From positions 9,520 through 73,519 of the forward strand of contig NZ_WIQU01000053.1 of the NCBI RefSeq assembly GCF_015732285.1: a stretch of 64,000 bases of DNA, read 5' to 3'. The notes beneath the pieces were generated by a model that did not search any database, had not been told where the DNA came from, and was given only the letters and a program-made list of their open reading frames with translations. Below are positions 1 to 64,000 of this stretch, piece by piece. Position 1 is the first letter of the stretch. Each line of letters opens with the position of its first letter. This DNA is from Pectinatus frisingensis (GTDB lineage Bacteria; Bacillota; Negativicutes; Selenomonadales; Selenomonadaceae). Both the position numbers and the translations under genes were made by a program.

Positions 1-21
1 CGAGTCTCGTTTTCCGCTCCA
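1..21 (+). tRNA. tRNA-Gly, 3' fragment
   Basis: The window opens inside a tRNA. Bases 1-5 fit the end of a T-loop, 6-10 the T-stem 3' strand, 11-17 (TTTCCGC) the acceptor 3' strand, 18 a U discriminator, and 19-21 an encoded CCA. The implied 5' acceptor strand GCGGAAA plus a U discriminator is typical of bacterial tRNA-Gly. The anticodon lies outside the window, so the amino-acid assignment is inference. Confidence 0.7.
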
Positions 22-35
22 TCTAAGGATAGTAG

Positions 36-65
36 CAGCCCGGCTTTATGCCGGGCCTTTTGTTT
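36..65 (+). terminator. Intrinsic terminator of the tRNA transcript
   Basis: A GC-rich stem GCCCGGC (38-44) pairs with GCCGGGC (50-56) across a short loop and is followed by a T-rich run. It lies just after the tRNA CCA end, so it ends that transcript before tig. Confidence 0.85.
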
Positions 66-68
66 TGC

Positions 69-97
69 TTGTATTTGCATAATGTTTATGTTATTAT
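69..97 (+). promoter_or_regulatory. Candidate sigma-A promoter for tig
   Basis: TTGTAT (69-74) and TATTAT (92-97) are separated by 17 bp, about 85 bp upstream of the tig start. The boxes fit the vegetative consensus. No other promoter competes clearly, but AT-rich DNA makes chance matches possible. Confidence 0.5.
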
Positions 98-182
98 GCT
101 TATAGTATATTAGGTGTATTGCGGTCTGTTCAGTACTATCTTCTGCCGCTATGCATTATATTTTAGGAGGTTATTTTATAAT

Positions 183-1472
183 ATGAAAGTCAGTATAGAA
201 AAAGCAGACAACCAGAAATTGGTGTTAACTATAGAAACACCAGCAGATGAACTGGGAAAATCTGTTGATGTAGCATGTAAACAGTTGGCTAACCGTGTGA
301 ATATTCCTGGGTTCAGAAAGGGACATGCACCTAAACAAATCATTGTACAGCGTTTGGGTGAAACGGCCATTTTGGATGAAGCTTTTGAAATTCTTGCACC
401 GAAGGCTTTCGATGATGCACTTGTTGAACAGAAAGTTGAACCTGTTGACCGTCCTCAGATAGAAATAGTTACCTTGGAAAAGGGTAAGAATGTTGTTTTC
501 AAGGCCACTGTAACACCTAAACCGGAAGTTTCCTTAGGGGAGTATAAGGGACTTAAGGCGCAAATGCCTGCAGTTGAAGTTAATGATGAACAAATTGCTG
601 AACAAATAAAAAATATGCGTACTCACCATGCCAAAATGACGGATGCTGCGGCTGATGCTGTAGTCGAAAAAGACAATTTTATAACATTGGATTTTTTGGG
701 AAAAGTTGATGATAAACCTTTTGACGGTGGTGAAGGTAAGGATTATCCGTTGCAGATAGGTTCCAATAGTTTTATTGCCGGTTTTGAAGATCAGCTTATT
801 GGCATGAAGCTTGGTGAAGAGAAAGATGTAAATGTAACTTTTCCGCAGGATTATCAAGAACCTTCTTTAGCTGGAAAACCTGCTGTATTTCATTGTAAAA
901 TAAATAGCATCAAAATTCAGGAACTACCGGAACTTAATGATGAATTTGTCAAAAAATCAACATCATATGACAATGTTGAAGATTTGAAAAAAAACTTACG
1001 GGAAATTATGTTGAAATCAGCTCAGACTCGTGCTGAAGGCGAATATAGGACTCAGGTGATGAAACAAGTAGCTGATAATGCTGCCGTTGATATTCCTGAG
1101 GTTATGGTTGATAATCGTGTGAACAGTATGTTGAATGAACTTTCTGCTAATTTGCAAAGCCACGGTATGAATATGGAACAATATCTTAAATACAGCAATA
1201 CTGATATAGCAAAATTACGCGAAACATATCGTGAAGCAGCTAAGGAAGCTGTGAAATCCGATCTTGTATTGGAAAAAATTGCCAAATTAGAGAATATAAA
1301 AGTTGAAACTAAGGAAGTCGATACCGAAATAGCGATGATGGCAGCTCGCTATGGCAGCACACCTAAAGAAGTCAAAAAGATAATAACTAAAAATGGATAT
1401 ATAACCAGTCTTTTTGATACAATCGGCAGAAAAAAAGCAGCTCAATTTGTTATGGACAACCTGACAAAATAG
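183..1472 (+). CDS. tig: Trigger factor
   Basis: Ribosome-bound chaperone with peptidyl-prolyl isomerase activity that shields nascent chains. The N-terminal ribosome-docking domain carries the signature GFRKG at about residues 43-47, followed by an FKBP-like domain (about 155-245, with FDGGEGKDYPLQIG and FIAGFEDQLIG) and the helical C-terminal domain. At 429 aa it has normal length. The start at 183 is chosen because TTTAGGAGG sits the right distance upstream; the open frame extends to 114 but that extension has no ribosome site. It is followed by clpP and clpX, the usual Firmicutes order, giving a folding/proteolysis unit. Confidence 0.96.
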   Translation: MKVSIEKADNQKLVLTIETPADELGKSVDVACKQLANRVNIPGFRKGHAPKQIIVQRLGETAILDEAFEILAPKAFDDALVEQKVEPVDRPQIEIVTLEKGKNVVFKATVTPKPEVSLGEYKGLKAQMPAVEVNDEQIAEQIKNMRTHHAKMTDAAADAVVEKDNFITLDFLGKVDDKPFDGGEGKDYPLQIGSNSFIAGFEDQLIGMKLGEEKDVNVTFPQDYQEPSLAGKPAVFHCKINSIKIQELPELNDEFVKKSTSYDNVEDLKKNLREIMLKSAQTRAEGEYRTQVMKQVADNAAVDIPEVMVDNRVNSMLNELSANLQSHGMNMEQYLKYSNTDIAKLRETYREAAKEAVKSDLVLEKIAKLENIKVETKEVDTEIAMMAARYGSTPKEVKKIITKNGYITSLFDTIGRKKAAQFVMDNLTK

Positions 1473-1510
1473 TTGTATAATTCTCCGAAAAGGGAGGAGT
1501 GATCTATCAT

Positions 1511-2125
1511 ATGAATTATGTACCAATGGTTGTTGAACAATCAAGCCGCGGCGAACGTGCATATGATATTTATTCGCGCTTGCTTAAAGATCGCATAATT
1601 TTTTTAGGCGGCCCTATTGATGATAATGTTGCTAATGTTGTAATTGCACAGTTATTGTTTTTAGAATCGGAAGATCCTGATAAGGATATACATTTATATA
1701 TAAATAGTCCAGGAGGGGTAGTTACCGCAGGACTAGCTATTTATGATACTATGCAGTATATAAAACCGGATGTCTCGACTATTTGCATGGGACAGGCGGC
1801 TAGTATGGGGTCGCTGCTTTTGACAGCAGGCGCCAAGGGTAAACGCTATGCTCTGCCATATTCGCGAATAATGATTCATCAGCCATTAGGCGGGGCTCAG
1901 GGTCAATCTACGGATGTTCAGATACAGGCCAGAGAGCTTTTGCGCGCAAGGGAGATTCTTAATGAAATATTGATACGTCATACGGGGCAGGATGAGGCTA
2001 AAATCATGCTAGATACTGAACGTGATAATTTTATGTCGGCGAAAGCGGCTAAAGAATATGGATTGATTGACGACGTAATTGTTCGCCCTGATGATTTAGG
2101 GAAAAGTAAAACAGATAGCAAGTAA
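1511..2125 (+). CDS. clpP: ATP-dependent Clp protease proteolytic subunit ClpP
   Basis: Serine peptidase that forms the double-heptamer degradation chamber used by ClpX. The catalytic triad is visible: Ser in GQAASMGS (about residue 98), His in MIHQP (about 123) and Asp in DTERD (about 172). At 204 aa it is full length. The ATG at 1511 is preferred because GGGAGGAGTG lies just upstream; a GTG at 1499 overlaps that ribosome site. It lies 38 bp after tig and 38 bp before clpX, so the three are probably co-transcribed. No CtsR-type operator was recognised in front of it. Confidence 0.97.
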
Positions 2126-2163
2126 TAATTGTTCTGTTTTGTTTCCGAGGGAGAGGTGATAAT

Positions 2164-3444
2164 ATGTTGAAATTCGGTGATGATAAGGGACAGCTCAAAT
2201 GTTCATTCTGTGGTAAACCGCAGACACAGGTGCGTAAATTAGTGGCAGGCCCGGGAGTTTATATTTGTGATGAATGTATTGAGTTGTGTAATGAAATAAT
2301 TGAGGAAGAATTAACCGATGGAGTTGAAGTAGAACTCAGGGATGTACCGAAACCTAAGGAGATAAAAGCTATACTTGATCAATACGTAATTGGTCAGGAA
2401 GAAGCAAAAAAGACTTTATCTGTGGCCGTCTATAATCATTATAAGCGGATAAATGCGGGATTAAAGAATAATGATACTGATTTGCAAAAATCAAATATTC
2501 TCATGCTTGGACCTACCGGTAGTGGGAAGACTTTGCTGGCGCAGACAATGGCACGTATTTTAAATGTGCCATTTGCCATTGCCGATGCGACATCATTGAC
2601 TGAAGCCGGTTATGTTGGAGAAGATGTTGAAAATATTTTACTAAAATTGATACAATCGGCGGACTACGACATTGAAAAGGCCGAAAAAGGGATAATCTAT
2701 ATTGATGAAATTGATAAAATTGCCCGTAAATCAGAAAATCCATCAATAACACGTGATGTTTCAGGAGAAGGTGTTCAGCAGGCTCTGCTTAAAATATTAG
2801 AGGGGACTGTTGCAAATGTTCCACCGCAGGGTGGCCGTAAACATCCGCATCAGGAGTTGCTGCAGATTGATACCACTAATATTTTATTTATTTGTGGCGG
2901 GGCCTTCGATGGATTGGAAAAAATTATAGAGAATCGGCTTGGACGAAAAAATGTAGGCTTTGGTGCTGAAATAAAAAGCCGTCATAGTCAAAATGCCAGT
3001 GAATGGTTAAAACATGTACTACCAGAGGATTTTCTTAAAAGTGGATTGATTCCTGAATTCGTTGGCAGGTTACCTATTGTTGTTACCCTTGATGCTTTAA
3101 ATAAGGATGCATTAGTAGATATTCTTGTTAAACCTAAAAATTCGTTAGTTAAGCAGTATCAAAAACTGTTGGAAATAGACGGTGTTTCATTGGATTTTGA
3201 TGATGCGGCATTGCAGCTTATAGCTGAAAAAGCATTGAAAAGAAAAACAGGAGCACGTGGTCTGCGTTCAATAATTGAAACGACGATGCGTAATGTTATG
3301 TATGAAATACCTTCGGTTAAGGGAGTTACTAATTGCCGGATAACCAGGGAAACTATTGAAAAGGGTATAGATCCTTTACTTACGTATGGGAATAAGAAGA
3401 AACAGTCAGCTAAAAAATCAATAACAAGTGAAGAATCAGCTTGA
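2164..3444 (+). CDS. clpX: ATP-dependent Clp protease ATP-binding subunit ClpX
   Basis: AAA+ unfoldase that recognises substrates and feeds them into ClpP. The N-terminal zinc-binding domain has four cysteines (C13, C16, C35, C38). The AAA+ module has Walker A GPTGSGKT (about residue 118), Walker [11 protein letters not shown], and the GARGLRSI sensor-2 region. The length of 426 aa is normal. A GGGAGAGGTG ribosome site precedes the ATG. It is the last gene of the tig-clpP-clpX group; about 300 bp separate it from lon. Confidence 0.97.
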
Positions 3445-3752
3445 TTATTCCATTGTGAAACTATTATGGGGTAATGAAATTAGAAATAGTAGCAGATTAC
3501 CCAATGGATAGGTCAGTATTATTCAATAATAAATAATTTGTGCAGACAAATTGTGAATTTATATAATTTTGTATTATATGAGGATGTTTAATATAAGTTG
3601 TTGTATCTATTTTTCAGCAAAACCTTTTATAATCAGGCTTTGTTGCGATAGTTGTAGAAAAGAGCAGTTGCAATCTTGCAAACTCATTTCTGTAAAATAG
3701 ATATAGCAGCTTTTTTTTGATAAATAAAACTTGCAAGGGAAGTGCCCGAGAG
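3445..3752 (+). other. clpX-lon intergenic region, partly dyad-rich
   Basis: No gene is seen in these 308 bp. Near its start, CCATTG and GGGTAAT are answered by ATTACCC and CAATGG (about 3450-3507), a nested dyad that could form a hairpin but lacks a T-run. A T8 run lies at 3711-3718 without a clear stem. A lon promoter presumably lies here; none was assigned with confidence. No CIRCE or CtsR site was recognised. Confidence 0.4.
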
Positions 3753-6077
3753 ATGAAAAATGAGAAAGATTCGTTGACCTTACCTTTATTACCCTTACGT
3801 GGGATTGTCGTTTTTCCCTATGTGATAGTGAATCTTGATGTAGGACGTGACAAATCTATTGCGGCTTTAGAAGATGCAATGATCCATGAACATAAAATTT
3901 TACTGATTGCTCAGAAAGATCCAGCGGTAGGTGAACCAAAGCAGGAAGATATGTATAAAATGGGAACAGTTGCTGAAATAAAGCAACTGTTAAAGTTACC
4001 TGGTGGTTCAGTTCGTGTACTTGTGGAAGGTTCATATCGTGCTGAAATGCAAGAGATGATTGATAATGGTAAGTATTATGAAGCTAGGATTATTGAATAT
4101 AAAGAAGAAGTAAAAGATGCCTCCATAGACATGGAGGCTTTGATAAGAGCTGTAGTCCATAAATTTGAACAATGGGTAAAGCTGAGTAAAAGAATTCCGC
4201 CTGAAACTCTTGTATCGGTGGTTATGATAGATGACGGAGGTCATTTATGTGATTTAATCGCCAGCCATATGAGTATGAAATTGGAAGATAAACAAAAGCT
4301 GCTTACATTGGTTGATCCGGCTAAGCGATTGGAATGCCTGTATGATATACTGGCACGGGAGCTGGAAATTCTCGATATTGAAAAGACAATCAGTGATCGT
4401 GTTCATCAACAAATGGGAAAAACGCAAAAAATGTATTATTTGCGTGAACAGTTAAAAGCCATTCATAAAGAGATGGGCGACGGTGATAACGGTTATACCG
4501 AGACAACGAAGTATAAGACAAGGATGATGGATGGTAAATATCCGGCACCTGTGCGTGAGGCACTCAGCCGGGAAATTGATCGGCTGGACGAAACTTCCAG
4601 CGCGTCACCGGAAGCAGGTGTAATACGTACTTATATTGAATGGCTGCTGGACTTGCCTTGGAAACACACCAGTCGTGATAAACTTGACATAAAAATGGCT
4701 GAGGAAGTTTTGAATAAAAATCACTATGGCTTGGAAAAAATTAAAGAACGTATATTAGAATATATAGCTATCCGCAAACTATCCAATCATACTAAAGCTC
4801 CTATTATTTGCTTAGTTGGGCCGCCTGGCGTCGGGAAAACATCTTTGGCAGCATCTATTGCCAAAGCCATGGGAAGAAAATTTGTCAGGGCATCATTGGG
4901 CGGTATGCGTGATGAAGCGGAAATACGCGGTCACAGACGTACCTATGTCGGTGCATTACCGGGACGGATAATTAATGGTATAAAAGTTGCCGGAACCAAA
5001 AATCCGGTGTTTTTATTAGACGAAGTTGATAAAATTGCTGCCGATTTCCGTGGTGACCCATCGGCAGCATTATTGGAAGTTCTTGACCCGGAGCAAAATA
5101 ATACATTTTCTGACCATTATATTGAATTGCCATTTGATCTGTCACAGGTCTTTTGGATCGTTACAGCAAATAATTTAGCACAGATTCCGCGTCCTTTACG
5201 AGACCGGATGGAAATAATTATACTTTCAAGTTACACTGAGGCAGAAAAATATCAAATAGCTAAGCAATATCTGGTGTCTAAGCAGTTGGTGGCGAATGGT
5301 TTGGAAAAAGCACAATTGCAATTTATGAATGGTGTTTTGCAAAAAATAATAGCAGATTACACCCGCGAATCCGGTGTACGGGAATTGGAACGACAAATAG
5401 CGAAAATATGCCGGAAAACTGCTAAAAAAATTGTTGAAGAAGGAAAAGCCCGAATACGTATAACAACTAAAACATTAGCAGATTATTTGGGAAAACCCCA
5501 ATATACCCATACTCATGCAGAGAATAAACCTCAGGTCGGAGTATGTACTGGCATGGCTTGGACTGAAGTAGGTGGTGATATTTTACCAACCGAGGCAACT
5601 GTATTGGCCGGTAAGGGGAATCTTATACTTACGGGACAACTGGGTGACGTGATGAAAGAGTCAGCTCAGGCAGGATTGAGCTACATAAGAAGCCGCAGCG
5701 GGAAATTGGGTCTGGATGACAAGTTTTATGAAAAAAAGGACATTCATATTCATTTACCAGAAGGAGCAATTCCCAAGGATGGTCCATCGGCAGGTATTAC
5801 CATGGCGACTGCTGTAGTATCGGCGCTTATAGATAAAAAAGTCAGAAACGATGTTGCTATGACTGGGGAAATTACTCTCAGAGGCCGGGTTTTACCAATA
5901 GGCGGCTTAAAAGAAAAAGTTATAGCAGCATACCGTGAAAAAATATATAATATCATTTTGCCGAAGGAAAATGAGCGTGATACTGATGACGTACCTGAAG
6001 AAATACGTCAAAAGATAAATTTTATTCCGGTAGAAACCATGGATGAAGTATTAAAATATGCTTTGGTGAAAGAATGA
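3753..6077 (+). CDS. lon: ATP-dependent protease Lon (LonA type)
   Basis: Single-chain AAA+ serine protease that degrades misfolded and regulatory proteins. An N-terminal substrate-binding LON domain ([14 protein letters not shown] at the start) leads to the AAA+ module (Walker [10 protein letters not shown], Walker [11 protein letters not shown]) and the C-terminal Lon protease domain with catalytic Ser in [12 protein letters not shown] and Lys in [10 protein letters not shown]. At 774 aa it matches LonA. The frame can be opened earlier with a TTG at 3717, but the ATG at 3753 gives the usual N-terminus; its ribosome site is mediocre. The stop overlaps the start of engB (ATGA), so the two are translationally coupled. 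Confidence 0.96.
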
Positions 6078-6709
6078 CGAATAATAATGGTAAAATGGTA
6101 AATATAATCCGAGCTGAATATATTGCATCCGCTGTAAAAAATGATCAGTTTCCCTGCGAAAAACTTTTGGAAATAGCTTTTATCGGACGGTCCAATGTAG
6201 GAAAATCTTCTTTGATTAATTCACTGACGCGTGTACGTAATCTTGCCCGTGTCAGCGGTCAGCCGGGTAAGACACAGACGATAAATTTTTTTAAACTGCG
6301 TGCTAAATATTATGAAAACGAAATAATAAAAGATTTCTATTTAATCGATTTACCCGGTTATGGTTATGCTAAAACAGGTCAGGCAAATAGAAAACGATGG
6401 GCTGCATTTATTGAAAAATATCTTTTGTCTTCTAAACAGCTTTATTGTGTATGCCAACTTGTTGATATACGGCATGAACCGATGGAAGCGGATATCAACA
6501 TGTTTAAATGGCTGGTAGAAAATAATCTGCCGGTATTTGTAATAGCTACAAAGGCTGATAAGATAAGTAAAAATTTGGTTAAAAGTAATATTGACCGTTT
6601 AAAAAAAGCCTTTTGCGTACCAGAATTGACAATACTGCCTTACTCTTCTACGAAAAATGAGGGGCGTTCATATTTACTTGACTTTATAGGACAAGCTTTG
6701 GTAGAATAG
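6074..6709 (+). CDS. engB: Ribosome biogenesis GTP-binding protein EngB/YsxC
   Basis: Small P-loop GTPase that assists late assembly of the large ribosomal subunit. G1 [11 protein letters not shown]3 DLPGYGYAK and G4 TKADK are all present. The length of 211 aa is typical. It overlaps the lon stop by 4 bp, the widespread lon-engB arrangement. A second possible start lies at 6089. No terminator is obvious before the ahbA leader. Confidence 0.95.
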
Positions 6710-6790
6710 ATATATAAATTATGAATCTGATTCAATTATGCAGTTCATAATGATGGAGTTATTTTGTACAGTGTTGCTGTATGAGGTGGT

Positions 6791-6839
6791 TTATTGCCCG
6801 CAGGGCTCATCGATATGCATGATAAAAGCATGGCAATAA
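6791..6839 (+). promoter_or_regulatory. Stem-loop in the leader of the ahbA-like gene
   Basis: TTATTGCC (6791-6798) is exactly complementary to GGCAATAA (6832-6839), with a second small hairpin between. It sits about 10 bp before the ribosome site of the next gene. There is no T-run, so it is not a terminator; a translational or RNA-stability role is inference. Confidence 0.4.
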
Positions 6840-6857
6840 TGATTTATGAGGTGTTAT

Positions 6858-7310
6858 ATGCTGTCGGTATCAGATAAGAAAATACTCAATGTAATCCAAA
6901 CAAATCTACCGCTTGTTTCCCATCCGTTTGCCAGACTTGGTGAAATGGTTGGGTTATCAGAGGACATGGTCATTGATCGATTAAAAAAATTAAAAGAAGC
7001 AGGCTACATTCGTCGTATAGGACCATTTTTTGATTCAGGGAAATTGGGTTATGTAGGTACTTTAGTAGCGTTAAAGGTTAAAGACGGCTATATGGAAAGT
7101 GTTGCTGAAGCTGTCAATACCTATGAAGGAGCTACTCATAATTATGAACGCAGGGGGAAATATAACCTGTGGTTTACTTTGTTGACACCGGATGAAGCGC
7201 AGCGCGATAAAATTTTGTATGACGTTCGCATGCTGCCCGGTGTGGAATCGGCAATGAGTTTGGTTTCGCGCAAAAAATATAAGGTCAATGTAAAATTTAA
7301 CTTGAAGTAG
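6858..7310 (+). CDS. ahbA: Lrp/AsnC-type siroheme decarboxylase subunit (AhbA-like)
   Basis: About 150 aa with an N-terminal winged-helix of the Lrp/AsnC type (VGLSEDMVIDRLKKLKEAGYIRRIGPFFD) and a C-terminal AsnC-like ligand/dimer domain. The paired arrangement with a second, related gene 9 bp downstream is the hallmark of AhbA/AhbB, which together decarboxylate siroheme to 12,18-didecarboxysiroheme in the alternative heme pathway (known for this family). The ATG at 6858 follows GAGGTG; the frame opens 12 bp earlier at an ATG within the ribosome site. The rest of the pathway (ahbC, ahbD) is not in the window. A plain Lrp-type regulator is the alternative. Confidence 0.75.
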   Translation: MLSVSDKKILNVIQTNLPLVSHPFARLGEMVGLSEDMVIDRLKKLKEAGYIRRIGPFFDSGKLGYVGTLVALKVKDGYMESVAEAVNTYEGATHNYERRGKYNLWFTLLTPDEAQRDKILYDVRMLPGVESAMSLVSRKKYKVNVKFNLK

Positions 7311-7319
7311 GTAATGTAG

Positions 7320-7802
7320 ATGGATGCATTGGACAAAAAGATTATCAAAGTTATGCAAAATGATTTTCCGCTTGTGGCAAAACCGTATGAAGAATTGGCA
7401 GATCGTATAGGAATCAGTGAAGCTGAATTGCTGGAAAGATTGAAAAAATACAAACAAAATGGTCAGATACGTAAAATGGGGGCTGTCTTGGGCCATTATA
7501 CGGCAGGCTTTTCGGCAAATGTACTTTGCGCATGGGTTGTCCCAAAAGAAAGAATGGATGAAACAGGCCGGGCGATGGCGGCAAATGCTGCAGTATCACA
7601 TTGCTATGATCGTACTACTACACCTGAATGGCCATACAATGTTTATACCATGATTCATGCCAGAACACACAATGAGTGTAATGCTATTGTTGATGAACTG
7701 GCACGAGAAAATAATCTTGACAGACGGGTAATGCTGTATAGTGTCAAGGAATGGAAAAAGACCAGTATGCATTATTTCCAGGATGAAAAAATAGCACAGT
7801 AA
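7320..7802 (+). CDS. ahbB: Lrp/AsnC-type siroheme decarboxylase subunit (AhbB-like)
   Basis: 160 aa, same architecture as the preceding gene: helix-turn-helix (IGISEAELLERLKKYKQNGQIRKMGAVLGHY) and AsnC-like domain with CYDRTTTPEWPYNVYTMIHA, a stretch typical of AhbB/NirD-type decarboxylase subunits. The two proteins probably form a heterodimer acting on siroheme in the cytoplasm. It starts 9 bp after the ahbA-like stop, so the pair is one transcription unit, closed by the terminator at 7832. Confidence 0.75.
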   Translation: MDALDKKIIKVMQNDFPLVAKPYEELADRIGISEAELLERLKKYKQNGQIRKMGAVLGHYTAGFSANVLCAWVVPKERMDETGRAMAANAAVSHCYDRTTTPEWPYNVYTMIHARTHNECNAIVDELARENNLDRRVMLYSVKEWKKTSMHYFQDEKIAQ

Positions 7803-7831
7803 TGTACGCTTATTGAGTAACAGCTGCTTTT

Positions 7832-7862
7832 AAAGCCTTAGATTAGTTCTAAGGCTTTTTGT
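7832..7862 (+). terminator. Intrinsic terminator after ahbB
   Basis: AAAGCCTTA (7832-7840) pairs with TAAGGCTTT (7850-7858) across a 9-nt loop, followed by further Ts. It separates the decarboxylase pair from the aminotransferase. Confidence 0.85.
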
Positions 7863-7939
7863 GTTACATATATTGAAGAGAATATTCAAAGATGTTACAA
7901 TAAAAAGAAACTGTAAATTAGTAATGAAGGATTGATTAA

Positions 7940-9127
7940 ATGATTGCACAGGCAATGTATGAATTGGGTACAAAAAAATCTACGATACGTACTATTTTTG
8001 AGTATGGCCGCAAGCGGGCAGCTCAAGTTGGTGAAGACAATATTTATGATTATAGCCTGGGAAATCCTAATGTTCCGGCACCTAATTTTATTAAACAGGC
8101 CATATTTGATATTTTAAATGAGGAAGATCCCTGCGCTGTCCATGGTTATACGATAGCAGCCGGATTACCCATTGTACGGGAAAAACTAGCACAAAGTGTA
8201 AATCGTCGTTTTAAAACAAATTTTACTGTTAAGAATTTCTTTATGACAGGCGGTGCTGCCGGAGCTATAACAATAACGTTTAAGGCACTTAGTGAACCGG
8301 ATGATGAATTTATTACATTTGCACCGTATTTCCCCGAGTATAAATGTTTTGTCGAATCGACCGGTGCAAAGTTGGTAGTAGTGCCCGCCCAACCGGCTGA
8401 TTTTCAGATTGATTTTGCGGCATTTGATAAATGTCTTTCGTCTCATACCAAAGCGGTGATCGTTAATTCACCCAATAACCCCAGTGGAGCAGTGTATTCG
8501 GAGGCTACGATAAAAAAACTGGCAGCAGTAATGACTAAAAAGGCGCAGCAATATGGACATCCCATATTTTTAATATCGGATGAACCGTACCGGGAAATAG
8601 CCTATAATGGGATTGACGTTCCTTATCTGACACATTACTATGCTGATACGATTGTTTGTTATTCATACAGCAAATCTTTTTCACTGCCGGGCGAACGCAT
8701 AGGTTATATTATTGTTCCTGATGAAACAGCTGATTATGAAAAAATATATGGAGCTGTTGCAGGAGCGGCCAGAGTGCTTACACACGTAAATGCGCCTTCG
8801 CTGTTTCAGCGGGTCGTGGCACGTTGCTGTGATTTGCCTTCCAATATAGAAGCTTATAGAAAAAATGGTGAATTGCTGTATAATGGTTTGATTGAGGCAG
8901 GTTTTAAATGTTTGAAACCGCAGGGAGCATTTTATCTATTCCCGGAATCTTTAGAAACTGATGATTATGCTTTTTGTAAAAGGGCACAGTCATTTGATTT
9001 ATTGCTCGTTCCTGGCAGTGATTTTGGTTGTCCTGGCCACTTTCGTGCATCATATTGTATAAAAGAGTCGACTATAAGAAAGTCTTTACCCATTTTTAAA
9101 AAATTGGCGCAAAGTTATAAAATATAA
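7940..9127 (+). CDS. PLP-dependent class I/II aminotransferase
   Basis: 395 aa fold-type I aminotransferase of the aspartate-aminotransferase family. Visible features: substrate-binding GNPNVPAP, the NSPNNPSG motif, SDEPYREIAY, the PLP-lysine motif SYSKSFSLPGERIGY (about residues 234-248), and GAFYLFP near the C-terminus. The amino acid used cannot be read from sequence. It precedes a small unknown gene by 16 bp, with which it may be co-transcribed. The ATG follows a weak AAGGA ribosome site. Confidence 0.88.
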   Translation: MIAQAMYELGTKKSTIRTIFEYGRKRAAQVGEDNIYDYSLGNPNVPAPNFIKQAIFDILNEEDPCAVHGYTIAAGLPIVREKLAQSVNRRFKTNFTVKNFFMTGGAAGAITITFKALSEPDDEFITFAPYFPEYKCFVESTGAKLVVVPAQPADFQIDFAAFDKCLSSHTKAVIVNSPNNPSGAVYSEATIKKLAAVMTKKAQQYGHPIFLISDEPYREIAYNGIDVPYLTHYYADTIVCYSYSKSFSLPGERIGYIIVPDETADYEKIYGAVAGAARVLTHVNAPSLFQRVVARCCDLPSNIEAYRKNGELLYNGLIEAGFKCLKPQGAFYLFPESLETDDYAFCKRAQSFDLLLVPGSDFGCPGHFRASYCIKESTIRKSLPIFKKLAQSYKI

Positions 9128-9143
9128 TAAGGAAGCGATAATT

Positions 9144-9458
9144 TTGTTTGAGGTGCCGGATAAAACAGATTATGTTGGCAATAATCCTCATTTAAGGACG
9201 GAAAAACTTACCCCGCTGACGGAAAGAATGCCGCAATTTAATCAGCAGTTGCTGGCTTTGCAAGATATTATCGGTGGGACTGATTTCACTAAATATGTGC
9301 AGAATATCCATAATATAGCGCAAAATAATAACACTTTATTAATAACTGTAGGCAATGAGCTGCAACGTATGCATGTTCAGAATATGGGGGCTGCATTGAA
9401 AAAGGTGTTTAATGTAGAACGAGTGCAGGTAATCGGGATAATGAAAACTATTTTTTAA
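9144..9458 (+). CDS. Small conserved-type protein of unknown function
   Basis: 104 aa, starting with TTG preceded by AAGGAAG at good spacing. I do not recognise the family. The sequence is charged and soluble-looking, without signal peptide or membrane segment. The second half (LLITVGNELQRMHVQN, then ALKKVFNVERVQVIG) reads as alternating strand and helix, resembling a small alpha/beta domain. It lies 16 bp after the aminotransferase and is followed immediately by a repeat element that can act as terminator, so it is probably the last gene of that unit. A ribosome-hibernation factor was considered and not supported. Confidence 0.65.
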   Translation: MFEVPDKTDYVGNNPHLRTEKLTPLTERMPQFNQQLLALQDIIGGTDFTKYVQNIHNIAQNNNTLLITVGNELQRMHVQNMGAALKKVFNVERVQVIGIMKTIF

Positions 9459-9463
9459 AACAA

Positions 9464-9599
9464 GAGCTGCCGTACGAATGGCATTGACCTCATAAAAATG
9501 CAATCTAATGCCGCTATGCGGTTTCCCGTCCTTTTGAAATGACAGGAGGAACGGAATATTGCATATTTTATGAATGAAAATGTTTATGTTCGGCAGCTC
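9464..9599 (+). repeat. Dispersed palindromic element, copy 1 (136 bp)
   Basis: Bounded by a perfect 9-bp inverted repeat, GAGCTGCCG (9464-9472) and CGGCAGCTC (9591-9599). Internal blocks shared with other copies: CATTGACCTCATAAAAATGC near the left end, CGCTATGCGG in the middle and TTTATGAATGAAAATG near the right end. The right end is followed by CTTTG, so the ends can act as terminator for the gene before it. Confidence 0.8.
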
Positions 9600-9686
9600 C
9601 TTTGTTTTATAGGGAGATAATAAATATTTGTTAAGATGATACTGTCAGTAATAATTGGCATATCTGGTTTTATATTGCCAAAAATC

Positions 9687-9715
9687 TTGTTAAAGCTTAT
9701 AATTTACGTTATACT
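9687..9715 (+). promoter_or_regulatory. Candidate sigma-A promoter for secA
   Basis: TTGTTA (9687-9692) and TATACT (9710-9715) are separated by exactly 17 bp. This predicts a leader of about 115 nt before the secA start, in which nothing else was recognised. Confidence 0.6.
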
Positions 9716-9839
9716 GTTTTTGACTTATATATAATTGTTTGATAAACTTTTATGTAGTTTGGGCAAATTTGCGGGGAATGACTGATAAATTTGCTGAAGA
9801 AAATATTTCTGCTTTATATATAGTAAGAGGTGACAATAT

Positions 9840-12362
9840 TTGTTTGGTTTTTTAAAAAGTTTGCTGGGTGACAACAATGAAAATGAAATAAAACGTATGC
9901 GCGTCATCGTTGAAAAAATAAATTCATTGGAACCGGAATATAAAAAAATGAGCGATGGAACATTATGCGGTAATACTAAGTTATTTAAGGAACGTATTGC
10001 TAATGGGGAACCATTGGATTCTGTTTTACCGGAAGCCTTTGCTGTGGTGCGTGAAGCTTCACGCCGCACGTTGGGAATGCGGCATTTTGATGTACAGATG
10101 ATTGGCGGCATCTGCCTGCATGAAGGTAAGATTGCCGAAATGAAAACCGGTGAAGGTAAAACTTTGGTAGCAACAGCGCCTGTATATCTTAATGCGCTAT
10201 CGCAAAAAGGTGTTCATATGATTACGGTCAATGATTATCTGGCTAAACGTGATAGTGAATGGATGGGTAAGCTGTATCGTACCTTGGGTTTATCAGTGGG
10301 ACTTGTTACACACGATATGGATTTTGCAGAACGCAAATTTGCCTATAATTGCGATGTAACATTTGGTACGAATAATGAATTTGGTTTTGATTATTTGCGT
10401 GACAATATGGTTATTTACAAAGATCAGATGGTGCAAAGAGATCTGCATTATGCTATTGTTGATGAAGTTGACAGTATTCTCATTGATGAAGCCAGAACAC
10501 CGTTGATTATTTCCGGTCCCGGCAGTAAGTCAACTAATATGTATTCTATCATGGCGGGAGCTGTTGCACCATTAAAAGAGAATGAAGATTACACTATTAA
10601 TGAAAAAGAAAAAACTGTGTCTCCGAGTGAAACGGCTGTTGCAAAAGTTGAAAAGACATTAAACATAAGTAATTTATATGATCCGGCTAACATTGAAATG
10701 TCACATTGTTTTACTCAGGCGTTGCGCGCTAAAGCGTTGATGAAACGTGATAGAGATTATGTAGTGCGTGATAATGAAATAATTATAGTTGATGAATTTA
10801 CCGGACGCTTGATGTTTGGACGTCGTTATTCTGATGGGCTGCATCAGGCCATTGAGGCAAAAGAAAATGTGAAAATACAGCGTGAATCACAGACGCTTGC
10901 TACAATTACTTTTCAGAATTATTTCCGTATGTATGAAAAATTAGCTGGAATGACTGGCACAGCGAAAACAGAAGAAGATGAATTCATAAAAATATATAAG
11001 CTGCCGGTTATAGTTGTTCCCACTAATATGCCTGTTTTGCGTACAGATTATCCTGATGTTATTTATAAGACGAAGAAGGCAAAACTTAAGGCGGTAATTC
11101 AGGCAATAAAGGATTATCATGCAAAAGGACAGCCGGTACTTGTCGGTACTACATCTATCGTCCAATCAGAAGAAATAAGTGCATTGTTAAAAAAGACACA
11201 TATACCGCATAATGTACTCAATGCCAAATATCATGAAAAAGAAGCTCAGATAATTGCCGGTGCAGGGCAAATAGGAGCTGTGACTATTGCTACTAACATG
11301 GCCGGGCGTGGTACAGACATTACATTGGGTGATGGAGTCGCAGAAAACGGCGGACTTCATATAGTAGGTACAGAACGCCACGAATCACGCCGTATTGATA
11401 ACCAGCTGCGCGGTCGTGCCGGTCGTCAGGGTGATCCGGGTTCTTCCAGATTTTATCTATCGCTTGAGGATGATCTGATGCGTTTGTTTGGCTCTGATAA
11501 TATTGCTAACATAATGGATAAACTGGGAATGGGTGAAGATGATCCGATTGAACATAAACTGGTAACCCGTTCTATTGAACAGGCACAAAAAAAGGTTGAA
11601 GCACGTAATTTTGATATACGTAAACATGTTTTAGAATATGATGATGTGATGAACCAGCAGCGTGAGGTGATTTATGGTCAACGCCGTAAGATTTTGACCG
11701 GTGATAATTTAAAAGAAAATATTTTAAACATGATTCATGAAATTATCGATCATGAAATGGAGATTTATGCTAATGAGAAAGTTTATCCAGAAGAATGGAA
11801 TCTTAAAGGACTTATTGATGATGCAGTAAAAATTTATGCACCTAAAGATACATTAAATATAGAAACATTGGGTAACTTTAGTCGTGATGAACTTAAGGAG
11901 TTCCTGTGTAAGACAGCTGATAATGCATATGCCGAACGAGAAAAATTATTTGGCGAAGAAAATATGCGTGAGTTGGAAAAAATTGTAATGCTTAAAGTAG
12001 TCGATAGCAAATGGATGGAGCATCTTGATGCTATGGATATGGTACGGGAAGGCATTGGCCTGAGAGCTTACGGACAAAAGAATCCACTGGTTGAATATAA
12101 GATAGAAGCATATGATATGTTCCAGGCGATGATTGCCAGCATTCAGGAAGATATTGTAAAACTGATGTACCGGGTAAATATTGTTCGTCAGGAACAACCA
12201 ACTTTGGAAGATCATTTAAAAGGTGCTACTACGTCGCATGGTGATACAGAAGAAAGTACTAAAAAGAAACCTATTGTGAATAATAATACTATCGGACGTA
12301 ATGATCCGTGCCCATGCGGCAGTGGCAAGAAGTATAAAAATTGTTGTGGACGCAATAAATAA
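9840..12362 (+). CDS. secA: Preprotein translocase ATPase SecA
   Basis: Motor of the Sec export pathway at the cytoplasmic face of the inner membrane. Visible: Walker [12 protein letters not shown] (about residues 101-111), [16 protein letters not shown] (DEAD motif), the second helicase domain with [10 protein letters not shown] and [17 protein letters not shown], and the C-terminal zinc-binding tail [13 protein letters not shown] that contacts SecB or phospholipid. 840 aa is normal. The start is TTG (9840), supported by AAGAGGTGAC upstream. prfB follows 20 bp later, the common secA-prfB pair. Confidence 0.97.
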
Positions 12363-12382
12363 TATATGGGATGTGAGAAACA

Positions 12383-13493
12383 GTGCTGGAAGATTTACGC
12401 GTAACAATCGTGGATTTAAAGAAAAAACTGGATGAAATGGGGGCTTCACTTTGACGTCGCCCGCAAAAAGGAAAAGATAGCCGAACTCGAATATAAAATG
12501 GGTGAGCCGGCTTTTTGGGATGATGCTCAAAAAGCGCAGAAGATATCTACGGAACTAAATTCACTGAAGGATAATGTTGATCGTTATGAGAGTATGCTCA
12601 GTAAGTACGATGACATGCAGATACTTTGGCAGATTAGCATGGAAGACAAAGATGAAAGTGTCTGTAGTGAAGTTGAAAATGAAATTGCAGCGATAAATAC
12701 TCAGATTGAAAATCTGGAATTGGAAATATTGTTGTCAGGCAAGTATGACTCCAGTAATGCTATCTTAACTTTACATGCAGGTGCCGGTGGTACTGAAGCA
12801 CAGGATTGGACGCAGATGCTGCTGCGCATGTATGGCCGCTGGGCGGAAAAACGGGGTTTCAATGTTGAAACGGTTGATCTGCTGCCGGGTGACGAAGCGG
12901 GTGTCAAATCAGTGACTTTAATGATTAAGGGGCATAATGCATATGGTTATCTGAAATCAGAAAAAGGGGTACATCGCTTGGTTAGAATTTCGCCTTTTGA
13001 TGCCAATGCCCGGCGGCATACATCTTTTTCGGCTTGTGATGTTATGCCGGAAATAGATGATGATACTGAGTTTGATATAAATATGGCGGATGTTCGTGTC
13101 GATACTTATCGTGCCAGCGGTGCCGGTGGTCAGCATATAAATAAAACTGATTCGGCGGTACGTATGACTCATATACCAACAGGTGTTGTGGCACAATGCC
13201 AAAATCAGCGTTCACAGCTGCAAAACAGAGAACAGTGCCTTAAAATACTACGGGCCCGTCTGTTTGAATTAGAGATGCAGAAGAAAGAAGCTGAACTTGC
13301 TAAATTAGAGGGAGATCAGCAAAAAATAGAATGGGGCAGTCAGATTCGTTCTTATGTTTTTCATCCTTATAATCTTGTTAAAGATCATCGGACAAATGTT
13401 GAAACCAGTGATACTCAAGGAGTAATGGATGGTAATATTGATTTGTTTATCGAAAGTTATTTAAAAGCTAAGGCCAACAAACAAATATCGTGA
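12383..13493 (+). CDS. prfB: Peptide chain release factor 2, with programmed +1 frameshift
   Basis: Release factor for UGA and UAA stops. The gene is read in two frames: GTG at 12383 opens a 23-codon segment ending CTT TGA (12449-12454), and translation continues one base later through the main frame to 13493. Domains include the SPF anticodon-like tripeptide (RISPFDANARRHTSF) and the catalytic GGQ (GAGGQHINKTDSAVR). The joined protein is about 370 aa, normal for RF2. Low RF2 favours the frameshift, giving autoregulation (established for this family). The GTG start has a weak GATGTGAGA upstream region. It follows secA by 20 bp. Confidence 0.96.
12434..12455 (+). promoter_or_regulatory. prfB programmed frameshift signal
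   Basis: The slippery codon and in-frame stop CTT TGA C (12449-12455) are preceded by a Shine-Dalgarno-like GGGGG stretch (about 12439-12443), the arrangement that drives the +1 shift in bacterial prfB genes. Confidence 0.93.
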
Positions 13494-13511
13494 CGGTAGC
13501 GATGCAGGCTG

Positions 13512-14243
13512 TTGGATTTAAAGAAAACGAGAACTCCATTATGGCAGGTGATTGATTTGCGTAAAATTTTGGTTTTTGTCTCACTGTTGATTATAGCTCT
13601 GGCCGTATTCACAAATATGTTTTTGCCAGGATTTATTTCTTATACAATAGAAAACCATCTGGAAAAGGATATAAAAGCGCAGAATTTGCAGGGAGAGATT
13701 CAAACTCATCCGGCGTTTATGATAATAACAGGTCGGATAAATGATCTGCAATATAGGGCAGATAGTGCCATAATCGGAGAAACAGAAGTGCGTGATGTAT
13801 CTTTGACCGGCAGTAACATAGTAGTAGATATGCCTAAATTGCTGGAAAAACAGCTGGTAGTTGATAAGGCAGAGAATATGACACTGACATGTGCTATTGA
13901 TAAAAAATCACTTGAGAGATTACTGGTCAAGCGCATAAGTCGTCTGCATAATGCCACTGTGGAAATAAAACCGCAGGGAATAACAGTTCAGGCTGATATT
14001 CCTTTGCTTGGCAATAATATAGCAACAGTATTACAGGGAAAATTATACACTAAGGATGGAAATGTTTATTTTAAAATAACTGAATTTGATGTAGAAAATG
14101 GTTTACTGGGTAAGTTTACTATTGACAGCAAAGAAGATATATTGTTGTTGGATAAAAGTAAGCTGCCATTTGATTCTAAAATTGACTCTGTGATGCAGGA
14201 AGAAAATCAAATATTGATAAAAGCAAGTGCTCACAAAGAATAA
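13512..14243 (+). CDS. DUF2993 (LmeA-like) lipid-binding envelope protein
   Basis: 243 aa: one N-terminal membrane segment (about residues 17-37) followed by a soluble domain resembling DUF2993, a family of extracytoplasmic lipid-binding proteins. Shared features are the FISYTIENHLEKDI start and the alternating amphipathic strands. The true start is uncertain: TTG at 13512 has only a weak ribosome site, and other in-frame TTGs follow. The gene sits 18 bp after prfB and just before the DUF5693-csaB pair, which suggests an envelope-assembly role; that role is inference. Confidence 0.68.
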   Translation: MDLKKTRTPLWQVIDLRKILVFVSLLIIALAVFTNMFLPGFISYTIENHLEKDIKAQNLQGEIQTHPAFMIITGRINDLQYRADSAIIGETEVRDVSLTGSNIVVDMPKLLEKQLVVDKAENMTLTCAIDKKSLERLLVKRISRLHNATVEIKPQGITVQADIPLLGNNIATVLQGKLYTKDGNVYFKITEFDVENGLLGKFTIDSKEDILLLDKSKLPFDSKIDSVMQEENQILIKASAHKE

Positions 14244-14259
14244 TAAGGTGGGGAAAATT

Positions 14260-16320
14260 TTGAGGGTTTTCAATTATAACCGATGGTTTGTGCTGCTAAT
14301 TGGAATAGGTCTTATTGCTGGGCTAATAATAAGTTTTCAGCGTTATAATGTAGAAAAAAATAATATGACGGTAGAGTTGGCACTTGATTATGAAGACTTG
14401 TTGAAATTGGCAGAAGACGAAGGTTTACCGCCCGCTGAAGTGCTTGCGGAAGCTAAAAATGCAGGGATAACTTCACTAGCTGTTTATGAAACTACATTTA
14501 AAAAATTAAATGCTAATGGAAAAGCGTCTGCTACTGCCGGCAGTACGATTTTACAGCAGTATTACAGTGGTTCGCTTACTGATCCATCTTGGCGTGCATT
14601 AGTAAGTGACGGGGAAATAAAGGCTGCTGATATTTACGTAACAGGACATGACCAACAGACTTTTAATGAGTTGAAAGAAGATTTGCCGTTGCGCCTTGGG
14701 GCGGATCGGGTACATCCTATGCAGGTTGGCAATGAAGAGGTTTTAGTAGTTAAGGCAAATTATGAAAACTTTTTGAAAATGAATTTGGGAATGCCCACTG
14801 ATGAAATGAAGGCAGTAAATGCTGCTGGTTTTTATGTGATTGCTCGGCCAAGTAATTATACTGATGTAGATGAAACAGAGATAGACGCTGTTTTTAATAG
14901 GTTAAAGGGCATTAAGGTGTCTGATATTGTTTTTTCCGGCCCGCAAACTTTGGGGGCACCAAAACTAGTTGATTATACTGTAAACAAAATGAAGAAACAG
15001 AATATAACACTTGGCATGATCGAAAATGTTTCTCAGTTGCAATTTTATCCACAGGATGGACTTACCGATATAGCGAAAGAGCTTGATTATAAAGCGGCAC
15101 GACTTTATACGATCCCTAAAGATGAACAACCTAAATTAAAGCTGGCTGAGGCTGTAGAACGGTGGAGTAATACGGACGAAGAACGTAACATTCGCATAAA
15201 TCTAATGCGCCCGTATGATAAACCATCACCGGGATTATCTGTTATGCAGACTAATATGCAGTATTTTTCTGCTACACGTAATAAATTGGAAGCCAAGGGA
15301 TTCAGCATAGGTCCGGCCAGTATGTTTACCAGTTACAACGGCAGTCCATTGTTGCGGGCACTGCTTATGCTTGGAATTTGCGCTGCTGGTACATTATATT
15401 TGTCATTAGTTATTCCTGGATTTAAGATAAAATATCAATATTTATTATTTGCCTTAACAGCGGTGATTTGTATAGTTCCATTTATTATGGGGCATGGCAA
15501 CAAAATACGTGTCATCGGAGCTTTGGCTGCAGCCAACCTGTTCCCGACCCTGGCAATGATAGGTTTGCTCGATAAATTGCGTTCTATGAAACGAAGTAAA
15601 ACCTTTTCTTTTAAACGAATTATAGCTTTTTCGTTTATTGCCATTGTTTTGACAAGTGCGGTTTCTTTGATGGGAGCAGCATATTTATCAGGTTTATTGT
15701 CAGATGTAAGATATTTCTTGGAAATAGACATATTCAGAGGCATAAAATTGACTTTTGTTCTGCCGATGATTTTGGTAGGAATAGCTTTGTGTCAGCGGTT
15801 TAATATTTTTGATGAAGATAATTCATTGGTACCCATGCCATTGAAAAAACAAATTATCGAATTTCTGAATATCAAAGTATTGGTAAAAACTTTAATGATT
15901 TTTTTGTTCTTAGTGGCAGCGTTAGTAGTATTTATCGCCCGTTCCGGACATACGGCGGGTTTTCCTGTTCCCGGAATTGAATTGAAAATACGGGCACTAT
16001 TGGAACGAGGTTTTTTTGCCAGACCGCGTTCTAAAGAATTATTTATTGGACATCCGGCATTTATGATCGTAATCATGGCATGGCTGAGAAAATGGCCGAT
16101 AGCGTTTTTTGCTGTTATGGTTTTTGCTGCAACTATCGGGCAAGGTTCGATGGTGGAAACATTTGCTCATATGCGTACACCCGTTTATATGTCTTTGGTT
16201 CGCGGCATAGATGGTATGGTACTGGGAGCTTTGCTGGGGCTGGCCGTGCTGATTGTCGTTGAACTATGGAGATATGCAGCTTCCTCACGGGAGAGGAGGA
16301 AAAGTACTGAGCATGAATAA
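14260..16320 (+). CDS. DUF5693 family multi-pass membrane protein
   Basis: 686 aa. After an N-terminal membrane anchor (RWFVLLIGIGLIAGLI) comes a large extracytoplasmic domain of about 340 residues, then a hydrophobic C-terminal half with about eight membrane segments (from LLRALLMLGICAAGTLYLSL on). This matches the DUF5693 family, often found beside csaB. The biochemical role is unknown; a link to transport or assembly of cell-wall polysaccharide is inference. The TTG start at 14260 is chosen because AAGGTGGGG precedes it; the frame extends 33 bp further upstream, into the end of the previous gene. The stop overlaps csaB by 8 bp. Confidence 0.75.
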   Translation: MRVFNYNRWFVLLIGIGLIAGLIISFQRYNVEKNNMTVELALDYEDLLKLAEDEGLPPAEVLAEAKNAGITSLAVYETTFKKLNANGKASATAGSTILQQYYSGSLTDPSWRALVSDGEIKAADIYVTGHDQQTFNELKEDLPLRLGADRVHPMQVGNEEVLVVKANYENFLKMNLGMPTDEMKAVNAAGFYVIARPSNYTDVDETEIDAVFNRLKGIKVSDIVFSGPQTLGAPKLVDYTVNKMKKQNITLGMIENVSQLQFYPQDGLTDIAKELDYKAARLYTIPKDEQPKLKLAEAVERWSNTDEERNIRINLMRPYDKPSPGLSVMQTNMQYFSATRNKLEAKGFSIGPASMFTSYNGSPLLRALLMLGICAAGTLYLSLVIPGFKIKYQYLLFALTAVICIVPFIMGHGNKIRVIGALAAANLFPTLAMIGLLDKLRSMKRSKTFSFKRIIAFSFIAIVLTSAVSLMGAAYLSGLLSDVRYFLEIDIFRGIKLTFVLPMILVGIALCQRFNIFDEDNSLVPMPLKKQIIEFLNIKVLVKTLMIFLFLVAALVVFIARSGHTAGFPVPGIELKIRALLERGFFARPRSKELFIGHPAFMIVIMAWLRKWPIAFFAVMVFAATIGQGSMVETFAHMRTPVYMSLVRGIDGMVLGALLGLAVLIVVELWRYAASSRERRKSTEHE

Positions 16321-17407
16321 TGTTGTCGTCTCAGGGTATTACGGTTCGAAGAATGCCGGTGATGAAGCGATGCTGGCTGCTATGCTGGAAGTATTTGCTG
16401 ACCTTGATCCCAAAATAAAATTTACAGTCATATCAGCGAATCCCATGGATACGACAGAGCGACATGGCGTTAAAGCGGTAAATTGGCTGGATCTTTTTTC
16501 CATCATAAAAACACTGCGAAAAGCCGATTTATTAATAAGCGGTGGTGGCAGTCTTTTGCAAAATGTAACAAGTGGACGCAGCTTGTATTATTATATGGGA
16601 ATTTTATTTTTGGCAATGCTGGTCGGAACACCGGTCATGCTTTATGCACAAGGTATTGGTCCTGTTTATGGCTGGCTGCCGCGTAAACTTATGTGTTGGT
16701 TCGGCAATCATGCAAAACTTATTACGGTGCGTGATGAAGGTTCATTGGCAGAATTAGAAAAGATGAATATTCATCGGCCTACCATAAAAGTTACAGCTGA
16801 TCCGGTTCTGGCTATACATTCTGTAGAAAAAACGATTGGGCAGAAGATTTTGGTAAAGGCTGGTATATCTCGTACGAAACCGATAGTGGGAATTTGTGCG
16901 CGCGAATGGCGGGGTCTGAGACATTATAAGCAAGTATTATCAGAGGTGCTTGATAAAATAAATGCTGATTTTGGTGTACAAATAGTATTTATACCAATGC
17001 AGTATCCCGAGGATGTCAAGGCAGCTGAGAAAATTGCCGCACATATGAAATCAAGGGCAATATTGTTGAATGATGAGTATACTACCAGTGAACTTTTGTC
17101 GATAACTGGTAATCTGGATATGCTTATTTCTATTCGGCTGCATGCGCTTATTTTTGCCGGAGTAATGGATGTACCGATGATAGGTCTTTCATATGATCCT
17201 AAAGTTGATAGGTTCTTGAATTCTATCGGGGAAAAAACTGCTGGAAACTTAGAAAATGTCACAGCAGGAAAAATTATGAGACAATTTATAGATAAGTGGC
17301 AAAATAAAGAGGAAATAAGGGTAATTAATCGTCAAAGGCTGGCTGAATTACGCGCATTGGCTTCTAGTAACGCTGAAATGGCACTGGATGTGCTGCAAAA
17401 AAATTGA
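16313..17407 (+). CDS. csaB: Polysaccharide pyruvyl transferase CsaB
   Basis: Transfers pyruvate from phosphoenolpyruvate to a secondary cell-wall polysaccharide, making the ligand for SLH-domain surface proteins (known for the family). The N-terminus GYYGSKNAGDEAML, ISGGGSLLQNVTSGRSLYYY and the C-terminal SIRLHALIFAGVMDVPMIGLSYDPK are typical. 364 aa is normal. The start ATG at 16313 follows GAGAGGAGG, inside the end of the DUF5693 gene, showing coupling. In Negativicutes the SLH ligand is often described as polyamine-modified peptidoglycan, so the acceptor here is not certain. A terminator follows. Confidence 0.9.
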   Translation: MNNVVVSGYYGSKNAGDEAMLAAMLEVFADLDPKIKFTVISANPMDTTERHGVKAVNWLDLFSIIKTLRKADLLISGGGSLLQNVTSGRSLYYYMGILFLAMLVGTPVMLYAQGIGPVYGWLPRKLMCWFGNHAKLITVRDEGSLAELEKMNIHRPTIKVTADPVLAIHSVEKTIGQKILVKAGISRTKPIVGICAREWRGLRHYKQVLSEVLDKINADFGVQIVFIPMQYPEDVKAAEKIAAHMKSRAILLNDEYTTSELLSITGNLDMLISIRLHALIFAGVMDVPMIGLSYDPKVDRFLNSIGEKTAGNLENVTAGKIMRQFIDKWQNKEEIRVINRQRLAELRALASSNAEMALDVLQKN

Positions 17408-17414
17408 CGAATAT

Positions 17415-17462
17415 AAAAAAAGCTGTAATGAATTTTAATTTATTCATTACAGCTTTTTTTTA
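17415..17462. terminator. Bidirectional intrinsic terminator between csaB and galM
   Basis: AGCTGTAATGAA (17421-17432) pairs with TTCATTACAGCT (17443-17454), flanked by an A-run on the left and a T-run on the right. It can stop csaB (rightward) and galM (leftward) transcription. Confidence 0.92.
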
Positions 17463-17631
17463 CGGTGACTAGAAAGAACACTAACAGACAAATATCCTGA
17501 ATCTCATAGCTATATGAATATGTCTGAAAAATTTATTCATATTAAATTATTTGATCGCGTATACCGAACGGCAGATGCAGTGGTATGAGAGGAAAGTCTA
17601 TTTAATTAATGAATGACCTTCTACCCGAAAA

Positions 17632-18672
17632 TCAATAATCAAAATGATATGCTGTAGACGCTTTATAAATATTTCCCGCTCTTAGTATAGGAGTAATAAA
17701 AGATGGAATATTGACTGCGTTGGGAAAGTATTGACTTTCGAAACAATAACCAGAACGGCGCTGCAAAGGAATATTGTTTTTACCCTTTACCTTGGGATCA
17801 AGATAATTACCGGTGTAGAATTGAAATCCTGGCAATGTAGTGAAGGCAGTCATGGTTATATTGGTTTTATCACTATGGGCACAGGCAATTTTTTTGCTGT
17901 TGCCATTGTATTCAGGTACGACGAAGTTGTGATCATAGCCACCGGCTGCCTGTATAGTTGGAAAATCGGCATCCCAGCCATTTTTTATAGCAGACGGATC
18001 ATGTAGGTCGAAGGGAGTTTTTTTGACCGGTAAAATCTTACCGGTGGGTATTGACAATTCATTGACCTCAGTGTATTCATCAACAAATAATTGAACAGTC
18101 TGATCTCCTACATTGCCGCTGTCATAACCGGACAGATTAAAATAACTATGATTGGTGAGATTGCATAACGTATCTTTGTTTGACCATGCAGTGTAATCAA
18201 GTGTGAGTGTATTGCAGTCAAGCAGACGATAGATAACGTTGACGGATAATTGTCCAGGATATCCTTCTTCACCATCAGGACTTATATACGATAGCTTTAT
18301 AGCATTATCTTTCATTATTTCTACTGACCATATTTTTTTATCAAAACCTATTTTACCACCATGTAAATGATTGTGACCATTAGTATATAAATCATATGTT
18401 TGGTTATTTAAAACAAAATGTCCCTTTTCGATGCGATTACATACTCTGCCGATAAGTGAGCCGATATAAGTATCCTGCCGTTCATAGGCTGCAGCATTAT
18501 CATACCCCAGAACTATATCCACTGGTTTTGCTGCGGTTGGGATGATTATATTGGTAATTGCTCCGCCAAAACTGGAAATGGAAACTGTCATACCATTTTT
18601 ATTGGTTATGGTATACAAATTAATATTTTTTCCAGTAGAGATCCTGCCGAAAAAACTTTCTTTTACACTCAT
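17632..18672 (-). CDS. galM: Aldose 1-epimerase (mutarotase)
   Basis: Interconverts alpha and beta anomers of sugars; here probably L-arabinose. Substrate-binding and catalytic residues are visible: NHLHGG, catalytic His in TNHSYFNLSG and catalytic Glu in CFESQYFP near the C-terminus. 346 aa, no signal peptide, so cytoplasmic. A strong AGGAGG site precedes the ATG. The gene is divergent from araD across 183 bp that hold promoters for both, which suggests it belongs to the arabinose regulon. Confidence 0.92.
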   Translation of the reverse strand: MSVKESFFGRISTGKNINLYTITNKNGMTVSISSFGGAITNIIIPTAAKPVDIVLGYDNAAAYERQDTYIGSLIGRVCNRIEKGHFVLNNQTYDLYTNGHNHLHGGKIGFDKKIWSVEIMKDNAIKLSYISPDGEEGYPGQLSVNVIYRLLDCNTLTLDYTAWSNKDTLCNLTNHSYFNLSGYDSGNVGDQTVQLFVDEYTEVNELSIPTGKILPVKKTPFDLHDPSAIKNGWDADFPTIQAAGGYDHNFVVPEYNGNSKKIACAHSDKTNITMTAFTTLPGFQFYTGNYLDPKVKGKNNIPLQRRSGYCFESQYFPNAVNIPSFITPILRAGNIYKASTAYHFDY

Positions 18673-18720
18673 TAAAATACCTCCTGATTATTATAATTAT
18701 TAAAAGTAAACCTTTTCTGC

Positions 18721-18750
18721 ATAATACCACTGTTATGTAAATTATGTCAA
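18721..18750 (-). promoter_or_regulatory. Candidate promoter for galM
   Basis: On the minus strand, TTGACA (18745-18750) and TATTAT (18721-18726) are 18 bp apart, about 50 bp upstream of galM. Confidence 0.6.
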
Positions 18751-18783
18751 TTTTATATTTTTTGAAAAAATATAATTAATAAG

Positions 18784-18843
18784 TTAACAAATGATAATAA
18801 ATAGTATATAATGTATAACAACAATTTTATATGTCATACATAT
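18784..18843 (+). promoter_or_regulatory. araD promoter with downstream dyad (candidate AraR operator)
   Basis: TTAACA (18784-18789) and TATAAT (18807-18812) are 17 bp apart. Downstream, ATATGT-CAT-ACATAT (18829-18843) is a perfect dyad where a repressor would block elongation. Its reverse complement contains TGTATGACATAT, nearly the same as TGTATGATATAT in front of the kinase gene at 21324-21335. Confidence 0.55.
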
Positions 18844-18855
18844 TAGGAGGATACT

Positions 18856-19554
18856 ATGTTAGATAATTTAAAAAAAAACGTGTTTGAAGCAAATCTGCTA
18901 CTGCCAAAATACAAAATGGTAACATTTACGTGGGGAAACGTATCTGGAATAGATAGAGATAAGGGACTTATGGTCATAAAGCCATCAGGTGTGAATTATG
19001 AAAAAATGAGAGCTGAAGATATGGTAGTGGTTGATATGACGGGAAAAGTAGTTGAGGGGGATTACAATCCTTCTTCAGATACTGCTACTCATATTGAATT
19101 GTATAAGGCCTGTTCCGCTATTGGCGGTATAGTGCATACACATTCCCGGTATGCTACTTCATGGGCGCAGGCATGCCGCAGCATACCGGCACTTGGGACT
19201 ACTCATGCAGATGATTTTTATGGACCTGTTCCCTGTACCAGAGCCATGACAAATGAAGAAATTGCCGGGGATTACGAGAAGGAAACAGGAAAGGTCATTA
19301 TAGAAACTTTTCGGGAAAAGAAAATAGATATGATGTCTGTACCAGGAGTTTTGGTTTATTCACATGGTCCTTTTGCCTGGGAAAAAGATCCCATTGCCGC
19401 AGTGAAAAAGGCGATTATTCTTGAAGAAATAGCTTTGATGGCATATAATACTCAAATGCTTTGCAAAGATAAATTGTCTATGCAGCAGGAATTGCTGGAT
19501 AAACATTATCTGCGCAAACATGGTGCAAATGCTTATTACGGACAAAGTAAATAA
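18856..19554 (+). CDS. araD: L-ribulose-5-phosphate 4-epimerase
   Basis: Converts L-ribulose 5-phosphate to D-xylulose 5-phosphate, the last step of arabinose entry into the pentose phosphate pathway. Class II aldolase/adducin fold with [16 protein letters not shown], the zinc ligands in [14 protein letters not shown] and a further metal-site His in [13 protein letters not shown]. 232 aa is typical. AGGAGG at good spacing supports the ATG. It is separated from araR by about 450 bp carrying two hairpin elements, so it is its own transcription unit. Confidence 0.95.
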
Positions 19555-19564
19555 AACCATTTTG

Positions 19565-19643
19565 ACTGTCACAGATACGGTATAACTTATAAATATTGCA
19601 GTATAGCAGTATGTTTGTAAGTGAATTACCTTCGTGTGACAGT
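19565..19643 (+). repeat. Short palindromic element acting as araD terminator (probable family copy, 79 bp)
   Basis: Perfect 9-bp ends ACTGTCACA (19565-19573) and TGTGACAGT (19635-19643), followed by a T7 run, 10 bp after the araD stop. In reverse orientation the left part (TGTCACACGAAGGTAATTCA) resembles the other copies loosely; membership in the family is inference. Confidence 0.6.
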
Positions 19644-19720
19644 TTTTTTATATGTATGGTAAAATATGGGCACAAATCTGTATTTATTTATTCAATGAGC
19701 AATTATATATTCGATTTAAT

Positions 19721-19856
19721 GGAGTTGGCGCACGCAGCTATTTTCATTCCTATATGCATGTTTCTGCCCCGCTGTCCGGTCCTTAGAGGGACAGGAAACC
19801 GCATAGCGATGGTGGTACCTTGAGGTTGAGGTCAATGTTGTTAACGTGACAGCCCC
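19721..19856 (-). repeat. Dispersed palindromic element, copy 2 (136 bp, reverse orientation)
   Basis: Imperfect terminal repeats GGAGTTGGCGCACG and CGTGACAGCCCC. Read on the minus strand it contains AACATTGACCTCAA, CGCTATGCGGTTTCCTGTCC and GGAATGAAAATAG, in the same order as copies 1 and 5. It lies between araD and araR. Confidence 0.72.
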
Positions 19857-20006
19857 GCATGTAAAATGGTATGCTGGAAAAATTAATTTTGGCTAATTTT
19901 GATACGGCAGTGACAACTATGCCAATATAAATGTAGACAAATTGGGATAAATCATTCATAATTACTAGAAAAGGTGGAGTTGATTATAAATGAGGCATTT
20001 GGTCGT
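19857..20006 (+). other. araR upstream region
   Basis: About 150 bp between repeat copy 2 and araR. It must hold the araR promoter; loose candidate boxes (TTGATA near 19900, AATATAAAT near 19924) do not have convincing spacing. No open frame with a ribosome site is seen. Confidence 0.35.
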
Positions 20007-21101
20007 ATGAAAAGCATACCAAAATATGTAGAATTGATGAAGTGGCTGGAATCAGCAATTATTAACGGTGACTTGGCAGCGGGTGAGCGCCTTCCGTCGG
20101 AGAATGAGCTTGGTGATAGATTTTCTATAAGCCGTCAGACTGTGCGTCAGGCAACAAGTATTTTAGAAAGCAGAGGGCTATTGGAAAGGCGTCGTGGATC
20201 CGGTACATATGTAAAGTATTCTGCTGAAAATCAAATAGCATTACCTCATTTAGTGAAAACGATTGGTGTTGTGACAACTTATCTTAATGAATATATTTTC
20301 CCGGCTATCATAAAGGGAATAGATGATATTTTAGTTGCTAATAATTATTTTGTGCAGTTGTCACTTACGTATAACAAGATGGAAAGAGAGGCTGACGTTC
20401 TTAGCAAACTATTGGCTCAAAAAGCAGAAGGATTGATTATAGAACCGGCTAAAACCGGATTGCCTAATACTAATAAAAAAATATATAGACAGATAACGCA
20501 GGCTTCAATACCGTGCGTTTTTATAAATGCATCTTATCCTGATATGGATATTCCTTGTGTTGCGATGGATGATTATGCATGCGGGCAGGCGGCAATTGAA
20601 CATTTGATAAAATGTGGTCATAAAAAAATTGGCGGATTATTTAAGCTCGACGACATGCAGGGCAGATTGAGATATGCAGGATGTGTAGATGCACTGCATA
20701 AACATCAGATGAACTTTGTTGAAAATAGTCTTATTTGGTATACTACAGAAGATAGAAATGAAGAGTTCATGCGATACTTTGGCGATAGAATTTTGAAGAT
20801 AAACAACTGCTGCACTGCTATGGTATGCTACAATGACCAAATAAGCAGGGAAATCGTACGCGTTTTGTACAGTAATGGAAAAAAAGTTCCGGAAGATATT
20901 TCTTTGGTGAGTTTTGATGATTCAAATTTTGAATTTCAAATGGAATTTGGTTTTGGTCTTACAACTTTCCGACATCCCAAAGAGGAATTGGGGCGTGTCG
21001 CAGCAAGCATGTTGCTTAAATTGATAAAGGGGGAACCCGTAAAAAATATAAAATTCCCACCTGAACTCATTGGAAGAACATCGGTAAAAAGAATAATATA
21101 A
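20007..21101 (+). CDS. araR: Arabinose operon repressor AraR (GntR-LacI hybrid type)
   Basis: Transcription repressor released by L-arabinose. An N-terminal GntR-type winged helix (about residues 5-70: GERLPSENELGDRFSISRQTVRQATSILESRGLLERRRGSGTYV) is fused to a LacI/periplasmic-binding-protein-like effector domain (IGVVTTYLNEYIFPAIIKGI to the C-terminus, with DISLVSFDDSNF). This hybrid is characteristic of AraR. The ATG at 20007 gives the expected short N-terminus; a GTG at 19974 lies in a GGTGGAG motif and would add 11 residues. Position inside the arabinose genes supports the call. Confidence 0.92.
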   Translation: MKSIPKYVELMKWLESAIINGDLAAGERLPSENELGDRFSISRQTVRQATSILESRGLLERRRGSGTYVKYSAENQIALPHLVKTIGVVTTYLNEYIFPAIIKGIDDILVANNYFVQLSLTYNKMEREADVLSKLLAQKAEGLIIEPAKTGLPNTNKKIYRQITQASIPCVFINASYPDMDIPCVAMDDYACGQAAIEHLIKCGHKKIGGLFKLDDMQGRLRYAGCVDALHKHQMNFVENSLIWYTTEDRNEEFMRYFGDRILKINNCCTAMVCYNDQISREIVRVLYSNGKKVPEDISLVSFDDSNFEFQMEFGFGLTTFRHPKEELGRVAASMLLKLIKGEPVKNIKFPPELIGRTSVKRII

Positions 21102-21106
21102 GAGAG

Positions 21107-21207
21107 CACCGTGCGTAAAAACATTTACAGATATGCAGTGATTATGGCTTTTGGGAATCTTTTTAAAAGCATAGGCTGCATTTTAGGTTAATGTTATTCG
21201 TACGGTG
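21107..21207 (-). repeat. Dispersed palindromic element, divergent copy (101 bp)
   Basis: Ends CACCGTGCG (21107-21115) and CGTACGGTG (21199-21207), followed by a T7 run six bases after the araR stop region. Read on the minus strand it has CGTACGAATAACATTAACCT and AAAATGCAG, matching the left part of copy 1 (CGTACGAATGGCATTGACCT). It probably terminates araR. Confidence 0.6.
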
Positions 21208-21301
21208 ATTTTTTTATTCCATTTGGGAAAATATAAGTGTTTGTAATAGTGGAAAAATTATTAATAATTTTTTTTATTTGCTTATTTACATAATATAGAA
21301 T

Positions 21302-21336
21302 AAGTTGTATTATATATATAAAGTTGTATGATATAT
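21302..21336 (+). promoter_or_regulatory. Direct repeats upstream of the arabinose kinase gene (candidate AraR sites)
   Basis: AAGTTGTATTATATA (21302-21316) and AAGTTGTATGATATA (21321-21335) are repeated with 19-bp period in the AT-rich stretch 50-85 bp before the start codon. The second shares TGTATGAYATAT with the araD dyad. Confidence 0.45.
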
Positions 21337-21387
21337 TTTCCGGAAAATAGTAACTTTAAATTAATGTCAGGAGGTGTACTATTTTTG

Positions 21388-22992
21388 ATGAGCCTAATTG
21401 AAATAGCTGAAGCGACACAAAAGGGACATGTTTCACTGGGAATTGAGCTTGGTTCTACACAAATAAAATCAGTCTTAATTACTGATGATTTTAATACGAT
21501 AGCCTCTGGTTATTATACTTGGGAGAATCGATACAAAAATGGTATATGGACTTATTCATTAGAACAAGTTTGGGAGGGTATCAGGACAAGTTATAAACAA
21601 TTGGCTGCCGATGTTTACAGCAAGTATCATCAGCCTCTTATCAAGATAGGGACTATAGGCGTTAGTGCGATGATGCATGGTTATTTGGTATTTTCCCAAG
21701 ATGGGAATTTGTTAACACCATTTAGAACATGGAGAAATAACATAACAGGACCGGCTGCAGATGAATTGACAAGTTTATTTAAATTTAATATACCGCAACG
21801 CTGGTGTATTGCACACTTATATCAAGCCATATTAAATAAAGAACCCCATGTAAGGCAGATAAGATTTATTACTACTCTGGCAGGATATGTGCATTGGAAA
21901 CTGACTGGTGAAAAAGTGTTGGGAATAGGTGACGCCTCTGGGGTATTTCCGATTGACGAAAAAACTTGCAGCTATGTTGAACCATTATTGCAGCAATTCA
22001 GCCAATTGCCGGAAGTGAAGAAATATTCATGGAATATACACGATATTCTGCCTAAAGTTCTTAAGGCCGGTGAGATAGCAGGCAGGTTAAGTGCTGAAGG
22101 AGCCAAACTGCTGGATATAAGTGAACGGCTGGATGCAGGTAGTGTAATGGCTCCACCAGAGGGAGATGCCGGTACCGGTATGGCAGCCACTAACAGTGTT
22201 AGAAAAAAAACCGGTAATATTTCAGTCGGAACATCGGCCTTCTCGATGATTGTTTTAGATAAACCGCTTAAACAAGTGCATCGTGACATAGACATAGTAA
22301 TGACACCGGATGGTTCGCCTGTTGCAATGGTACATGTTAATAATTGTTCTTCAGATATCAATGCCTGGGCAGAAATATTCAGACAGTTTGCTGATCGTCT
22401 TGGAGTCAATTTAACAGCTGACGAATTATATGAGGCATTGTTTCTTGTATCGGCTAAGGCTAGTCCGGATGCAGGCGGTTTAATTAATTACGGCTATTTG
22501 TCGGGTGAGAATATTACAAAAATATCCGCTGGAAGGCCATTATTTGTCAGAACGGCAAATTGTGAATTTACCTTAGGTAATTTTATTCTAACGCAGCTTT
22601 ATGCGGCGTTTGCCCCATTAAAAATTGGCATGGATATTCTGATAAATAAAGAACAGATAGAAACGGAAGTACTTATTGCTCAAGGCGGGCTATTTAAGAC
22701 TCCGGTAATTGCACAGCAGATTTTGGCAAATGCACTCAACACGCCGATTACTGTCATGAAAACAGCAAGTCAGGGAGGCCCGTGGGGAATGGCTGTGCTG
22801 GCGGCTTATGTCAAAGAAACCGATAATATGGACCTTTGCGATTTCTTGGATAAAAAAGTATTTAAATTTCCCGAAACATTTACACTTAGCCCGGAACCAA
22901 TCGGTGTTACTGGTTATAAAAAATTTATTACTGGATATGAAGACGGTCTGGCCGTTGAAGAAGCAGCAGTTGATAATATCAGTGAAAGATGA
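21388..22992 (+). CDS. FGGY-family carbohydrate kinase, probable L-ribulokinase
   Basis: Phosphorylates a ketopentose, from context L-ribulose. FGGY features: IELGSTQIKSVLI near the N-terminus, GVSAMMHGYLVF, and the C-terminal ATP-binding region with EVLIAQGGLFKTPVIAQQILA and ASQGGPWGMAVLAAY. At 534 aa with this motif set it looks like the non-orthologous, clostridial kind of ribulokinase rather than the enterobacterial AraB; this is inference from motif wording. The ATG at 21388 is preferred; AGGAGGTG lies 12 bp upstream, and the TTG just before could also be used. It is followed by araA after about 93 bp. Confidence 0.85.
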   Translation: MSLIEIAEATQKGHVSLGIELGSTQIKSVLITDDFNTIASGYYTWENRYKNGIWTYSLEQVWEGIRTSYKQLAADVYSKYHQPLIKIGTIGVSAMMHGYLVFSQDGNLLTPFRTWRNNITGPAADELTSLFKFNIPQRWCIAHLYQAILNKEPHVRQIRFITTLAGYVHWKLTGEKVLGIGDASGVFPIDEKTCSYVEPLLQQFSQLPEVKKYSWNIHDILPKVLKAGEIAGRLSAEGAKLLDISERLDAGSVMAPPEGDAGTGMAATNSVRKKTGNISVGTSAFSMIVLDKPLKQVHRDIDIVMTPDGSPVAMVHVNNCSSDINAWAEIFRQFADRLGVNLTADELYEALFLVSAKASPDAGGLINYGYLSGENITKISAGRPLFVRTANCEFTLGNFILTQLYAAFAPLKIGMDILINKEQIETEVLIAQGGLFKTPVIAQQILANALNTPITVMKTASQGGPWGMAVLAAYVKETDNMDLCDFLDKKVFKFPETFTLSPEPIGVTGYKKFITGYEDGLAVEEAAVDNISER

Positions 22993-23085
22993 CTATAGGC
23001 AGTATCAATTATTTTTATAAACAATAATAATATGAAAATTGCAAATTTAGTAATTATTATTTTTAAATAAAAGGAGTAATGAAAA

Positions 23086-24510
23086 ATGTTATCAATTTCT
23101 AAATATGAATTTTGGTTTGTTACCGGAAGTCAGTTCCTTTATGGAAAAGAACAGTTGAAACAAGTCGCTGAAGATTCACAGGATATAGTAAAAAAATTAA
23201 ACTCAAGCGGTAGGCTGCCTTACAAAATTGTTTTTAAGGATGTTATGACAACTGCCGACAGTATCACTAAATTCATGAAAGAAGCAAATTACAATGATAA
23301 TGTGGCTGGGGTAATCACTTGGATGCATACTTTTTCGCCGGCCAAGAATTGGATTCGCGGTACTAAATTGTTACAAAAGCCATTATTGCATTTGGCAACA
23401 CAGTATTTGGATAGAATTCCTTATGACTCAATTGATTTTGATTATATGAATCTCAACCAAAGTGCACATGGTGATCGTGAGTATGGATATATTAATGCCA
23501 GACTGCATAAGAATAACAAAATTATCTATGGCTACTGGGGAGATAATGAAGTTCAAGAAGAAATTGCCCGCTGGGAAAATGTTGCAATAGCATATAATGA
23601 AAGTTTTAAAATAAAAATTTGCCGTTTTGGCGATACTATGCGCAATGTTGCTGTTACTGAACTGGATAAAGTCGGGGCGCAAATTACACTGGGATGGACG
23701 ATCGATTACTATAGCGTAGGAGATTTAACTGAAGAAATAAATAAAGTCAGCGAAGAAGACATTGATAAAGAATATGATCTTTTGCAAAAAGAATACACAC
23801 TTACTATAGGTAATAATAAGCCGGAAAAATTCAAGCATTCGGTAAGGGGACAGCTGAAAGAATATATCGGAATCAAACGCTTTTTAGAACGCGGCAATTA
23901 TACAGCTTTTACTACTAACTTTGAGGATTTACACGGGTTGGAACAATTACCGGGACTTGCTGTTCAATTGTTGATGCGTGACGGATACGGTTTTGGGGCT
24001 GAAGGTGATGGGAAGTCGGCAGGCTTAAGCAGACTGCTTAAGATTATGGCACGTAATGAAAAAACAGCATTTATGGAAGACTACACTCTGGACTTGCGCA
24101 AGGGGCATGAAGCGATATTAGGTTCACATATGCTGGAAGTAGATCCATCCATAGCGAGTGAAAAACCACGTGTCGAAGTTCACCCGCTTGATATCGGCGG
24201 TAAAGAAAACCCGGCCCGGTTAGTGTTTACCGGTTCGGAAGGTGCAGCGATAGATGTGACATTATCTCATTTTGCCGATGGATTCAAGTTACTCAGTTAT
24301 CCGGTAACCGGCAATAAACCGGAAGCTGAAACTCCCAATTTACCAGTGGCAAAACAATTATGGACACCTAAAATCGGATTGAAAAAAGGTTCCATAAAAT
24401 GGATCGAAAATGGCGGCGGACATCATTCTGTATTTTCATTTGTACTGACGGAAGGACAAATTACTGATCTGGCTAAAATGTTTGGCATAGAATCAATAGT
24501 GATAGATTAA
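23086..24510 (+). CDS. araA: L-arabinose isomerase
   Basis: Converts L-arabinose to L-ribulose; manganese-dependent cytoplasmic enzyme. The N-terminus [12 protein letters not shown] and [14 protein letters not shown], the active-site Glu in FGAEGDGK (about residue 306) and [19 protein letters not shown], and the His in GSHMLEVDP and NGGGHHSVF are characteristic. 474 aa is normal. AAAGGAG precedes the ATG. It lies between the kinase and the transporter, forming araB-araA-araE. Confidence 0.97.
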
Positions 24511-24608
24511 CAGGCGATTGACAATAAAGGTCAGAAGATAATTAGAAATTGTAAAAAATGATATTTTCTGACTTTTATAATGTAATCCATAATGAAGGAG
24601 TGCAGAAA

Positions 24609-25976
24609 TTGGAAGGTACAAAGAAAATATCAAGTAGTTATATCTACTTTTTTGGTGCATTTGGCGGTATCCTCTTTGGATATGATATTGGTGTTATGAC
24701 CGGGGCTTTGCCATTTTTGACACATGATTGGAATTTGGTGGATGCATCGACAATCGGCTGGATAACCTCTGCCGTTATGTTTGGTGCAATATTTGGTGGT
24801 GCTTTAGCAGGACAGTTGGCTGATAGGTTAGGCCGCCGTAAAATGATTTTACTTTCAGCCGTATTGTTTGCAATTTTTGCCTTATTGTCAGGTTTAGCTC
24901 CCGACAATGGTAAAACCTATATGATTATAGTCCGCATGTTTTTAGGCTTGGGAGTTGGTGCTGCTTCAGCCCTGGTTCCGGCATATATTTCCGAGCTGGC
25001 ACCGGCACGGCTGCGTGGACGCCTTTCCGGAATCAATCAGACAATGATTGTCTCCGGGATGCTGATTTCCTATGTTGTCGATTTCTTTTTAAAGGATATG
25101 CCAGGAGAAATGTCATGGAGATTGATGCTGGGATTTGCCTGTTTGCCCGCAGTCATCTTATTTTTAGGTGTTTTGCGTTTACCTGAATCACCACGTTATT
25201 TGATAAAGAATGGACATTATGATGAAGCCAGAAAAGTATTGGGCTATGTTCGTCCAGAGAATGAAATTGATGCCGAACTTAAGGATATTAAAGAAACTGC
25301 CGCATTGGAAAATCAAGCTGAAAATCAAACCAGCTGGGGCAGTCTGCTAAGTAAAAAATATCGCTATTTGATCACGGCTGGTGTCGGTGTGGCAGCTTTT
25401 CAACAATTTCAAGGAGCTAATGCTATTTTTTATTATATTCCATTGATTGTGGAAAAAGCGACTGGCAGTGCAGCAACCAACGAACTAATGTGGCCAATTA
25501 TTCAGGGTATAATACTTGTTCTGGGTTCACTGGTATATATCTGGATTGCAGAAAAATTTAACAGGCGGACACTTCTGATGGTTGCCGGATTCATCATGGG
25601 GCTATCATTTATTTTGCCGGCTGTTATTAATTGGCTTATACCGGGAGCCAGCCCAATGATGATTGTATTTTTCTTGTGTATATATGTTGCCTTTTATTCG
25701 GCTACATGGGCACCAATTACCTGGGTATTAGTGGGAGAAATATTTCCATTGGCAGTTCGCGGCCGTGCGGCTGGTCTGGCTTCGTCCTTCAATTGGATCG
25801 GTTCATGGCTAGTCGGGTTATTATTCCCTATTATGACGGCAGCTATGCCGCAGGAAGCGGTATTTGCTATCTTTGGTGTTATTTGTATGCTGGGGTGTTT
25901 ATTTGTAAAGACGCGCGTACCTGAAACACGCGGCCGTACATTGGAAGAGATTGAACGCCAGGAAACAAATAAGTAA
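24609..25976 (+). CDS. araE: Sugar porter MFS transporter, probable L-arabinose importer
   Basis: Proton-coupled sugar symporter of the major facilitator superfamily in the inner membrane. About twelve membrane segments; signatures GQLADRLGRRKMI (loop 2-3), PESPRYLIKNG (end of first half), QQFQGANAIFYY (sugar-binding helix 7) and VPETRGRTLEEIE at the C-terminus. 455 aa is typical. The TTG at 24609 is chosen because GAAGGAG lies 8 bp upstream; the frame could extend to 24558. The position directly after araA supports arabinose as substrate, although xylose or galactose porters look alike. Confidence 0.9.
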   Translation: MEGTKKISSSYIYFFGAFGGILFGYDIGVMTGALPFLTHDWNLVDASTIGWITSAVMFGAIFGGALAGQLADRLGRRKMILLSAVLFAIFALLSGLAPDNGKTYMIIVRMFLGLGVGAASALVPAYISELAPARLRGRLSGINQTMIVSGMLISYVVDFFLKDMPGEMSWRLMLGFACLPAVILFLGVLRLPESPRYLIKNGHYDEARKVLGYVRPENEIDAELKDIKETAALENQAENQTSWGSLLSKKYRYLITAGVGVAAFQQFQGANAIFYYIPLIVEKATGSAATNELMWPIIQGIILVLGSLVYIWIAEKFNRRTLLMVAGFIMGLSFILPAVINWLIPGASPMMIVFFLCIYVAFYSATWAPITWVLVGEIFPLAVRGRAAGLASSFNWIGSWLVGLLFPIMTAAMPQEAVFAIFGVICMLGCLFVKTRVPETRGRTLEEIERQETNK

Positions 25977-25993
25977 GCTGTTAAACAATTAAC

Positions 25994-26070
25994 GGGGCTG
26001 CCGCATGAACAGCATTGACATCATAAATATGTAATACTTATGAATGAAAATGATTACGTGCGACAACCCC
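25994..26070 (+). repeat. Dispersed palindromic element, internally deleted copy (77 bp)
   Basis: Ends GGGGCTGCCGCA and TGCGACAACCCC. It keeps both conserved flanks (AGCATTGACATCATAAATATG and TTATGAATGAAAATGATTACG) but lacks the central 55 bp of the long copies. It lies 17 bp after the araE stop. Confidence 0.8.
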
Positions 26071-26198
26071 ATTAATTTTAGATATGAATGTTAGGAATAA
26101 ACATATAAAACGGATGGTACCGGAAAACATATGCTAAATGTCGTTTTGTGTATCAATATACATGACTAAAAAAATCGGTCATGTTATATAAAGATAGA

Positions 26199-26540
26199 TT
26201 AATCAACCTTGTCCTTATTGAAAGCCTTCATTACATACTCGACCGGACGGCTCCAATCAACATAAATATTGGTGTTTTCCCAAAGACGAGTCAGCGCCAA
26301 TTTAAAATTTTCCAGGCTTTCCAAAGGATTTATGGTGACCTGAGTAAAGTCATGTGCTGTTTTATGTGGTATCTGCATTGTCAGAGCCTTGGCAAAAAAG
26401 TTTCTCACAGTTTGTACAGCTTCTTCTGATTTTAGAAAGATATCAGCTTTTTTATCGGCTATATTATATTCTATATAACCAACGTCACTGTAGTCTTTTA
26501 AGTCATAACGGCTTATTGCCACACGAAATACATTTTCCAT
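26199..26540 (-). CDS. Unknown protein, 113 aa
   Basis: I do not recognise this family. The start ATG is preceded by AAAGAGGTATTG at workable spacing. The protein is mixed alpha/beta by appearance, without membrane segment or signal peptide; residues such as DVGYIEYNIADKKADIFL suggest strands, followed by helices. It lies alone between araE and putP, both pointing elsewhere. The lack of an overlapping better frame and a plausible ribosome site support it as a real gene. Confidence 0.65.
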   Translation of the reverse strand: MENVFRVAISRYDLKDYSDVGYIEYNIADKKADIFLKSEEAVQTVRNFFAKALTMQIPHKTAHDFTQVTINPLESLENFKLALTRLWENTNIYVDWSRPVEYVMKAFNKDKVD

Positions 26541-26891
26541 TGTAGAACAATACCTCTTTTTCTATAGCAGCTATTGATTAGATTTACTTGTATAAAACTA
26601 TATCCATTCTATCAAAAAAATGCTTATAAAACAACTTAATATAAAAGATTGCTACCTGTCAAGTCTTGCACGGCATATTTATTTATGCTATTATTTATTA
26701 AAAGATTACATATGCCTGCGATGTACGTAAGCTTTTTAAATATGTCTAACCTTACTCTTTTCAAAATGGAACCTGATTTTAGCATATAGCTGCTGGATCG
26801 TCTTGAACGAATAGCAAACGTATTGTCTTAAAGGTACCGCCCTGCATATATGCAGGTATAGGCATGTAAAAAGATACGGCACCATGGGCAT
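26541..26891. other. Intergenic region without recognised gene
   Basis: About 350 AT-rich bases upstream of the unknown gene. A small hairpin CCTGCATATATGCAGG lies near 26843, between weakly complementary GGTACCG and CGGCACC. The promoter of the leftward unknown gene should be near 26560-26640. No open frame with a ribosome site is seen. Confidence 0.35.
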
Positions 26892-26925
26892 AAAAAACCG
26901 CCATTCTTATGAATGGTGGTTTTTT
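26892..26925. terminator. Bidirectional intrinsic terminator after putP
   Basis: ACCGCCATTC (26897-26906) pairs with GAATGGTGGT (26911-26920) across TTAT, with an A-run on the left and a T-run on the right. On the minus strand it ends putP transcription. Confidence 0.9.
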
Positions 26926-26953
26926 ATGTGTCGAAATAATTAATATAATTTAT

Positions 26954-28441
26954 TTATATGTTGCTGTGCTTTACCGAATCGAAAATATTGATGATTTCTT
27001 TACTAGGCGGAGTATCAAGGAGACTGACGACAATTATTGCCAATAGTGAAAATAAGAAACCGGGTATTATTTCGTATAATCCCCAAATGGCAAAATGTTT
27101 CCATAATATAACAGTTATACCACCAATAATGATGCCGGCGATTACACCTTTATTGGTCGTTCGCCGCCAAAATAGAGAGGTAAGAAGTGCCGGACCAAAG
27201 CAGGCACCAAAACCAGCCCAAGCATAAGCAACCATATCCAAAATCAGATTATCAGGATTTATTCCCATGAGTATGGCAATGACGGATATGACTATAACAG
27301 ATAATCGACTCACCCAGACGAGTTCTTTTTGATTATTTGTCTTATGAATAAGAGTTTTGTAAAAATCCTGGGAAAAAGCGGAAGCTGCCACTAGCAATTG
27401 TGAAGATGCCGTACTCATGATTGCAGCCAATACTGCCGATAATATCAGGCCGGCAACAAAGGGAGAAAAAAGATCATGGCTCATAACTAAAAATACAGTT
27501 TCTGTATTGCTGCCGGTGAGTGGTTCTGTTAAATAAATTTTGCCGACCATACCGACCAGGACTGATGCGACTAAAGAAATAATTACCCATGTCATGGCAA
27601 TATGAGAAGCTCTGGTGAGTTCGGAAGAAGCTTTTATGGCCATGAATCGTACTAAAATATGCGGCTGACCAAAGTAACCCAGGCCCCAGCCAAGCAGTGA
27701 TATTATTTCGATGAAAGTCATACTGGAATTATCCGGTTTCAAAAATGGATTGAAAACTTGTGGATCAAGCATGTGCATGGCCGTAAAACTGGTACTGAAC
27801 CCACCCAATAAAAATATAGCGAATAATGGCACGACTACAATCGCTAAAAACATCATTACACCTTGGATAAAATCTGTCCAGCATACAGCAAGAAATCCCC
27901 CGGCAAAAGTATAAAAAACGATTACGAATGCACCCAGTATAAGTGAGTATATATAGGGAATACCAAAAACCGTGTTAAATAATTTTCCTCCGGCAACAAA
28001 ACCTGATGAAGTATAAATGATAAAAAATATCAAAATGAAAATGGCAGAGATAATGCGGAGTAAATTATTATTACTATGAAATCTATTTTGGAAAAAATCT
28101 GGTAAAGTCAACGAGTTGTTGGCCAATTCTGTGTATTTTCTGAGGCGTTTGGCTACAAACTGCCAATTTGCCCAAGTACCTAAAATCAGGCCGAGAGCGA
28201 TCCAACCGGCATTTAGACCGGCAAGATAGGCAAAACCGGGTAGACCCATAAGCATCCAGCCGCTCATGTCAGATGCTTCGGCACTCATTGAGGTGACCCA
28301 GGGACCGAGTTTCCTGCCACCCAGAATGTAGTCGGACATATTATGAGTGCGGCGATAGTAATAAGCGCCAATGAACATCATGAGCAGCAGATAACAGGCA
28401 AATGCAAGAATAATGGCGATGTTGTTGTACAAATAATCCAC
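26954..28441 (-). CDS. putP: Sodium/proline symporter PutP
   Basis: Sodium-coupled solute symporter of the SSS family in the inner membrane. Signatures: DYILGGRKLGPWVTSMSAEASDMSGWMLMGLPG near the N-terminus (sodium/proline site), GWGLGYFGQPHILVRFMAI and AAIMSTASSQLLVAASAFSQDFYK. About thirteen membrane segments; 495 aa is standard. No proline dehydrogenase is adjacent, so proline may be used as osmolyte or as a Stickland acceptor elsewhere. It stands alone, with its own promoter and terminator. Confidence 0.92.
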   Translation of the reverse strand: MDYLYNNIAIILAFACYLLLMMFIGAYYYRRTHNMSDYILGGRKLGPWVTSMSAEASDMSGWMLMGLPGFAYLAGLNAGWIALGLILGTWANWQFVAKRLRKYTELANNSLTLPDFFQNRFHSNNNLLRIISAIFILIFFIIYTSSGFVAGGKLFNTVFGIPYIYSLILGAFVIVFYTFAGGFLAVCWTDFIQGVMMFLAIVVVPLFAIFLLGGFSTSFTAMHMLDPQVFNPFLKPDNSSMTFIEIISLLGWGLGYFGQPHILVRFMAIKASSELTRASHIAMTWVIISLVASVLVGMVGKIYLTEPLTGSNTETVFLVMSHDLFSPFVAGLILSAVLAAIMSTASSQLLVAASAFSQDFYKTLIHKTNNQKELVWVSRLSVIVISVIAILMGINPDNLILDMVAYAWAGFGACFGPALLTSLFWRRTTNKGVIAGIIIGGITVILWKHFAIWGLYEIIPGFLFSLLAIIVVSLLDTPPSKEIINIFDSVKHSNI

Positions 28442-28539
28442 TTCCTATGTTAGTTAATGTTATAAAAATATTACCGCCAATGTGATGAATTAATTTGAGA
28501 TAGTTACGAAGAGAAATACAATTCATCGACGATATTATA

Positions 28540-28569
28540 ATTATATTATTTTTTTATATGTTATTGCAA
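28540..28569 (-). promoter_or_regulatory. Candidate promoter for putP
   Basis: On the minus strand, TTGCAA (28564-28569) and TATAAT (28540-28545) are 18 bp apart, about 100 bp upstream of putP. The rest of the 28442-28846 interval holds the hairpin at 28673 and no gene. Confidence 0.5.
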
Positions 28570-28672
28570 GGGTGAATAATATAACAAGCAAATGAAAATT
28601 ACCATGATAAAGAGGCGCAGATAGAATTTAATTGATAAAATATTTGGGTTTGCAATGGTCATCTGTAAATAA

Positions 28673-28724
28673 TAAAACTGAGCTCATTCAGTGTATGCAA
28701 TTCAACTGAATAAACTCAGTTTTA
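28673..28724. terminator. Hairpin terminator between the SDR gene and putP
   Basis: TAAAACTGAG...ATTCAG (28673-28691) pairs with CTGAAT...CTCAGTTTTA (28706-28724) with a small internal loop. The T-rich run is stronger on the plus side; for the leftward SDR transcript the tail is TTTTATTATT, which is adequate. Confidence 0.65.
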
Positions 28725-28846
28725 TCGTTTTTTAATACCGCCTGATCTTGTTGCAGATAAGGTCATATTTACTGGCACTTATGGTATTTTGACGTATCGG
28801 TATTGCGTGCGGAGTTTTTTAATATTGGAATCGATAAAACAACTTA

Positions 28847-29566
28847 TTATAAATATCTGGCTCCTCCTTCAATATGGATGGTTTCACCGGAAATATTCCC
28901 GGCACTCAACAGCCATAAAGCTGTATTGACGATATCATCGGATGTGCCGGCACGTCCGACCAAACTTGAGACGGCTGCATTTTTAAGGAGTGCTTCTTTT
29001 TCTTGTTTTCCGAGAATATCCCAAGTACCGGAATCTGTAATACCTGGAGAAATTGAATTGACACGAATTGGAGCCAGTTCTCTGGCCAGTTGTGAGACCA
29101 AGAATGCAACTGCCCCATTGGTTACGCCCATGACTGTATACCCGGGGGTTGGCTTCCAGGCAGCTACACCAGAGAAAAGCAGAATCGAACCTGTCGAAGA
29201 TAGAATAGGCGCAAAGTGTTTAGCCAGCAGCATAGGACCGATTACCTTGGCTTCAAATGCTGTGACAATTTTATCATGCTCCAGATCCCTGATAGCTGCG
29301 TTATGATGCGCAGATGCGGTTATTATTATGTGGTCAATGTGTTTCAGTTCAGCTGCAGCGGCTGCAATCGTACTTTCATCTGTAATGTCGATCTGGATAA
29401 CATTTGCAAGTGGGAGTTGCGAGACTGCCTGAAAAGCTTTTTCGATGCTGCGTGCTCCGATAATTACTTTGGCTCCGGCTTCACTGGTTTTGCGGGCAAT
29501 GGACAGACCTAAATATTTCGCTCCACCTATGATTAATATTTTTTGGCCGTTAAGTTGCTTTTCCAT
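28847..29566 (-). CDS. Short-chain dehydrogenase/reductase-like protein with altered active site
   Basis: 239 aa Rossmann-fold protein. The cofactor loop GGAKYLGLSIA (about residues 15-25), the ARSIEKA stretch and DITDEST fit NADP-binding SDRs. Ser (LLFSGVAAW) and Tyr (GYTVMGVTNGA) positions of the catalytic triad are present, but the YxxxK lysine is replaced: the motif reads YTVMG. Either the chemistry differs or the protein has lost reductase activity. The gene is divergent from a LysR regulator, which probably controls it. Substrate unknown. Confidence 0.8.
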   Translation of the reverse strand: MEKQLNGQKILIIGGAKYLGLSIARKTSEAGAKVIIGARSIEKAFQAVSQLPLANVIQIDITDESTIAAAAAELKHIDHIIITASAHHNAAIRDLEHDKIVTAFEAKVIGPMLLAKHFAPILSSTGSILLFSGVAAWKPTPGYTVMGVTNGAVAFLVSQLARELAPIRVNSISPGITDSGTWDILGKQEKEALLKNAAVSSLVGRAGTSDDIVNTALWLLSAGNISGETIHIEGGARYL

Positions 29567-29757
29567 TTTTTCTCCTTTGTGTGGTTTATTGTCATATGAT
29601 CACAATTATTTAAGATATCAAATTTTATTCGATGTGGATAAAATAAATTGATTGTGATATATTTCTGACTATAGAATATATTATATTCAGGTATTTATCC
29701 AATTGTTATTATATATATCGGATATAGCTGAAACGCATAACTATGGAGGAGATAACG

Positions 29758-30630
29758 ATGATCAGCATTGAACAAATTAGATATTTTTTGGAAATTGTCC
29801 GTCGGGGTAGTTTGAATAAAGCATCAGAGCATCTTTATATCTCACAGCCGTCTCTTTCAAAACAACTGCGGCAGCTTGAAAAAGGACTTGACTGTAAATT
29901 GCTTATCCGAAATTATAGTGGAGTGGAAACTACGCCGCAGGGAAGACTTCTTTATGAAACTATGAGTAGTGTCATGGATGAGTTTGACCGTGCGGTTGAG
30001 CAAGTCCGTTATTCTTCCAAAATACAGCAGCTGCGTATTGGGGGATTGGGCAATTTGGTGACCTATTTTCTTCCCAGATATATGGAGAGATTGAGAGCGA
30101 AAGGGAAAAATCAGGTGATTATTGATACTTGTCTTTCTAATCAGGAGTTGGTCGAAGGTGTCGAAAATGGCAAGTTTGATATGGTATTGCTCTCTAATGC
30201 AGAACCACAGAAGGATGTTGCAGTAATTCCTCTTATGACGGAGCCGCTTTATGTAGTTTTTCCGGTAAAACATCCGCTGTATCACCGGAAAAAGGTCAGT
30301 TTCCTGGATGTTGTGCTACAGGAAAAATTAGTGCTGTATAAAGATCCTTGTACGATTCGGGCATCTATACGCAAAGCATGCAGCCGTATAAAGGTTATAC
30401 CTAATGTTGCATTGGAACTTGACTTGACGGAATCTTTGCTTAGTTATGTAAGTAGAGGAAAGGGAGTTACAATTCTGCCTTCGATTGTGGCTAAAGCAAT
30501 TAAGACGCCATATATCGCTGTACGGGAAATTAATCAAATCCCTATTTACCGGGAAATTGCCGTTGCTATGAAAAAGGAAAATATCGCTGCGTATCTGCCA
30601 ATGTTTTCTGATAATGCCGAGACATTTTGA
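29758..30630 (+). CDS. LysR family transcriptional regulator
   Basis: 290 aa. The N-terminal winged helix (IEQIRYFLEIVRRGSLNKASEHLYISQPSLSKQLRQLEKGL) is a textbook LysR DNA-binding domain, followed by the two-lobed effector domain (KIQQLRIGGLGNLVTYFLPRY onward). The ATG at 29758 follows GGAGGAG; an ATG at 29743 overlaps that site. It is divergent from the SDR gene over about 190 bp, the classic LysR arrangement, so the SDR is the likely target. Effector unknown. Confidence 0.92.
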   Translation: MISIEQIRYFLEIVRRGSLNKASEHLYISQPSLSKQLRQLEKGLDCKLLIRNYSGVETTPQGRLLYETMSSVMDEFDRAVEQVRYSSKIQQLRIGGLGNLVTYFLPRYMERLRAKGKNQVIIDTCLSNQELVEGVENGKFDMVLLSNAEPQKDVAVIPLMTEPLYVVFPVKHPLYHRKKVSFLDVVLQEKLVLYKDPCTIRASIRKACSRIKVIPNVALELDLTESLLSYVSRGKGVTILPSIVAKAIKTPYIAVREINQIPIYREIAVAMKKENIAAYLPMFSDNAETF

Positions 30631-30732
30631 ATATGGAAACTATGGTGATGAAATTTATTATTCTTATAAAATCATGGTCAATTTGAAAGTACAAAATAAA
30701 AATGGATTTATAAGGGCAGTTGTGATAAAATC

Positions 30733-31389
30733 CTATTTTATTTCAAATTTTGTTTCCATATATGAAACTAGTCGGGAAATGGTAAGCGTCATAACCAGGT
30801 ATATGATTGCAACACTGAGCCAGATCTCTATAGAGCCATATGTGCGCGCTATGATCAGCTGTCCTCTGCGGGTGAGTTCTTCGAATCCGATAACTGAAAC
30901 GAGTGAGGAGTCCTTTAATAAAGCGATGAATTCGTTGCCCAATGGCGGTATAACGCGTTTAAATGCCTGCGGCATTATTACTAACTTCATAGTTTGTGTC
31001 CAGTTTAATCCCAGAGAGCGGCCAGCTTCCATTTGACCATTATCTATTGACTGGATGCCGGCTCGGAAAATTTCTGCAATATACGCACCACTGTTTATGC
31101 CGCAGGTAAAAATTGCTGAAAAGAAAGGACTTATTTTCAAGCCTGTAAGCAGTGGCAACGCAAAGTATATAAAGAATAATTGTACTAATAATGGTGTGCC
31201 ACGCATAAAATTGATATAAATCATGGCTGCAATGCGAAGAAATTTAATATTTGAAATTCGTACTGTACCTGACAGTAATCCCACTGCCAAACCTATTATA
31301 ATGCTTAATACGGTTATTTTTATTGTAATCAGTGCCCCTTCTAAGAGTAATGGCAGTGAAGTTATGATCAATGAATAGTTTAATTCCAT
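30733..31389 (-). CDS. Polar amino-acid ABC transporter permease (lone)
   Basis: 218 aa inner-membrane permease of the HisM/GlnP family: five membrane segments, FMRGTPLLVQLFFIYFALP and the ATPase-docking EAA loop GQMEAGRSLGLNWTQTMKLVIMPQAFKRVIPPLGNEF. The ATG at 31389 follows AGAGGTG; the frame opens with a GTG at 31401 within that site. No binding protein or ATPase is next to it. It lies 86 bp after hisC on the same strand. It may work with the ATPase at 42718 or with distant subunits; this is inference. Confidence 0.9.
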   Translation of the reverse strand: MELNYSLIITSLPLLLEGALITIKITVLSIIIGLAVGLLSGTVRISNIKFLRIAAMIYINFMRGTPLLVQLFFIYFALPLLTGLKISPFFSAIFTCGINSGAYIAEIFRAGIQSIDNGQMEAGRSLGLNWTQTMKLVIMPQAFKRVIPPLGNEFIALLKDSSLVSVIGFEELTRRGQLIIARTYGSIEIWLSVAIIYLVMTLTISRLVSYMETKFEIK

Positions 31390-31475
31390 TTTGCAGAACA
31401 CCTCTGTTATTGATAAATTATTTATAATAAGCGTCTTTGCTTAAAATGTATTTTATATTATTTTGTTATATGGTA

Positions 31476-32546
31476 TTATGCTGCCAAACTTAATAAAATC
31501 TTTCTTGTAGTTTGGACTACTGCTGTCATTTCGAGCATAGTACCGACAGTAATACGGAGAAAATTTCTTATTCTATCCGGTTTTTTATAATGACGGGCTA
31601 GTATGCCATGTTCTCTTAATTTGATGTTGTATTCTTCAGCACTTAACCATGGGTGGCTTACAAAAATAAAATTTGTATTTGATTCTAGAACATAAAAATT
31701 CATTTTACGCAATTCATTTGTTATATACACTCTTGCCTCAATTACAGCCTGTACGGTTTGCTGCAGATATTTTCTGTCGAGCATGGCGGCTGTTCCCACT
31801 GCCATGCTTATGTCACTTAGATTGAAAGGATTGAGCACCGATTTTATCGATTCTATATCAGCAATGAGTTTTCTATTGGCAATGCAGTATCCTATATGTG
31901 CACCAGCTAGATTTCTTGATTTGGACATAGTATGTATGACTATCAGATTGTCATATTTTTTTATAAGAGGAATTGAACTTTCATTTCCATAATCTATATA
32001 TGCTTCATCAATTATTACTAATCTATCTGGCTTTGAATTTACGATTTTTTCTATTTCTTTGATAGAAAGGACATATCCGGTAGGTGCATTAGGATTGGCT
32101 AAAATTATATGCCGGTCCGTCTCTATGAATTGATTTATATCGATAGTGAAATCTTTTTTTAATTCAATTTCTTGTGCATCTATATCCAGGGCTGATGCTA
32201 ATGTTGCATAAAAGTTATATGTTATATCAGGGTAACATATATGTTTGTTTTCAAAAAAAGTCAGAAAAATATATCCAAGTATTTCATCAGAACCATTACC
32301 AACAAAAATTTCTGACATTGATACATCGAATGTATTTGAAACAGCTTTCTTTAATTCTCGGGAATATGGATCCGTATACATCCCTAATTGTTTCATCCTG
32401 TCACTTTTTAATACCGCGAGTACCTTGGGGGATGGTGGACATGAAGTTTCGTTGGCATTAAGTTTAATATAAATTTTGTCTTTTGGCTGTTCACCGGGAA
32501 TGTATGGTTTTAGATTTCTGTAACGATTGCTCATGAATTTTCCCAT
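31476..32546 (-). CDS. hisC: Histidinol-phosphate aminotransferase family protein
   Basis: PLP enzyme, 356 aa. HisC-like motifs: KLNANETSCPPSPKV, FVGNGSDEIL, ANPNAPTGY, VIIDEAYIDYG and the PLP-lysine region TMSKSRNLAGAHIGY. No other his genes are nearby, so the in vivo role may be histidine synthesis or a general transamination of aromatic amino acids. The ATG at 32546 is preferred since AGGAG runs straight into the earlier ATG at 32558. A strong terminator hairpin lies immediately upstream of the ribosome site, suggesting attenuation. Confidence 0.82.
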   Translation of the reverse strand: MGKFMSNRYRNLKPYIPGEQPKDKIYIKLNANETSCPPSPKVLAVLKSDRMKQLGMYTDPYSRELKKAVSNTFDVSMSEIFVGNGSDEILGYIFLTFFENKHICYPDITYNFYATLASALDIDAQEIELKKDFTIDINQFIETDRHIILANPNAPTGYVLSIKEIEKIVNSKPDRLVIIDEAYIDYGNESSIPLIKKYDNLIVIHTMSKSRNLAGAHIGYCIANRKLIADIESIKSVLNPFNLSDISMAVGTAAMLDRKYLQQTVQAVIEARVYITNELRKMNFYVLESNTNFIFVSHPWLSAEEYNIKLREHGILARHYKKPDRIRNFLRITVGTMLEMTAVVQTTRKILLSLAA

Positions 32547-32563
32547 TATTATTGTCATCTCCT

Positions 32564-32611
32564 AAAAATAAAAGACGCCTGAAATAAAGTTATACCGTTA
32601 TTTCAAGCGCC
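32564..32611 (-). promoter_or_regulatory. Terminator-like attenuator in the hisC leader
   Basis: On the minus strand, GGCGCTTGAAATAA (32598-32611) pairs over 14 bp, with two G-U wobbles, to TTATTTCAGGCGTC (32574-32587), followed by TTTTATTTTT and then directly by AGGAG and the start codon. There is no room for another promoter, so hisC must be transcribed through this hairpin. The preceding bases are GAGCAAAGGCGC, as in the leader at 43543. Confidence 0.65.
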
Positions 32612-32808
32612 TTTGCTCTTATAGATCAAAATCGTATTTAATTTCTTTTAGTATAATTTATGTTAATAGTTTTTTCTATTTGCTTTTGACTAAAAATTTG
32701 ACCTTATTTTTATACAAACTGAAAAATTTTGTCCAAAATCGTTTTTTTTGTAAAAAGAAATTAATATATATTATAATGGTAGCATATTAACACAGAGGAG
32801 AATGACTT

Positions 32809-33975
32809 GTGCTGCAAATAAATGAGGTCATAAATCTTACAATTTTTAGGAATTTCAGACTAGTAGCTGGTAAGAATGGATTGAATCGTGAAATTACTAA
32901 TGTAGATATTTTGGAATATGAATGGTTTAACGATGGATTTGAAGTCTTTCATGAGGGAGATTTTATAATAACGTCATTATTTTTTGCCAAGGATAACCAG
33001 AAGTTGATAGAAAAAAGTTTTATACGGCTCATAGAAAAAAAAATTTCCGGCATTGCCATAAAAACAATTTTCTTTAAGGAACTTCCACCTGAAATTTTAA
33101 AAATGGCTGATGATAATCAGATACCGTTATTTCTTTTTTCCTCAGCATATATGGAAGATATAATAATTGCAGTGAATGAACTTTTAAAATCGAAACAAAA
33201 ATATCTCTTATTTGAGGAAAAAATACACGACCTTATAGATAGGTCGAATAGCAGAGAAAAAATAGCTTCTTCAGCACATGAAATAAATTCACATTTTAAA
33301 AATAATGTCATTACCTTTTATTTGACCTTTTATGATAAAACCGTTTCACCGCGTGAAATAACCAATTATTTGAATCGTCTATTTTATAAACAATACCGCA
33401 GTACTGATTTGTCAAATATTTCTCTTGTAAAATATAAAGCAGGATTAATGATTTTCTATACCTTTCCTGATAATGAAAAATGTGATAATGATATACATTT
33501 ATGTAAACGGATATTAAGATATTTCGATATTCCGTTAAATTTATTTTGCATCGGTATAAGCAATCGTCATAAAACTTTTATGCAATTGGATATATCCATT
33601 CAAGAGAGTATTTATGCCGATAAAATTTGCTATATAAAACAAAAAAAATATTTATATTACAGTGGGTTGGGTATATATTCTTATTTGATGCCGCTTATGA
33701 AAGAACGTTCCATTCAAACACAGGTTGATATTATGATAAATATATTACTTGAATATGATCAAAAATATACATCCAATTTATTGAAAACTTTACTTGCATA
33801 TGCTAAAAACAATGGAGAAATTTCCAAAACTGCAGCTGAGTTATTTCAACATCCTAATACAATACGGTACCGTTTACAAAAAGCAAAAGATTTATTGGCA
33901 CCATATCTTGATGAAAAAAATTTTTATGAATATATTTTCATTTTTATGAATTTGTATTTGTTGAAAACAGGATAA
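32809..33975 (+). CDS. PucR family transcriptional regulator
   Basis: 388 aa. The N-terminal part resembles the PucR purine-catabolism-type sensor domain (TIFRNFRLVAGKNGLNREITNVDILEYEW and HEGDFIITSLFF), the C-terminus ends in the PucR helix-turn-helix (SKTAAELFQHPNTIRYRLQKAKDLL). GTG start at 32809 with AGAGGAG upstream. The gene is AT-rich. It is divergent from hisC over 250 bp and convergent with the guanidino-compound operon; it could regulate either. Ligand unknown. Confidence 0.88.
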   Translation: MLQINEVINLTIFRNFRLVAGKNGLNREITNVDILEYEWFNDGFEVFHEGDFIITSLFFAKDNQKLIEKSFIRLIEKKISGIAIKTIFFKELPPEILKMADDNQIPLFLFSSAYMEDIIIAVNELLKSKQKYLLFEEKIHDLIDRSNSREKIASSAHEINSHFKNNVITFYLTFYDKTVSPREITNYLNRLFYKQYRSTDLSNISLVKYKAGLMIFYTFPDNEKCDNDIHLCKRILRYFDIPLNLFCIGISNRHKTFMQLDISIQESIYADKICYIKQKKYLYYSGLGIYSYLMPLMKERSIQTQVDIMINILLEYDQKYTSNLLKTLLAYAKNNGEISKTAAELFQHPNTIRYRLQKAKDLLAPYLDEKNFYEYIFIFMNLYLLKTG

Positions 33976-34093
33976 AGTTAACAATGATCAGTTATCTTTG
34001 GGCATTAATATTGAACAATATCAAATATTATTGTAAAATCGACAATTAACCAATGAATTTTTCAGCGTAGAAAAATTATGCTGATAACAAAAA

Positions 34094-34218
34094 GACTGCC
34101 CCACATAGGCATTTCCATTCATAAATATGCTGCAATATTTCCCTTACCTTGTTCGTCACCGAATAGTCAGGATAGTGGCAGCAGTGGTTATGAATTCAAT
34201 GTCGTCTGTGCGACAGTC
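34094..34218 (-). repeat. Dispersed palindromic element (125 bp) between convergent genes
   Basis: Ends GACTGCCCCACA and TGTGCGACAGTC; T-runs outside both ends let it terminate both the PucR gene and the alcohol dehydrogenase operon. On the minus strand it reads CATTGAATTCATAA near the left end and TTTATGAATGGAAATG near the right end, as in other copies. The remaining bases of the 300-bp gap hold no gene. Confidence 0.75.
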
Positions 34219-34275
34219 ATTTTTGTTATTTAATATAGTCAGGCTTGATTGGCGCAATGCAAAATGGAGTATATA

Positions 34276-35421
34276 TTATCCCCAATTTATTTCATTTCCA
34301 TAGTATACACTGCGGATAAATATTTTCATATCATCGACAGATACTTTTATTGGATTGACCATAGTTGAACCTAGCATGGCGTTTTCTACTAATTTGTCAT
34401 AATTCCTGATAAAATCTTTCTCATTGACACCGGCATCCTTTATGCAGGCAGGAATATTGATTTCTTGGCTTAATTCACGCACTTTTTCAATAATATCACT
34501 GTCTATTGCATGTGATATTATTTTATATTTTTTGGCAACCGCAATGTTTCTTTTATTATAATCCATAGAATAAGGCAATATGACAGCATTGGTCAGTCCG
34601 TGTGCCAGATTATACATTCCTCCAAAGGCATGGGAAACACCATGGACCATACCAAGCCCGGCATTGGAAAAAGACATGCCGGCCATACATTGAAAAGCAT
34701 GCATTTTTTGGCGGCTTTCAAGTGTTCCCTGTTTGCAGGAAATCGGCAACCAGTGCAAAATGCCTTCGATTGCCGATTTGGCTAGTGCATCGGTGAAATC
34801 ATCACCACTTGTATTAATATAACTTTCCAGCGCATGGGTCAAAGCATCCATACCAGTTTGGGCTGCGATATGCGGTGGCAGACTCATAGTGATATTACCA
34901 TCAAGTATTGTTATATCAGGACGCAGACATTCTGCTTTTATTGCTAGTTTTAAATTTTCTTCAGGATAAGTTATTACCGATACGTGCGTAACTTCGCTGG
35001 CAGTGCCGGATGTCGATGGTATAGCTATAAATTTGGTCTTTTTCCTTTGAATCGGCAATGGTTTGTCAAATATATTATCAAAATTAAGTTCGGGAAATTC
35101 ATAAAATAATAGTACTGCTTTTGCAGCATCCAGCGGAGATCCGCCGCCAACGGCAATAAAAGTATCCGGTTTAAAGAGCTTTGCTGTTTCCAATGCCGCA
35201 TTTACTTGATATTTTGTAGGATTTTTACTTATTCCCGAATATATTTTAAGATTGCTGTCTGGTTTTTCCATATATTTTTCTATCTTGTCGATTATTCCGG
35301 ACTCATACATTGATTTACCACCAGTTATGACCATAGCTCTTTTATATGGGATTTTTTTTAAATATGCCAATGAACCAACGCCATTAACAATATTTTCACC
35401 ATGAAATCTCAATATCTTCAT
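34276..35421 (-). CDS. Iron-containing alcohol dehydrogenase
   Basis: 381 aa NAD(P)-dependent, metal-dependent dehydrogenase of the group III type. Visible: GGGSPLDAAKA (cofactor loop), STSGTASEVTHVSVI, metal ligands in TGMDALTHALESY, GMVHGVSHAFGG and AHGLTNAVILP. Family members reduce aldehydes or semialdehydes, e.g. 4-hydroxybutyrate dehydrogenase. It is the last gene of a nine-gene operon and overlaps the preceding stop by 4 bp; from context it may reduce the semialdehyde produced by the class III aminotransferase. That pairing is inference. Confidence 0.9.
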   Translation of the reverse strand: MKILRFHGENIVNGVGSLAYLKKIPYKRAMVITGGKSMYESGIIDKIEKYMEKPDSNLKIYSGISKNPTKYQVNAALETAKLFKPDTFIAVGGGSPLDAAKAVLLFYEFPELNFDNIFDKPLPIQRKKTKFIAIPSTSGTASEVTHVSVITYPEENLKLAIKAECLRPDITILDGNITMSLPPHIAAQTGMDALTHALESYINTSGDDFTDALAKSAIEGILHWLPISCKQGTLESRQKMHAFQCMAGMSFSNAGLGMVHGVSHAFGGMYNLAHGLTNAVILPYSMDYNKRNIAVAKKYKIISHAIDSDIIEKVRELSQEINIPACIKDAGVNEKDFIRNYDKLVENAMLGSTMVNPIKVSVDDMKIFIRSVYYGNEINWG

Positions 35422-36440
35422 TTTTTCGCCTCTTTTAAATTTTTACCGACAACGGAAGCTATTTCCTGCCAGTTTACTATTTTGAATACTTTATCATATT
35501 CATGTTTTAGATAATGTGCCACGTTTTCGCAGGAAATGCGCTGCAGATCATCCAATGATTCTCTTGAATAAAAAGCTGCATGCGGCGTTATTATAACATT
35601 TGTTCTGTTTGTTAATTTGCAGTTGACTAGATCTGGATCTTCCTGACTTAAAACATCCAGCCCCGCTCCGCTTATAAGGCCTGAATCCAATGCCTGTACT
35701 AAATCCTTCTCACATACGCATTCACCGCGTGCCGTATTTATAAAAATGGGATTTTTTAGCATTTTTTCAAATCTGTTTTTGTTAAAGAAATGATAGTTTT
35801 CTTTTGTTTGTCGCATGTGATTAGTTATAATATCAGCATTTTGGCAGGCTGTATCAGCGTCGACTAGTTCAATACCAAGTTTTTTTGCCATTGCTATATT
35901 GGCAAACGGATCAAATGCCATTATCCGCAGACCAAATGCCATAGCACGTTCAGCCACAGCACGACCTATTTTGCCAAGTCCGAATATGCATAAAGTTTTC
36001 CCCGTTAGTCTTTCCAGTGATATTGAATGATACTGCCATCGTTTTTCCTTGTCAATATCATCTATATAGTGTTTTATTCCGCGGCTCAGGGATAAAATCA
36101 GTGCCAGTGTATGATCTGCAACTTCATTGGTGCAGTATTCGGCAATAGGTATTATTGCTATACCGCGTCTGGTTGCTTCGTCATAATCTATAAAATTATA
36201 CCCTGTAGAATTAAAGCCAACACATTTCAATTTTGGCGCCTGATCCATAACGGCGGCATCTATTTGCAAGAAAGCCGTCAATAAGGCATCAGCATCTTTG
36301 ATTATATTATAAAATTCGGCCTTATCAATATAACTGTAAGTTACGATTTCAACTTCAGGTATATGCTCTTGCAATATGGTTTTTTCATAATCAAGATTGC
36401 GTTTGATAACGTCAGGATAATCAGCAATTACTATTTTCAC
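35418..36440 (-). CDS. D-isomer-specific 2-hydroxyacid dehydrogenase
   Basis: 340 aa NAD-dependent enzyme that reduces a 2-oxoacid to the D-hydroxyacid. Rossmann signature IFGLGKIGRAVAERAMAFG, NTARGECV with the substrate-binding Arg, and the catalytic His in ITPHAAFYSRES. The CtBP-like wording of the last motif sets it apart from lactate dehydrogenases. It starts with GTG, AAAGGAAA upstream. The 4-bp overlap with the next gene shows coupling. The substrate is probably an intermediate of the same catabolic route, unknown. Confidence 0.88.
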   Translation of the reverse strand: MKIVIADYPDVIKRNLDYEKTILQEHIPEVEIVTYSYIDKAEFYNIIKDADALLTAFLQIDAAVMDQAPKLKCVGFNSTGYNFIDYDEATRRGIAIIPIAEYCTNEVADHTLALILSLSRGIKHYIDDIDKEKRWQYHSISLERLTGKTLCIFGLGKIGRAVAERAMAFGLRIMAFDPFANIAMAKKLGIELVDADTACQNADIITNHMRQTKENYHFFNKNRFEKMLKNPIFINTARGECVCEKDLVQALDSGLISGAGLDVLSQEDPDLVNCKLTNRTNVIITPHAAFYSRESLDDLQRISCENVAHYLKHEYDKVFKIVNWQEIASVVGKNLKEAKK

Positions 36441-36459
36441 AATATTTTCCTTTCACGCA

Positions 36460-37743
36460 TCACTTTTGTAATTCATCAGCTATTATTTTGTCGAGAACAT
36501 CCAGCGCAAAATCAATTTCCTTTTCAGTAACTATTGTCGGGGCAATAAAGCGGATAACGTTATGGTATGTACCGCATAACAATAACAGCAATCGTTTTTC
36601 CAATGCTTTTTCTTTTATTTTGGCTGCCAGTGCCGCATCAGGCACAGCATTCTTTTGTACTATTTCAATGGCAAGCATCAATCCGATGCCGCGCACGTCA
36701 CCAATCACTGCCGGGTATTTTTTTTGCAGTGCGAAAAGTTTATTTTTCATATATTGTCCCGCTTTGACGGCATTATCCAACATGCCATCATTTATCAGCA
36801 CATCCAACGTAGCCAGACCTGCCGCACAAGCTACCGGATTGCCGCCAAAGGTACCGCCATGTGCTCCGGCCGGCCATTTCTCCATATATTTTTTACGTCC
36901 GACAATTGCGCTGAGCGGGAATCCCGATGCAATGCTTTTAGCCAAAGTAAAAACGTCAGGACGTACACCAAAATTTTCGTAGGCAAATAATTTACCGGTA
37001 CGTCCCATACCTGTTTGAATTTCGTCAAAAATCAGCATAATACCATACTTATCACAGGTTTCACGTATATAATGCATAAACTCGATGGGTGGCACGATAT
37101 ATCCGCCTTCACCCTGTATCGGTTCCATAATAATTGCGGCGACACAATGAGGATCTATTAATGTTTCAAATAATCTTTCCAAGCATTCACGATACTCTTT
37201 AGGATATGGGCCATCTCCCTTTTGGTATGGCGTACGATATAAATTAGGATATTCTGTAAAATAAACACTAGGCAGCAATGCTTCATAATTTTTGCGATAA
37301 GCAGAATTAGAAGATGTCAGTGATATAGTCCCTAATGTACGTCCATGAAAAGACCCTCTGAATGCTATAACAGCTTGACGCTTTGTAACATATTTGGCAA
37401 GCTTTATTGCCCCTTCATTAGCTTCAGCGCCACTATTGCTGAAATATACCATGGTATCTCCACCAGACAGTTCAACTAATTTTTCGGCGAGCTTTACATA
37501 ACTTTCATAATATACAACATTGTGTCCGCCATGTATCAGCAAATCTATCTGTTTTTTTGCTGCGCTGACGACCTTGGGGTGATTGTGTCCTATATTGCAT
37601 ACAGCAACACCGCTGGCAAAATCCAATACCTTTCTTCCATTTTCATCTATAAGATAGCATCCTTCACCTTTTACTACTCCCATTGTTGTTGCTCTTTTGG
37701 CTATCGGCGGCATCACTTTCATACATCTTTCATATAAATTCAT
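36460..37743 (-). CDS. Class III aminotransferase (GabT/ornithine-acetylornithine type)
   Basis: 427 aa PLP enzyme acting on omega-amino groups. Motifs: DFASGVAVCNIGHNHPKVV, YFSNSGAEANEGAIKLA, AFRGSFHGRT, IMEPIQGEGGY, IFDEIQTGMGRTG and the PLP-lysine in TLAKSIASGFPLSA. It could use 4-aminobutyrate, ornithine, acetylornithine or a related amine. AGAGGGG precedes the ATG. In this operon, after an amidinohydrolase and RocB-like hydrolase, ornithine is an attractive substrate; that is inference. Confidence 0.9.
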   Translation of the reverse strand: MNLYERCMKVMPPIAKRATTMGVVKGEGCYLIDENGRKVLDFASGVAVCNIGHNHPKVVSAAKKQIDLLIHGGHNVVYYESYVKLAEKLVELSGGDTMVYFSNSGAEANEGAIKLAKYVTKRQAVIAFRGSFHGRTLGTISLTSSNSAYRKNYEALLPSVYFTEYPNLYRTPYQKGDGPYPKEYRECLERLFETLIDPHCVAAIIMEPIQGEGGYIVPPIEFMHYIRETCDKYGIMLIFDEIQTGMGRTGKLFAYENFGVRPDVFTLAKSIASGFPLSAIVGRKKYMEKWPAGAHGGTFGGNPVACAAGLATLDVLINDGMLDNAVKAGQYMKNKLFALQKKYPAVIGDVRGIGLMLAIEIVQKNAVPDAALAAKIKEKALEKRLLLLLCGTYHNVIRFIAPTIVTEKEIDFALDVLDKIIADELQK

Positions 37744-37763
37744 ATCAAACCCCTCTTTTATTA

Positions 37764-39437
37764 TTAGAATATCAAAAATTTTTTTATAGTATATTCAATA
37801 AGATTTGGTAATACACCAAAAGAATATGGCATATATACACGTTCAGTCCATTTGTGTGCATCTTTACCAAAACAACCATAATTTATGGCCGGGATAGCAA
37901 GATTTTTAATTTTTTTCAACGGTACTGGATGCAGTATACTGAATGCAGGAAAATTTTTTAACAAACTATCAATTGATGCATCATCGTCATCTATTGTAAG
38001 ATAACTGCTATCTGATAAGCTTTGGAAAAATTGTTTTATTTCATATTTTTCGCTTGATATTATAGCAAATTCATTAATGGTGTTTTTTAGTTTTGTATAG
38101 AGTGCATTTTGCTGCGGTTTTTCTTCATGAATAGTATTATGCGGACAATATGGTGCGGCAAAAAATAATACTGCTGATGGATTTTTTATTCCGGCTATAT
38201 CAAAAAGTTTTTGCGTCATTTTCAATGGTATTTCACGCTTATCCGTATTATCTGCCAAGCAGTCAGCCAATATATCATCCAAAATCTTACTTATATCGCC
38301 ATCGTATTTGTTTTGTGCTGTAGTATATAGTTCATCATAAGTTAAAACCTGTAGTTCATATTCAAATGGTTGATAGTCGATACCGGAAATTTTACAAAAT
38401 GCCTTATACTGTTCATTAATATTGGACTGTACATTGTTCAGCGCCTGCTTAGCCGCAGCTGTAAGTTTATTTATGATATCCTGCATCGACGTATTATGGA
38501 CAAAATAATTGAAATATATAAAAGCCGAAACAGCGGTTTGTACGTTATATGACATTTTCAGATCTTTGATCTTCAAAACTGAAGGAGGTAAAGTATACTC
38601 GTTGCGGTATTCATCACAAAAATCACAATTTAAATTGATTATGCGTATAAGCTCCGCTGCCACCATTGATGCGTCAAAACCTTCAAAACATTGTCCCACA
38701 TGAGTTTCTTTACCATTGATGTAAAAACACGGCAGTAATTTGCCGACTGCGCCTGTGTAAACATAGCGAGTCTTGTCATTTGGATATAATGGACATATAT
38801 AATCATTATTGATGGCAAATAAATAATTTAGTCCCTCTTTTTCCTTTAGTTCAGTCAAAACTTCCAACCCGTCAATCATGCCCGTATGGAGATTTTCTTC
38901 CACCGGATTAAATGACAACAGTATATTGCCGCTGAATTCATTGACGCGCTTGCTGAACCATTTAGCCAAAACTAAAAACACAGCATCGCCTGATTTCATA
39001 TCACAAGCGCCACGACCAAACAAATAATCGCCGGAATTAAGATCGGCGCGGACCTCATCGCTTAGATCGAGTTCAGATAATTTTTCCATTAATTTTTCGG
39101 CATTAAATGCAAATTTACTCAATAAGCCATAATCGTCGACACCAACTGTATCAATGTGCCCATGCAGTAAAATCGTATCTTGTGAGATGCTTTTTTCACC
39201 CTTTATCAAAGCAAAAACATTATATCTGCCTAATTTATCATTTTTTAAGTTCTGTATTATTATTTGTTCGGGATGTTTTTTGAAATAGGGGAAAGCACGT
39301 AAATAAGTTTCAATATAGGCCGCTATTTCCTTTTCACCTTCCCCAGTAGAATTTATACTGGGAATTGAAACCAATTTTTTTGTAAGTATAAGAATTTCAT
39401 TGTACAAATCATTGTTTTTTTCTTGTATATTCTTCAA
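37764..39437 (-). CDS. RocB-like M20 family metallohydrolase
   Basis: 557 aa, the length of RocB (arginine-utilisation protein) rather than ordinary M20 peptidases of about 400 aa. Zinc-site motifs: HGHIDTVG, GRGACDMKSG and NPVEEN. RocB is tied to arginine catabolism in Bacillus but its reaction is not settled. The start is TTG (39437) with AAAGG upstream. Neighbours are an amidinohydrolase and an omega-aminotransferase, which fits a hydrolysis step between guanidino compound and free diamine acid. Not a secreted enzyme: no signal peptide. Confidence 0.85.
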   Translation of the reverse strand: MKNIQEKNNDLYNEILILTKKLVSIPSINSTGEGEKEIAAYIETYLRAFPYFKKHPEQIIIQNLKNDKLGRYNVFALIKGEKSISQDTILLHGHIDTVGVDDYGLLSKFAFNAEKLMEKLSELDLSDEVRADLNSGDYLFGRGACDMKSGDAVFLVLAKWFSKRVNEFSGNILLSFNPVEENLHTGMIDGLEVLTELKEKEGLNYLFAINNDYICPLYPNDKTRYVYTGAVGKLLPCFYINGKETHVGQCFEGFDASMVAAELIRIINLNCDFCDEYRNEYTLPPSVLKIKDLKMSYNVQTAVSAFIYFNYFVHNTSMQDIINKLTAAAKQALNNVQSNINEQYKAFCKISGIDYQPFEYELQVLTYDELYTTAQNKYDGDISKILDDILADCLADNTDKREIPLKMTQKLFDIAGIKNPSAVLFFAAPYCPHNTIHEEKPQQNALYTKLKNTINEFAIISSEKYEIKQFFQSLSDSSYLTIDDDDASIDSLLKNFPAFSILHPVPLKKIKNLAIPAINYGCFGKDAHKWTERVYMPYSFGVLPNLIEYTIKKFLIF

Positions 39438-39462
39438 TATTTATCAACTGCCTTTGAGTAGA

Positions 39463-40119
39463 TTAATGTATGAGCATACGGCGATCGACGTTGGTCAAAT
39501 GATGTGACATTGCCTGAATTGCTGTCTCAAAATTACCCGCTTCGATTGCCTCTAGTACATCTTTATGTTCCTGGCTTGCAACTTGGCAGTATTTTGACAG
39601 TGTTCCGGATAATATCAGGTATCGTTTAATAATAGTATTTACCCATTCTACTGTTTCAGCTAAAAAATTATTTTTTGTGCACCGGGCAATTTTAATATGA
39701 AATAAATAATCCATTTCGATATATTCTTCAAAATTATTTTCTGCAGCAGCTTCACATTTTTTTTCATCGATTTTTTTTAGCTCATTGATCTGTTTTTTTG
39801 TTATATTATTTTCTAAAAGTGATACGGCTAATTCTTCCAGACAACGGCGAACCTGGGTCACCTGCTGTACATCATGGGCAGTTATATTGGAAACTACTAT
39901 GCTGTTATTGACGTTGACTGTAGCAATATTTTCATGGACGAGCTTTATCAACGCAGATTTTATCGGTGTTCGGCTAATTTCAAGTTGTTCGGCAAGTTTT
40001 TCCTCTGCCAATATTTCTCCAGGTTTAAGTTCATTTTTTATAATAGCCCGCTTTATAATTTCATAAGCCTGATCAGAAAGCTTTTTAGTTTTTTTGACCG
40101 TTGCCAGTTTGGACATCAT
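39463..40119 (-). CDS. GntR family (FCD/FadR subtype) transcriptional regulator
   Basis: 218 aa. An N-terminal winged helix (SDQAYEIIKRAIIKNELKPGEILAEEKLAEQLEISRTPIKSALIKLVHENIATV) is joined to an all-helical FCD effector domain (CLEELAVSLLENNITKKQINELKKID onward, metal-site-like His and Asp). The ATG at 40119 is preferred: GGGGGAA lies upstream and it places the gene 17 bp after the amidinohydrolase, whereas the longest frame (40167) would overlap it. Being inside the operon it probably autoregulates it; candidate sites are the GTATAC motifs at 42656, 43603 and 43710. Confidence 0.92.
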   Translation of the reverse strand: MMSKLATVKKTKKLSDQAYEIIKRAIIKNELKPGEILAEEKLAEQLEISRTPIKSALIKLVHENIATVNVNNSIVVSNITAHDVQQVTQVRRCLEELAVSLLENNITKKQINELKKIDEKKCEAAAENNFEEYIEMDYLFHIKIARCTKNNFLAETVEWVNTIIKRYLILSGTLSKYCQVASQEHKDVLEAIEAGNFETAIQAMSHHLTNVDRRMLIH

Positions 40120-40136
40120 AGTTCCCCCATAATTGT

Positions 40137-41045
40137 TTATTCTCTGCTTAGAGGAAACGTCATACAATGTGGTCCGCCACCGGCTTTTACGATTTCGGTT
40201 ATATCGACTTCAATAACATTTATTCCGTGTTTATCCAGCTGCGTATTCACATATTCGTTACTTTTTAATGATATGACTTTTTTATTTCCTAAAGCTTCTA
40301 CATTGCATCCCAGCTGAAATACTCTTTCATCTGGGATATCAATTGTTTCAATTCCTTTTTGTTTTAATATTTTCAAAAAATCTTCCGGCAGAGCTTTTTT
40401 ATAAACCAATGCCAGTTTTTCGTCAACCAGATTAAATAGCAGGTCCAAATGCAGATAAGCGGCATCACATGGGACAGGTATTATTTTATAACCATATTTG
40501 CTGATGCCATTACGAATTTCTTCTATGCCTTTGGTATTGGTACGAGCTATCATACCGATTGCCAGCGTATTATCGTCTAAAAATGAGAAATCGCCGCCTT
40601 CAAATAAACCATTTTTTACTTCCACAATCAAAGGCAGGCCTATTTCCTCCATTTTTCTGCGGTATGCTTCTTTTTCAAGAAATCTAATTGGTTCTTTAAA
40701 ATTACCTAAAACATATCCCTCACGCAGGCAGCAGCCAAAATCACGTGAAAAAACAGCATTAGGACGTTCGGCATCTGCATCCAATGCAACTACCTCTACA
40801 CCATTGTTTTCATAAGCTTTAAGTAATGCAGAATATTCATTTTCCATTATAACACGGTTCAATTTTGTATGCGACCACTGTACGGCAATCTCGTTTATTG
40901 GTGCTGCCTGCAAATATGTCGGGCGACACATCAAGACCTTTTTTAATACTCCGCTGGAATTTTTGACGAACATATTTATACTTCCCATCTGTAGTTTATT
41001 TTTAGCAAGTTGTTGATCAAATTGGTTTTGAATCGATGCTGCCAT
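40137..41045 (-). CDS. Arginine-deiminase-fold amidinohydrolase (DDAH type)
   Basis: 302 aa, the size of dimethylarginine dimethylaminohydrolase (about 280-300), shorter than arginine deiminase (about 400). Catalytic set of the superfamily: EGGDF (Glu/Asp), HLDLLFNLV (His) and the nucleophile Cys in GGGPHCMTFPL near the C-terminus. DDAH releases citrulline and an amine from N-methylated arginine; plain arginine or another guanidino acid is possible. The start at 41045 lies 2 bp after the binding-protein stop and has a weak ribosome site; an ATG at about residue 20 (MGSINMF) is an alternative. Confidence 0.87.
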   Translation of the reverse strand: MAASIQNQFDQQLAKNKLQMGSINMFVKNSSGVLKKVLMCRPTYLQAAPINEIAVQWSHTKLNRVIMENEYSALLKAYENNGVEVVALDADAERPNAVFSRDFGCCLREGYVLGNFKEPIRFLEKEAYRRKMEEIGLPLIVEVKNGLFEGGDFSFLDDNTLAIGMIARTNTKGIEEIRNGISKYGYKIIPVPCDAAYLHLDLLFNLVDEKLALVYKKALPEDFLKILKQKGIETIDIPDERVFQLGCNVEALGNKKVISLKSNEYVNTQLDKHGINVIEVDITEIVKAGGGPHCMTFPLSRE

Positions 41046-41047
41046 CG

Positions 41048-41908
41048 TTATTGTGCATTAGAATTGGCAAGCTTACTGTATTCCTCGATCCATTTATTAA
41101 AATTGTCATTATTTTTATTTTCTTTGATAACTTCATTTATTATTTTTAATAGGTCATCATTACCTTTTGTCACGGCAAGTGCCGTATCTTTATTGTCGTT
41201 TTTGAATGCCGCATCACTGAAAGCCAGATCAGGATTAGCGGTCAGATATTGCTGTGCCACGATACTTTCAACAACAATACCGTCAATTTTTTTATTAGTT
41301 AATTCAAGTACAAGGCTTGGGACTTTATCCAATGCTACCAAAGAAGAATTTGGCATTTCGGATTTAGCCAGTTTTTCCTGCGTAGTGTTTTTTTCCGCAC
41401 CTACTGTTTTTCCATTAAAATCATCTAATGTTTTAAACTTAGCAGCGTCTGCTTTTCTTATCAGCAATTTTTGATGTGAGGTCAAATATATATCAGAAAA
41501 ATCGACAGTCTTTTTTCTTTCATCAGTCGGGTTTATACCGGCAATGGCTAAATCAACTTTTCCTGCGGTCAATGAAGATAAAAGAGCATCAAAGCTCATA
41601 TCTTCGATTTTTAATTTTACGCCTAATTTATCGGCAATAGCTTTAGCCAGAGCCATGTCAATCCCCGCCACATGATGATCACTGCTGGCTGTATCGACAA
41701 ATTCATATGGTGGATAACCAGATGCCGTACCTACGACAAGAACGCCTTTATCTTTGATTGATTGCATCAAGCCGCTTGTTTTGTTTGTCGTTTGCTCGCC
41801 GGAACTGCTTCCGGTATTGCCGTCGCTGCCACCACAGCCGATAAGCATAAATGTTGCCAGCAGCATTGCCATAATACCAAATACCATTTTTTTCAATTTG
41901 ACTTTCAT
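41048..41908 (-). CDS. Amino-acid ABC transporter substrate-binding lipoprotein
   Basis: Extracytoplasmic solute-binding protein of the polar amino-acid family (SBP_bac_3). A lipoprotein signal ends in LIGCGGS (Cys about residue 23), then GVLVVGTASGYPPYEFVD, AGIDMALAKAIADKLGVKLKI, LLSSLTAGKVDLAIAGINPTDERKK, typical of the family. AGGGGTG lies before the ATG at 41908; a GTG at 41917 overlaps that site. Its genes are with permease and ATPase upstream; the DDAH-type enzyme next door suggests a guanidino amino acid as ligand. Confidence 0.92.
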   Translation of the reverse strand: MKVKLKKMVFGIMAMLLATFMLIGCGGSDGNTGSSSGEQTTNKTSGLMQSIKDKGVLVVGTASGYPPYEFVDTASSDHHVAGIDMALAKAIADKLGVKLKIEDMSFDALLSSLTAGKVDLAIAGINPTDERKKTVDFSDIYLTSHQKLLIRKADAAKFKTLDDFNGKTVGAEKNTTQEKLAKSEMPNSSLVALDKVPSLVLELTNKKIDGIVVESIVAQQYLTANPDLAFSDAAFKNDNKDTALAVTKGNDDLLKIINEVIKENKNNDNFNKWIEEYSKLANSNAQ

Positions 41909-41950
41909 ACCATTCACCCCTGTTTTTGTTTATTGGTAAAATTATAAATA

Positions 41951-42634
41951 TTAATTGCTTTTACTCATATATCCTTCCATAAATCTGACGCCATAAGAAA
42001 TAGTAAATGTTATCATGAAATAAATAGCTGCAACTATAATCAATGGCTGCATCGGCTGAAAACTTATTCCTTGTATCGTATTGGCAGTGTACATAAGATC
42101 GGCCATGCCAATCACGGAAACCTGTGATGATGTCTTGATTATTGTTACAAATTCATTTCCCAATGCGGGCAGTATATTTTTTATTGCCTGCGGTAATACG
42201 ACCAGGCGCATTGCAGAATGACCATTAAAACCAAGTGATCTTGCTGCCTCCATTTGTCCCCTTTCAACTGACTGTATTCCGCTGCGCACTATTTCACAAA
42301 TATATGCACTGGTATTAATTGTAAGAGCCATTATACCGGAAAGCATTCGATCAATGCTCACCCCGCCTATATCAATCGATGGTAAATTAATGCCCAGCAT
42401 TGGCAAGCCAAAAAAAGCGATAGCAATTTGGACTAAAACCGGTGTTCCCCGGATTAATTCAACATAAGCATTAGATATCCAGCGAAGGCCTCTGACCTTA
42501 CTGATTTTCATCAGTGCCAAAATTATACCGATAATAAGACCACCTATAATCGAAAAAAACGATATGCTGATAGTCATTTTTGTTCCAGCCCAAAACATAT
42601 CACTGTATTTAAAAAACACATCTAAAATTGACAT
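41951..42634 (-). CDS. Polar amino-acid ABC transporter permease
   Basis: 227 aa inner-membrane permease with about five segments: IRGTPVLVQIAIAFFGLP and the EAA loop RGQMEAARSLGFNGHSAMRLVVLPQAIKNILPALGNEF. It is similar in kind to the lone permease at 30733. AAGAGGTGG precedes the ATG. Between it and the ATPase gene lie a small hairpin with T-run and a GTATAC motif (42656-42661), so an internal promoter is possible. Confidence 0.93.
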   Translation of the reverse strand: MSILDVFFKYSDMFWAGTKMTISISFFSIIGGLIIGIILALMKISKVRGLRWISNAYVELIRGTPVLVQIAIAFFGLPMLGINLPSIDIGGVSIDRMLSGIMALTINTSAYICEIVRSGIQSVERGQMEAARSLGFNGHSAMRLVVLPQAIKNILPALGNEFVTIIKTSSQVSVIGMADLMYTANTIQGISFQPMQPLIIVAAIYFMITFTISYGVRFMEGYMSKSN

Positions 42635-42651
42635 TTCTCCACCTCTTTATT

Positions 42652-42666
42652 TATTGTATACAGAAT
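42652..42666 (-). promoter_or_regulatory. Candidate GntR operator, site 1
   Basis: TATTGTATACAGAAT is found between the ATPase and permease genes; 14 of 15 bases recur at 43706-43720. A partial repeat (TTCTGTATTC on the minus strand) lies about 20 bp upstream, 42676-42685. Just before, AGTTAA and TTAACT with a T8 run form a weak terminator of the ATPase gene. Confidence 0.45.
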
Positions 42667-42717
42667 CTCGAACTCCGAATACAGAAGGCCGGTAAAAAAA
42701 AGTTAACAACATTTAAC

Positions 42718-43506
42718 TTAAATTACTTTTTGTAAAAAAGATCTTACACGTTTATTGTCACTGCTGTTAAATATATAATTGGGACTGCCTTTTTCGATTA
42801 TTCTGCCAGAATCCATAAAAACCACATTGGAGGCTACTTCACGCGTAAATCCCATTTCGTGGCTCACAATGATCATTGTCATGCCAGTTTTAGCCAGATC
42901 TTTCATGACCTGCAGTACTTCTCCGACCATTTCGGGATCTAGTGCTGACGTAGGTTCATCAAACAGCATTACATCAGGATTCATTGCCAATGAACGGGCA
43001 ATGGCGATACGCTGTTTTTGTCCGCCTGACAACTGGCTGGGATATGCATCTTTTTTTTCTGCTAAGCCTACTTTATTCAAAAGTGACATGCCGATTTCTG
43101 CCGCATTTTTTTTAGACATTTTTAATAAATTTATTGGTGCCAGTGTAATATTTTCCATAACTGTAAGATGTGGAAATAAATTAAAATGCTGAAAAACCAT
43201 ACCTATCTTTTGACGAATAGTATCGATATCGGAAGATTTATCCATTATTGAACGGCCATTATAGCAAATATCTCCATTATCGATACTTTCCAATTGATTT
43301 ATGCAGCGCAGAAGTGTACTTTTTCCTGCTCCTGACGGACCTATTATAGTCACAACTTCACCTTTTTTTACAGAAAGGTCGACCTCTTGAAGAACATGCA
43401 ATTTTTTAAACGTCTTAAACACATTTTTTACATCAATAACAGTATTAAATTCACTGGTATTTAATTCAGTCGTGCCAGAATTATGCATATTGAACAAATT
43501 AAACAA
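42718..43506 (-). CDS. Polar amino-acid ABC transporter ATP-binding protein
   Basis: 262 aa nucleotide-binding subunit of the GlnQ type: Walker [17 protein letters not shown] signature [17 protein letters not shown], Walker [17 protein letters not shown] and the switch His in IIVSHEMGF. An N-terminal extension of about 20 residues precedes the ABC fold. TTG at 43506 is supported by GGTGGGAG; an ATG at 43488 is possible. It is the first gene of the operon, behind a strong promoter and an attenuator-like hairpin. Confidence 0.93.
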
Positions 43507-43542
43507 TTTTCTCCCACCCTTTCTTTAGTGTAATTGAAATAA

Positions 43543-43580
43543 TAAAAAAAACGCCCTGATAGTAAATCTACCAGAACGTC
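43543..43580 (-). promoter_or_regulatory. Terminator-like attenuator in the transporter operon leader
   Basis: On the minus strand ACGTTCTGGTAG (43568-43579) pairs over 12 bp, three of them G-U, with CTATCAGGGCGT (43551-43562) and is followed by T8. It begins only about 15 nt after the predicted transcription start and stands between promoter and first gene. The bases before it, GAACAAAGACG, resemble the hisC leader (GAGCAAAGGCG). Confidence 0.6.
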
Positions 43581-43601
43581 TTTGTTCATTTTATTGTGAT
43601 A

Positions 43602-43630
43602 AGTATACTATGCACAAATACACTTGTCAA
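43602..43630 (-). promoter_or_regulatory. Strong promoter of the guanidino-compound operon
   Basis: Minus-strand TTGACA (43625-43630) and TATACT (43602-43607) are exactly 17 bp apart, a near-consensus vegetative promoter. The -10 overlaps GTATAC (43603-43608), a possible operator. Confidence 0.8.
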
Positions 43631-43675
43631 TGATATATTTTTTTTATTTTTGAGTTGTTTTATAAATAATTTTTC

Positions 43676-43720
43676 TTGACACCACAAGGGTTTATCAGTA
43701 TTCTTTATTGTATACTGAAT
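43676..43720 (+). promoter_or_regulatory. AEC carrier promoter with candidate GntR operator
   Basis: TTGACA (43676-43681) and TATTCT (43699-43704) are 17 bp apart. TATTGTATACTGAAT (43706-43720) overlaps the predicted transcription start, and AGTATTC/GAATACT flank it as an inverted repeat. A repressor bound here would block transcription. Confidence 0.65.
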
Positions 43721-43742
43721 ACTAATAAGGAGCATCGCTGAC

Positions 43743-44666
43743 ATGCTGCAAATTATAGATCAAATGATAATTTTGACATTGCTGACATTGCTTGGTTTTG
43801 TTTGTTTTAAAACCGGTGTTATGAATGAAATATCCAATAAATATCTCTCCAAGTTAATTATAAGCATAATGTGTCCGGCTATCATTATCGATTCTGTGGT
43901 CAACATGCAGCACGACGAATCACAGGCCGCAGTACCGTGGGTATTTGGTGCCGCTATTGTGCTTTATTTTACGTTACCTTTACTTTCTAAATTATGCTGT
44001 TTTGCATTCGGCATAAAAGCGCCTCAAGCAAAGCTTTATGAAGCCATGCTGACATTTTCCAATGTCGGTTTCATAGGAATTCCCGTAGTGCAGGCCGTAT
44101 ATGGGAATAAAGCCATTTTTTATTTATCAATTTTTATTTTTGTTTATAATATGGCTGTATTTACTTATGGTACTTATTTAGTCAGTCATGGTGCGGCCGA
44201 AAAGAAATTTGCCTTGAAAGATACATTAAACGCTGCTGTAATTGGTTCATTATTAGGCATATTGATTTATTTTTTGCATATAGATCTGCCATTCACAGTA
44301 TGTAAAGCTGTCGGCATGATAGGACAGACCACTACACCGCTAGCCATGATTGTAATCGGCTCAACGCTTGCTGCCACTTCGGTGCAATCTATCTTCAACA
44401 TTAAGCATTTATATTTAATGAGCATTGTGAAATTGCTGTTTCTACCATTAGTAATACGGCTGTTGTTTGGTCTTTTTATTACTGATCAAATGATATTGGG
44501 GGTTTCTGTCATTGTTGCCGGAATGCCCGTTGCCAGTAATCTCGTAATGCTTTGCAATCAATATGGCGGGGACAGTTCACTGTTGGCAAAGGGAAGTTTT
44601 ATGACCACTATTTTATCAGTATTTTCTATTCCTTTGGTGGTGTGGTTTATCATGCTCCCCCTGTAA
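43743..44666 (+). CDS. AEC family (auxin efflux carrier-like) transporter
   Basis: 307 aa, about ten membrane segments in two halves, each broken by a short polar stretch, typical of the AEC/MdcF family of malonate and malate carriers and related proteins. The first half has FSNVGFIGIPVVQAVYG, the second AGMPVASNLVMLCNQYGGD. AAGGAG precedes the ATG. It is divergent from the guanidino operon and shares an operator-like motif with it, suggesting common control; it might export or import an organic acid product. Substrate unknown. Confidence 0.88.
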   Translation: MLQIIDQMIILTLLTLLGFVCFKTGVMNEISNKYLSKLIISIMCPAIIIDSVVNMQHDESQAAVPWVFGAAIVLYFTLPLLSKLCCFAFGIKAPQAKLYEAMLTFSNVGFIGIPVVQAVYGNKAIFYLSIFIFVYNMAVFTYGTYLVSHGAAEKKFALKDTLNAAVIGSLLGILIYFLHIDLPFTVCKAVGMIGQTTTPLAMIVIGSTLAATSVQSIFNIKHLYLMSIVKLLFLPLVIRLLFGLFITDQMILGVSVIVAGMPVASNLVMLCNQYGGDSSLLAKGSFMTTILSVFSIPLVVWFIMLPL

Positions 44667-44989
44667 TTAAATATGGTTATGGTGAACGTGATAAACCAGT
44701 AGTGCATTGTAATTTTTCCGGGAATATAAATAATCGGTCATATGGATAGGCTGTTTTTGACAGGTCAGGAGTTATTTTTGCTGCCGATGAAATAGAAACC
44801 ATTTGATTTATGTCCATGTAAAAATCAAATGAAAGAATTTTTCAGTAGTGAAATCTGACAACAGTTTTCGTATCCATGACAAAGATTAAGAGTTACAGAA
44901 TTTCTGTCGACATATTGGCAGAAGTTTTTTGCGTGGAAGGGAGTAGTAAAAATTATCTAGTTTGTCTATATAAAAATATCATACAATAA
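44667..44989 (+). other. Intergenic region with a perfect inverted repeat
   Basis: CATTTGATTT (44800-44809) and AAATCAAATG (44822-44831) form a perfect 10-bp stem with a 12-nt loop followed by AAAGAATTTTT; it could be a weak terminator for the AEC gene. An open frame at 44552-44749 is a shadow of the AEC gene end. No other gene is seen. Confidence 0.4.
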
Positions 44990-45042
44990 AACACCCCAAA
45001 TTTTCTGGCTGGTTTACAGCTTTCATATATTTGGGGTGTTTT
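44990..45042. terminator. Bidirectional terminator between AEC carrier and nitroreductase
   Basis: AACACCCCAAA (44990-45000) pairs with TTTGGGGTGTT (45030-45040) across a 29-nt loop, with A-rich and T-rich flanks. It lies between convergent genes. Confidence 0.8.
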
Positions 45043-45093
45043 ACTGATAATTAAAGCAATGATTAAAAAATATAACAAGAAAAACAGAGATAA

Positions 45094-45831
45094 TTATTTA
45101 TTGTTGAGAAATCCCTGAGCTTTCATTGTCGGATACACAGCCGGAAAATATACTTGTTTGTAAATATCGGCTATCTGCCGGCTCCAGTTAGTATCTTTGT
45201 CGCCACGCTGCCGATAATATTTTTCCATTGTTTTATCGTATTCATCAATGACTGTTCTGACATTATGTGAATCATAACTTTCTTTGTGAATAAATGTCTT
45301 AAATGGTAATCTTGGTTTTATGGCAGATTTATCTGCCGGATAGCCGATAGCCAGCCCGACTATCGGATAAGTATATTTGGGAAGTTCAAGAAGTTCTATC
45401 ATCTCAGCAGGATTATTCCTTATGGCACCGATGGGGACAATACCCAGATCCAGCGATTCAGCAGCAACAATAGCAGCTCCTAGTGCGATACCAACATCGA
45501 TAGCGCCTACCAAAGTACCTTCAAGACTTTCCTGGATGATTTGCTTTTGCCCATTTTTTTCACAGGCGATACTTGAGCGGTAAAAATCAGCTGTAAAAAC
45601 AAGAAATACCGGGGCTTTGCCAATCCATTGCTGATTGGCAGCCAGTTTGGCAATCTTTTGCTTTTTGGCAGTATTTTTTACTACAATAATTGAACACTGC
45701 TGCCCATTTATCGAAGTGGGCATAGCCTGTGCGGCTTGCAGTACTTGATCTAAGACTTCGTCAGCTATTGGTTTATTAAGATAACTGCGTATTGAACGAT
45801 GTTGTTTCATAGTTTCAATGGTATTATTCAT
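45094..45831 (-). CDS. NADPH-dependent nitro/flavin reductase (NfsA-like)
   Basis: 245 aa FMN-binding nitroreductase-fold enzyme. FMN-contact motifs: QHRSIRSY at the N-terminus, AAQAMPTSINGQQCSIIVV, and AAESLDLGIVPIGAIRNNP, GLAIGYPAD. It reduces nitro compounds, quinones or FMN with NAD(P)H in the cytoplasm. AGGATGTG precedes the ATG. Single gene, bracketed by a terminator downstream and a repeat element upstream. Confidence 0.88.
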   Translation of the reverse strand: MNNTIETMKQHRSIRSYLNKPIADEVLDQVLQAAQAMPTSINGQQCSIIVVKNTAKKQKIAKLAANQQWIGKAPVFLVFTADFYRSSIACEKNGQKQIIQESLEGTLVGAIDVGIALGAAIVAAESLDLGIVPIGAIRNNPAEMIELLELPKYTYPIVGLAIGYPADKSAIKPRLPFKTFIHKESYDSHNVRTVIDEYDKTMEKYYRQRGDKDTNWSRQIADIYKQVYFPAVYPTMKAQGFLNNK

Positions 45832-45949
45832 ATAATCACATCCTAAATATTATTGTGATTTGATAATACAACGATATAAGCTATTGGTAAAGTAATTACC
45901 TTTTTAATACTTACTTACCGATACTATATTATAAAGAAAATAAAAAAAA

Positions 45950-46081
45950 GCTGTCGCATGAACAGCATTGACCTCATAAAAATGCAATTCACCACTGCAT
46001 AGCGGCTCCCCGCTTTTTAAAAGTGGACAAAGAAAGTGAAGTATTACATATTTATGAATGAAAATGGATACGTGCGACAAC
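45950..46081 (+). repeat. Dispersed palindromic element (132 bp), HU terminator
   Basis: Ends GCTGTCGCA (45950-45958) and TGCGACAAC (46073-46081). Internal blocks AGCATTGACCTCATAAAAATGCAAT, CATAGCGGCTCCCCG and TTTATGAATGAAAATGG match copy 1. On the minus strand, leaving HU, the left end is followed by a T7-8 run, a good intrinsic terminator. Confidence 0.85.
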
Positions 46082-46103
46082 CCTTTTTGGTATGGAATGT
46101 TAA

Positions 46104-46406
46104 TTATTTTTTTGCTTTTTTTCTTTTTGGGGCAACATTCATTTTTTCTTTAAGGTTCTTACCAATTTTAAAAGTTGCAGTTTTTGATGCAGGAATCTTG
46201 ATTTCGGCACCAGTCTGAGGATTGCGGCCTTTTCTTGCCGCGCGTGTCTTTGCTTCGAATGTTCCGAAACCGATGAGCTGTACATTGTTACCGCTGACAA
46301 GTGATTCGCTAATTGCTGCGAAAACGGCAGTTACTGCTAATTCAGCATCTTTTTTGGTGGTATCCATTTTCTGAGCCACTTCAGTGATCAATTCTGTTTT
46401 GTTCAT
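46104..46406 (-). CDS. hup: HU family DNA-binding protein
   Basis: 100 aa nucleoid protein that bends DNA as a dimer. [60 protein letters not shown]: the GFGTF and RxGRNPQTG arm signature are intact. A lysine-rich tail of ten residues (PKRKKAKK) extends the usual 90 aa. AAAGGACAGGG precedes the ATG. It stands alone, followed by the repeat element used as terminator. Confidence 0.96.
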
Positions 46407-46725
46407 ATTATCCCTGTCCTTTTTAAAAAATTATGATTGATTTATAGACTATTTTATCATATATATTTGAATTTTTCCTCTAAAAATTGCAAATTTTATA
46501 AGAAAGTTTTTTAAATTTCAATAAAGCAGTCGATAAATTGAGCTAATGGACATAAAATCGAGTATAATCAAGCATTGTCGTTAAATTATTTGACCCTATA
46601 AAAACAGTCCGTAAATTTATCTGATAACAGATGTTTACTGACATGCCCAAATAATTTATGTAAATGATATTTTTTCCCAAATGGTAATATAATAGTATAT
46701 ACAGATGTTAAGCAAGGAGAAATAT
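46407..46725. other. HU / glycosylase divergent intergenic region
   Basis: About 320 AT-rich bp with promoters for both genes. TATAAT at about 46686 is the likely -10 of the rightward glycosylase; no clear -35. TTTCAATAAAGCAGTCGATA (about 46516) resembles TCTCAATAAAGCAGCGATA at 49143. No gene is seen. Confidence 0.35.
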
Positions 46726-47229
46726 ATGGATAAATGTTTAGGGTTTAAGCCGATAGTAAATAAAAATGCTCAAATATTGATTTTAGGTTCCATGCCCAGT
46801 GTAGTTTCATTAAAACAGCAGCAATATTATGCTCATCCGCAGAATAGATTTTGGCGTTTAATGGCAAATTTGATCGGTTATAATAATGCTCCAACAAACT
46901 ATGATGAAAAGATAAAGATGCTGCAGGATAATCGTATTGCGCTGTGGGATGCCATCGCTTCCTGCAGACGAGAGGGAAGTCTGGATTCCGCTATAGAAAA
47001 TGAAATTCCCAATGATTTCAACGGTTTTTTGCGAAAGTATCCGGCAATACGGACAGTGTGCTTCAATGGAGGGAAATCCTATCAATGCTTTAAAAAATAC
47101 AATAAACGGCTTTTGCAGGATAATAGCTATACTTTTTTGCCTATGCCTTCAACAAGTCCGGCTAATGCCCGTTTTCGCTTAGAAATGCTGGAAAAAACAT
47201 GGGGGGGAATGTTTCAGCAGCCAAAATAG
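46726..47229 (+). CDS. DNA-deoxyinosine glycosylase (uracil-DNA glycosylase superfamily)
   Basis: 167 aa. Removes deaminated bases (hypoxanthine, possibly uracil) from DNA. Superfamily features: ILGSMPSVVSLKQQQYYAHPQNRFW at the N-terminus, IALWDAIASCRREGSLDSAI and the C-terminal LPMPSTSPANARFR. The ATG at 46726 follows AAGGAG; the frame opens 21 bp earlier. Single gene, followed 8 bp later by the convergent end of the histidine kinase. Confidence 0.85.
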   Translation: MDKCLGFKPIVNKNAQILILGSMPSVVSLKQQQYYAHPQNRFWRLMANLIGYNNAPTNYDEKIKMLQDNRIALWDAIASCRREGSLDSAIENEIPNDFNGFLRKYPAIRTVCFNGGKSYQCFKKYNKRLLQDNSYTFLPMPSTSPANARFRLEMLEKTWGGMFQQPK

Positions 47230-47237
47230 GACGGCAG

Positions 47238-49019
47238 TTAATTATCAGCGTGCTGTAATGGGAATTTTATTGTAAATGTGGTTCCCTGTCTTGGTTCACT
47301 GGCAACAAATATTTTGCCGTCGAATAGTTCCACAAGAAACCGTACTAATGAAAGACCAATGCCTGAACCTCCGATATCCTGGCGTACACGAGATTTGTCA
47401 CTACGGTAAAACCGATCGAAAATAAATGGAAGTTCTGATTTATCAATGCCTATACCGGTATCTTTTATGGTAAATACGGCAGTGTTTTTTTCGATTTTAC
47501 AGGAAAGATAAATGTTTCCCGCAATTGGAGTATATTTTATTGCATTTTCCATCAAATTGATAAAGATCTGTGCAAATAGATCAGGATTAGCTTTTATCAA
47601 TATTGTTTTGTCAGGAAAATCTGTATTCAAATGTTGTTGTTTTTTTCCTAATAATGGAGTCATAGTTTTGCCGGCCTTAGCTAAAGCAGTCAGACTGTCG
47701 ATATTAGTTGTGACAATTTGTTTTCGATAGTCATGGCTGTTTAATTTTGCCAGTTGCAGCAGATTTTTTACCAGATATTGCATACGACAGCTTTCATCAT
47801 AAATAATTTTTAGAAAATGCTGCGTTGTTTCACTGCTGTTTGAATTTTCGTCAAGCAGAGTTTCACTGAATCCTTTTATTGAAGTGAGCGGTGTTGAAAG
47901 CTCATGAGCAGCATTGGCAACAAAACTATTCTGTCGGTCGGTTATTTCCTGCAGCAATGATATATCATGGAAAACACAAACAATATTTTGTCGGTCTTCT
48001 ATGGCAAATGGGGCAAAAAAAGCAATAAATGTTTTTTCAGTAATACCTAGCCTGATTCGGAAAGTGGTTTTCTTATTTTGGTTTTCACGGGCACAATTTT
48101 TAGCGGTATCACTGATGATGGTACTGCCGATACAATTGATGCTGTAAGTATTTATGATGTCTGATGTTATGGCAAAAGTTTTTTGAGCTTGTTTATTAGC
48201 CTGAATAATGAGACCTTTTTCATTTAATAAAATCACGGCATTATCCATATTGTCGAGAATCAGGGACAAAGTATGGGCTTTTGCTTGAGAATCATTAATT
48301 TTGCGAAGCAGTCGACTGGTAAGTTTATTTATTGTGACTGCGAGGAATTCTAATTCGTCACCGGTTGTGATATGCAGCCGGGTATTTAAATCACCATTGA
48401 TTATTTTTTGGGCGTCATTGGTCATTTGTTTTATTGGTTGAATAAAGCGGCGGGTTAAAAATACACCGATACTGATAGCAGCAATGGTGACAATTAAAAA
48501 TATGAATAAGATATTATTTTTCATGTCATTATAAGATTTTTCCAAAGGTGCAATACTCATAGCCGTCCGGCATACCCCAACTAATACACCCTTATTGTAG
48601 ACAGGAATAGCGACATAAAGAAGATTTTTCTGCAAAGTCTGGCTGAAACGTATGGAAGAACCGAGTCCGGTATTTAGTGCGTCTTGTATTTCAGTGCGGT
48701 CTTCATGATTGTCCATTGATTCGATATCATAAGAAGAATCATATATAACAGTGCCAATGCTGTTTATCAGGGTGATGCGCAGGCCTGTGTCATCACTGAC
48801 TGAATGCAGTAAAGCGACACCATCATCGTCAGGATCGGTAAAGTATTTTTGTGAAATGTCGGCAATAGTTTTGGCTTGATTTTCTAAAGAAGTAGTTCTG
48901 TCTGTGATATTTATTTGATAGAAATAATTGACAATATAGATACTGCAAATCAACAGAGGTAAAATTACTAATACCAGTGAATAAAGTGTAAGCCGCCGGC
49001 TGATACTTGATTTTAGCAT
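47238..49019 (-). CDS. phoR: Sensor histidine kinase (PhoR-like)
   Basis: 593 aa inner-membrane kinase. Order: N-terminal membrane segment (about 12-31), extracytoplasmic Cache-like sensor, second membrane segment (about 170-190), HAMP linker (FIQPIKQMTNDAQKIINGDLNTRL), PAS domain (SLILDNMDNAVILLNEKG), HisKA with phospho-acceptor His in AHELSTPLTSIKG, and HATPase with N box NLMENAIKY, DTGIGID and GGSGIGLSLV. PhoR identity follows from the PAS domain and the phosphate locus, although a repeat element and over 5 kb separate it from phoB. It is probably transcribed from its own promoter. Confidence 0.87.
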   Translation of the reverse strand: MLKSSISRRLTLYSLVLVILPLLICSIYIVNYFYQINITDRTTSLENQAKTIADISQKYFTDPDDDGVALLHSVSDDTGLRITLINSIGTVIYDSSYDIESMDNHEDRTEIQDALNTGLGSSIRFSQTLQKNLLYVAIPVYNKGVLVGVCRTAMSIAPLEKSYNDMKNNILFIFLIVTIAAISIGVFLTRRFIQPIKQMTNDAQKIINGDLNTRLHITTGDELEFLAVTINKLTSRLLRKINDSQAKAHTLSLILDNMDNAVILLNEKGLIIQANKQAQKTFAITSDIINTYSINCIGSTIISDTAKNCARENQNKKTTFRIRLGITEKTFIAFFAPFAIEDRQNIVCVFHDISLLQEITDRQNSFVANAAHELSTPLTSIKGFSETLLDENSNSSETTQHFLKIIYDESCRMQYLVKNLLQLAKLNSHDYRKQIVTTNIDSLTALAKAGKTMTPLLGKKQQHLNTDFPDKTILIKANPDLFAQIFINLMENAIKYTPIAGNIYLSCKIEKNTAVFTIKDTGIGIDKSELPFIFDRFYRSDKSRVRQDIGGSGIGLSLVRFLVELFDGKIFVASEPRQGTTFTIKFPLQHADN

Positions 49020-49052
49020 AATGAGAATCCTCTCTAAGAATATTTATTATAA

Positions 49053-49076
49053 TATAACGCAAATCTTGTCGTTATA
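49053..49076 (-). promoter_or_regulatory. Dyad upstream of the histidine kinase
   Basis: TATAACG (49053-49059) and CGTTATA (49070-49076) form a perfect 7-bp inverted repeat with a 10-bp spacer, about 35 bp before the kinase start, in an AT-rich probable promoter region. The binding protein is unknown; a PHO box is not obvious here. Confidence 0.45.
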
Positions 49077-49150
49077 AAAGTGATAGATTTTGTAAAGAGA
49101 GATTTGTATGGATAAATTGTAAATTTTTAAAAATACTTTTTGTCTCAATA

Positions 49151-49190
49151 AAGCAGCGATACGGACTGAAAAGCAGCGATATGGACTGAA
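49151..49190. repeat. Tandem 20-bp direct repeat
   Basis: AAGCAGCGATACGGACTGAA (49151-49170) is repeated at 49171-49190 with one change (C to T at position 12). It lies about 130 bp upstream of the kinase start. Possible paired binding site or simple duplication. Confidence 0.75.
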
Positions 49191-49232
49191 TGGTTGGAAC
49201 AATACAGATAGATAATATTTTCATAAAAAAAA

Positions 49233-49362
49233 AGCTGCCACATGCAGGTGTTTTCATTCATAAGCATACACTATCCCGTTGACTTTATCCCCTTTGGCAG
49301 GGGATAACCGTATAACGGCGGCAGCAGTATCTGATGAGGTTAATACCCTTCATGCGACAGCT
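49233..49362 (-). repeat. Dispersed palindromic element (130 bp) inside the pho gene row
   Basis: Ends AGCTGCCACATG and CATGCGACAGCT. On the minus strand it reads GTCGCATGAAGGGTATTAACCTCAT near the left end and TTATGAATGAAAACAC near the right end, then a T9 run: a terminator between phoU and the kinase gene. Confidence 0.8.
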
Positions 49363-49382
49363 CCTTGCACTGAAGATAACGG

Positions 49383-50042
49383 TTATTTGATTTTTTTTGT
49401 TTTGCGGATGCGTTCGGCCGTTTCGAGATAAATGACCCATTCAGCAATATTTGTAGCATGATCACCAATTCTTTCCAAATAACGTGAGATGAATACCAGT
49501 TCCGGTAGTGATTCAACACTGGTATAATTTGATATTTCAGTCAGAGTTTTGGCAAAAAGTGAATCAGCATTATCATCCTCATGACAAACCTGTTCGGCCA
49601 GACTAACATCACCATCTTTATAAGCTTGGATCGACATGTTGATCATCGTGACGGCACAATCAGATAATTCTTTTATGTAAGATTTATTGAAATTAAAAGG
49701 CTTTTTTAAATTACTGGTGATTCTGGCTATGTCAAAAGCATGATCACCAATACGTTCCAAGTCAGTGGATATTTTAAAGGAGGTGGCTATTATTCGTAAA
49801 TCGTGAGCTATAGGCTGCTGTTTAGCAATCAGCAGTATGCAGGAATCTTCAATATCAATAAGTAATTTGTCGATTATGTCATCGTTGTTCATTACCTGGG
49901 CAGCAAGATCCTTGTCAAAATTCAATAACGCCTTAATTGAATCCCGAGCCGCTGCTGAGGCTGTCGTTCCCATATCGACTATTTTTTTTTGTATTTTTAG
50001 TAAATCTTCGGTATAGGCTTTGCGTGTCATTTGTTGATCCAT
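49383..50042 (-). CDS. phoU: Phosphate-specific transport regulator PhoU
   Basis: 219 aa, two similar three-helix bundles. Each carries the metal-cluster motif: DLERIGDHAFDIA (about residue 94) and YLERIGDHATNIAE (about 190). PhoU links PstB activity to the PhoR kinase so that signalling is off when phosphate is plentiful (established role). It lies 16 bp after pstB and is followed by the repeat element, probably the operon end. Confidence 0.96.
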   Translation of the reverse strand: MDQQMTRKAYTEDLLKIQKKIVDMGTTASAAARDSIKALLNFDKDLAAQVMNNDDIIDKLLIDIEDSCILLIAKQQPIAHDLRIIATSFKISTDLERIGDHAFDIARITSNLKKPFNFNKSYIKELSDCAVTMINMSIQAYKDGDVSLAEQVCHEDDNADSLFAKTLTEISNYTSVESLPELVFISRYLERIGDHATNIAEWVIYLETAERIRKTKKIK

Positions 50043-50058
50043 AGTTTACATTCCCTTC

Positions 50059-50814
50059 TTAGCCGAAACGACCGGATATATAGTCTTCAGTTTGCTTGTC
50101 CGACGGATTGGTAAAGATTACATCGGTGACATCATGCTCGATTAATTTACCGTTGAGAAAAAATGCCGTATAGTCAGATACACGTGCTGCCTGCTGCATA
50201 TTGTGTGTGACCATTACAATAGTGTATTTCTTTTTTAATTCAGTAACTAGTTCTTCTATTTTCATTGTGGAAATAGGATCAAGTGCAGAGCAGGGTTCAT
50301 CCATCAAAATGACTTCCGGTTCGACTGCAAGAACGCGGGCTATGCAAAGTCGTTGCTGCTGGCCGCCGGACATTCCCATAGCAGAATCATTAAGCCGGTC
50401 CTTTACTTCATCCCAAAGAGCGGCATTATGCAGACTGCGCTCAACAATTTCATTTAATTTGGCCTTACTGTTCAGTCCGTGGATGCGTGGCCCGTAAGCA
50501 ATGTTTTCATAAATGGACATAGGAAAAGGATTAGGACGCTGGAATACCATCCCGACGCGCTTACGCAGATAAACAACGTCGTTATCAGGTGCATAGATGT
50601 CATTGCCATCCAGATATACGTCACCGTCAATATGGACACTGTCAATTAAATCATTCATGCGATTGAGAGTTTTTAAAAAAGTCGACTTACCGCAGCCTGA
50701 CGGACCGATAAGTGCAACGACCATATTAGACGGTACATCAAGTGAAATATTATATAAAGCCTGCTTACTGCCATAATATAGATTTAGATTTTTGGCCTGC
50801 ATTTTATACTGCAT
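50059..50814 (-). CDS. pstB: Phosphate ABC transporter ATP-binding protein PstB
   Basis: 251 aa nucleotide-binding subunit that powers phosphate import by PstCA. Walker [37 protein letters not shown], signature [16 protein letters not shown], Walker [14 protein letters not shown] are typical of PstB. The ATG at 50814 follows CAGGAGG; the longest frame (to 50871) is unsupported. Unusually, it is not with pstSCA but on the opposite strand, after ppk and before phoU. Confidence 0.96.
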
Positions 50815-50884
50815 TGTAGTACCTCCTGGACATGTCTTCCTCGTAAATATAGCATATAATAACGATATCATTGTTAGCTGAATG

Positions 50885-52963
50885 TTAATTTTTTGTAAAA
50901 CTATCTGACTGCTGAAGTGTATTGTTTTGTTGCAGGAAAAAAGCCTGACTGTCGAATGGGGCGGTTTTACTGATAATTTTCTGATAATTGCCGTCGGTAT
51001 CCAATGATCGCCCCTTAACTGTGTCCTGCCACATTATCAATAAATTTTTATAAATGCTTTCTTTCAGTGACTTGTCATATATGGGGCAGGCTAATTCTAC
51101 CCGATGTTCAGTATTTCTGGTCATCCAATCGGCAGAAGAAATATAAATTTTAATGTCTGCATCGCTGCCGAAACAAAAAACGCGGGAATGTTCTAAGAAC
51201 CGCCCGACAATGCTCCTTACCTTGATATTTTCTGTTTTGCCGGCTATACCAGGCTTTAAACAGCAAATGCCGCGAATGATCATTTTTATTTCTACACCGG
51301 TTTGTGATGCCGCTGCCAGTGCATCGATGAGTTCACGGTCAGTCAGGGAATTTATCTTTAGCAGAATATGTGCGGACTTACCTTGTGCAGCCTGCAGCTG
51401 TTCATGCTTGATTAGAGCTAAAAGACCGCTTTTAAGACCGTTCGGGGCTGCTAGAAAGTGTTTGTAGCTGCCATATAAATTATCGGTGCCCATATTTTGA
51501 AAAAATTGTACAGCATCCAGACCGATACCTTCCGAAGCAGTGAAAAAAGCAAGATCTGTATACGCTTTAGCCGTTTGCTCATTATAATTGCCGGTGCCTA
51601 TTTGAGTGATGTATTCAATTTTATCGCTTTGACGACGCATTATAAGGCATATTTTCCCATGTACCTTAAAACCTTCCATGCCGTAAATTACTTTACAGCC
51701 GGCATCTTGCAGCAGTTCAGCCCAATTTATATTGTTAGCCTCATCAAAACGGGCCCGCAGTTCCATTAGTACGGTGACGTCTTTGCCGAGTTCAGCAGCG
51801 ATGCTTAACAGTCGGATTAATTTTGTTTTTTGACCGCCGATGCGGTAAATAGTAATTTTTATAGCAAAAACAGTTTCATCATAAACAGCTTCTTTTAATA
51901 ATTGTAAAAATAAATCAAAACTTTGATAAGGATAGTTTAAAAGTAAATCATGTTCACTTATATAATCAATCATGCGGCACTTTTCTGGAACGGCGCATTT
52001 TTCAGATGGATTGAATGCCGGATAAGTTGAACCTGATGACGCTGACAGTTTATGTTGCAGTAATGTCAAATAAGTAATATTTATCGGTGCCCGGCAATGA
52101 AAGATTTGTGCCTTTTTTATTTTTAAATGTTTTGCCAGAAAATCTACCATAAAGGGAGTAGTATTTCCGTTTAATTCTAATCGTACAGCGGCAAGCCTAG
52201 CCCGCCTTCTCAGGCTTTTACGAGCATGCTGGAGATAATCTTCTCCCAATTCAAAGTCCTCGTCATCGAGACTTATATCGGCGTTTCTTGTGACACTGAT
52301 GACTGCGGTGTTTTCTATGGTGTACATATCAAAAATTTTTTTGGCAAAATATTGAATGACATCTTCCATTAGAATATATTTTATTTTTTTGCCCGGCAGA
52401 TACAATAATTTTGGTAAGTTTTTTGGTACTGGAATAATTCCAAGTATGTAAGATTTTTTTTCTCTTAAAATGGCTGTGACATACAGTGCTTTGTTGATTA
52501 AATGGGGAAAAGGATGGCGAATGTTTATCACCAATGGGGAAAGTAATGGCATTACCTGCATACTGAAATATTTTTCAATAAAAATTTGTTCCAGTTTACC
52601 GAGTCTGGCAGCGGTTTTATGCTGTATACCGGCAGTCTTGCAAATTCGTTCCAGTTTGATAAACAAGGCATCGCGTTTTTTATATAATAAGCGTGTTGCT
52701 GAGAATATTTTGTCAAGTTGCTGTGCGGGAGTTAAGAAACTTTTATTGTCAAATTTAACTTTGTCTTCCAGAGATAAATCATACAGGCTGCCAACGCGTA
52801 TCATGTAAAATTCATCTAAATTGCTGTTGAATATTGATAAAAAATTCAGCCGTTCGCAAAGCGGTACTGTTTCATCAGAGGCTTCTTCCAATACCCGTTC
52901 ATTGAATTTTAACCATGATAGTTCACGATTTTGTGTATATGTCGGATAAAATTTTTTTACCAT
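50885..52963 (-). CDS. ppk: Polyphosphate kinase
   Basis: 692 aa PPK1: reversible transfer of the ATP gamma-phosphate to polyphosphate. N domain begins [16 protein letters not shown]; catalytic histidines are in [11 protein letters not shown] and [30 protein letters not shown] is the other conserved segment. Membrane-associated in other bacteria. Three bp separate it from ppx upstream, so the pair is coupled. With phoB and pstB in the same row, polyphosphate is evidently managed with phosphate uptake. Confidence 0.96.
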
Positions 52964-52966
52964 ATA

Positions 52967-53902
52967 TCACACCTCGATGTCATCAAATTCTTTTAGAACT
53001 ATTTTTGACAGATAACCTTCCCGTACACCTGCCTGGCTTACAAATATATTTTGCGCTGTGAAATGTTCGACCAGAGCTTCCAATATAATTGTACCGGGCA
53101 GAATAGTACGTATTCGTTCAGGAACTATATCCAATAGAGTATCAAGTGAACTGCGGTCAATATGATTTTTGTTCTTCTTGCTTAAAAACGGTTTGATGAT
53201 GTTGTTGATATATTTAGCTTGCATCGTGTTATTTTGCGGACTGAGACTAAATATCTGGTTATATAGTTTTTTAGCTGCACGGATAGTCCCACCGACTCCA
53301 CAGATATTTTGGTATTCGGCAGCAAAGTTAATTTGTTTTTCTGCTTCCAGTAAAGATAAGATTTTGCTGCTGATTTTTTTCCGTTCGTCTTTATTGGGGA
53401 AAAAATGATTGGTATATTTATTATAAGCACTAAGCGACCCCAATGGCAGACTGACGGCCTGTTTTATTTTCATATTTTCATAAGCGACCAGTTCAGTGCT
53501 GGCACCGCCAATATCGATCATCAGACCGCTTTTTAGTGCTGCCGTGCCGGCTATACCGATAAAATCAAGAGTGGCTTCTGTTCTGCCGCTGATTACATCT
53601 ATTTTAAGACCGGTGCGGTATTCTATTTCCTGTACGGCTTGATTACTATTAGCTACATTTCGCAAAGCAGCGGTTGCAAATGCATATACATTGTTTATAT
53701 TTAGTTCATTGACAATCTTTTTAAAAGTCGTCAAAGCATGACAAGCCTTGTCAATACCGGCTCCACTCATCATATTGTCATGAACGTAAGAGGCCAGCGC
53801 AGCCATTTCTTTTTTATTTAGTAAGACGGTATACGAGTTGTTTTCTGCCTTGTAAATGACCAGGCGTATTGTGTTGGAGCCAATGTCTATTATTGCATAC
53901 AT
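52967..53902 (-). CDS. ppx: Exopolyphosphatase / guanosine pentaphosphatase (Ppx/GppA)
   Basis: 311 aa ASKHA-fold hydrolase that releases phosphate from polyphosphate ends. YAIIDIGSNTIRLVIYKA (phosphate-1), MIDIGGASTELVAYEN (phosphate-2) and GVGGTIRAAKKL are family motifs. It is the short form without the C-terminal HD domain of E. coli Ppx. The ATG at 53902 follows GAGGTG; a GTG at 53911 overlaps it. Directly upstream of ppk and downstream of phoB. Confidence 0.93.
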   Translation of the reverse strand: MYAIIDIGSNTIRLVIYKAENNSYTVLLNKKEMAALASYVHDNMMSGAGIDKACHALTTFKKIVNELNINNVYAFATAALRNVANSNQAVQEIEYRTGLKIDVISGRTEATLDFIGIAGTAALKSGLMIDIGGASTELVAYENMKIKQAVSLPLGSLSAYNKYTNHFFPNKDERKKISSKILSLLEAEKQINFAAEYQNICGVGGTIRAAKKLYNQIFSLSPQNNTMQAKYINNIIKPFLSKKNKNHIDRSSLDTLLDIVPERIRTILPGTIILEALVEHFTAQNIFVSQAGVREGYLSKIVLKEFDDIEV

Positions 53903-53973
53903 AAAAATCACCTCGTTAAAATTAGTGCAGTAAATAAACGATAACAGATGTTATATAAGGATATTCGGGAGTG

Positions 53974-54675
53974 TTATTTTTTATAATTTTGTCTGGTAAA
54001 TCGATAACCGACTCCACGTACGGTTTTTATGCCGTCGCATATATCAGGTGCTGATTGCAGTTTGGCACGCAGGTGACGGACATGGACATCAACAGTTCGC
54101 GTGTCACCGTAGTATTCATAACCCCATACTTTTTCTAACAGTTCATCACGCGAAAAAGCTTTTCCTTCATTGGTTATAAATAATTTTAATAGATCGTATT
54201 CCTTGGGTGTCAGCATCAGCTGTTCATCATCAAGATAAGCGGCATAGCCATTAAAATCAATTTTTAAATGCCCCAGGATCAATTCACCATCGGAAGATTG
54301 TTGATGAGTGTTACTGCGTCGCAGTACAGCTTTGATTCGGGCTATAAGCTCACGCATACTGAAAGGTTTGGTCGTGTAGTCATCAGCGCCCAGTTCAAGG
54401 CCAAGTACCTTGTCTATTTCTTCGTCTTTAGCTGTTATCATTATAATTGGGATTTTAGAGGTGTTTTTATTCTGTTTCAGGCGGCGGCACACTTCAAAAC
54501 CATCGATTTGCGGCAGCATGATATCCAGCAGAATAAGTGCAATGTCGTTTTGCTGGGCCAGCTCAATGGCACTAAATCCGTCTGCAGCGGTCAACACTGT
54601 ATAACCATTCTTTTTTAGATTAAAAGACAGTAATTCACGAATCGGAGCTTCGTCATCGACAACTAAAATTTTCAT
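53974..54675 (-). CDS. phoB: Phosphate regulon response regulator PhoB/PhoP
   Basis: 233 aa OmpR-family regulator. Receiver: acidic DDEAP, phospho-acceptor Asp in ALILLDIMLPQ (about residue 53), Thr/Lys in MITAKDE and TTKPFSMREL. The C-terminal winged helix has LTPKEYDLLKLFITNEGKAFSRDELLEKVWGYEYYGDTRTVDVHVRHLRAKL. It is the first gene of the leftward pho row, divergent from pstS across a PHO-box region. GGAGAG precedes the ATG. Confidence 0.95.
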   Translation of the reverse strand: MKILVVDDEAPIRELLSFNLKKNGYTVLTAADGFSAIELAQQNDIALILLDIMLPQIDGFEVCRRLKQNKNTSKIPIIMITAKDEEIDKVLGLELGADDYTTKPFSMRELIARIKAVLRRSNTHQQSSDGELILGHLKIDFNGYAAYLDDEQLMLTPKEYDLLKLFITNEGKAFSRDELLEKVWGYEYYGDTRTVDVHVRHLRAKLQSAPDICDGIKTVRGVGYRFTRQNYKK

Positions 54676-54772
54676 ATAAACTCTCCATACTAAATTAATT
54701 AAAATGAATTCAAAGTATAACTTTCGCTAAATTTCCTGAATATCCTATTGATAAATGCAAATATCGCGATAG

Positions 54773-54800
54773 TTAACATAATATTAACAAATGCATAACA
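54773..54800 (+). promoter_or_regulatory. PHO box of three direct repeats
   Basis: TTAACA (54773-54778), TTAACA (54784-54789) and ATAACA (54795-54800) repeat with exactly 11-bp period, the form of the Firmicutes PhoP binding site. It lies in the phoB-pstS divergent region, about 150 bp before pstS and 100 bp from phoB. Confidence 0.75.
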
Positions 54801-54948
54801 AGCAGTATTGAAATATACGTTAAAATGAATTTGAAACATAAAGGATATAGTTCTGCAAAATGAGTAACAGGGAATAAATCAGGTTAGATGCCGATAAGAA
54901 TTATCTGGTCGGTTTTAAATTTAATTAAATTTATTTGGAGGGTTTAGG

Positions 54949-55821
54949 ATGCTATTTAGCGGAAAGAAAAAATTATTAGCTTTATTGGGAACAATGGTAT
55001 TAGGAACAATGTTGCTTGCAGGCTGTGGGGCTGATAAAGCGGCGTCGGGCAGCGGAGATAAAGCAGCGTCGGCACTGGAAGGAAAAGTAACGGCTTCCGG
55101 GTCAACTGCCTTGCTGCCGATGCTTAAACCGGCACAGGAAGCATTTGAAAAGGCTCATGATAAGGTTACTGTAAATATTGCTGGCGGCGGTTCTTTCACT
55201 GGAATGAATCAGGTAGCCGAAGGTGCGGTTGATATCGGTGATTCAGATGTTGATTTACCGGATCAGTACAAGGATAAAGGCTTGGTTGATCATAAAGTCG
55301 CTGTGGCACCGTTTGTTTTGATAACCAACACTGAAAATAAAGTAGCTAATCTTACAATACAGCAGGCATCTGATATTTTTACCGGTAAGATAACCAATTG
55401 GAAAGATGTCGGCGGTGACGATCAACCAATCACAATTATCCACCGCGCTAAGTCATCCGGTTCCCGTGCAATTATTACGGCCACTATATTGAAAGGACAA
55501 GAATTTACTGATAATGCCTCTATTCAGGATTCTAACGGAGCTGTGTTAAAAGGTGTGGCAACTACGCCAGGAGCAATAGGATATGTAGATGCCGCTTATG
55601 CTGATAAAAGTGTAAAAACTTTCTCACTTGATGGTGTGGCATATTCAGCTCAGGCGGTTATTGATGGTAAATATCCTATCTTCGGTTATGAACATATGTA
55701 CACAAAAGGTGAACCTAAAGATGCTGTAAAAGCTTTTATTGATTATGTAATGGGCGATGAATTCCAAAATTCACAGGTAGAAAAATTAGGATTTATCCCG
55801 ATAAGCAAAATGAAAAAATAA
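54949..55821 (+). CDS. pstS: Phosphate ABC transporter substrate-binding lipoprotein PstS
   Basis: 290 aa. Lipoprotein signal with LLAGC lipobox (Cys at about residue 26), followed by a linker of small residues and the phosphate-binding domain: VTASGSTALLPML, GGGSFTGMNQVAEGAVDIGDSDV, HRAKSSGSRAI. It captures phosphate outside the inner membrane and hands it to PstCA. GGAGGG precedes the ATG. First gene of pstSCA, under the PHO box. Confidence 0.95.
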   Translation: MLFSGKKKLLALLGTMVLGTMLLAGCGADKAASGSGDKAASALEGKVTASGSTALLPMLKPAQEAFEKAHDKVTVNIAGGGSFTGMNQVAEGAVDIGDSDVDLPDQYKDKGLVDHKVAVAPFVLITNTENKVANLTIQQASDIFTGKITNWKDVGGDDQPITIIHRAKSSGSRAIITATILKGQEFTDNASIQDSNGAVLKGVATTPGAIGYVDAAYADKSVKTFSLDGVAYSAQAVIDGKYPIFGYEHMYTKGEPKDAVKAFIDYVMGDEFQNSQVEKLGFIPISKMKK

Positions 55822-55850
55822 TTATAGAAAATCATTGCAAAGGTAAAAAC

Positions 55851-56735
55851 ATGGAAAAAGATTTTAATCATCAACGAAAATTAATATATGACCGTTATGT
55901 GCGGTATTTGTTTATCGCCTGCGCAGCATTGATGACCATAATAATTTTTTCCATAATATTTTTTGTCGGAAAACAGGGGCTGATGACATTTCATGATGTC
56001 AGCCCTATTGAATTTTTTTTGACTGATAAATGGAATCCGTCAATCAATAAATATGGGGCATTGAGTTTTATATTGGGCTCTGTGGCAGTAACAATGCTGG
56101 CGATAGTTATTGGGACACCTTTGGGGCTTTTGGGCGCTGTATTTATGTCCAAGATAGCACCGCGTAAACTCAGAAATATTATGCGTCCGGCTGTTGATTT
56201 ATATGTGGCGATACCATCGGTGGTTTATGGTTATATTGGTCTTACTGTGCTTATACCATTAGTAAGAAATTTATTTGATGTCAATATGGGCTATGGTATT
56301 TTTGTGACAGCGGTAATATTGTCTGTGATGATTTTACCAACGATAATAAGCATTAGTGAAGATGCTTTGGATGGGGTGCCAAAACCTTTAGAAGAGGCAT
56401 CTTTAGCATTGGGGGCAACTTATTGGCAGACTTTATATAAAGTCGTTGTACCTGCAGCCGCACCGGGAATACTGACGGCAGTTGTGCTGGCAATGGCCAG
56501 GGCAGTGGGAGAGACAATGGCTGTGCAGATGGTAATTGGTAATACACCGCTTTTACCGAAAAGCTTATTTACACCGACAGCAACCTTAACCAGTGATATT
56601 GTCATTGAAATGGGCAATACTCCCTTTGGTTCACCATGGGGAAACGCATTGTTTTTGATGGCTCTGGTTTTGCTTGTGGTTTCATTGTTGATGATTTTGC
56701 TGATAAAGCGTATCAGTGCCAGGAGGTATGCCTGA
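55851..56735 (+). CDS. pstC: Phosphate ABC transporter permease PstC
   Basis: 294 aa inner-membrane permease with six predicted segments, YVAIPSVVYGYIGLTVLIPLVRN, and the ATPase-contact EAA loop PKPLEEASLALGATYWQTLYKVVVPAAAPGILTAV. The stop codon shares its last base with the pstA start. It forms the channel with PstA. The ribosome site (GCAAAGG) is modest, relying on pstS translation nearby (29 bp gap). Confidence 0.95.
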   Translation: MEKDFNHQRKLIYDRYVRYLFIACAALMTIIIFSIIFFVGKQGLMTFHDVSPIEFFLTDKWNPSINKYGALSFILGSVAVTMLAIVIGTPLGLLGAVFMSKIAPRKLRNIMRPAVDLYVAIPSVVYGYIGLTVLIPLVRNLFDVNMGYGIFVTAVILSVMILPTIISISEDALDGVPKPLEEASLALGATYWQTLYKVVVPAAAPGILTAVVLAMARAVGETMAVQMVIGNTPLLPKSLFTPTATLTSDIVIEMGNTPFGSPWGNALFLMALVLLVVSLLMILLIKRISARRYA

Positions 56736-57592
56736 TGAGTGCCAGATTGATAAATAAAATAGCTATGCTGATATTATGGCTGACCGGATTTTTCATCATT
56801 GCGCTGTTGTGTGTATTCTTGGGGTACATTTTATACAAGGGAGTGCCGGTGCTCTCGGTGCATTTTATATTCGGCAAATCAAGTGATATATTAGCAGGTG
56901 GCGGTGTAGGCGCACAATTGTTCAATTCATTTTATATGCTGTTTTTATCATTGCTGATTTCTGTACCTGTTGCTTTGGGAGCCGGTATTTATTTGGCTGA
57001 ATATGCCAGAAACAATGTCGTGACAAAAATTATCAGGCTCAGTACGGAAAGTCTTGCTACAGTACCATCAATAGTACTGGGACTTTTTGGTATGATCGTG
57101 TTTGTCAATATGGCCGGATTGGGATTCAGCATATTGAGCGGTACTTTTACTTTGGTACTTTTGAACTTACCGCTTTTAGTAAGAGTTACGGAAGAATCTA
57201 TAAAACTTGTACCGCAGGCTTATCGTGAAGCCAGTTTGGCAATAGGAGCCACTAAGTGGCAGACAATTTATAAAGTAGTGTTGCCATCAGCACTAGCGGG
57301 GATTATTACCGGGATCATTTTGACTGCCGGACGTGCATTAGGTGAAACAGCTATTTTGATTTTTACAGCCGGTACGACAGTATCAAGGTATATGTTTGAT
57401 ACTGATGTAATGGCTGCCGGTGAGACTTTAGCAGTGCATTTATGGTATTTGATGTCGGTAGGCCTGGTACCGGACAGAGGCTTGATTGCTGATGGTATTG
57501 GTGCCTTGCTCATAATTATGATTTTATTGTTTAACCTGGTGCTTACAATACCACTCAGGATAATTCAAAAACGCATGGGAATAATAAAGTAA
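56735..57592 (+). CDS. pstA: Phosphate ABC transporter permease PstA
   Basis: 285 aa permease with six predicted segments; TVPSIVLGLFGMIVFVN and EAA loop PQAYREASLAIGATKWQTIYKVVLPSALAGIITG. The ATG at 56735 overlaps the pstC stop by one base, and AGGAGG lies inside the end of pstC. It is the last gene of pstSCA; the ATPase PstB is coded separately at 50059. Confidence 0.95.
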   Translation: MSARLINKIAMLILWLTGFFIIALLCVFLGYILYKGVPVLSVHFIFGKSSDILAGGGVGAQLFNSFYMLFLSLLISVPVALGAGIYLAEYARNNVVTKIIRLSTESLATVPSIVLGLFGMIVFVNMAGLGFSILSGTFTLVLLNLPLLVRVTEESIKLVPQAYREASLAIGATKWQTIYKVVLPSALAGIITGIILTAGRALGETAILIFTAGTTVSRYMFDTDVMAAGETLAVHLWYLMSVGLVPDRGLIADGIGALLIIMILLFNLVLTIPLRIIQKRMGIIK

Positions 57593-57603
57593 AACAATGA
57601 AAA

Positions 57604-57648
57604 TAAAAAATGCAGCAAACGAAAATTAATCGCTTGCTGCATTTTTCT
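57604..57648. terminator. Bidirectional terminator between pstA and flavoprotein gene
   Basis: ATGCAGCAA (57610-57618) pairs with TTGCTGCAT (57634-57642), with A-run and T-run flanks, between convergent genes. Confidence 0.9.
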
Positions 57649-57659
57649 GTTTTAAGGTA

Positions 57660-58826
57660 TTATTTTTGTAAAATGGTTTCTGTTATTTTTGTTAATTCGT
57701 CTTTGGCAGGAATATTTTTGATGCTTATTTTATCAAGCCATATTGAAAAACCGCACTTTTTAAGTTCATCTTCGACCTGGCCGATACTTTGTCCACCCCA
57801 GCCGTATGAACCAAAAGCAAAAGTGAGTCTGCTTTTGTTTTTAGGAGATAATCCCTTCAGATAACACAAAAAGGAAGCAACTGTGGGCATCATATTATTG
57901 TTTAAAGTAGGAGACCCTACGGCAAGATATTTTTTTGTCAATATTTCAGTTACTATATCTGAAATATGGTTTTCTTTTAAGTCATAAAGCTGCGCGGGGA
58001 TATTTCTACGAGTAAAGGCTTCAGTTATGGTTTTGGCCATTGTTTCGGTAGAATGCCACATACTGTCATAAACAATAACTGCTTCTTCGTTTGTTTCATC
58101 GGCAGACCATTTTTTATAATTGGCGATGATTTCGGCGATATGTTTTCGCCAAATTATACCATGTCCGGTAGCAATGGTTTCAATATCAAGATTGGCAACA
58201 TCTTCAAGGGCTTTTTTTGCCTGACGATCGTAAAGCATCAAGATGTTGGCATAATATTTTTTTGCTTCATACATGAGAACGTTGAAATCAACTTGATCAT
58301 CAAAACGCTGAACAGATGCAAAATGCTGACCAAAAGCATCATTAGAAAATAAAATTCTTTCTTCAGGACAATAAGTGAACATACTATCCGGCCAGTGCAG
58401 CATCGGTACCGGAATAAACTGCAGGGTGCGGCTGCCAATATTGAGAGAATCGCCGGCTTTGACACCTGTATAATCCAAGTTACCATAAAATTTTGGAATA
58501 TTTTTCAAACCATTGGGAAAACAAGTATAAATTTTAGCATTAGGACATTTTGCCATAATACTGGGAATGGAGCCGGAGTGATCCTGTTCAAGATGGTTGC
58601 AGATTATATAATCAATCTTTGCCGGATCAATGACGGAGCTTATCCGTTCCAATATTTCGTCGTGAAAGGTATCTTTTGCCGTATCAATCAGAGTTATTTT
58701 TTCATCAAGTATCAGATAAGCGTTATAAGAAGAACCTCTGCTGGTTTGATAGCCATGAAAATTGCGTAAATTCCAATCGATAACACCTACCCAGTAAATC
58801 CCTTTTTTTATTTCAACTGCCTGCAT
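57660..58826 (-). CDS. A-type flavoprotein (FprA/flavodiiron protein)
   Basis: 388 aa flavodiiron protein: an N-terminal metallo-beta-lactamase-like domain with diiron ligands (HLEQDHSGSIP, the HxExD motif) and a C-terminal flavodoxin domain (VIVYDSMWHSTETMAKTI; GSYGWGGQSI). Such proteins reduce oxygen or nitric oxide to protect anaerobes, with electrons from rubredoxin or similar. No rubredoxin gene is adjacent. GGCAGGA precedes the ATG; a promoter is at 58876-58904. Confidence 0.93.
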   Translation of the reverse strand: MQAVEIKKGIYWVGVIDWNLRNFHGYQTSRGSSYNAYLILDEKITLIDTAKDTFHDEILERISSVIDPAKIDYIICNHLEQDHSGSIPSIMAKCPNAKIYTCFPNGLKNIPKFYGNLDYTGVKAGDSLNIGSRTLQFIPVPMLHWPDSMFTYCPEERILFSNDAFGQHFASVQRFDDQVDFNVLMYEAKKYYANILMLYDRQAKKALEDVANLDIETIATGHGIIWRKHIAEIIANYKKWSADETNEEAVIVYDSMWHSTETMAKTITEAFTRRNIPAQLYDLKENHISDIVTEILTKKYLAVGSPTLNNNMMPTVASFLCYLKGLSPKNKSRLTFAFGSYGWGGQSIGQVEDELKKCGFSIWLDKISIKNIPAKDELTKITETILQK

Positions 58827-58875
58827 AGTAATCCTGCCTTTCTAATATAAGATATAAAAATAATATATTATTATT

Positions 58876-58904
58876 ATTATAACACCGCTAATGAATAGAT
58901 ACAA
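58876..58904 (-). promoter_or_regulatory. Candidate promoter for the flavoprotein gene
   Basis: Minus-strand TTGTAT (58899-58904) and TATAAT (58876-58881) are 17 bp apart, about 50 bp upstream of the start. Confidence 0.65.
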
Positions 58905-58927
58905 TTAATCAATATATTGGCATTGGG

Positions 58928-60307
58928 CTAATGTACATCAGGTGTATCATAAAACATTTTCAGTTCATCATCACTGATGTCCACATCGACTGAACCAGCA
59001 TTTTCAGCTGCTGTTTCGATAATACGCTGCCAGTCAGCATTGATTGTCCGTCCCATAATTTCTTTACCATTGTCATCCAAGTGCAGTCCGTCCAAGGCAT
59101 ATTCAGTAGGCAGTACATCAGGTGGAGTCGGAAAATCGGCCGCTGTATCAATATAAAGCTGTGTGCGGATATAAGCATTGACTTTATTAAATTCATCAGC
59201 CCAGCCGGACGCTGTACCTTCATTGAATATTTTTTTTATGTTGATTGGATTTATTGGCGGTAATGTTAATAATACAGGCGTTATGTGATTTTGATAACAT
59301 TTTTGCTGCAGCATTTTTAAGCCGACAATGATTTTATCGGCCGGTACACCTGCCCGCAGGCTGTTGCTGGCTCCCATTATGATTAAATATTTGGGTGCAA
59401 ACGGCAGGACATCTTTATCAAATCGGTTTACCATCCTTTCAATGGTATCACCACTTTCTGATAAATTTATTGTAGGGAAATTGAGATAATGGGCATAGCT
59501 GAATTCAAAATCTGCCGGACTGTATGACATATGTCCTCCCCCATGGCTGATGCTGTCACCAAAGATACCGACATTGTAATGGGCAGCCGGATCATTACTG
59601 AATTTTTCAGTTCGTGAGTAGTCACCTACAGGCTGTCCGCTGTCATCAAGTCCGCGTACCCGCCAATAATATGTGCCAATGCGGGGAAATGGGTCATAAT
59701 ATTCACAGGCGAAGTCTATGGTATGGGAATAGACTGGTTGCGATGAGTCAGTATTGTTAGTTTCCGGCGGAGAAGACAGTATTTCTATTTCGAATTTGCT
59801 GGCACCGGCATTAGGTATCCATTGGTAAACCGGATATAAAAGGACACTGCCGTTGCCTGAGTCATAATCAGCGTTAGGAATTGGTGAATTTATTTTAGTG
59901 GGATGATTGTCAGTATACAAAACTTCCATAGAAGAAAAATTAGTAATCGGCCTGTTGTCGATATCCATTGCGCGAACCCGCCAATACAGCGTTGTTGGGA
60001 CATCATGGTCAAGATTTTTCAAATTAAGATTAAAAGCATTTATAAATACCTGATTAGTGAAGTAAACATGTTCAGGTGAAGGCGCATTAATTTTTAGGTC
60101 CGTAGGAATTTTGTTAAAAACTTCCAGCTCATAGTAAACAGCCTGAGTGTTTTTATTCCATGCCAAAAGAGGTGCATCGGAAGCAGGTACAGCCTGGGTA
60201 TAATGTGTACTTATTTCCGGTGCGGGATAAAGCTGTCGGAAGCTGTAAGCATCGCCTGATAAAACAGCAATAATGCTGAGTACCAGAAAAAAAATCGTAT
60301 ACTTCAT
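58928..60307 (-). CDS. Secreted SGNH/GDSL hydrolase with two fibronectin-like repeats
   Basis: 459 aa. A signal peptide (about residues 1-22) precedes two related segments with YWRVRAMD (about 109) and YYWRVRGLD (about 217), fibronectin type III-like, then an SGNH hydrolase domain: GIFGDSISHGGG (nucleophile Ser), LSESGDTIERM, IMGASNSL and the Asp/His pair in DGLHLDDNG. Probably an extracytoplasmic esterase of envelope polysaccharide or lipid; the substrate is unknown. It lies after the HAD phosphatase gene on the same strand. Confidence 0.83.
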   Translation of the reverse strand: MKYTIFFLVLSIIAVLSGDAYSFRQLYPAPEISTHYTQAVPASDAPLLAWNKNTQAVYYELEVFNKIPTDLKINAPSPEHVYFTNQVFINAFNLNLKNLDHDVPTTLYWRVRAMDIDNRPITNFSSMEVLYTDNHPTKINSPIPNADYDSGNGSVLLYPVYQWIPNAGASKFEIEILSSPPETNNTDSSQPVYSHTIDFACEYYDPFPRIGTYYWRVRGLDDSGQPVGDYSRTEKFSNDPAAHYNVGIFGDSISHGGGHMSYSPADFEFSYAHYLNFPTINLSESGDTIERMVNRFDKDVLPFAPKYLIIMGASNSLRAGVPADKIIVGLKMLQQKCYQNHITPVLLTLPPINPINIKKIFNEGTASGWADEFNKVNAYIRTQLYIDTAADFPTPPDVLPTEYALDGLHLDDNGKEIMGRTINADWQRIIETAAENAGSVDVDISDDELKMFYDTPDVH

Positions 60308-60374
60308 AAACTGCCCCTCCCTTCAGCGGGCATTGAAACAATGAGAAAATGAGAATAAGATGCGGTCAAATATT

Positions 60375-61193
60375 CTAAAGTGCATATTTTTCAATAGCGA
60401 TGGCTACACCATCATCTGCGTTGCTGACAGTGCTGTACTTAGCGGCTTTTTTAGCTTCGAATACGGCGTTTGCCATAGCCACTGAATAACCGGCATATTC
60501 CAGCATTGACACGTCATTGCTGCCATCACCGATAGCCATTACTTCGTCCGCTGCGGCGTGGAGCATTTGAGCCAGCTTGGATAAGGCTGTTCCCTTGCTG
60601 GCAGTCATACTGTTGAACTCCAGGTTAGCTTCTGTGGAGCCGGTCATTATTGCCGGCAAATCTTTGCACTTGGTACGGATATCCTCATAATTATCGGATT
60701 GGTTAAAAAAAGCATTTAATTTATATATCGGCTTTTGCCAGTCCTTACGGAATAAGGCTTTAAGATTATCAAGCGGTGTACGTGTGTCCTTGACAAGCTG
60801 AACGAATTGCTTTGGTACATATTTTACTGCATGCTCGTAACATGATCGAGACGTGTATATTTGCTCATTGGTATATACCTCAAACATCACTGGATATTCC
60901 CGTACGATTCGGTAAATTGTGTTGGCGGCAGAAAAGGACAAGGGATCAGATAAAATAGTCTTATCAGCTTGTTTATCATATATTTTGCAGCCATTGCCAT
61001 TTATGAAATACCGGATATCGGGCAGCTGATTTATAATAGGCAGCAACTCTGTATTGCAGCGGCCGGTGCAGACTGCCACGGCGATGCCTTTTTCCCGGGC
61101 TTTATGTATTGCTGCGTGATTCCTTTGCGATACTATATTTTCGTTATTCAGTGTAGTTCCGTCCATGTCAAGGGCGATTAATTTTACTGCCAT
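60375..61193 (-). CDS. Cof-type HAD-IIB family phosphatase
   Basis: 272 aa haloacid dehalogenase hydrolase. Motif I ALDMDGTTLNN (nucleophile Asp), motif II CTGRCN, motif III Lys near MTASKGTAL, motif IV GDGSNDVSMLEYAG. The C2-type cap lies between motifs II and III. Family members dephosphorylate sugar phosphates or flavin nucleotides; substrate here unknown. Ribosome site AGGAG precedes the ATG at 61193. It may be co-transcribed with the SGNH hydrolase gene 67 bp downstream. Confidence 0.9.
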   Translation of the reverse strand: MAVKLIALDMDGTTLNNENIVSQRNHAAIHKAREKGIAVAVCTGRCNTELLPIINQLPDIRYFINGNGCKIYDKQADKTILSDPLSFSAANTIYRIVREYPVMFEVYTNEQIYTSRSCYEHAVKYVPKQFVQLVKDTRTPLDNLKALFRKDWQKPIYKLNAFFNQSDNYEDIRTKCKDLPAIMTGSTEANLEFNSMTASKGTALSKLAQMLHAAADEVMAIGDGSNDVSMLEYAGYSVAMANAVFEAKKAAKYSTVSNADDGVAIAIEKYAL

Positions 61194-61277
61194 TGTGTGA
61201 CTCCTTTCACATCTAATATTTTATGATTATGATAATATTTTACAATAAATAGTATGCATTGGCAATGACACGAAAAA

Positions 61278-61306
61278 TTGAAAATAACGTGACTTTTTGC
61301 TATACT
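61278..61306 (+). promoter_or_regulatory. Candidate promoter for the LCP gene
   Basis: TTGAAA (61278-61283) and TATACT (61301-61306) are 17 bp apart, predicting a leader of about 150 nt. The rest of the 61194-61466 gap shows no gene. Confidence 0.65.
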
Positions 61307-61466
61307 AAATTTTGTTTATATATGCAGATTTTATTTGATAATAATAAACGGATATTAAGCCGGTAAAATAGAATTCAGATAGAGAATTGATATTTAATCT
61401 ATATGTTTTGCAAACCAGTATTAGAATATTGTGGATATTAATATGAAAATCATGGGGAATTAATAA

Positions 61467-62774
61467 TTGGAACAAAAGAAAATAAAGTATAAACGAAGTT
61501 ATCATCGCGTTATAATGCTGGGTATTATTTTGCTGATGATGGTTGCAGCGGCTATGGCTTATGCCTTTACCAGATATAGTACAACTAAAAATACTTTGGG
61601 ACAAGCCGGCAATGAAAAAACAACGATAATGGTAATGGGAGTGGACAGTCGGAATGACGATGTGGGGCGCAGTGATACTTTGATGGTATTTACTGTTGAT
61701 GAAAAAAAAGATGATGTATCTGTGCTGTCAATACCGCGCGATACCCGGGTTAAGATAGATGGACATAATTACGACAAAATAAATCATGCCTATGCTTATG
61801 GGGGACATCAGCTGACGCAAAAAGCGGTCGAAGACCTGCTGGATGTTCCAATGAATTATTATGTATTGATAAACATTCAGTCATTCGCCAAAATTATTGA
61901 TGCTATCGGCGGTGTGGATATTGATGTGGAAAAAAGAATGTACTATGATGATCCGTGGGATGATAATGGTGGTCTGCATATTGATTTATATCCGGGAATG
62001 CAGCATATGGATGGGAAAAAAGCCATTGAATATGTACGCTTCCGGGATGGTGAGGGAGACATTGGCAGGATAGCCCGTCAACAGCATTTTATAAAGGCTG
62101 TTCTGGCTAAAGTACTGACGCCGGCTGTTTTGCCTAAGATACCGGAGATAATCAAGGAAGTCAGTTCAACAGTAAAGACAAATTTGTCTTTTACTGATAT
62201 GCTAAAATTTGCCAGGCTGCTACCGGGGATGAAAGATGGTGGCGTCACATCATCGATGCTTCCTGGTAAACCAGCTTACATTGATGATGTGAGTTACTGG
62301 CTGCCTGATATTGAAGAGTTGCGCCGCAATATGGCAGAGACAATGGATGTTGTGATGACAAGTCAGATGGAAGCCGATGCACAGCAAACAGCTGAAGAAT
62401 ATAATAAATCGCTGCCTGATGGTTTAAAGCTGCTCAGTAAGGGACCTGAAAAAAAAGTAAACAACAGCGATGCTGTCGAAAATAATACTGAGAAAAAAGA
62501 TAGTCCGATGAAACCGGAAGATATTACTGTTATGGTGATAAATTCCAGCGGAATAAATGGCGCGGGGGCGACTGTAGCTGAACAGCTGCAGCGTAAGGGT
62601 TTTAAAATTTCAAGTGTTGAAACTGGCCGCACTTCATCTAATCAGCAGACGAAAATCATGACTAATGACAACGCTGTAAATCTGTTCTATGGAATGTCAT
62701 TCCCCTGTGTAATTATGACTGGCAGCGGTACAGGCCAGGCTGTAGTAAATATTGGCAGGGACTATAGAAGATAG
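61467..62774 (+). CDS. LytR-CpsA-Psr (LCP) family protein with LytR C-terminal domain
   Basis: 435 aa. A short cytoplasmic N-terminus and one membrane helix (about residues 16-35) anchor the extracytoplasmic LCP domain: MGVDSRNDDVGRSDTLMVFTVDEK, VLSIPRDTRVKIDGH, INHAYAYGG, EYVRFRDGEGDIGRIARQQ with the conserved Arg and Asp for polyprenyl-pyrophosphate binding. A LytR_C domain (about 340-430, ITVMVINSSGINGAGATVAEQL) follows. LCP enzymes attach polysaccharides to the cell wall. The start is TTG (61467) with a GGGGAA site. Confidence 0.9.
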   Translation: MEQKKIKYKRSYHRVIMLGIILLMMVAAAMAYAFTRYSTTKNTLGQAGNEKTTIMVMGVDSRNDDVGRSDTLMVFTVDEKKDDVSVLSIPRDTRVKIDGHNYDKINHAYAYGGHQLTQKAVEDLLDVPMNYYVLINIQSFAKIIDAIGGVDIDVEKRMYYDDPWDDNGGLHIDLYPGMQHMDGKKAIEYVRFRDGEGDIGRIARQQHFIKAVLAKVLTPAVLPKIPEIIKEVSSTVKTNLSFTDMLKFARLLPGMKDGGVTSSMLPGKPAYIDDVSYWLPDIEELRRNMAETMDVVMTSQMEADAQQTAEEYNKSLPDGLKLLSKGPEKKVNNSDAVENNTEKKDSPMKPEDITVMVINSSGINGAGATVAEQLQRKGFKISSVETGRTSSNQQTKIMTNDNAVNLFYGMSFPCVIMTGSGTGQAVVNIGRDYRR

Positions 62775-62879
62775 CATATGCAGGTGGCGAAAGCTTATCA
62801 TATAATTTGATTTGAAAATGATTTTAGCTATCATGAGATGCAGCAGTACGACAAATAAATTTAAGTTAGGATATAAAAA

Positions 62880-64000
62880 TTGAACACATTACATATACAA
62901 GATCTAGCGAAGGCATTTGGTATAAGACAACTATTTAATGGAGTGACATTTGACATTGACAAAGGTGATAAAATTGGCCTTATCGGTGCCAACGGTGTTG
63001 GTAAAACAACACTTCTTAACTGCATCATGGGGATAGAAGACTATGACGGCGGTATTATTAAACTGGATCCAGCTGACCGAATAGGGTATGTTCAGCAGCA
63101 GGCTGAATTTACCGGTGCAACGCTATATGATGAATTCCTTACTGCTTTTGAAGATGTGTTATTATTGGGCGGCAGGAAAAGTCAATTGGAGAAAGCTATT
63201 GATACGGCGGCGCAGACAAATACATCGCTTGATGATGTAGTACATGAATATGCGAAAGTCGCTGAGGAGTTTGAGCGTCGCGGTGGTTATGAATATGAAA
63301 ATGATATTCGCCGGATTGCTTTTGGATTAGGTTTTAGTGAAGCCGAACTGCATAAATCACCGTTGAATTTTTCCGGTGGACAAAAGACACGTATCTGTCT
63401 GGCTAAGGCACTTTTGCGTGAACCGGATTTCCTTTTTCTTGATGAACCTACAAATCATCTTGATATTTCCATGATTGAATGGCTGGAAGATTTTTTGAAG
63501 GATTATAAGGGCGGAGTACTGATGATTTCTCATGACCGTTTTTTCCTTGATAAGGTAACTACTTCGATAATGGAACTGGTAAATGGGAAAATAGATAAAT
63601 ATGAGGGTAATTATACCCGGGCTCTGCAGGTGCGTAACGAACGTCGGGCAGCATTGGAATCAGCTTTTATCAAGCAGCAGGAACATATAAAAAAGACAGA
63701 AGAATATATTCGGCGTTATAAAGCCGGAATAAAATCAAAACAAGCTCGCGGACGAGAAAAGCAGTTGAATCGCCTGGAAAGAATTATTCTGCCGCCTGAT
63801 GCCAGCGGTTTTAATTATTTTTTATTTAACCCTCCAGTCGAATGCGCTCAGAAAGTATTGGAAGTCGAAGATGCCGCTTTTTCTTTTGGTACGGAAAATG
63901 TATTTAGAAATATTTCATTGACAGTAAGAAAAGGTGACGGGGCTGCATTGGTAGGACCAAACGGAGTGGGCAAGACCACGCTGTTAAAGTTGGTAGTCGG
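62880..64000 (+). CDS. ABC-F family ATPase, 5' part (cut by window end)
   Basis: Starts with TTG at 62880 and runs through the window edge (373 codons seen). First nucleotide domain: Walker A LIGANGVGKTTLL, signature LNFSGGQKTRICLAKALL, Walker B FLFLDEPTNHLDISMI; then the linker (about residues 235-305) rich in Lys/Arg/Glu that reaches the ribosomal P-site in this family, and the second Walker A GPNGVGKTTLLK at the edge. No membrane domain. Likely a translation factor of the EttA/Uup/YkpA kind; the subgroup cannot be set. Confidence 0.92.
   Translation, partial: MNTLHIQDLAKAFGIRQLFNGVTFDIDKGDKIGLIGANGVGKTTLLNCIMGIEDYDGGIIKLDPADRIGYVQQQAEFTGATLYDEFLTAFEDVLLLGGRKSQLEKAIDTAAQTNTSLDDVVHEYAKVAEEFERRGGYEYENDIRRIAFGLGFSEAELHKSPLNFSGGQKTRICLAKALLREPDFLFLDEPTNHLDISMIEWLEDFLKDYKGGVLMISHDRFFLDKVTTSIMELVNGKIDKYEGNYTRALQVRNERRAALESAFIKQQEHIKKTEEYIRRYKAGIKSKQARGREKQLNRLERIILPPDASGFNYFLFNPPVECAQKVLEVEDAAFSFGTENVFRNISLTVRKGDGAALVGPNGVGKTTLLKLVV

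Follow-up and report, generated by a model that had tools for sequence, protein, structure and literature searches.

The closest known analogue of the repeat family described here is the pneumococcal SPRITE, the likeness being one of behaviour, taken from its description and not from its sequence. SPRITE is present in approximately 30 copies and consists of an 18-bp duplex with AAAA/TTTT ends and a T-rich tail; its function as a terminator has been proposed, but not demonstrated. Other small palindromic repeats include (i) the ERIC/IRU/RU-1 elements of enterobacteria, intergenic palindromes of 127 bp with TA termini, which form a single long hairpin when transcribed, occur in shortened forms in Yersinia, generate target duplications and are described as orientation-dependent mRNA stability elements, (ii) the Correia/NEMIS, RUP, RPE and YPAL elements, which are dispersed and mostly intergenic, in most cases have target duplications and, in the case of RUP, a matching IS, and (iii) the DUS/USS terminators of Neisseria and the Pasteurellaceae, in which a stem sequence recurs.

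We analysed a window of 64 kb of the Pectinatus frisingensis genome (G000) and identified a dispersed palindromic repeat of approximately 140 bp per copy, of which the genome contains approximately 100 diverged copies. Like SPRITE, it is terminator-like, located near gene 3′ ends and over-represented in convergent spaces, has neither a demonstrable target duplication nor an IS with the same ends, and is found in fewer copies in a sister species and hardly at all elsewhere. It differs from SPRITE in its copy number and length, in its ends (GGGGCTGTCGCAC), in having two conserved inner blocks and in the presence of T-runs on both sides, and no common sequence was recognised. ERIC, NEMIS and REPIN fit less well. 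Judging from the published descriptions, the repeat differs from ERIC in the lack of duplications, the use of both orientations and its terminator signature, and from the Correia/NEMIS, RUP, RPE and YPAL group in having neither target duplications nor a matching IS. As in the DUS/USS terminators, a stem sequence recurs, but here no short uptake word makes up the unit, and single words are not in excess. No Rfam family matched the repeat, no copies were found in collections of phage, plasmid and viral sequences, and a literature search of incomplete coverage yielded no paper on it, in agreement with the first-pass annotation, which had recognised no published family. The family appears to be undescribed so far.

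Structure and copy number of the repeat

Each copy constitutes a long hairpin, whose GC-rich end stem has the consensus GGGGCTGTCGCAC...GTGCGACAGCCCC and is flanked by A-rich/T-rich sequences. The consensus of the aligned elements begins with AAGGGGCTGTCGCACGAACnGCATTGACCTCATAAAnATGCAA, continues with a variable centre, frequently containing CCGCTATGCGG and CTTTTAAAnGCGGA, and ends with TTGCATATTTATGAATGAAAATGnTTATGTGCGACAGCCCCTT. With terminal inverted repeats, no transposase gene and a size below approximately 200 bp, the elements have the form of a MITE. Inspection of the flanks placed the element ends at the limit of pairing. Insertion into the loop of an older terminator, whose outer arms would be left over, was therefore rejected, since there is no pairing past these ends.

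A blastn search with the copy at 9464-9599 as the query revealed 41 places in the genome, 40 of which were examined together with their flanks. A covariance model was built from an alignment of 33 blastn-found copies and 4 window copies; as this alignment includes window copies, the independent evidence consists of the single-copy blastn search (41 places) and the 52 copies that the model detected in the congener G004. In the draft genome of P. frisingensis (2.92 Mb), the model gave 132 matches at E<0.01, which correspond to 100 distinct loci, the palindromic nature of the element allowing it to be matched on both strands. The "hundreds in the genome" anticipated from the window alone were thus an overestimate. 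The conserved blocks had been read correctly: the genome contains 28 exact occurrences of the full right block, always within an element, and with one mismatch allowed it gave 60 matches (57 within elements), compared with 2 for the reversed control.

Copies within the window

The covariance model matched all six copies considered clear in the first-pass annotation (E ≤9e-17 within the window), with ends differing by a few bases. Of the two considered probable, that at 21107-21207 was supported (E 6e-5), while that at 19565-19643 is borderline (E 0.007). The occurrence of the copies in both orientations and between genes also held, as did the folding of the clear copies, with the exception of 19721-19856, whose plus strand folds no better than shuffled sequences (z +1.1); the fold z of the other seven window sequences ranges from -3.4 to -7.4.

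The full-length element at 9461..9602 (plus strand; model R1, 135.7 bits, E 2e-29; fold z -7.4) is located between the gene ending at 9458, whose stop codon it follows at a distance of 2 bp, and secA, which is downstream of it. Two sequences follow araD: 19560..19648 (plus strand; 21.2 bits, E 0.0068; fold z -5.9), which is either a short element or an unrelated terminator, and a full-length element at 19719..19858 (minus strand; 81.2 bits, E 9e-17), located 164 bp downstream of araD, with weak T-runs on both sides (3 and 3 T of 8). A diverged element at 21100..21214 (minus strand; 30 bits, E 6e-5; fold z -7.1) directly follows the gene ending at 21101. The element at 25992..26072 (plus strand; 90.7 bits, E 6e-19; fold z -4.7), 15 bp past a sugar porter gene, is a short form (81 bp) without the central part. 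A full-length element at 34090..34222 (minus strand; 86.5 bits, E 5e-18; fold z -5.0) is enclosed by a convergent gene pair. The remaining two, also of full length, each follow a minus-strand gene: 45945..46086 (plus strand; 142.9 bits, E 5e-31; fold z -3.4) is 17 bp past the stop codon of 46104-46406, and 49229..49366 (minus strand; 97.8 bits, E 1e-20) is 16 bp past that of 49383-50042 and, with respect to the minus strand, just upstream of the sensor kinase gene 47238-49019.

Several other features of the window were noted. The sugar porter encoded at 24558-25976 shares 67% identity with one on a 760-kb record of Limosilactobacillus fermentum, the runner-up sharing 40%, and its acquisition by lateral transfer is possible. 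A 6S RNA gene is located at 26710-26894 (Rfam RF00013, 55 bits). At 17477-17628, shortly after an intrinsic terminator at approximately 17419-17461, a group II intron is represented by its decayed 3′ end, with a domain V-like sequence (named by eye). This remnant has 11 equal-scoring matches in G004, and the one examined (L093) is preceded by the end of an intron reverse transcriptase/maturase (named by eye). Class C introns habitually target terminators, and the position of the remnant fits this preference.

Location relative to genes

Genes were predicted with a home-made codon-scored ORF caller (coding fraction 0.83), and not taken from a curated annotation. Of the 83 best copies of P. frisingensis, 43 lie in convergent spaces, 38 in co-directional and 2 in divergent ones; 81 of the 83 are flanked on one or both sides by a gene 3′ end, with a median of 16 bp to the nearest stop codon. 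Sixty-nine of the 83 lie within 60 bp of a stop codon, 39 on the same strand as the gene and 30 on the opposite one. All 44 copies analysed in G004 are located beside a gene 3′ end (median 15 bp), in 21 convergent, 23 co-directional and no divergent spaces. Convergent spaces are enriched in both genomes (43/83 copies vs 29/188 other spaces, p 1e-9, in P. frisingensis; p 6e-7 in G004) and divergent spaces are avoided (p 2e-7 and p 2e-5, respectively). The family is thus dispersed and enriched beside gene 3′ ends and in convergent spaces, as defines a SPRITE-like terminator repeat.

Evidence for terminator function

The copies are very probably members of an old dispersed family that now act as intrinsic, often bidirectional, transcription terminators. 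They provide a GC-rich hairpin followed by a U-tract, placed after a gene, and a terminator function is well supported by several features of their sequences. The end stem covaries: 156 alignment cells are altered on both sides in P. frisingensis vs 73 in shuffles, and 108 vs 44 in G004, values that none of 500 shuffles reached in either species. In co-directional contexts of P. frisingensis, the T-run amounts to 5.87 of 8 on the used side vs 4.81 of 8 on the other (p 0.008; 6.19 vs 4.89, p 0.001, when the first gene caller was used), while in convergent contexts both sides are equal; in G004 the asymmetry has the same direction (p 0.09). Poor T-runs were observed in the element 19719-19858 and in several other copies whose distance from a stop codon exceeds 100 bp.

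The type of wobble in the stems is also informative. G.U is tolerated in RNA and A.C is not, and since the two are mutual complements, the wobble type reveals the strand of the selected RNA. Read as gene-sense RNA, the stems of co-directional copies contain 124 G.U vs 62 A.C, and both species agree. Permutation of the strand labels among copies within 100 bp of a stop codon gave p 1.5e-4; copies were permuted rather than cells because the latter are not independent. In convergent contexts the bias is weak (p 0.12), as expected. At the sequence level, wobble type and U-tract side show the RNA of the neighbouring gene to be under selection. As both track the transcribed strand, they provide clear sequence evidence for the maintenance of a dispersed repeat in the role of an RNA terminator, and the approach constitutes a simple strand test applicable to other repeat families.

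The same gene ends were compared in the congeners G001-G004, whose genes share approximately 70-80% nucleotide identity with those of P. frisingensis. At the sites 9464, 19565, 21107 and 49233, unrelated short terminators or hairpins are present after the same gene and at the same position in 4, 2, 2 and 4 comparable congeners, respectively: other short terminators in G001-G004 at the 9464 site and in G001 and G002 at the 21107 site, and short terminators or short hairpins in all four at the 49233 site. Among 23 assessable gene ends of G004, there are 3 listed elements, 2-3 apparent diverged copies and approximately 8 short terminators, the last two counts being made partly by eye. Between congeneric species, repeats and ordinary terminators replace each other at a given gene end. 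Nine gene ends carry a copy in both P. frisingensis and G004, with opposite model-called orientations in four cases; 2-3 would be expected by chance, a rough figure that assumes 1300 gene ends, 60% of them shared. At one of the shared sites, the copy is a mini-element of 60 bp, in which changes in one arm are matched in the other. The suggestion that the repeats had been tamed as terminators is borne out by these substitutions and by the U-tract asymmetry, wobble bias and covariation.

Some features count against a function as intrinsic terminators: the poor T-runs of some copies, the strong conservation of the inner blocks (see below) and the hairpin itself, which, at approximately 65 bp and interrupted by internal loops, is unusual for such a terminator. 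The polymerase would transcribe the hairpin, nested inner stems would draw both arms of the end stem together, and the end stem together with the U-tract would release the transcript; between convergent genes, one element would serve both. The hairpin may additionally protect mRNA 3′ ends.

Distribution in related genomes and possible mobility

Besides the approximately 100 copies of P. frisingensis, the covariance model detected 52 in the congener G004 and none in G001-G003 at E<0.001. With a broader model, G003 gave a long sequence that may be a copy (L188, E 1.5e-4) besides a weaker match of 135 nt (E 0.004), G001 only 42-nt hairpins, and G002 a single one of 47 nt. In a family-wide search of 189 genomes, E<1e-6 was reached, apart from P. 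frisingensis and G004, by G192 alone. G192, G193 and G018, which represent two other genera of the family, contain 1-2 long hairpins each that resemble the element, sharing its ends and having inner arms related to those of the element. For 36 of 41 G004 copies the closest relative is a P. frisingensis copy, and a species-specific burst was therefore rejected for G004. Three of the G004 copies are located on a separate 67-kb contig. The region C1:1-300000 of G004, near the replication terminus as judged from GC skew, is devoid of copies across 300 kb (Poisson p 0.003). The copies L033:2495-2617 of P. frisingensis and L169:13467-13597 of G004 are both located just upstream of the same PII-like gene (nifI-type, by eye).

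It is possible, though less likely than the reading above, that the repeat is a MITE, i.e. a non-autonomous element mobilised by a transposase acting in trans, with a preference for gene ends and an incidental terminator function. The terminal inverted repeats, size and dispersal agree with this, as do the presence/absence differences among congeners and the copies on the separate G004 contig. However, no consistent target-site duplication was found among the copies, although old copies could have lost such duplications; the right block is never isolated, so the one draft genome searched gives no sign of an autonomous element, and the two remnants of PF13751 (DDE) transposases in it lack matching ends. 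There are no recent copies, as no pair exceeds 82% identity, and the sense-strand wobble bias would not be expected of a purely parasitic element. The MITE- or REP-like mobility put forward in the first-pass annotation was thus not substantiated. If the copies are instead old repeats retained as terminators, they would have been dispersed before most of their present divergence, replacing ordinary terminators.

Conserved inner blocks

In both species, conservation is higher in the inner blocks (mean pairwise identity 0.72-0.82) than in the centre (0.45-0.53). That of the blocks exceeds the needs of termination alone, making a bound factor a possible candidate; the blocks may be either relics of the agent that moved the repeat or a binding site. 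It seems unlikely that the blocks, together with the asymmetric internal loop, make up an RNA element bound by a protein or ligand, a putative factor modulating termination or 3′-end stability of approximately 100 transcripts. Conservation of the blocks, and not of the centre, extends over two species and, in part, to two further genera (G018 and G192/G193), and the paired bases within the blocks are nearly invariant while the end stem covaries freely; on the other hand, no such factor is known, and the conservation could be a relic of earlier mobility. A wider and more doubtful proposal is that CATTGACC-TCATAAAnATGCA and TTGCATATTTATGAATGAAAATG constitute a recognition element, in RNA or DNA, at approximately 100 gene ends, whose binding by a putative factor would create factor-tunable or specially protected terminators.

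REP-like repeats, uptake sequences and short hairpins

It is very unlikely that the family is a REP/REPIN-type repeat mobilised by a RAYT (Y1 tyrosine transposase). The paired inverted motifs within a hairpin and the extragenic location are shared with REPINs, but the right block does not occur singly, P. frisingensis yielded one partial Y1 match (57-121 of 121) and no full-length RAYT, and four Y1 matches in G004 compare with 52 copies. One G004 copy, L152:1801-1939 (C1:719958-720096), adjoins an IS605-type tnpA/tnpB pair.

DNA uptake sequences, forming terminators as inverted pairs as in Neisseria and the Pasteurellaceae, are a scarcely credible explanation. The stem GCTGYCRCA does recur in short hairpins (GCTGYCRCA..TGYGRCAGC) in 53 of 150 genomes of the class, compared with only a few genomes for the reversed control. 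Nevertheless, the reading was rejected because the single word GCTGTCGCA is not enriched outside elements (3 occurrences in 504 kb vs 0-3 in shuffles); uptake signals usually have at least 1000 occurrences per genome (PMC1852404). Integron attC-like sites were considered and dropped, as the copies are scattered, in both orientations, after ordinary genes.

The genome G058 contains 11 matches of one 43-bp version of the short hairpin, several of them close to contig ends, which suggests that this version is a repeat or the end of an IS.
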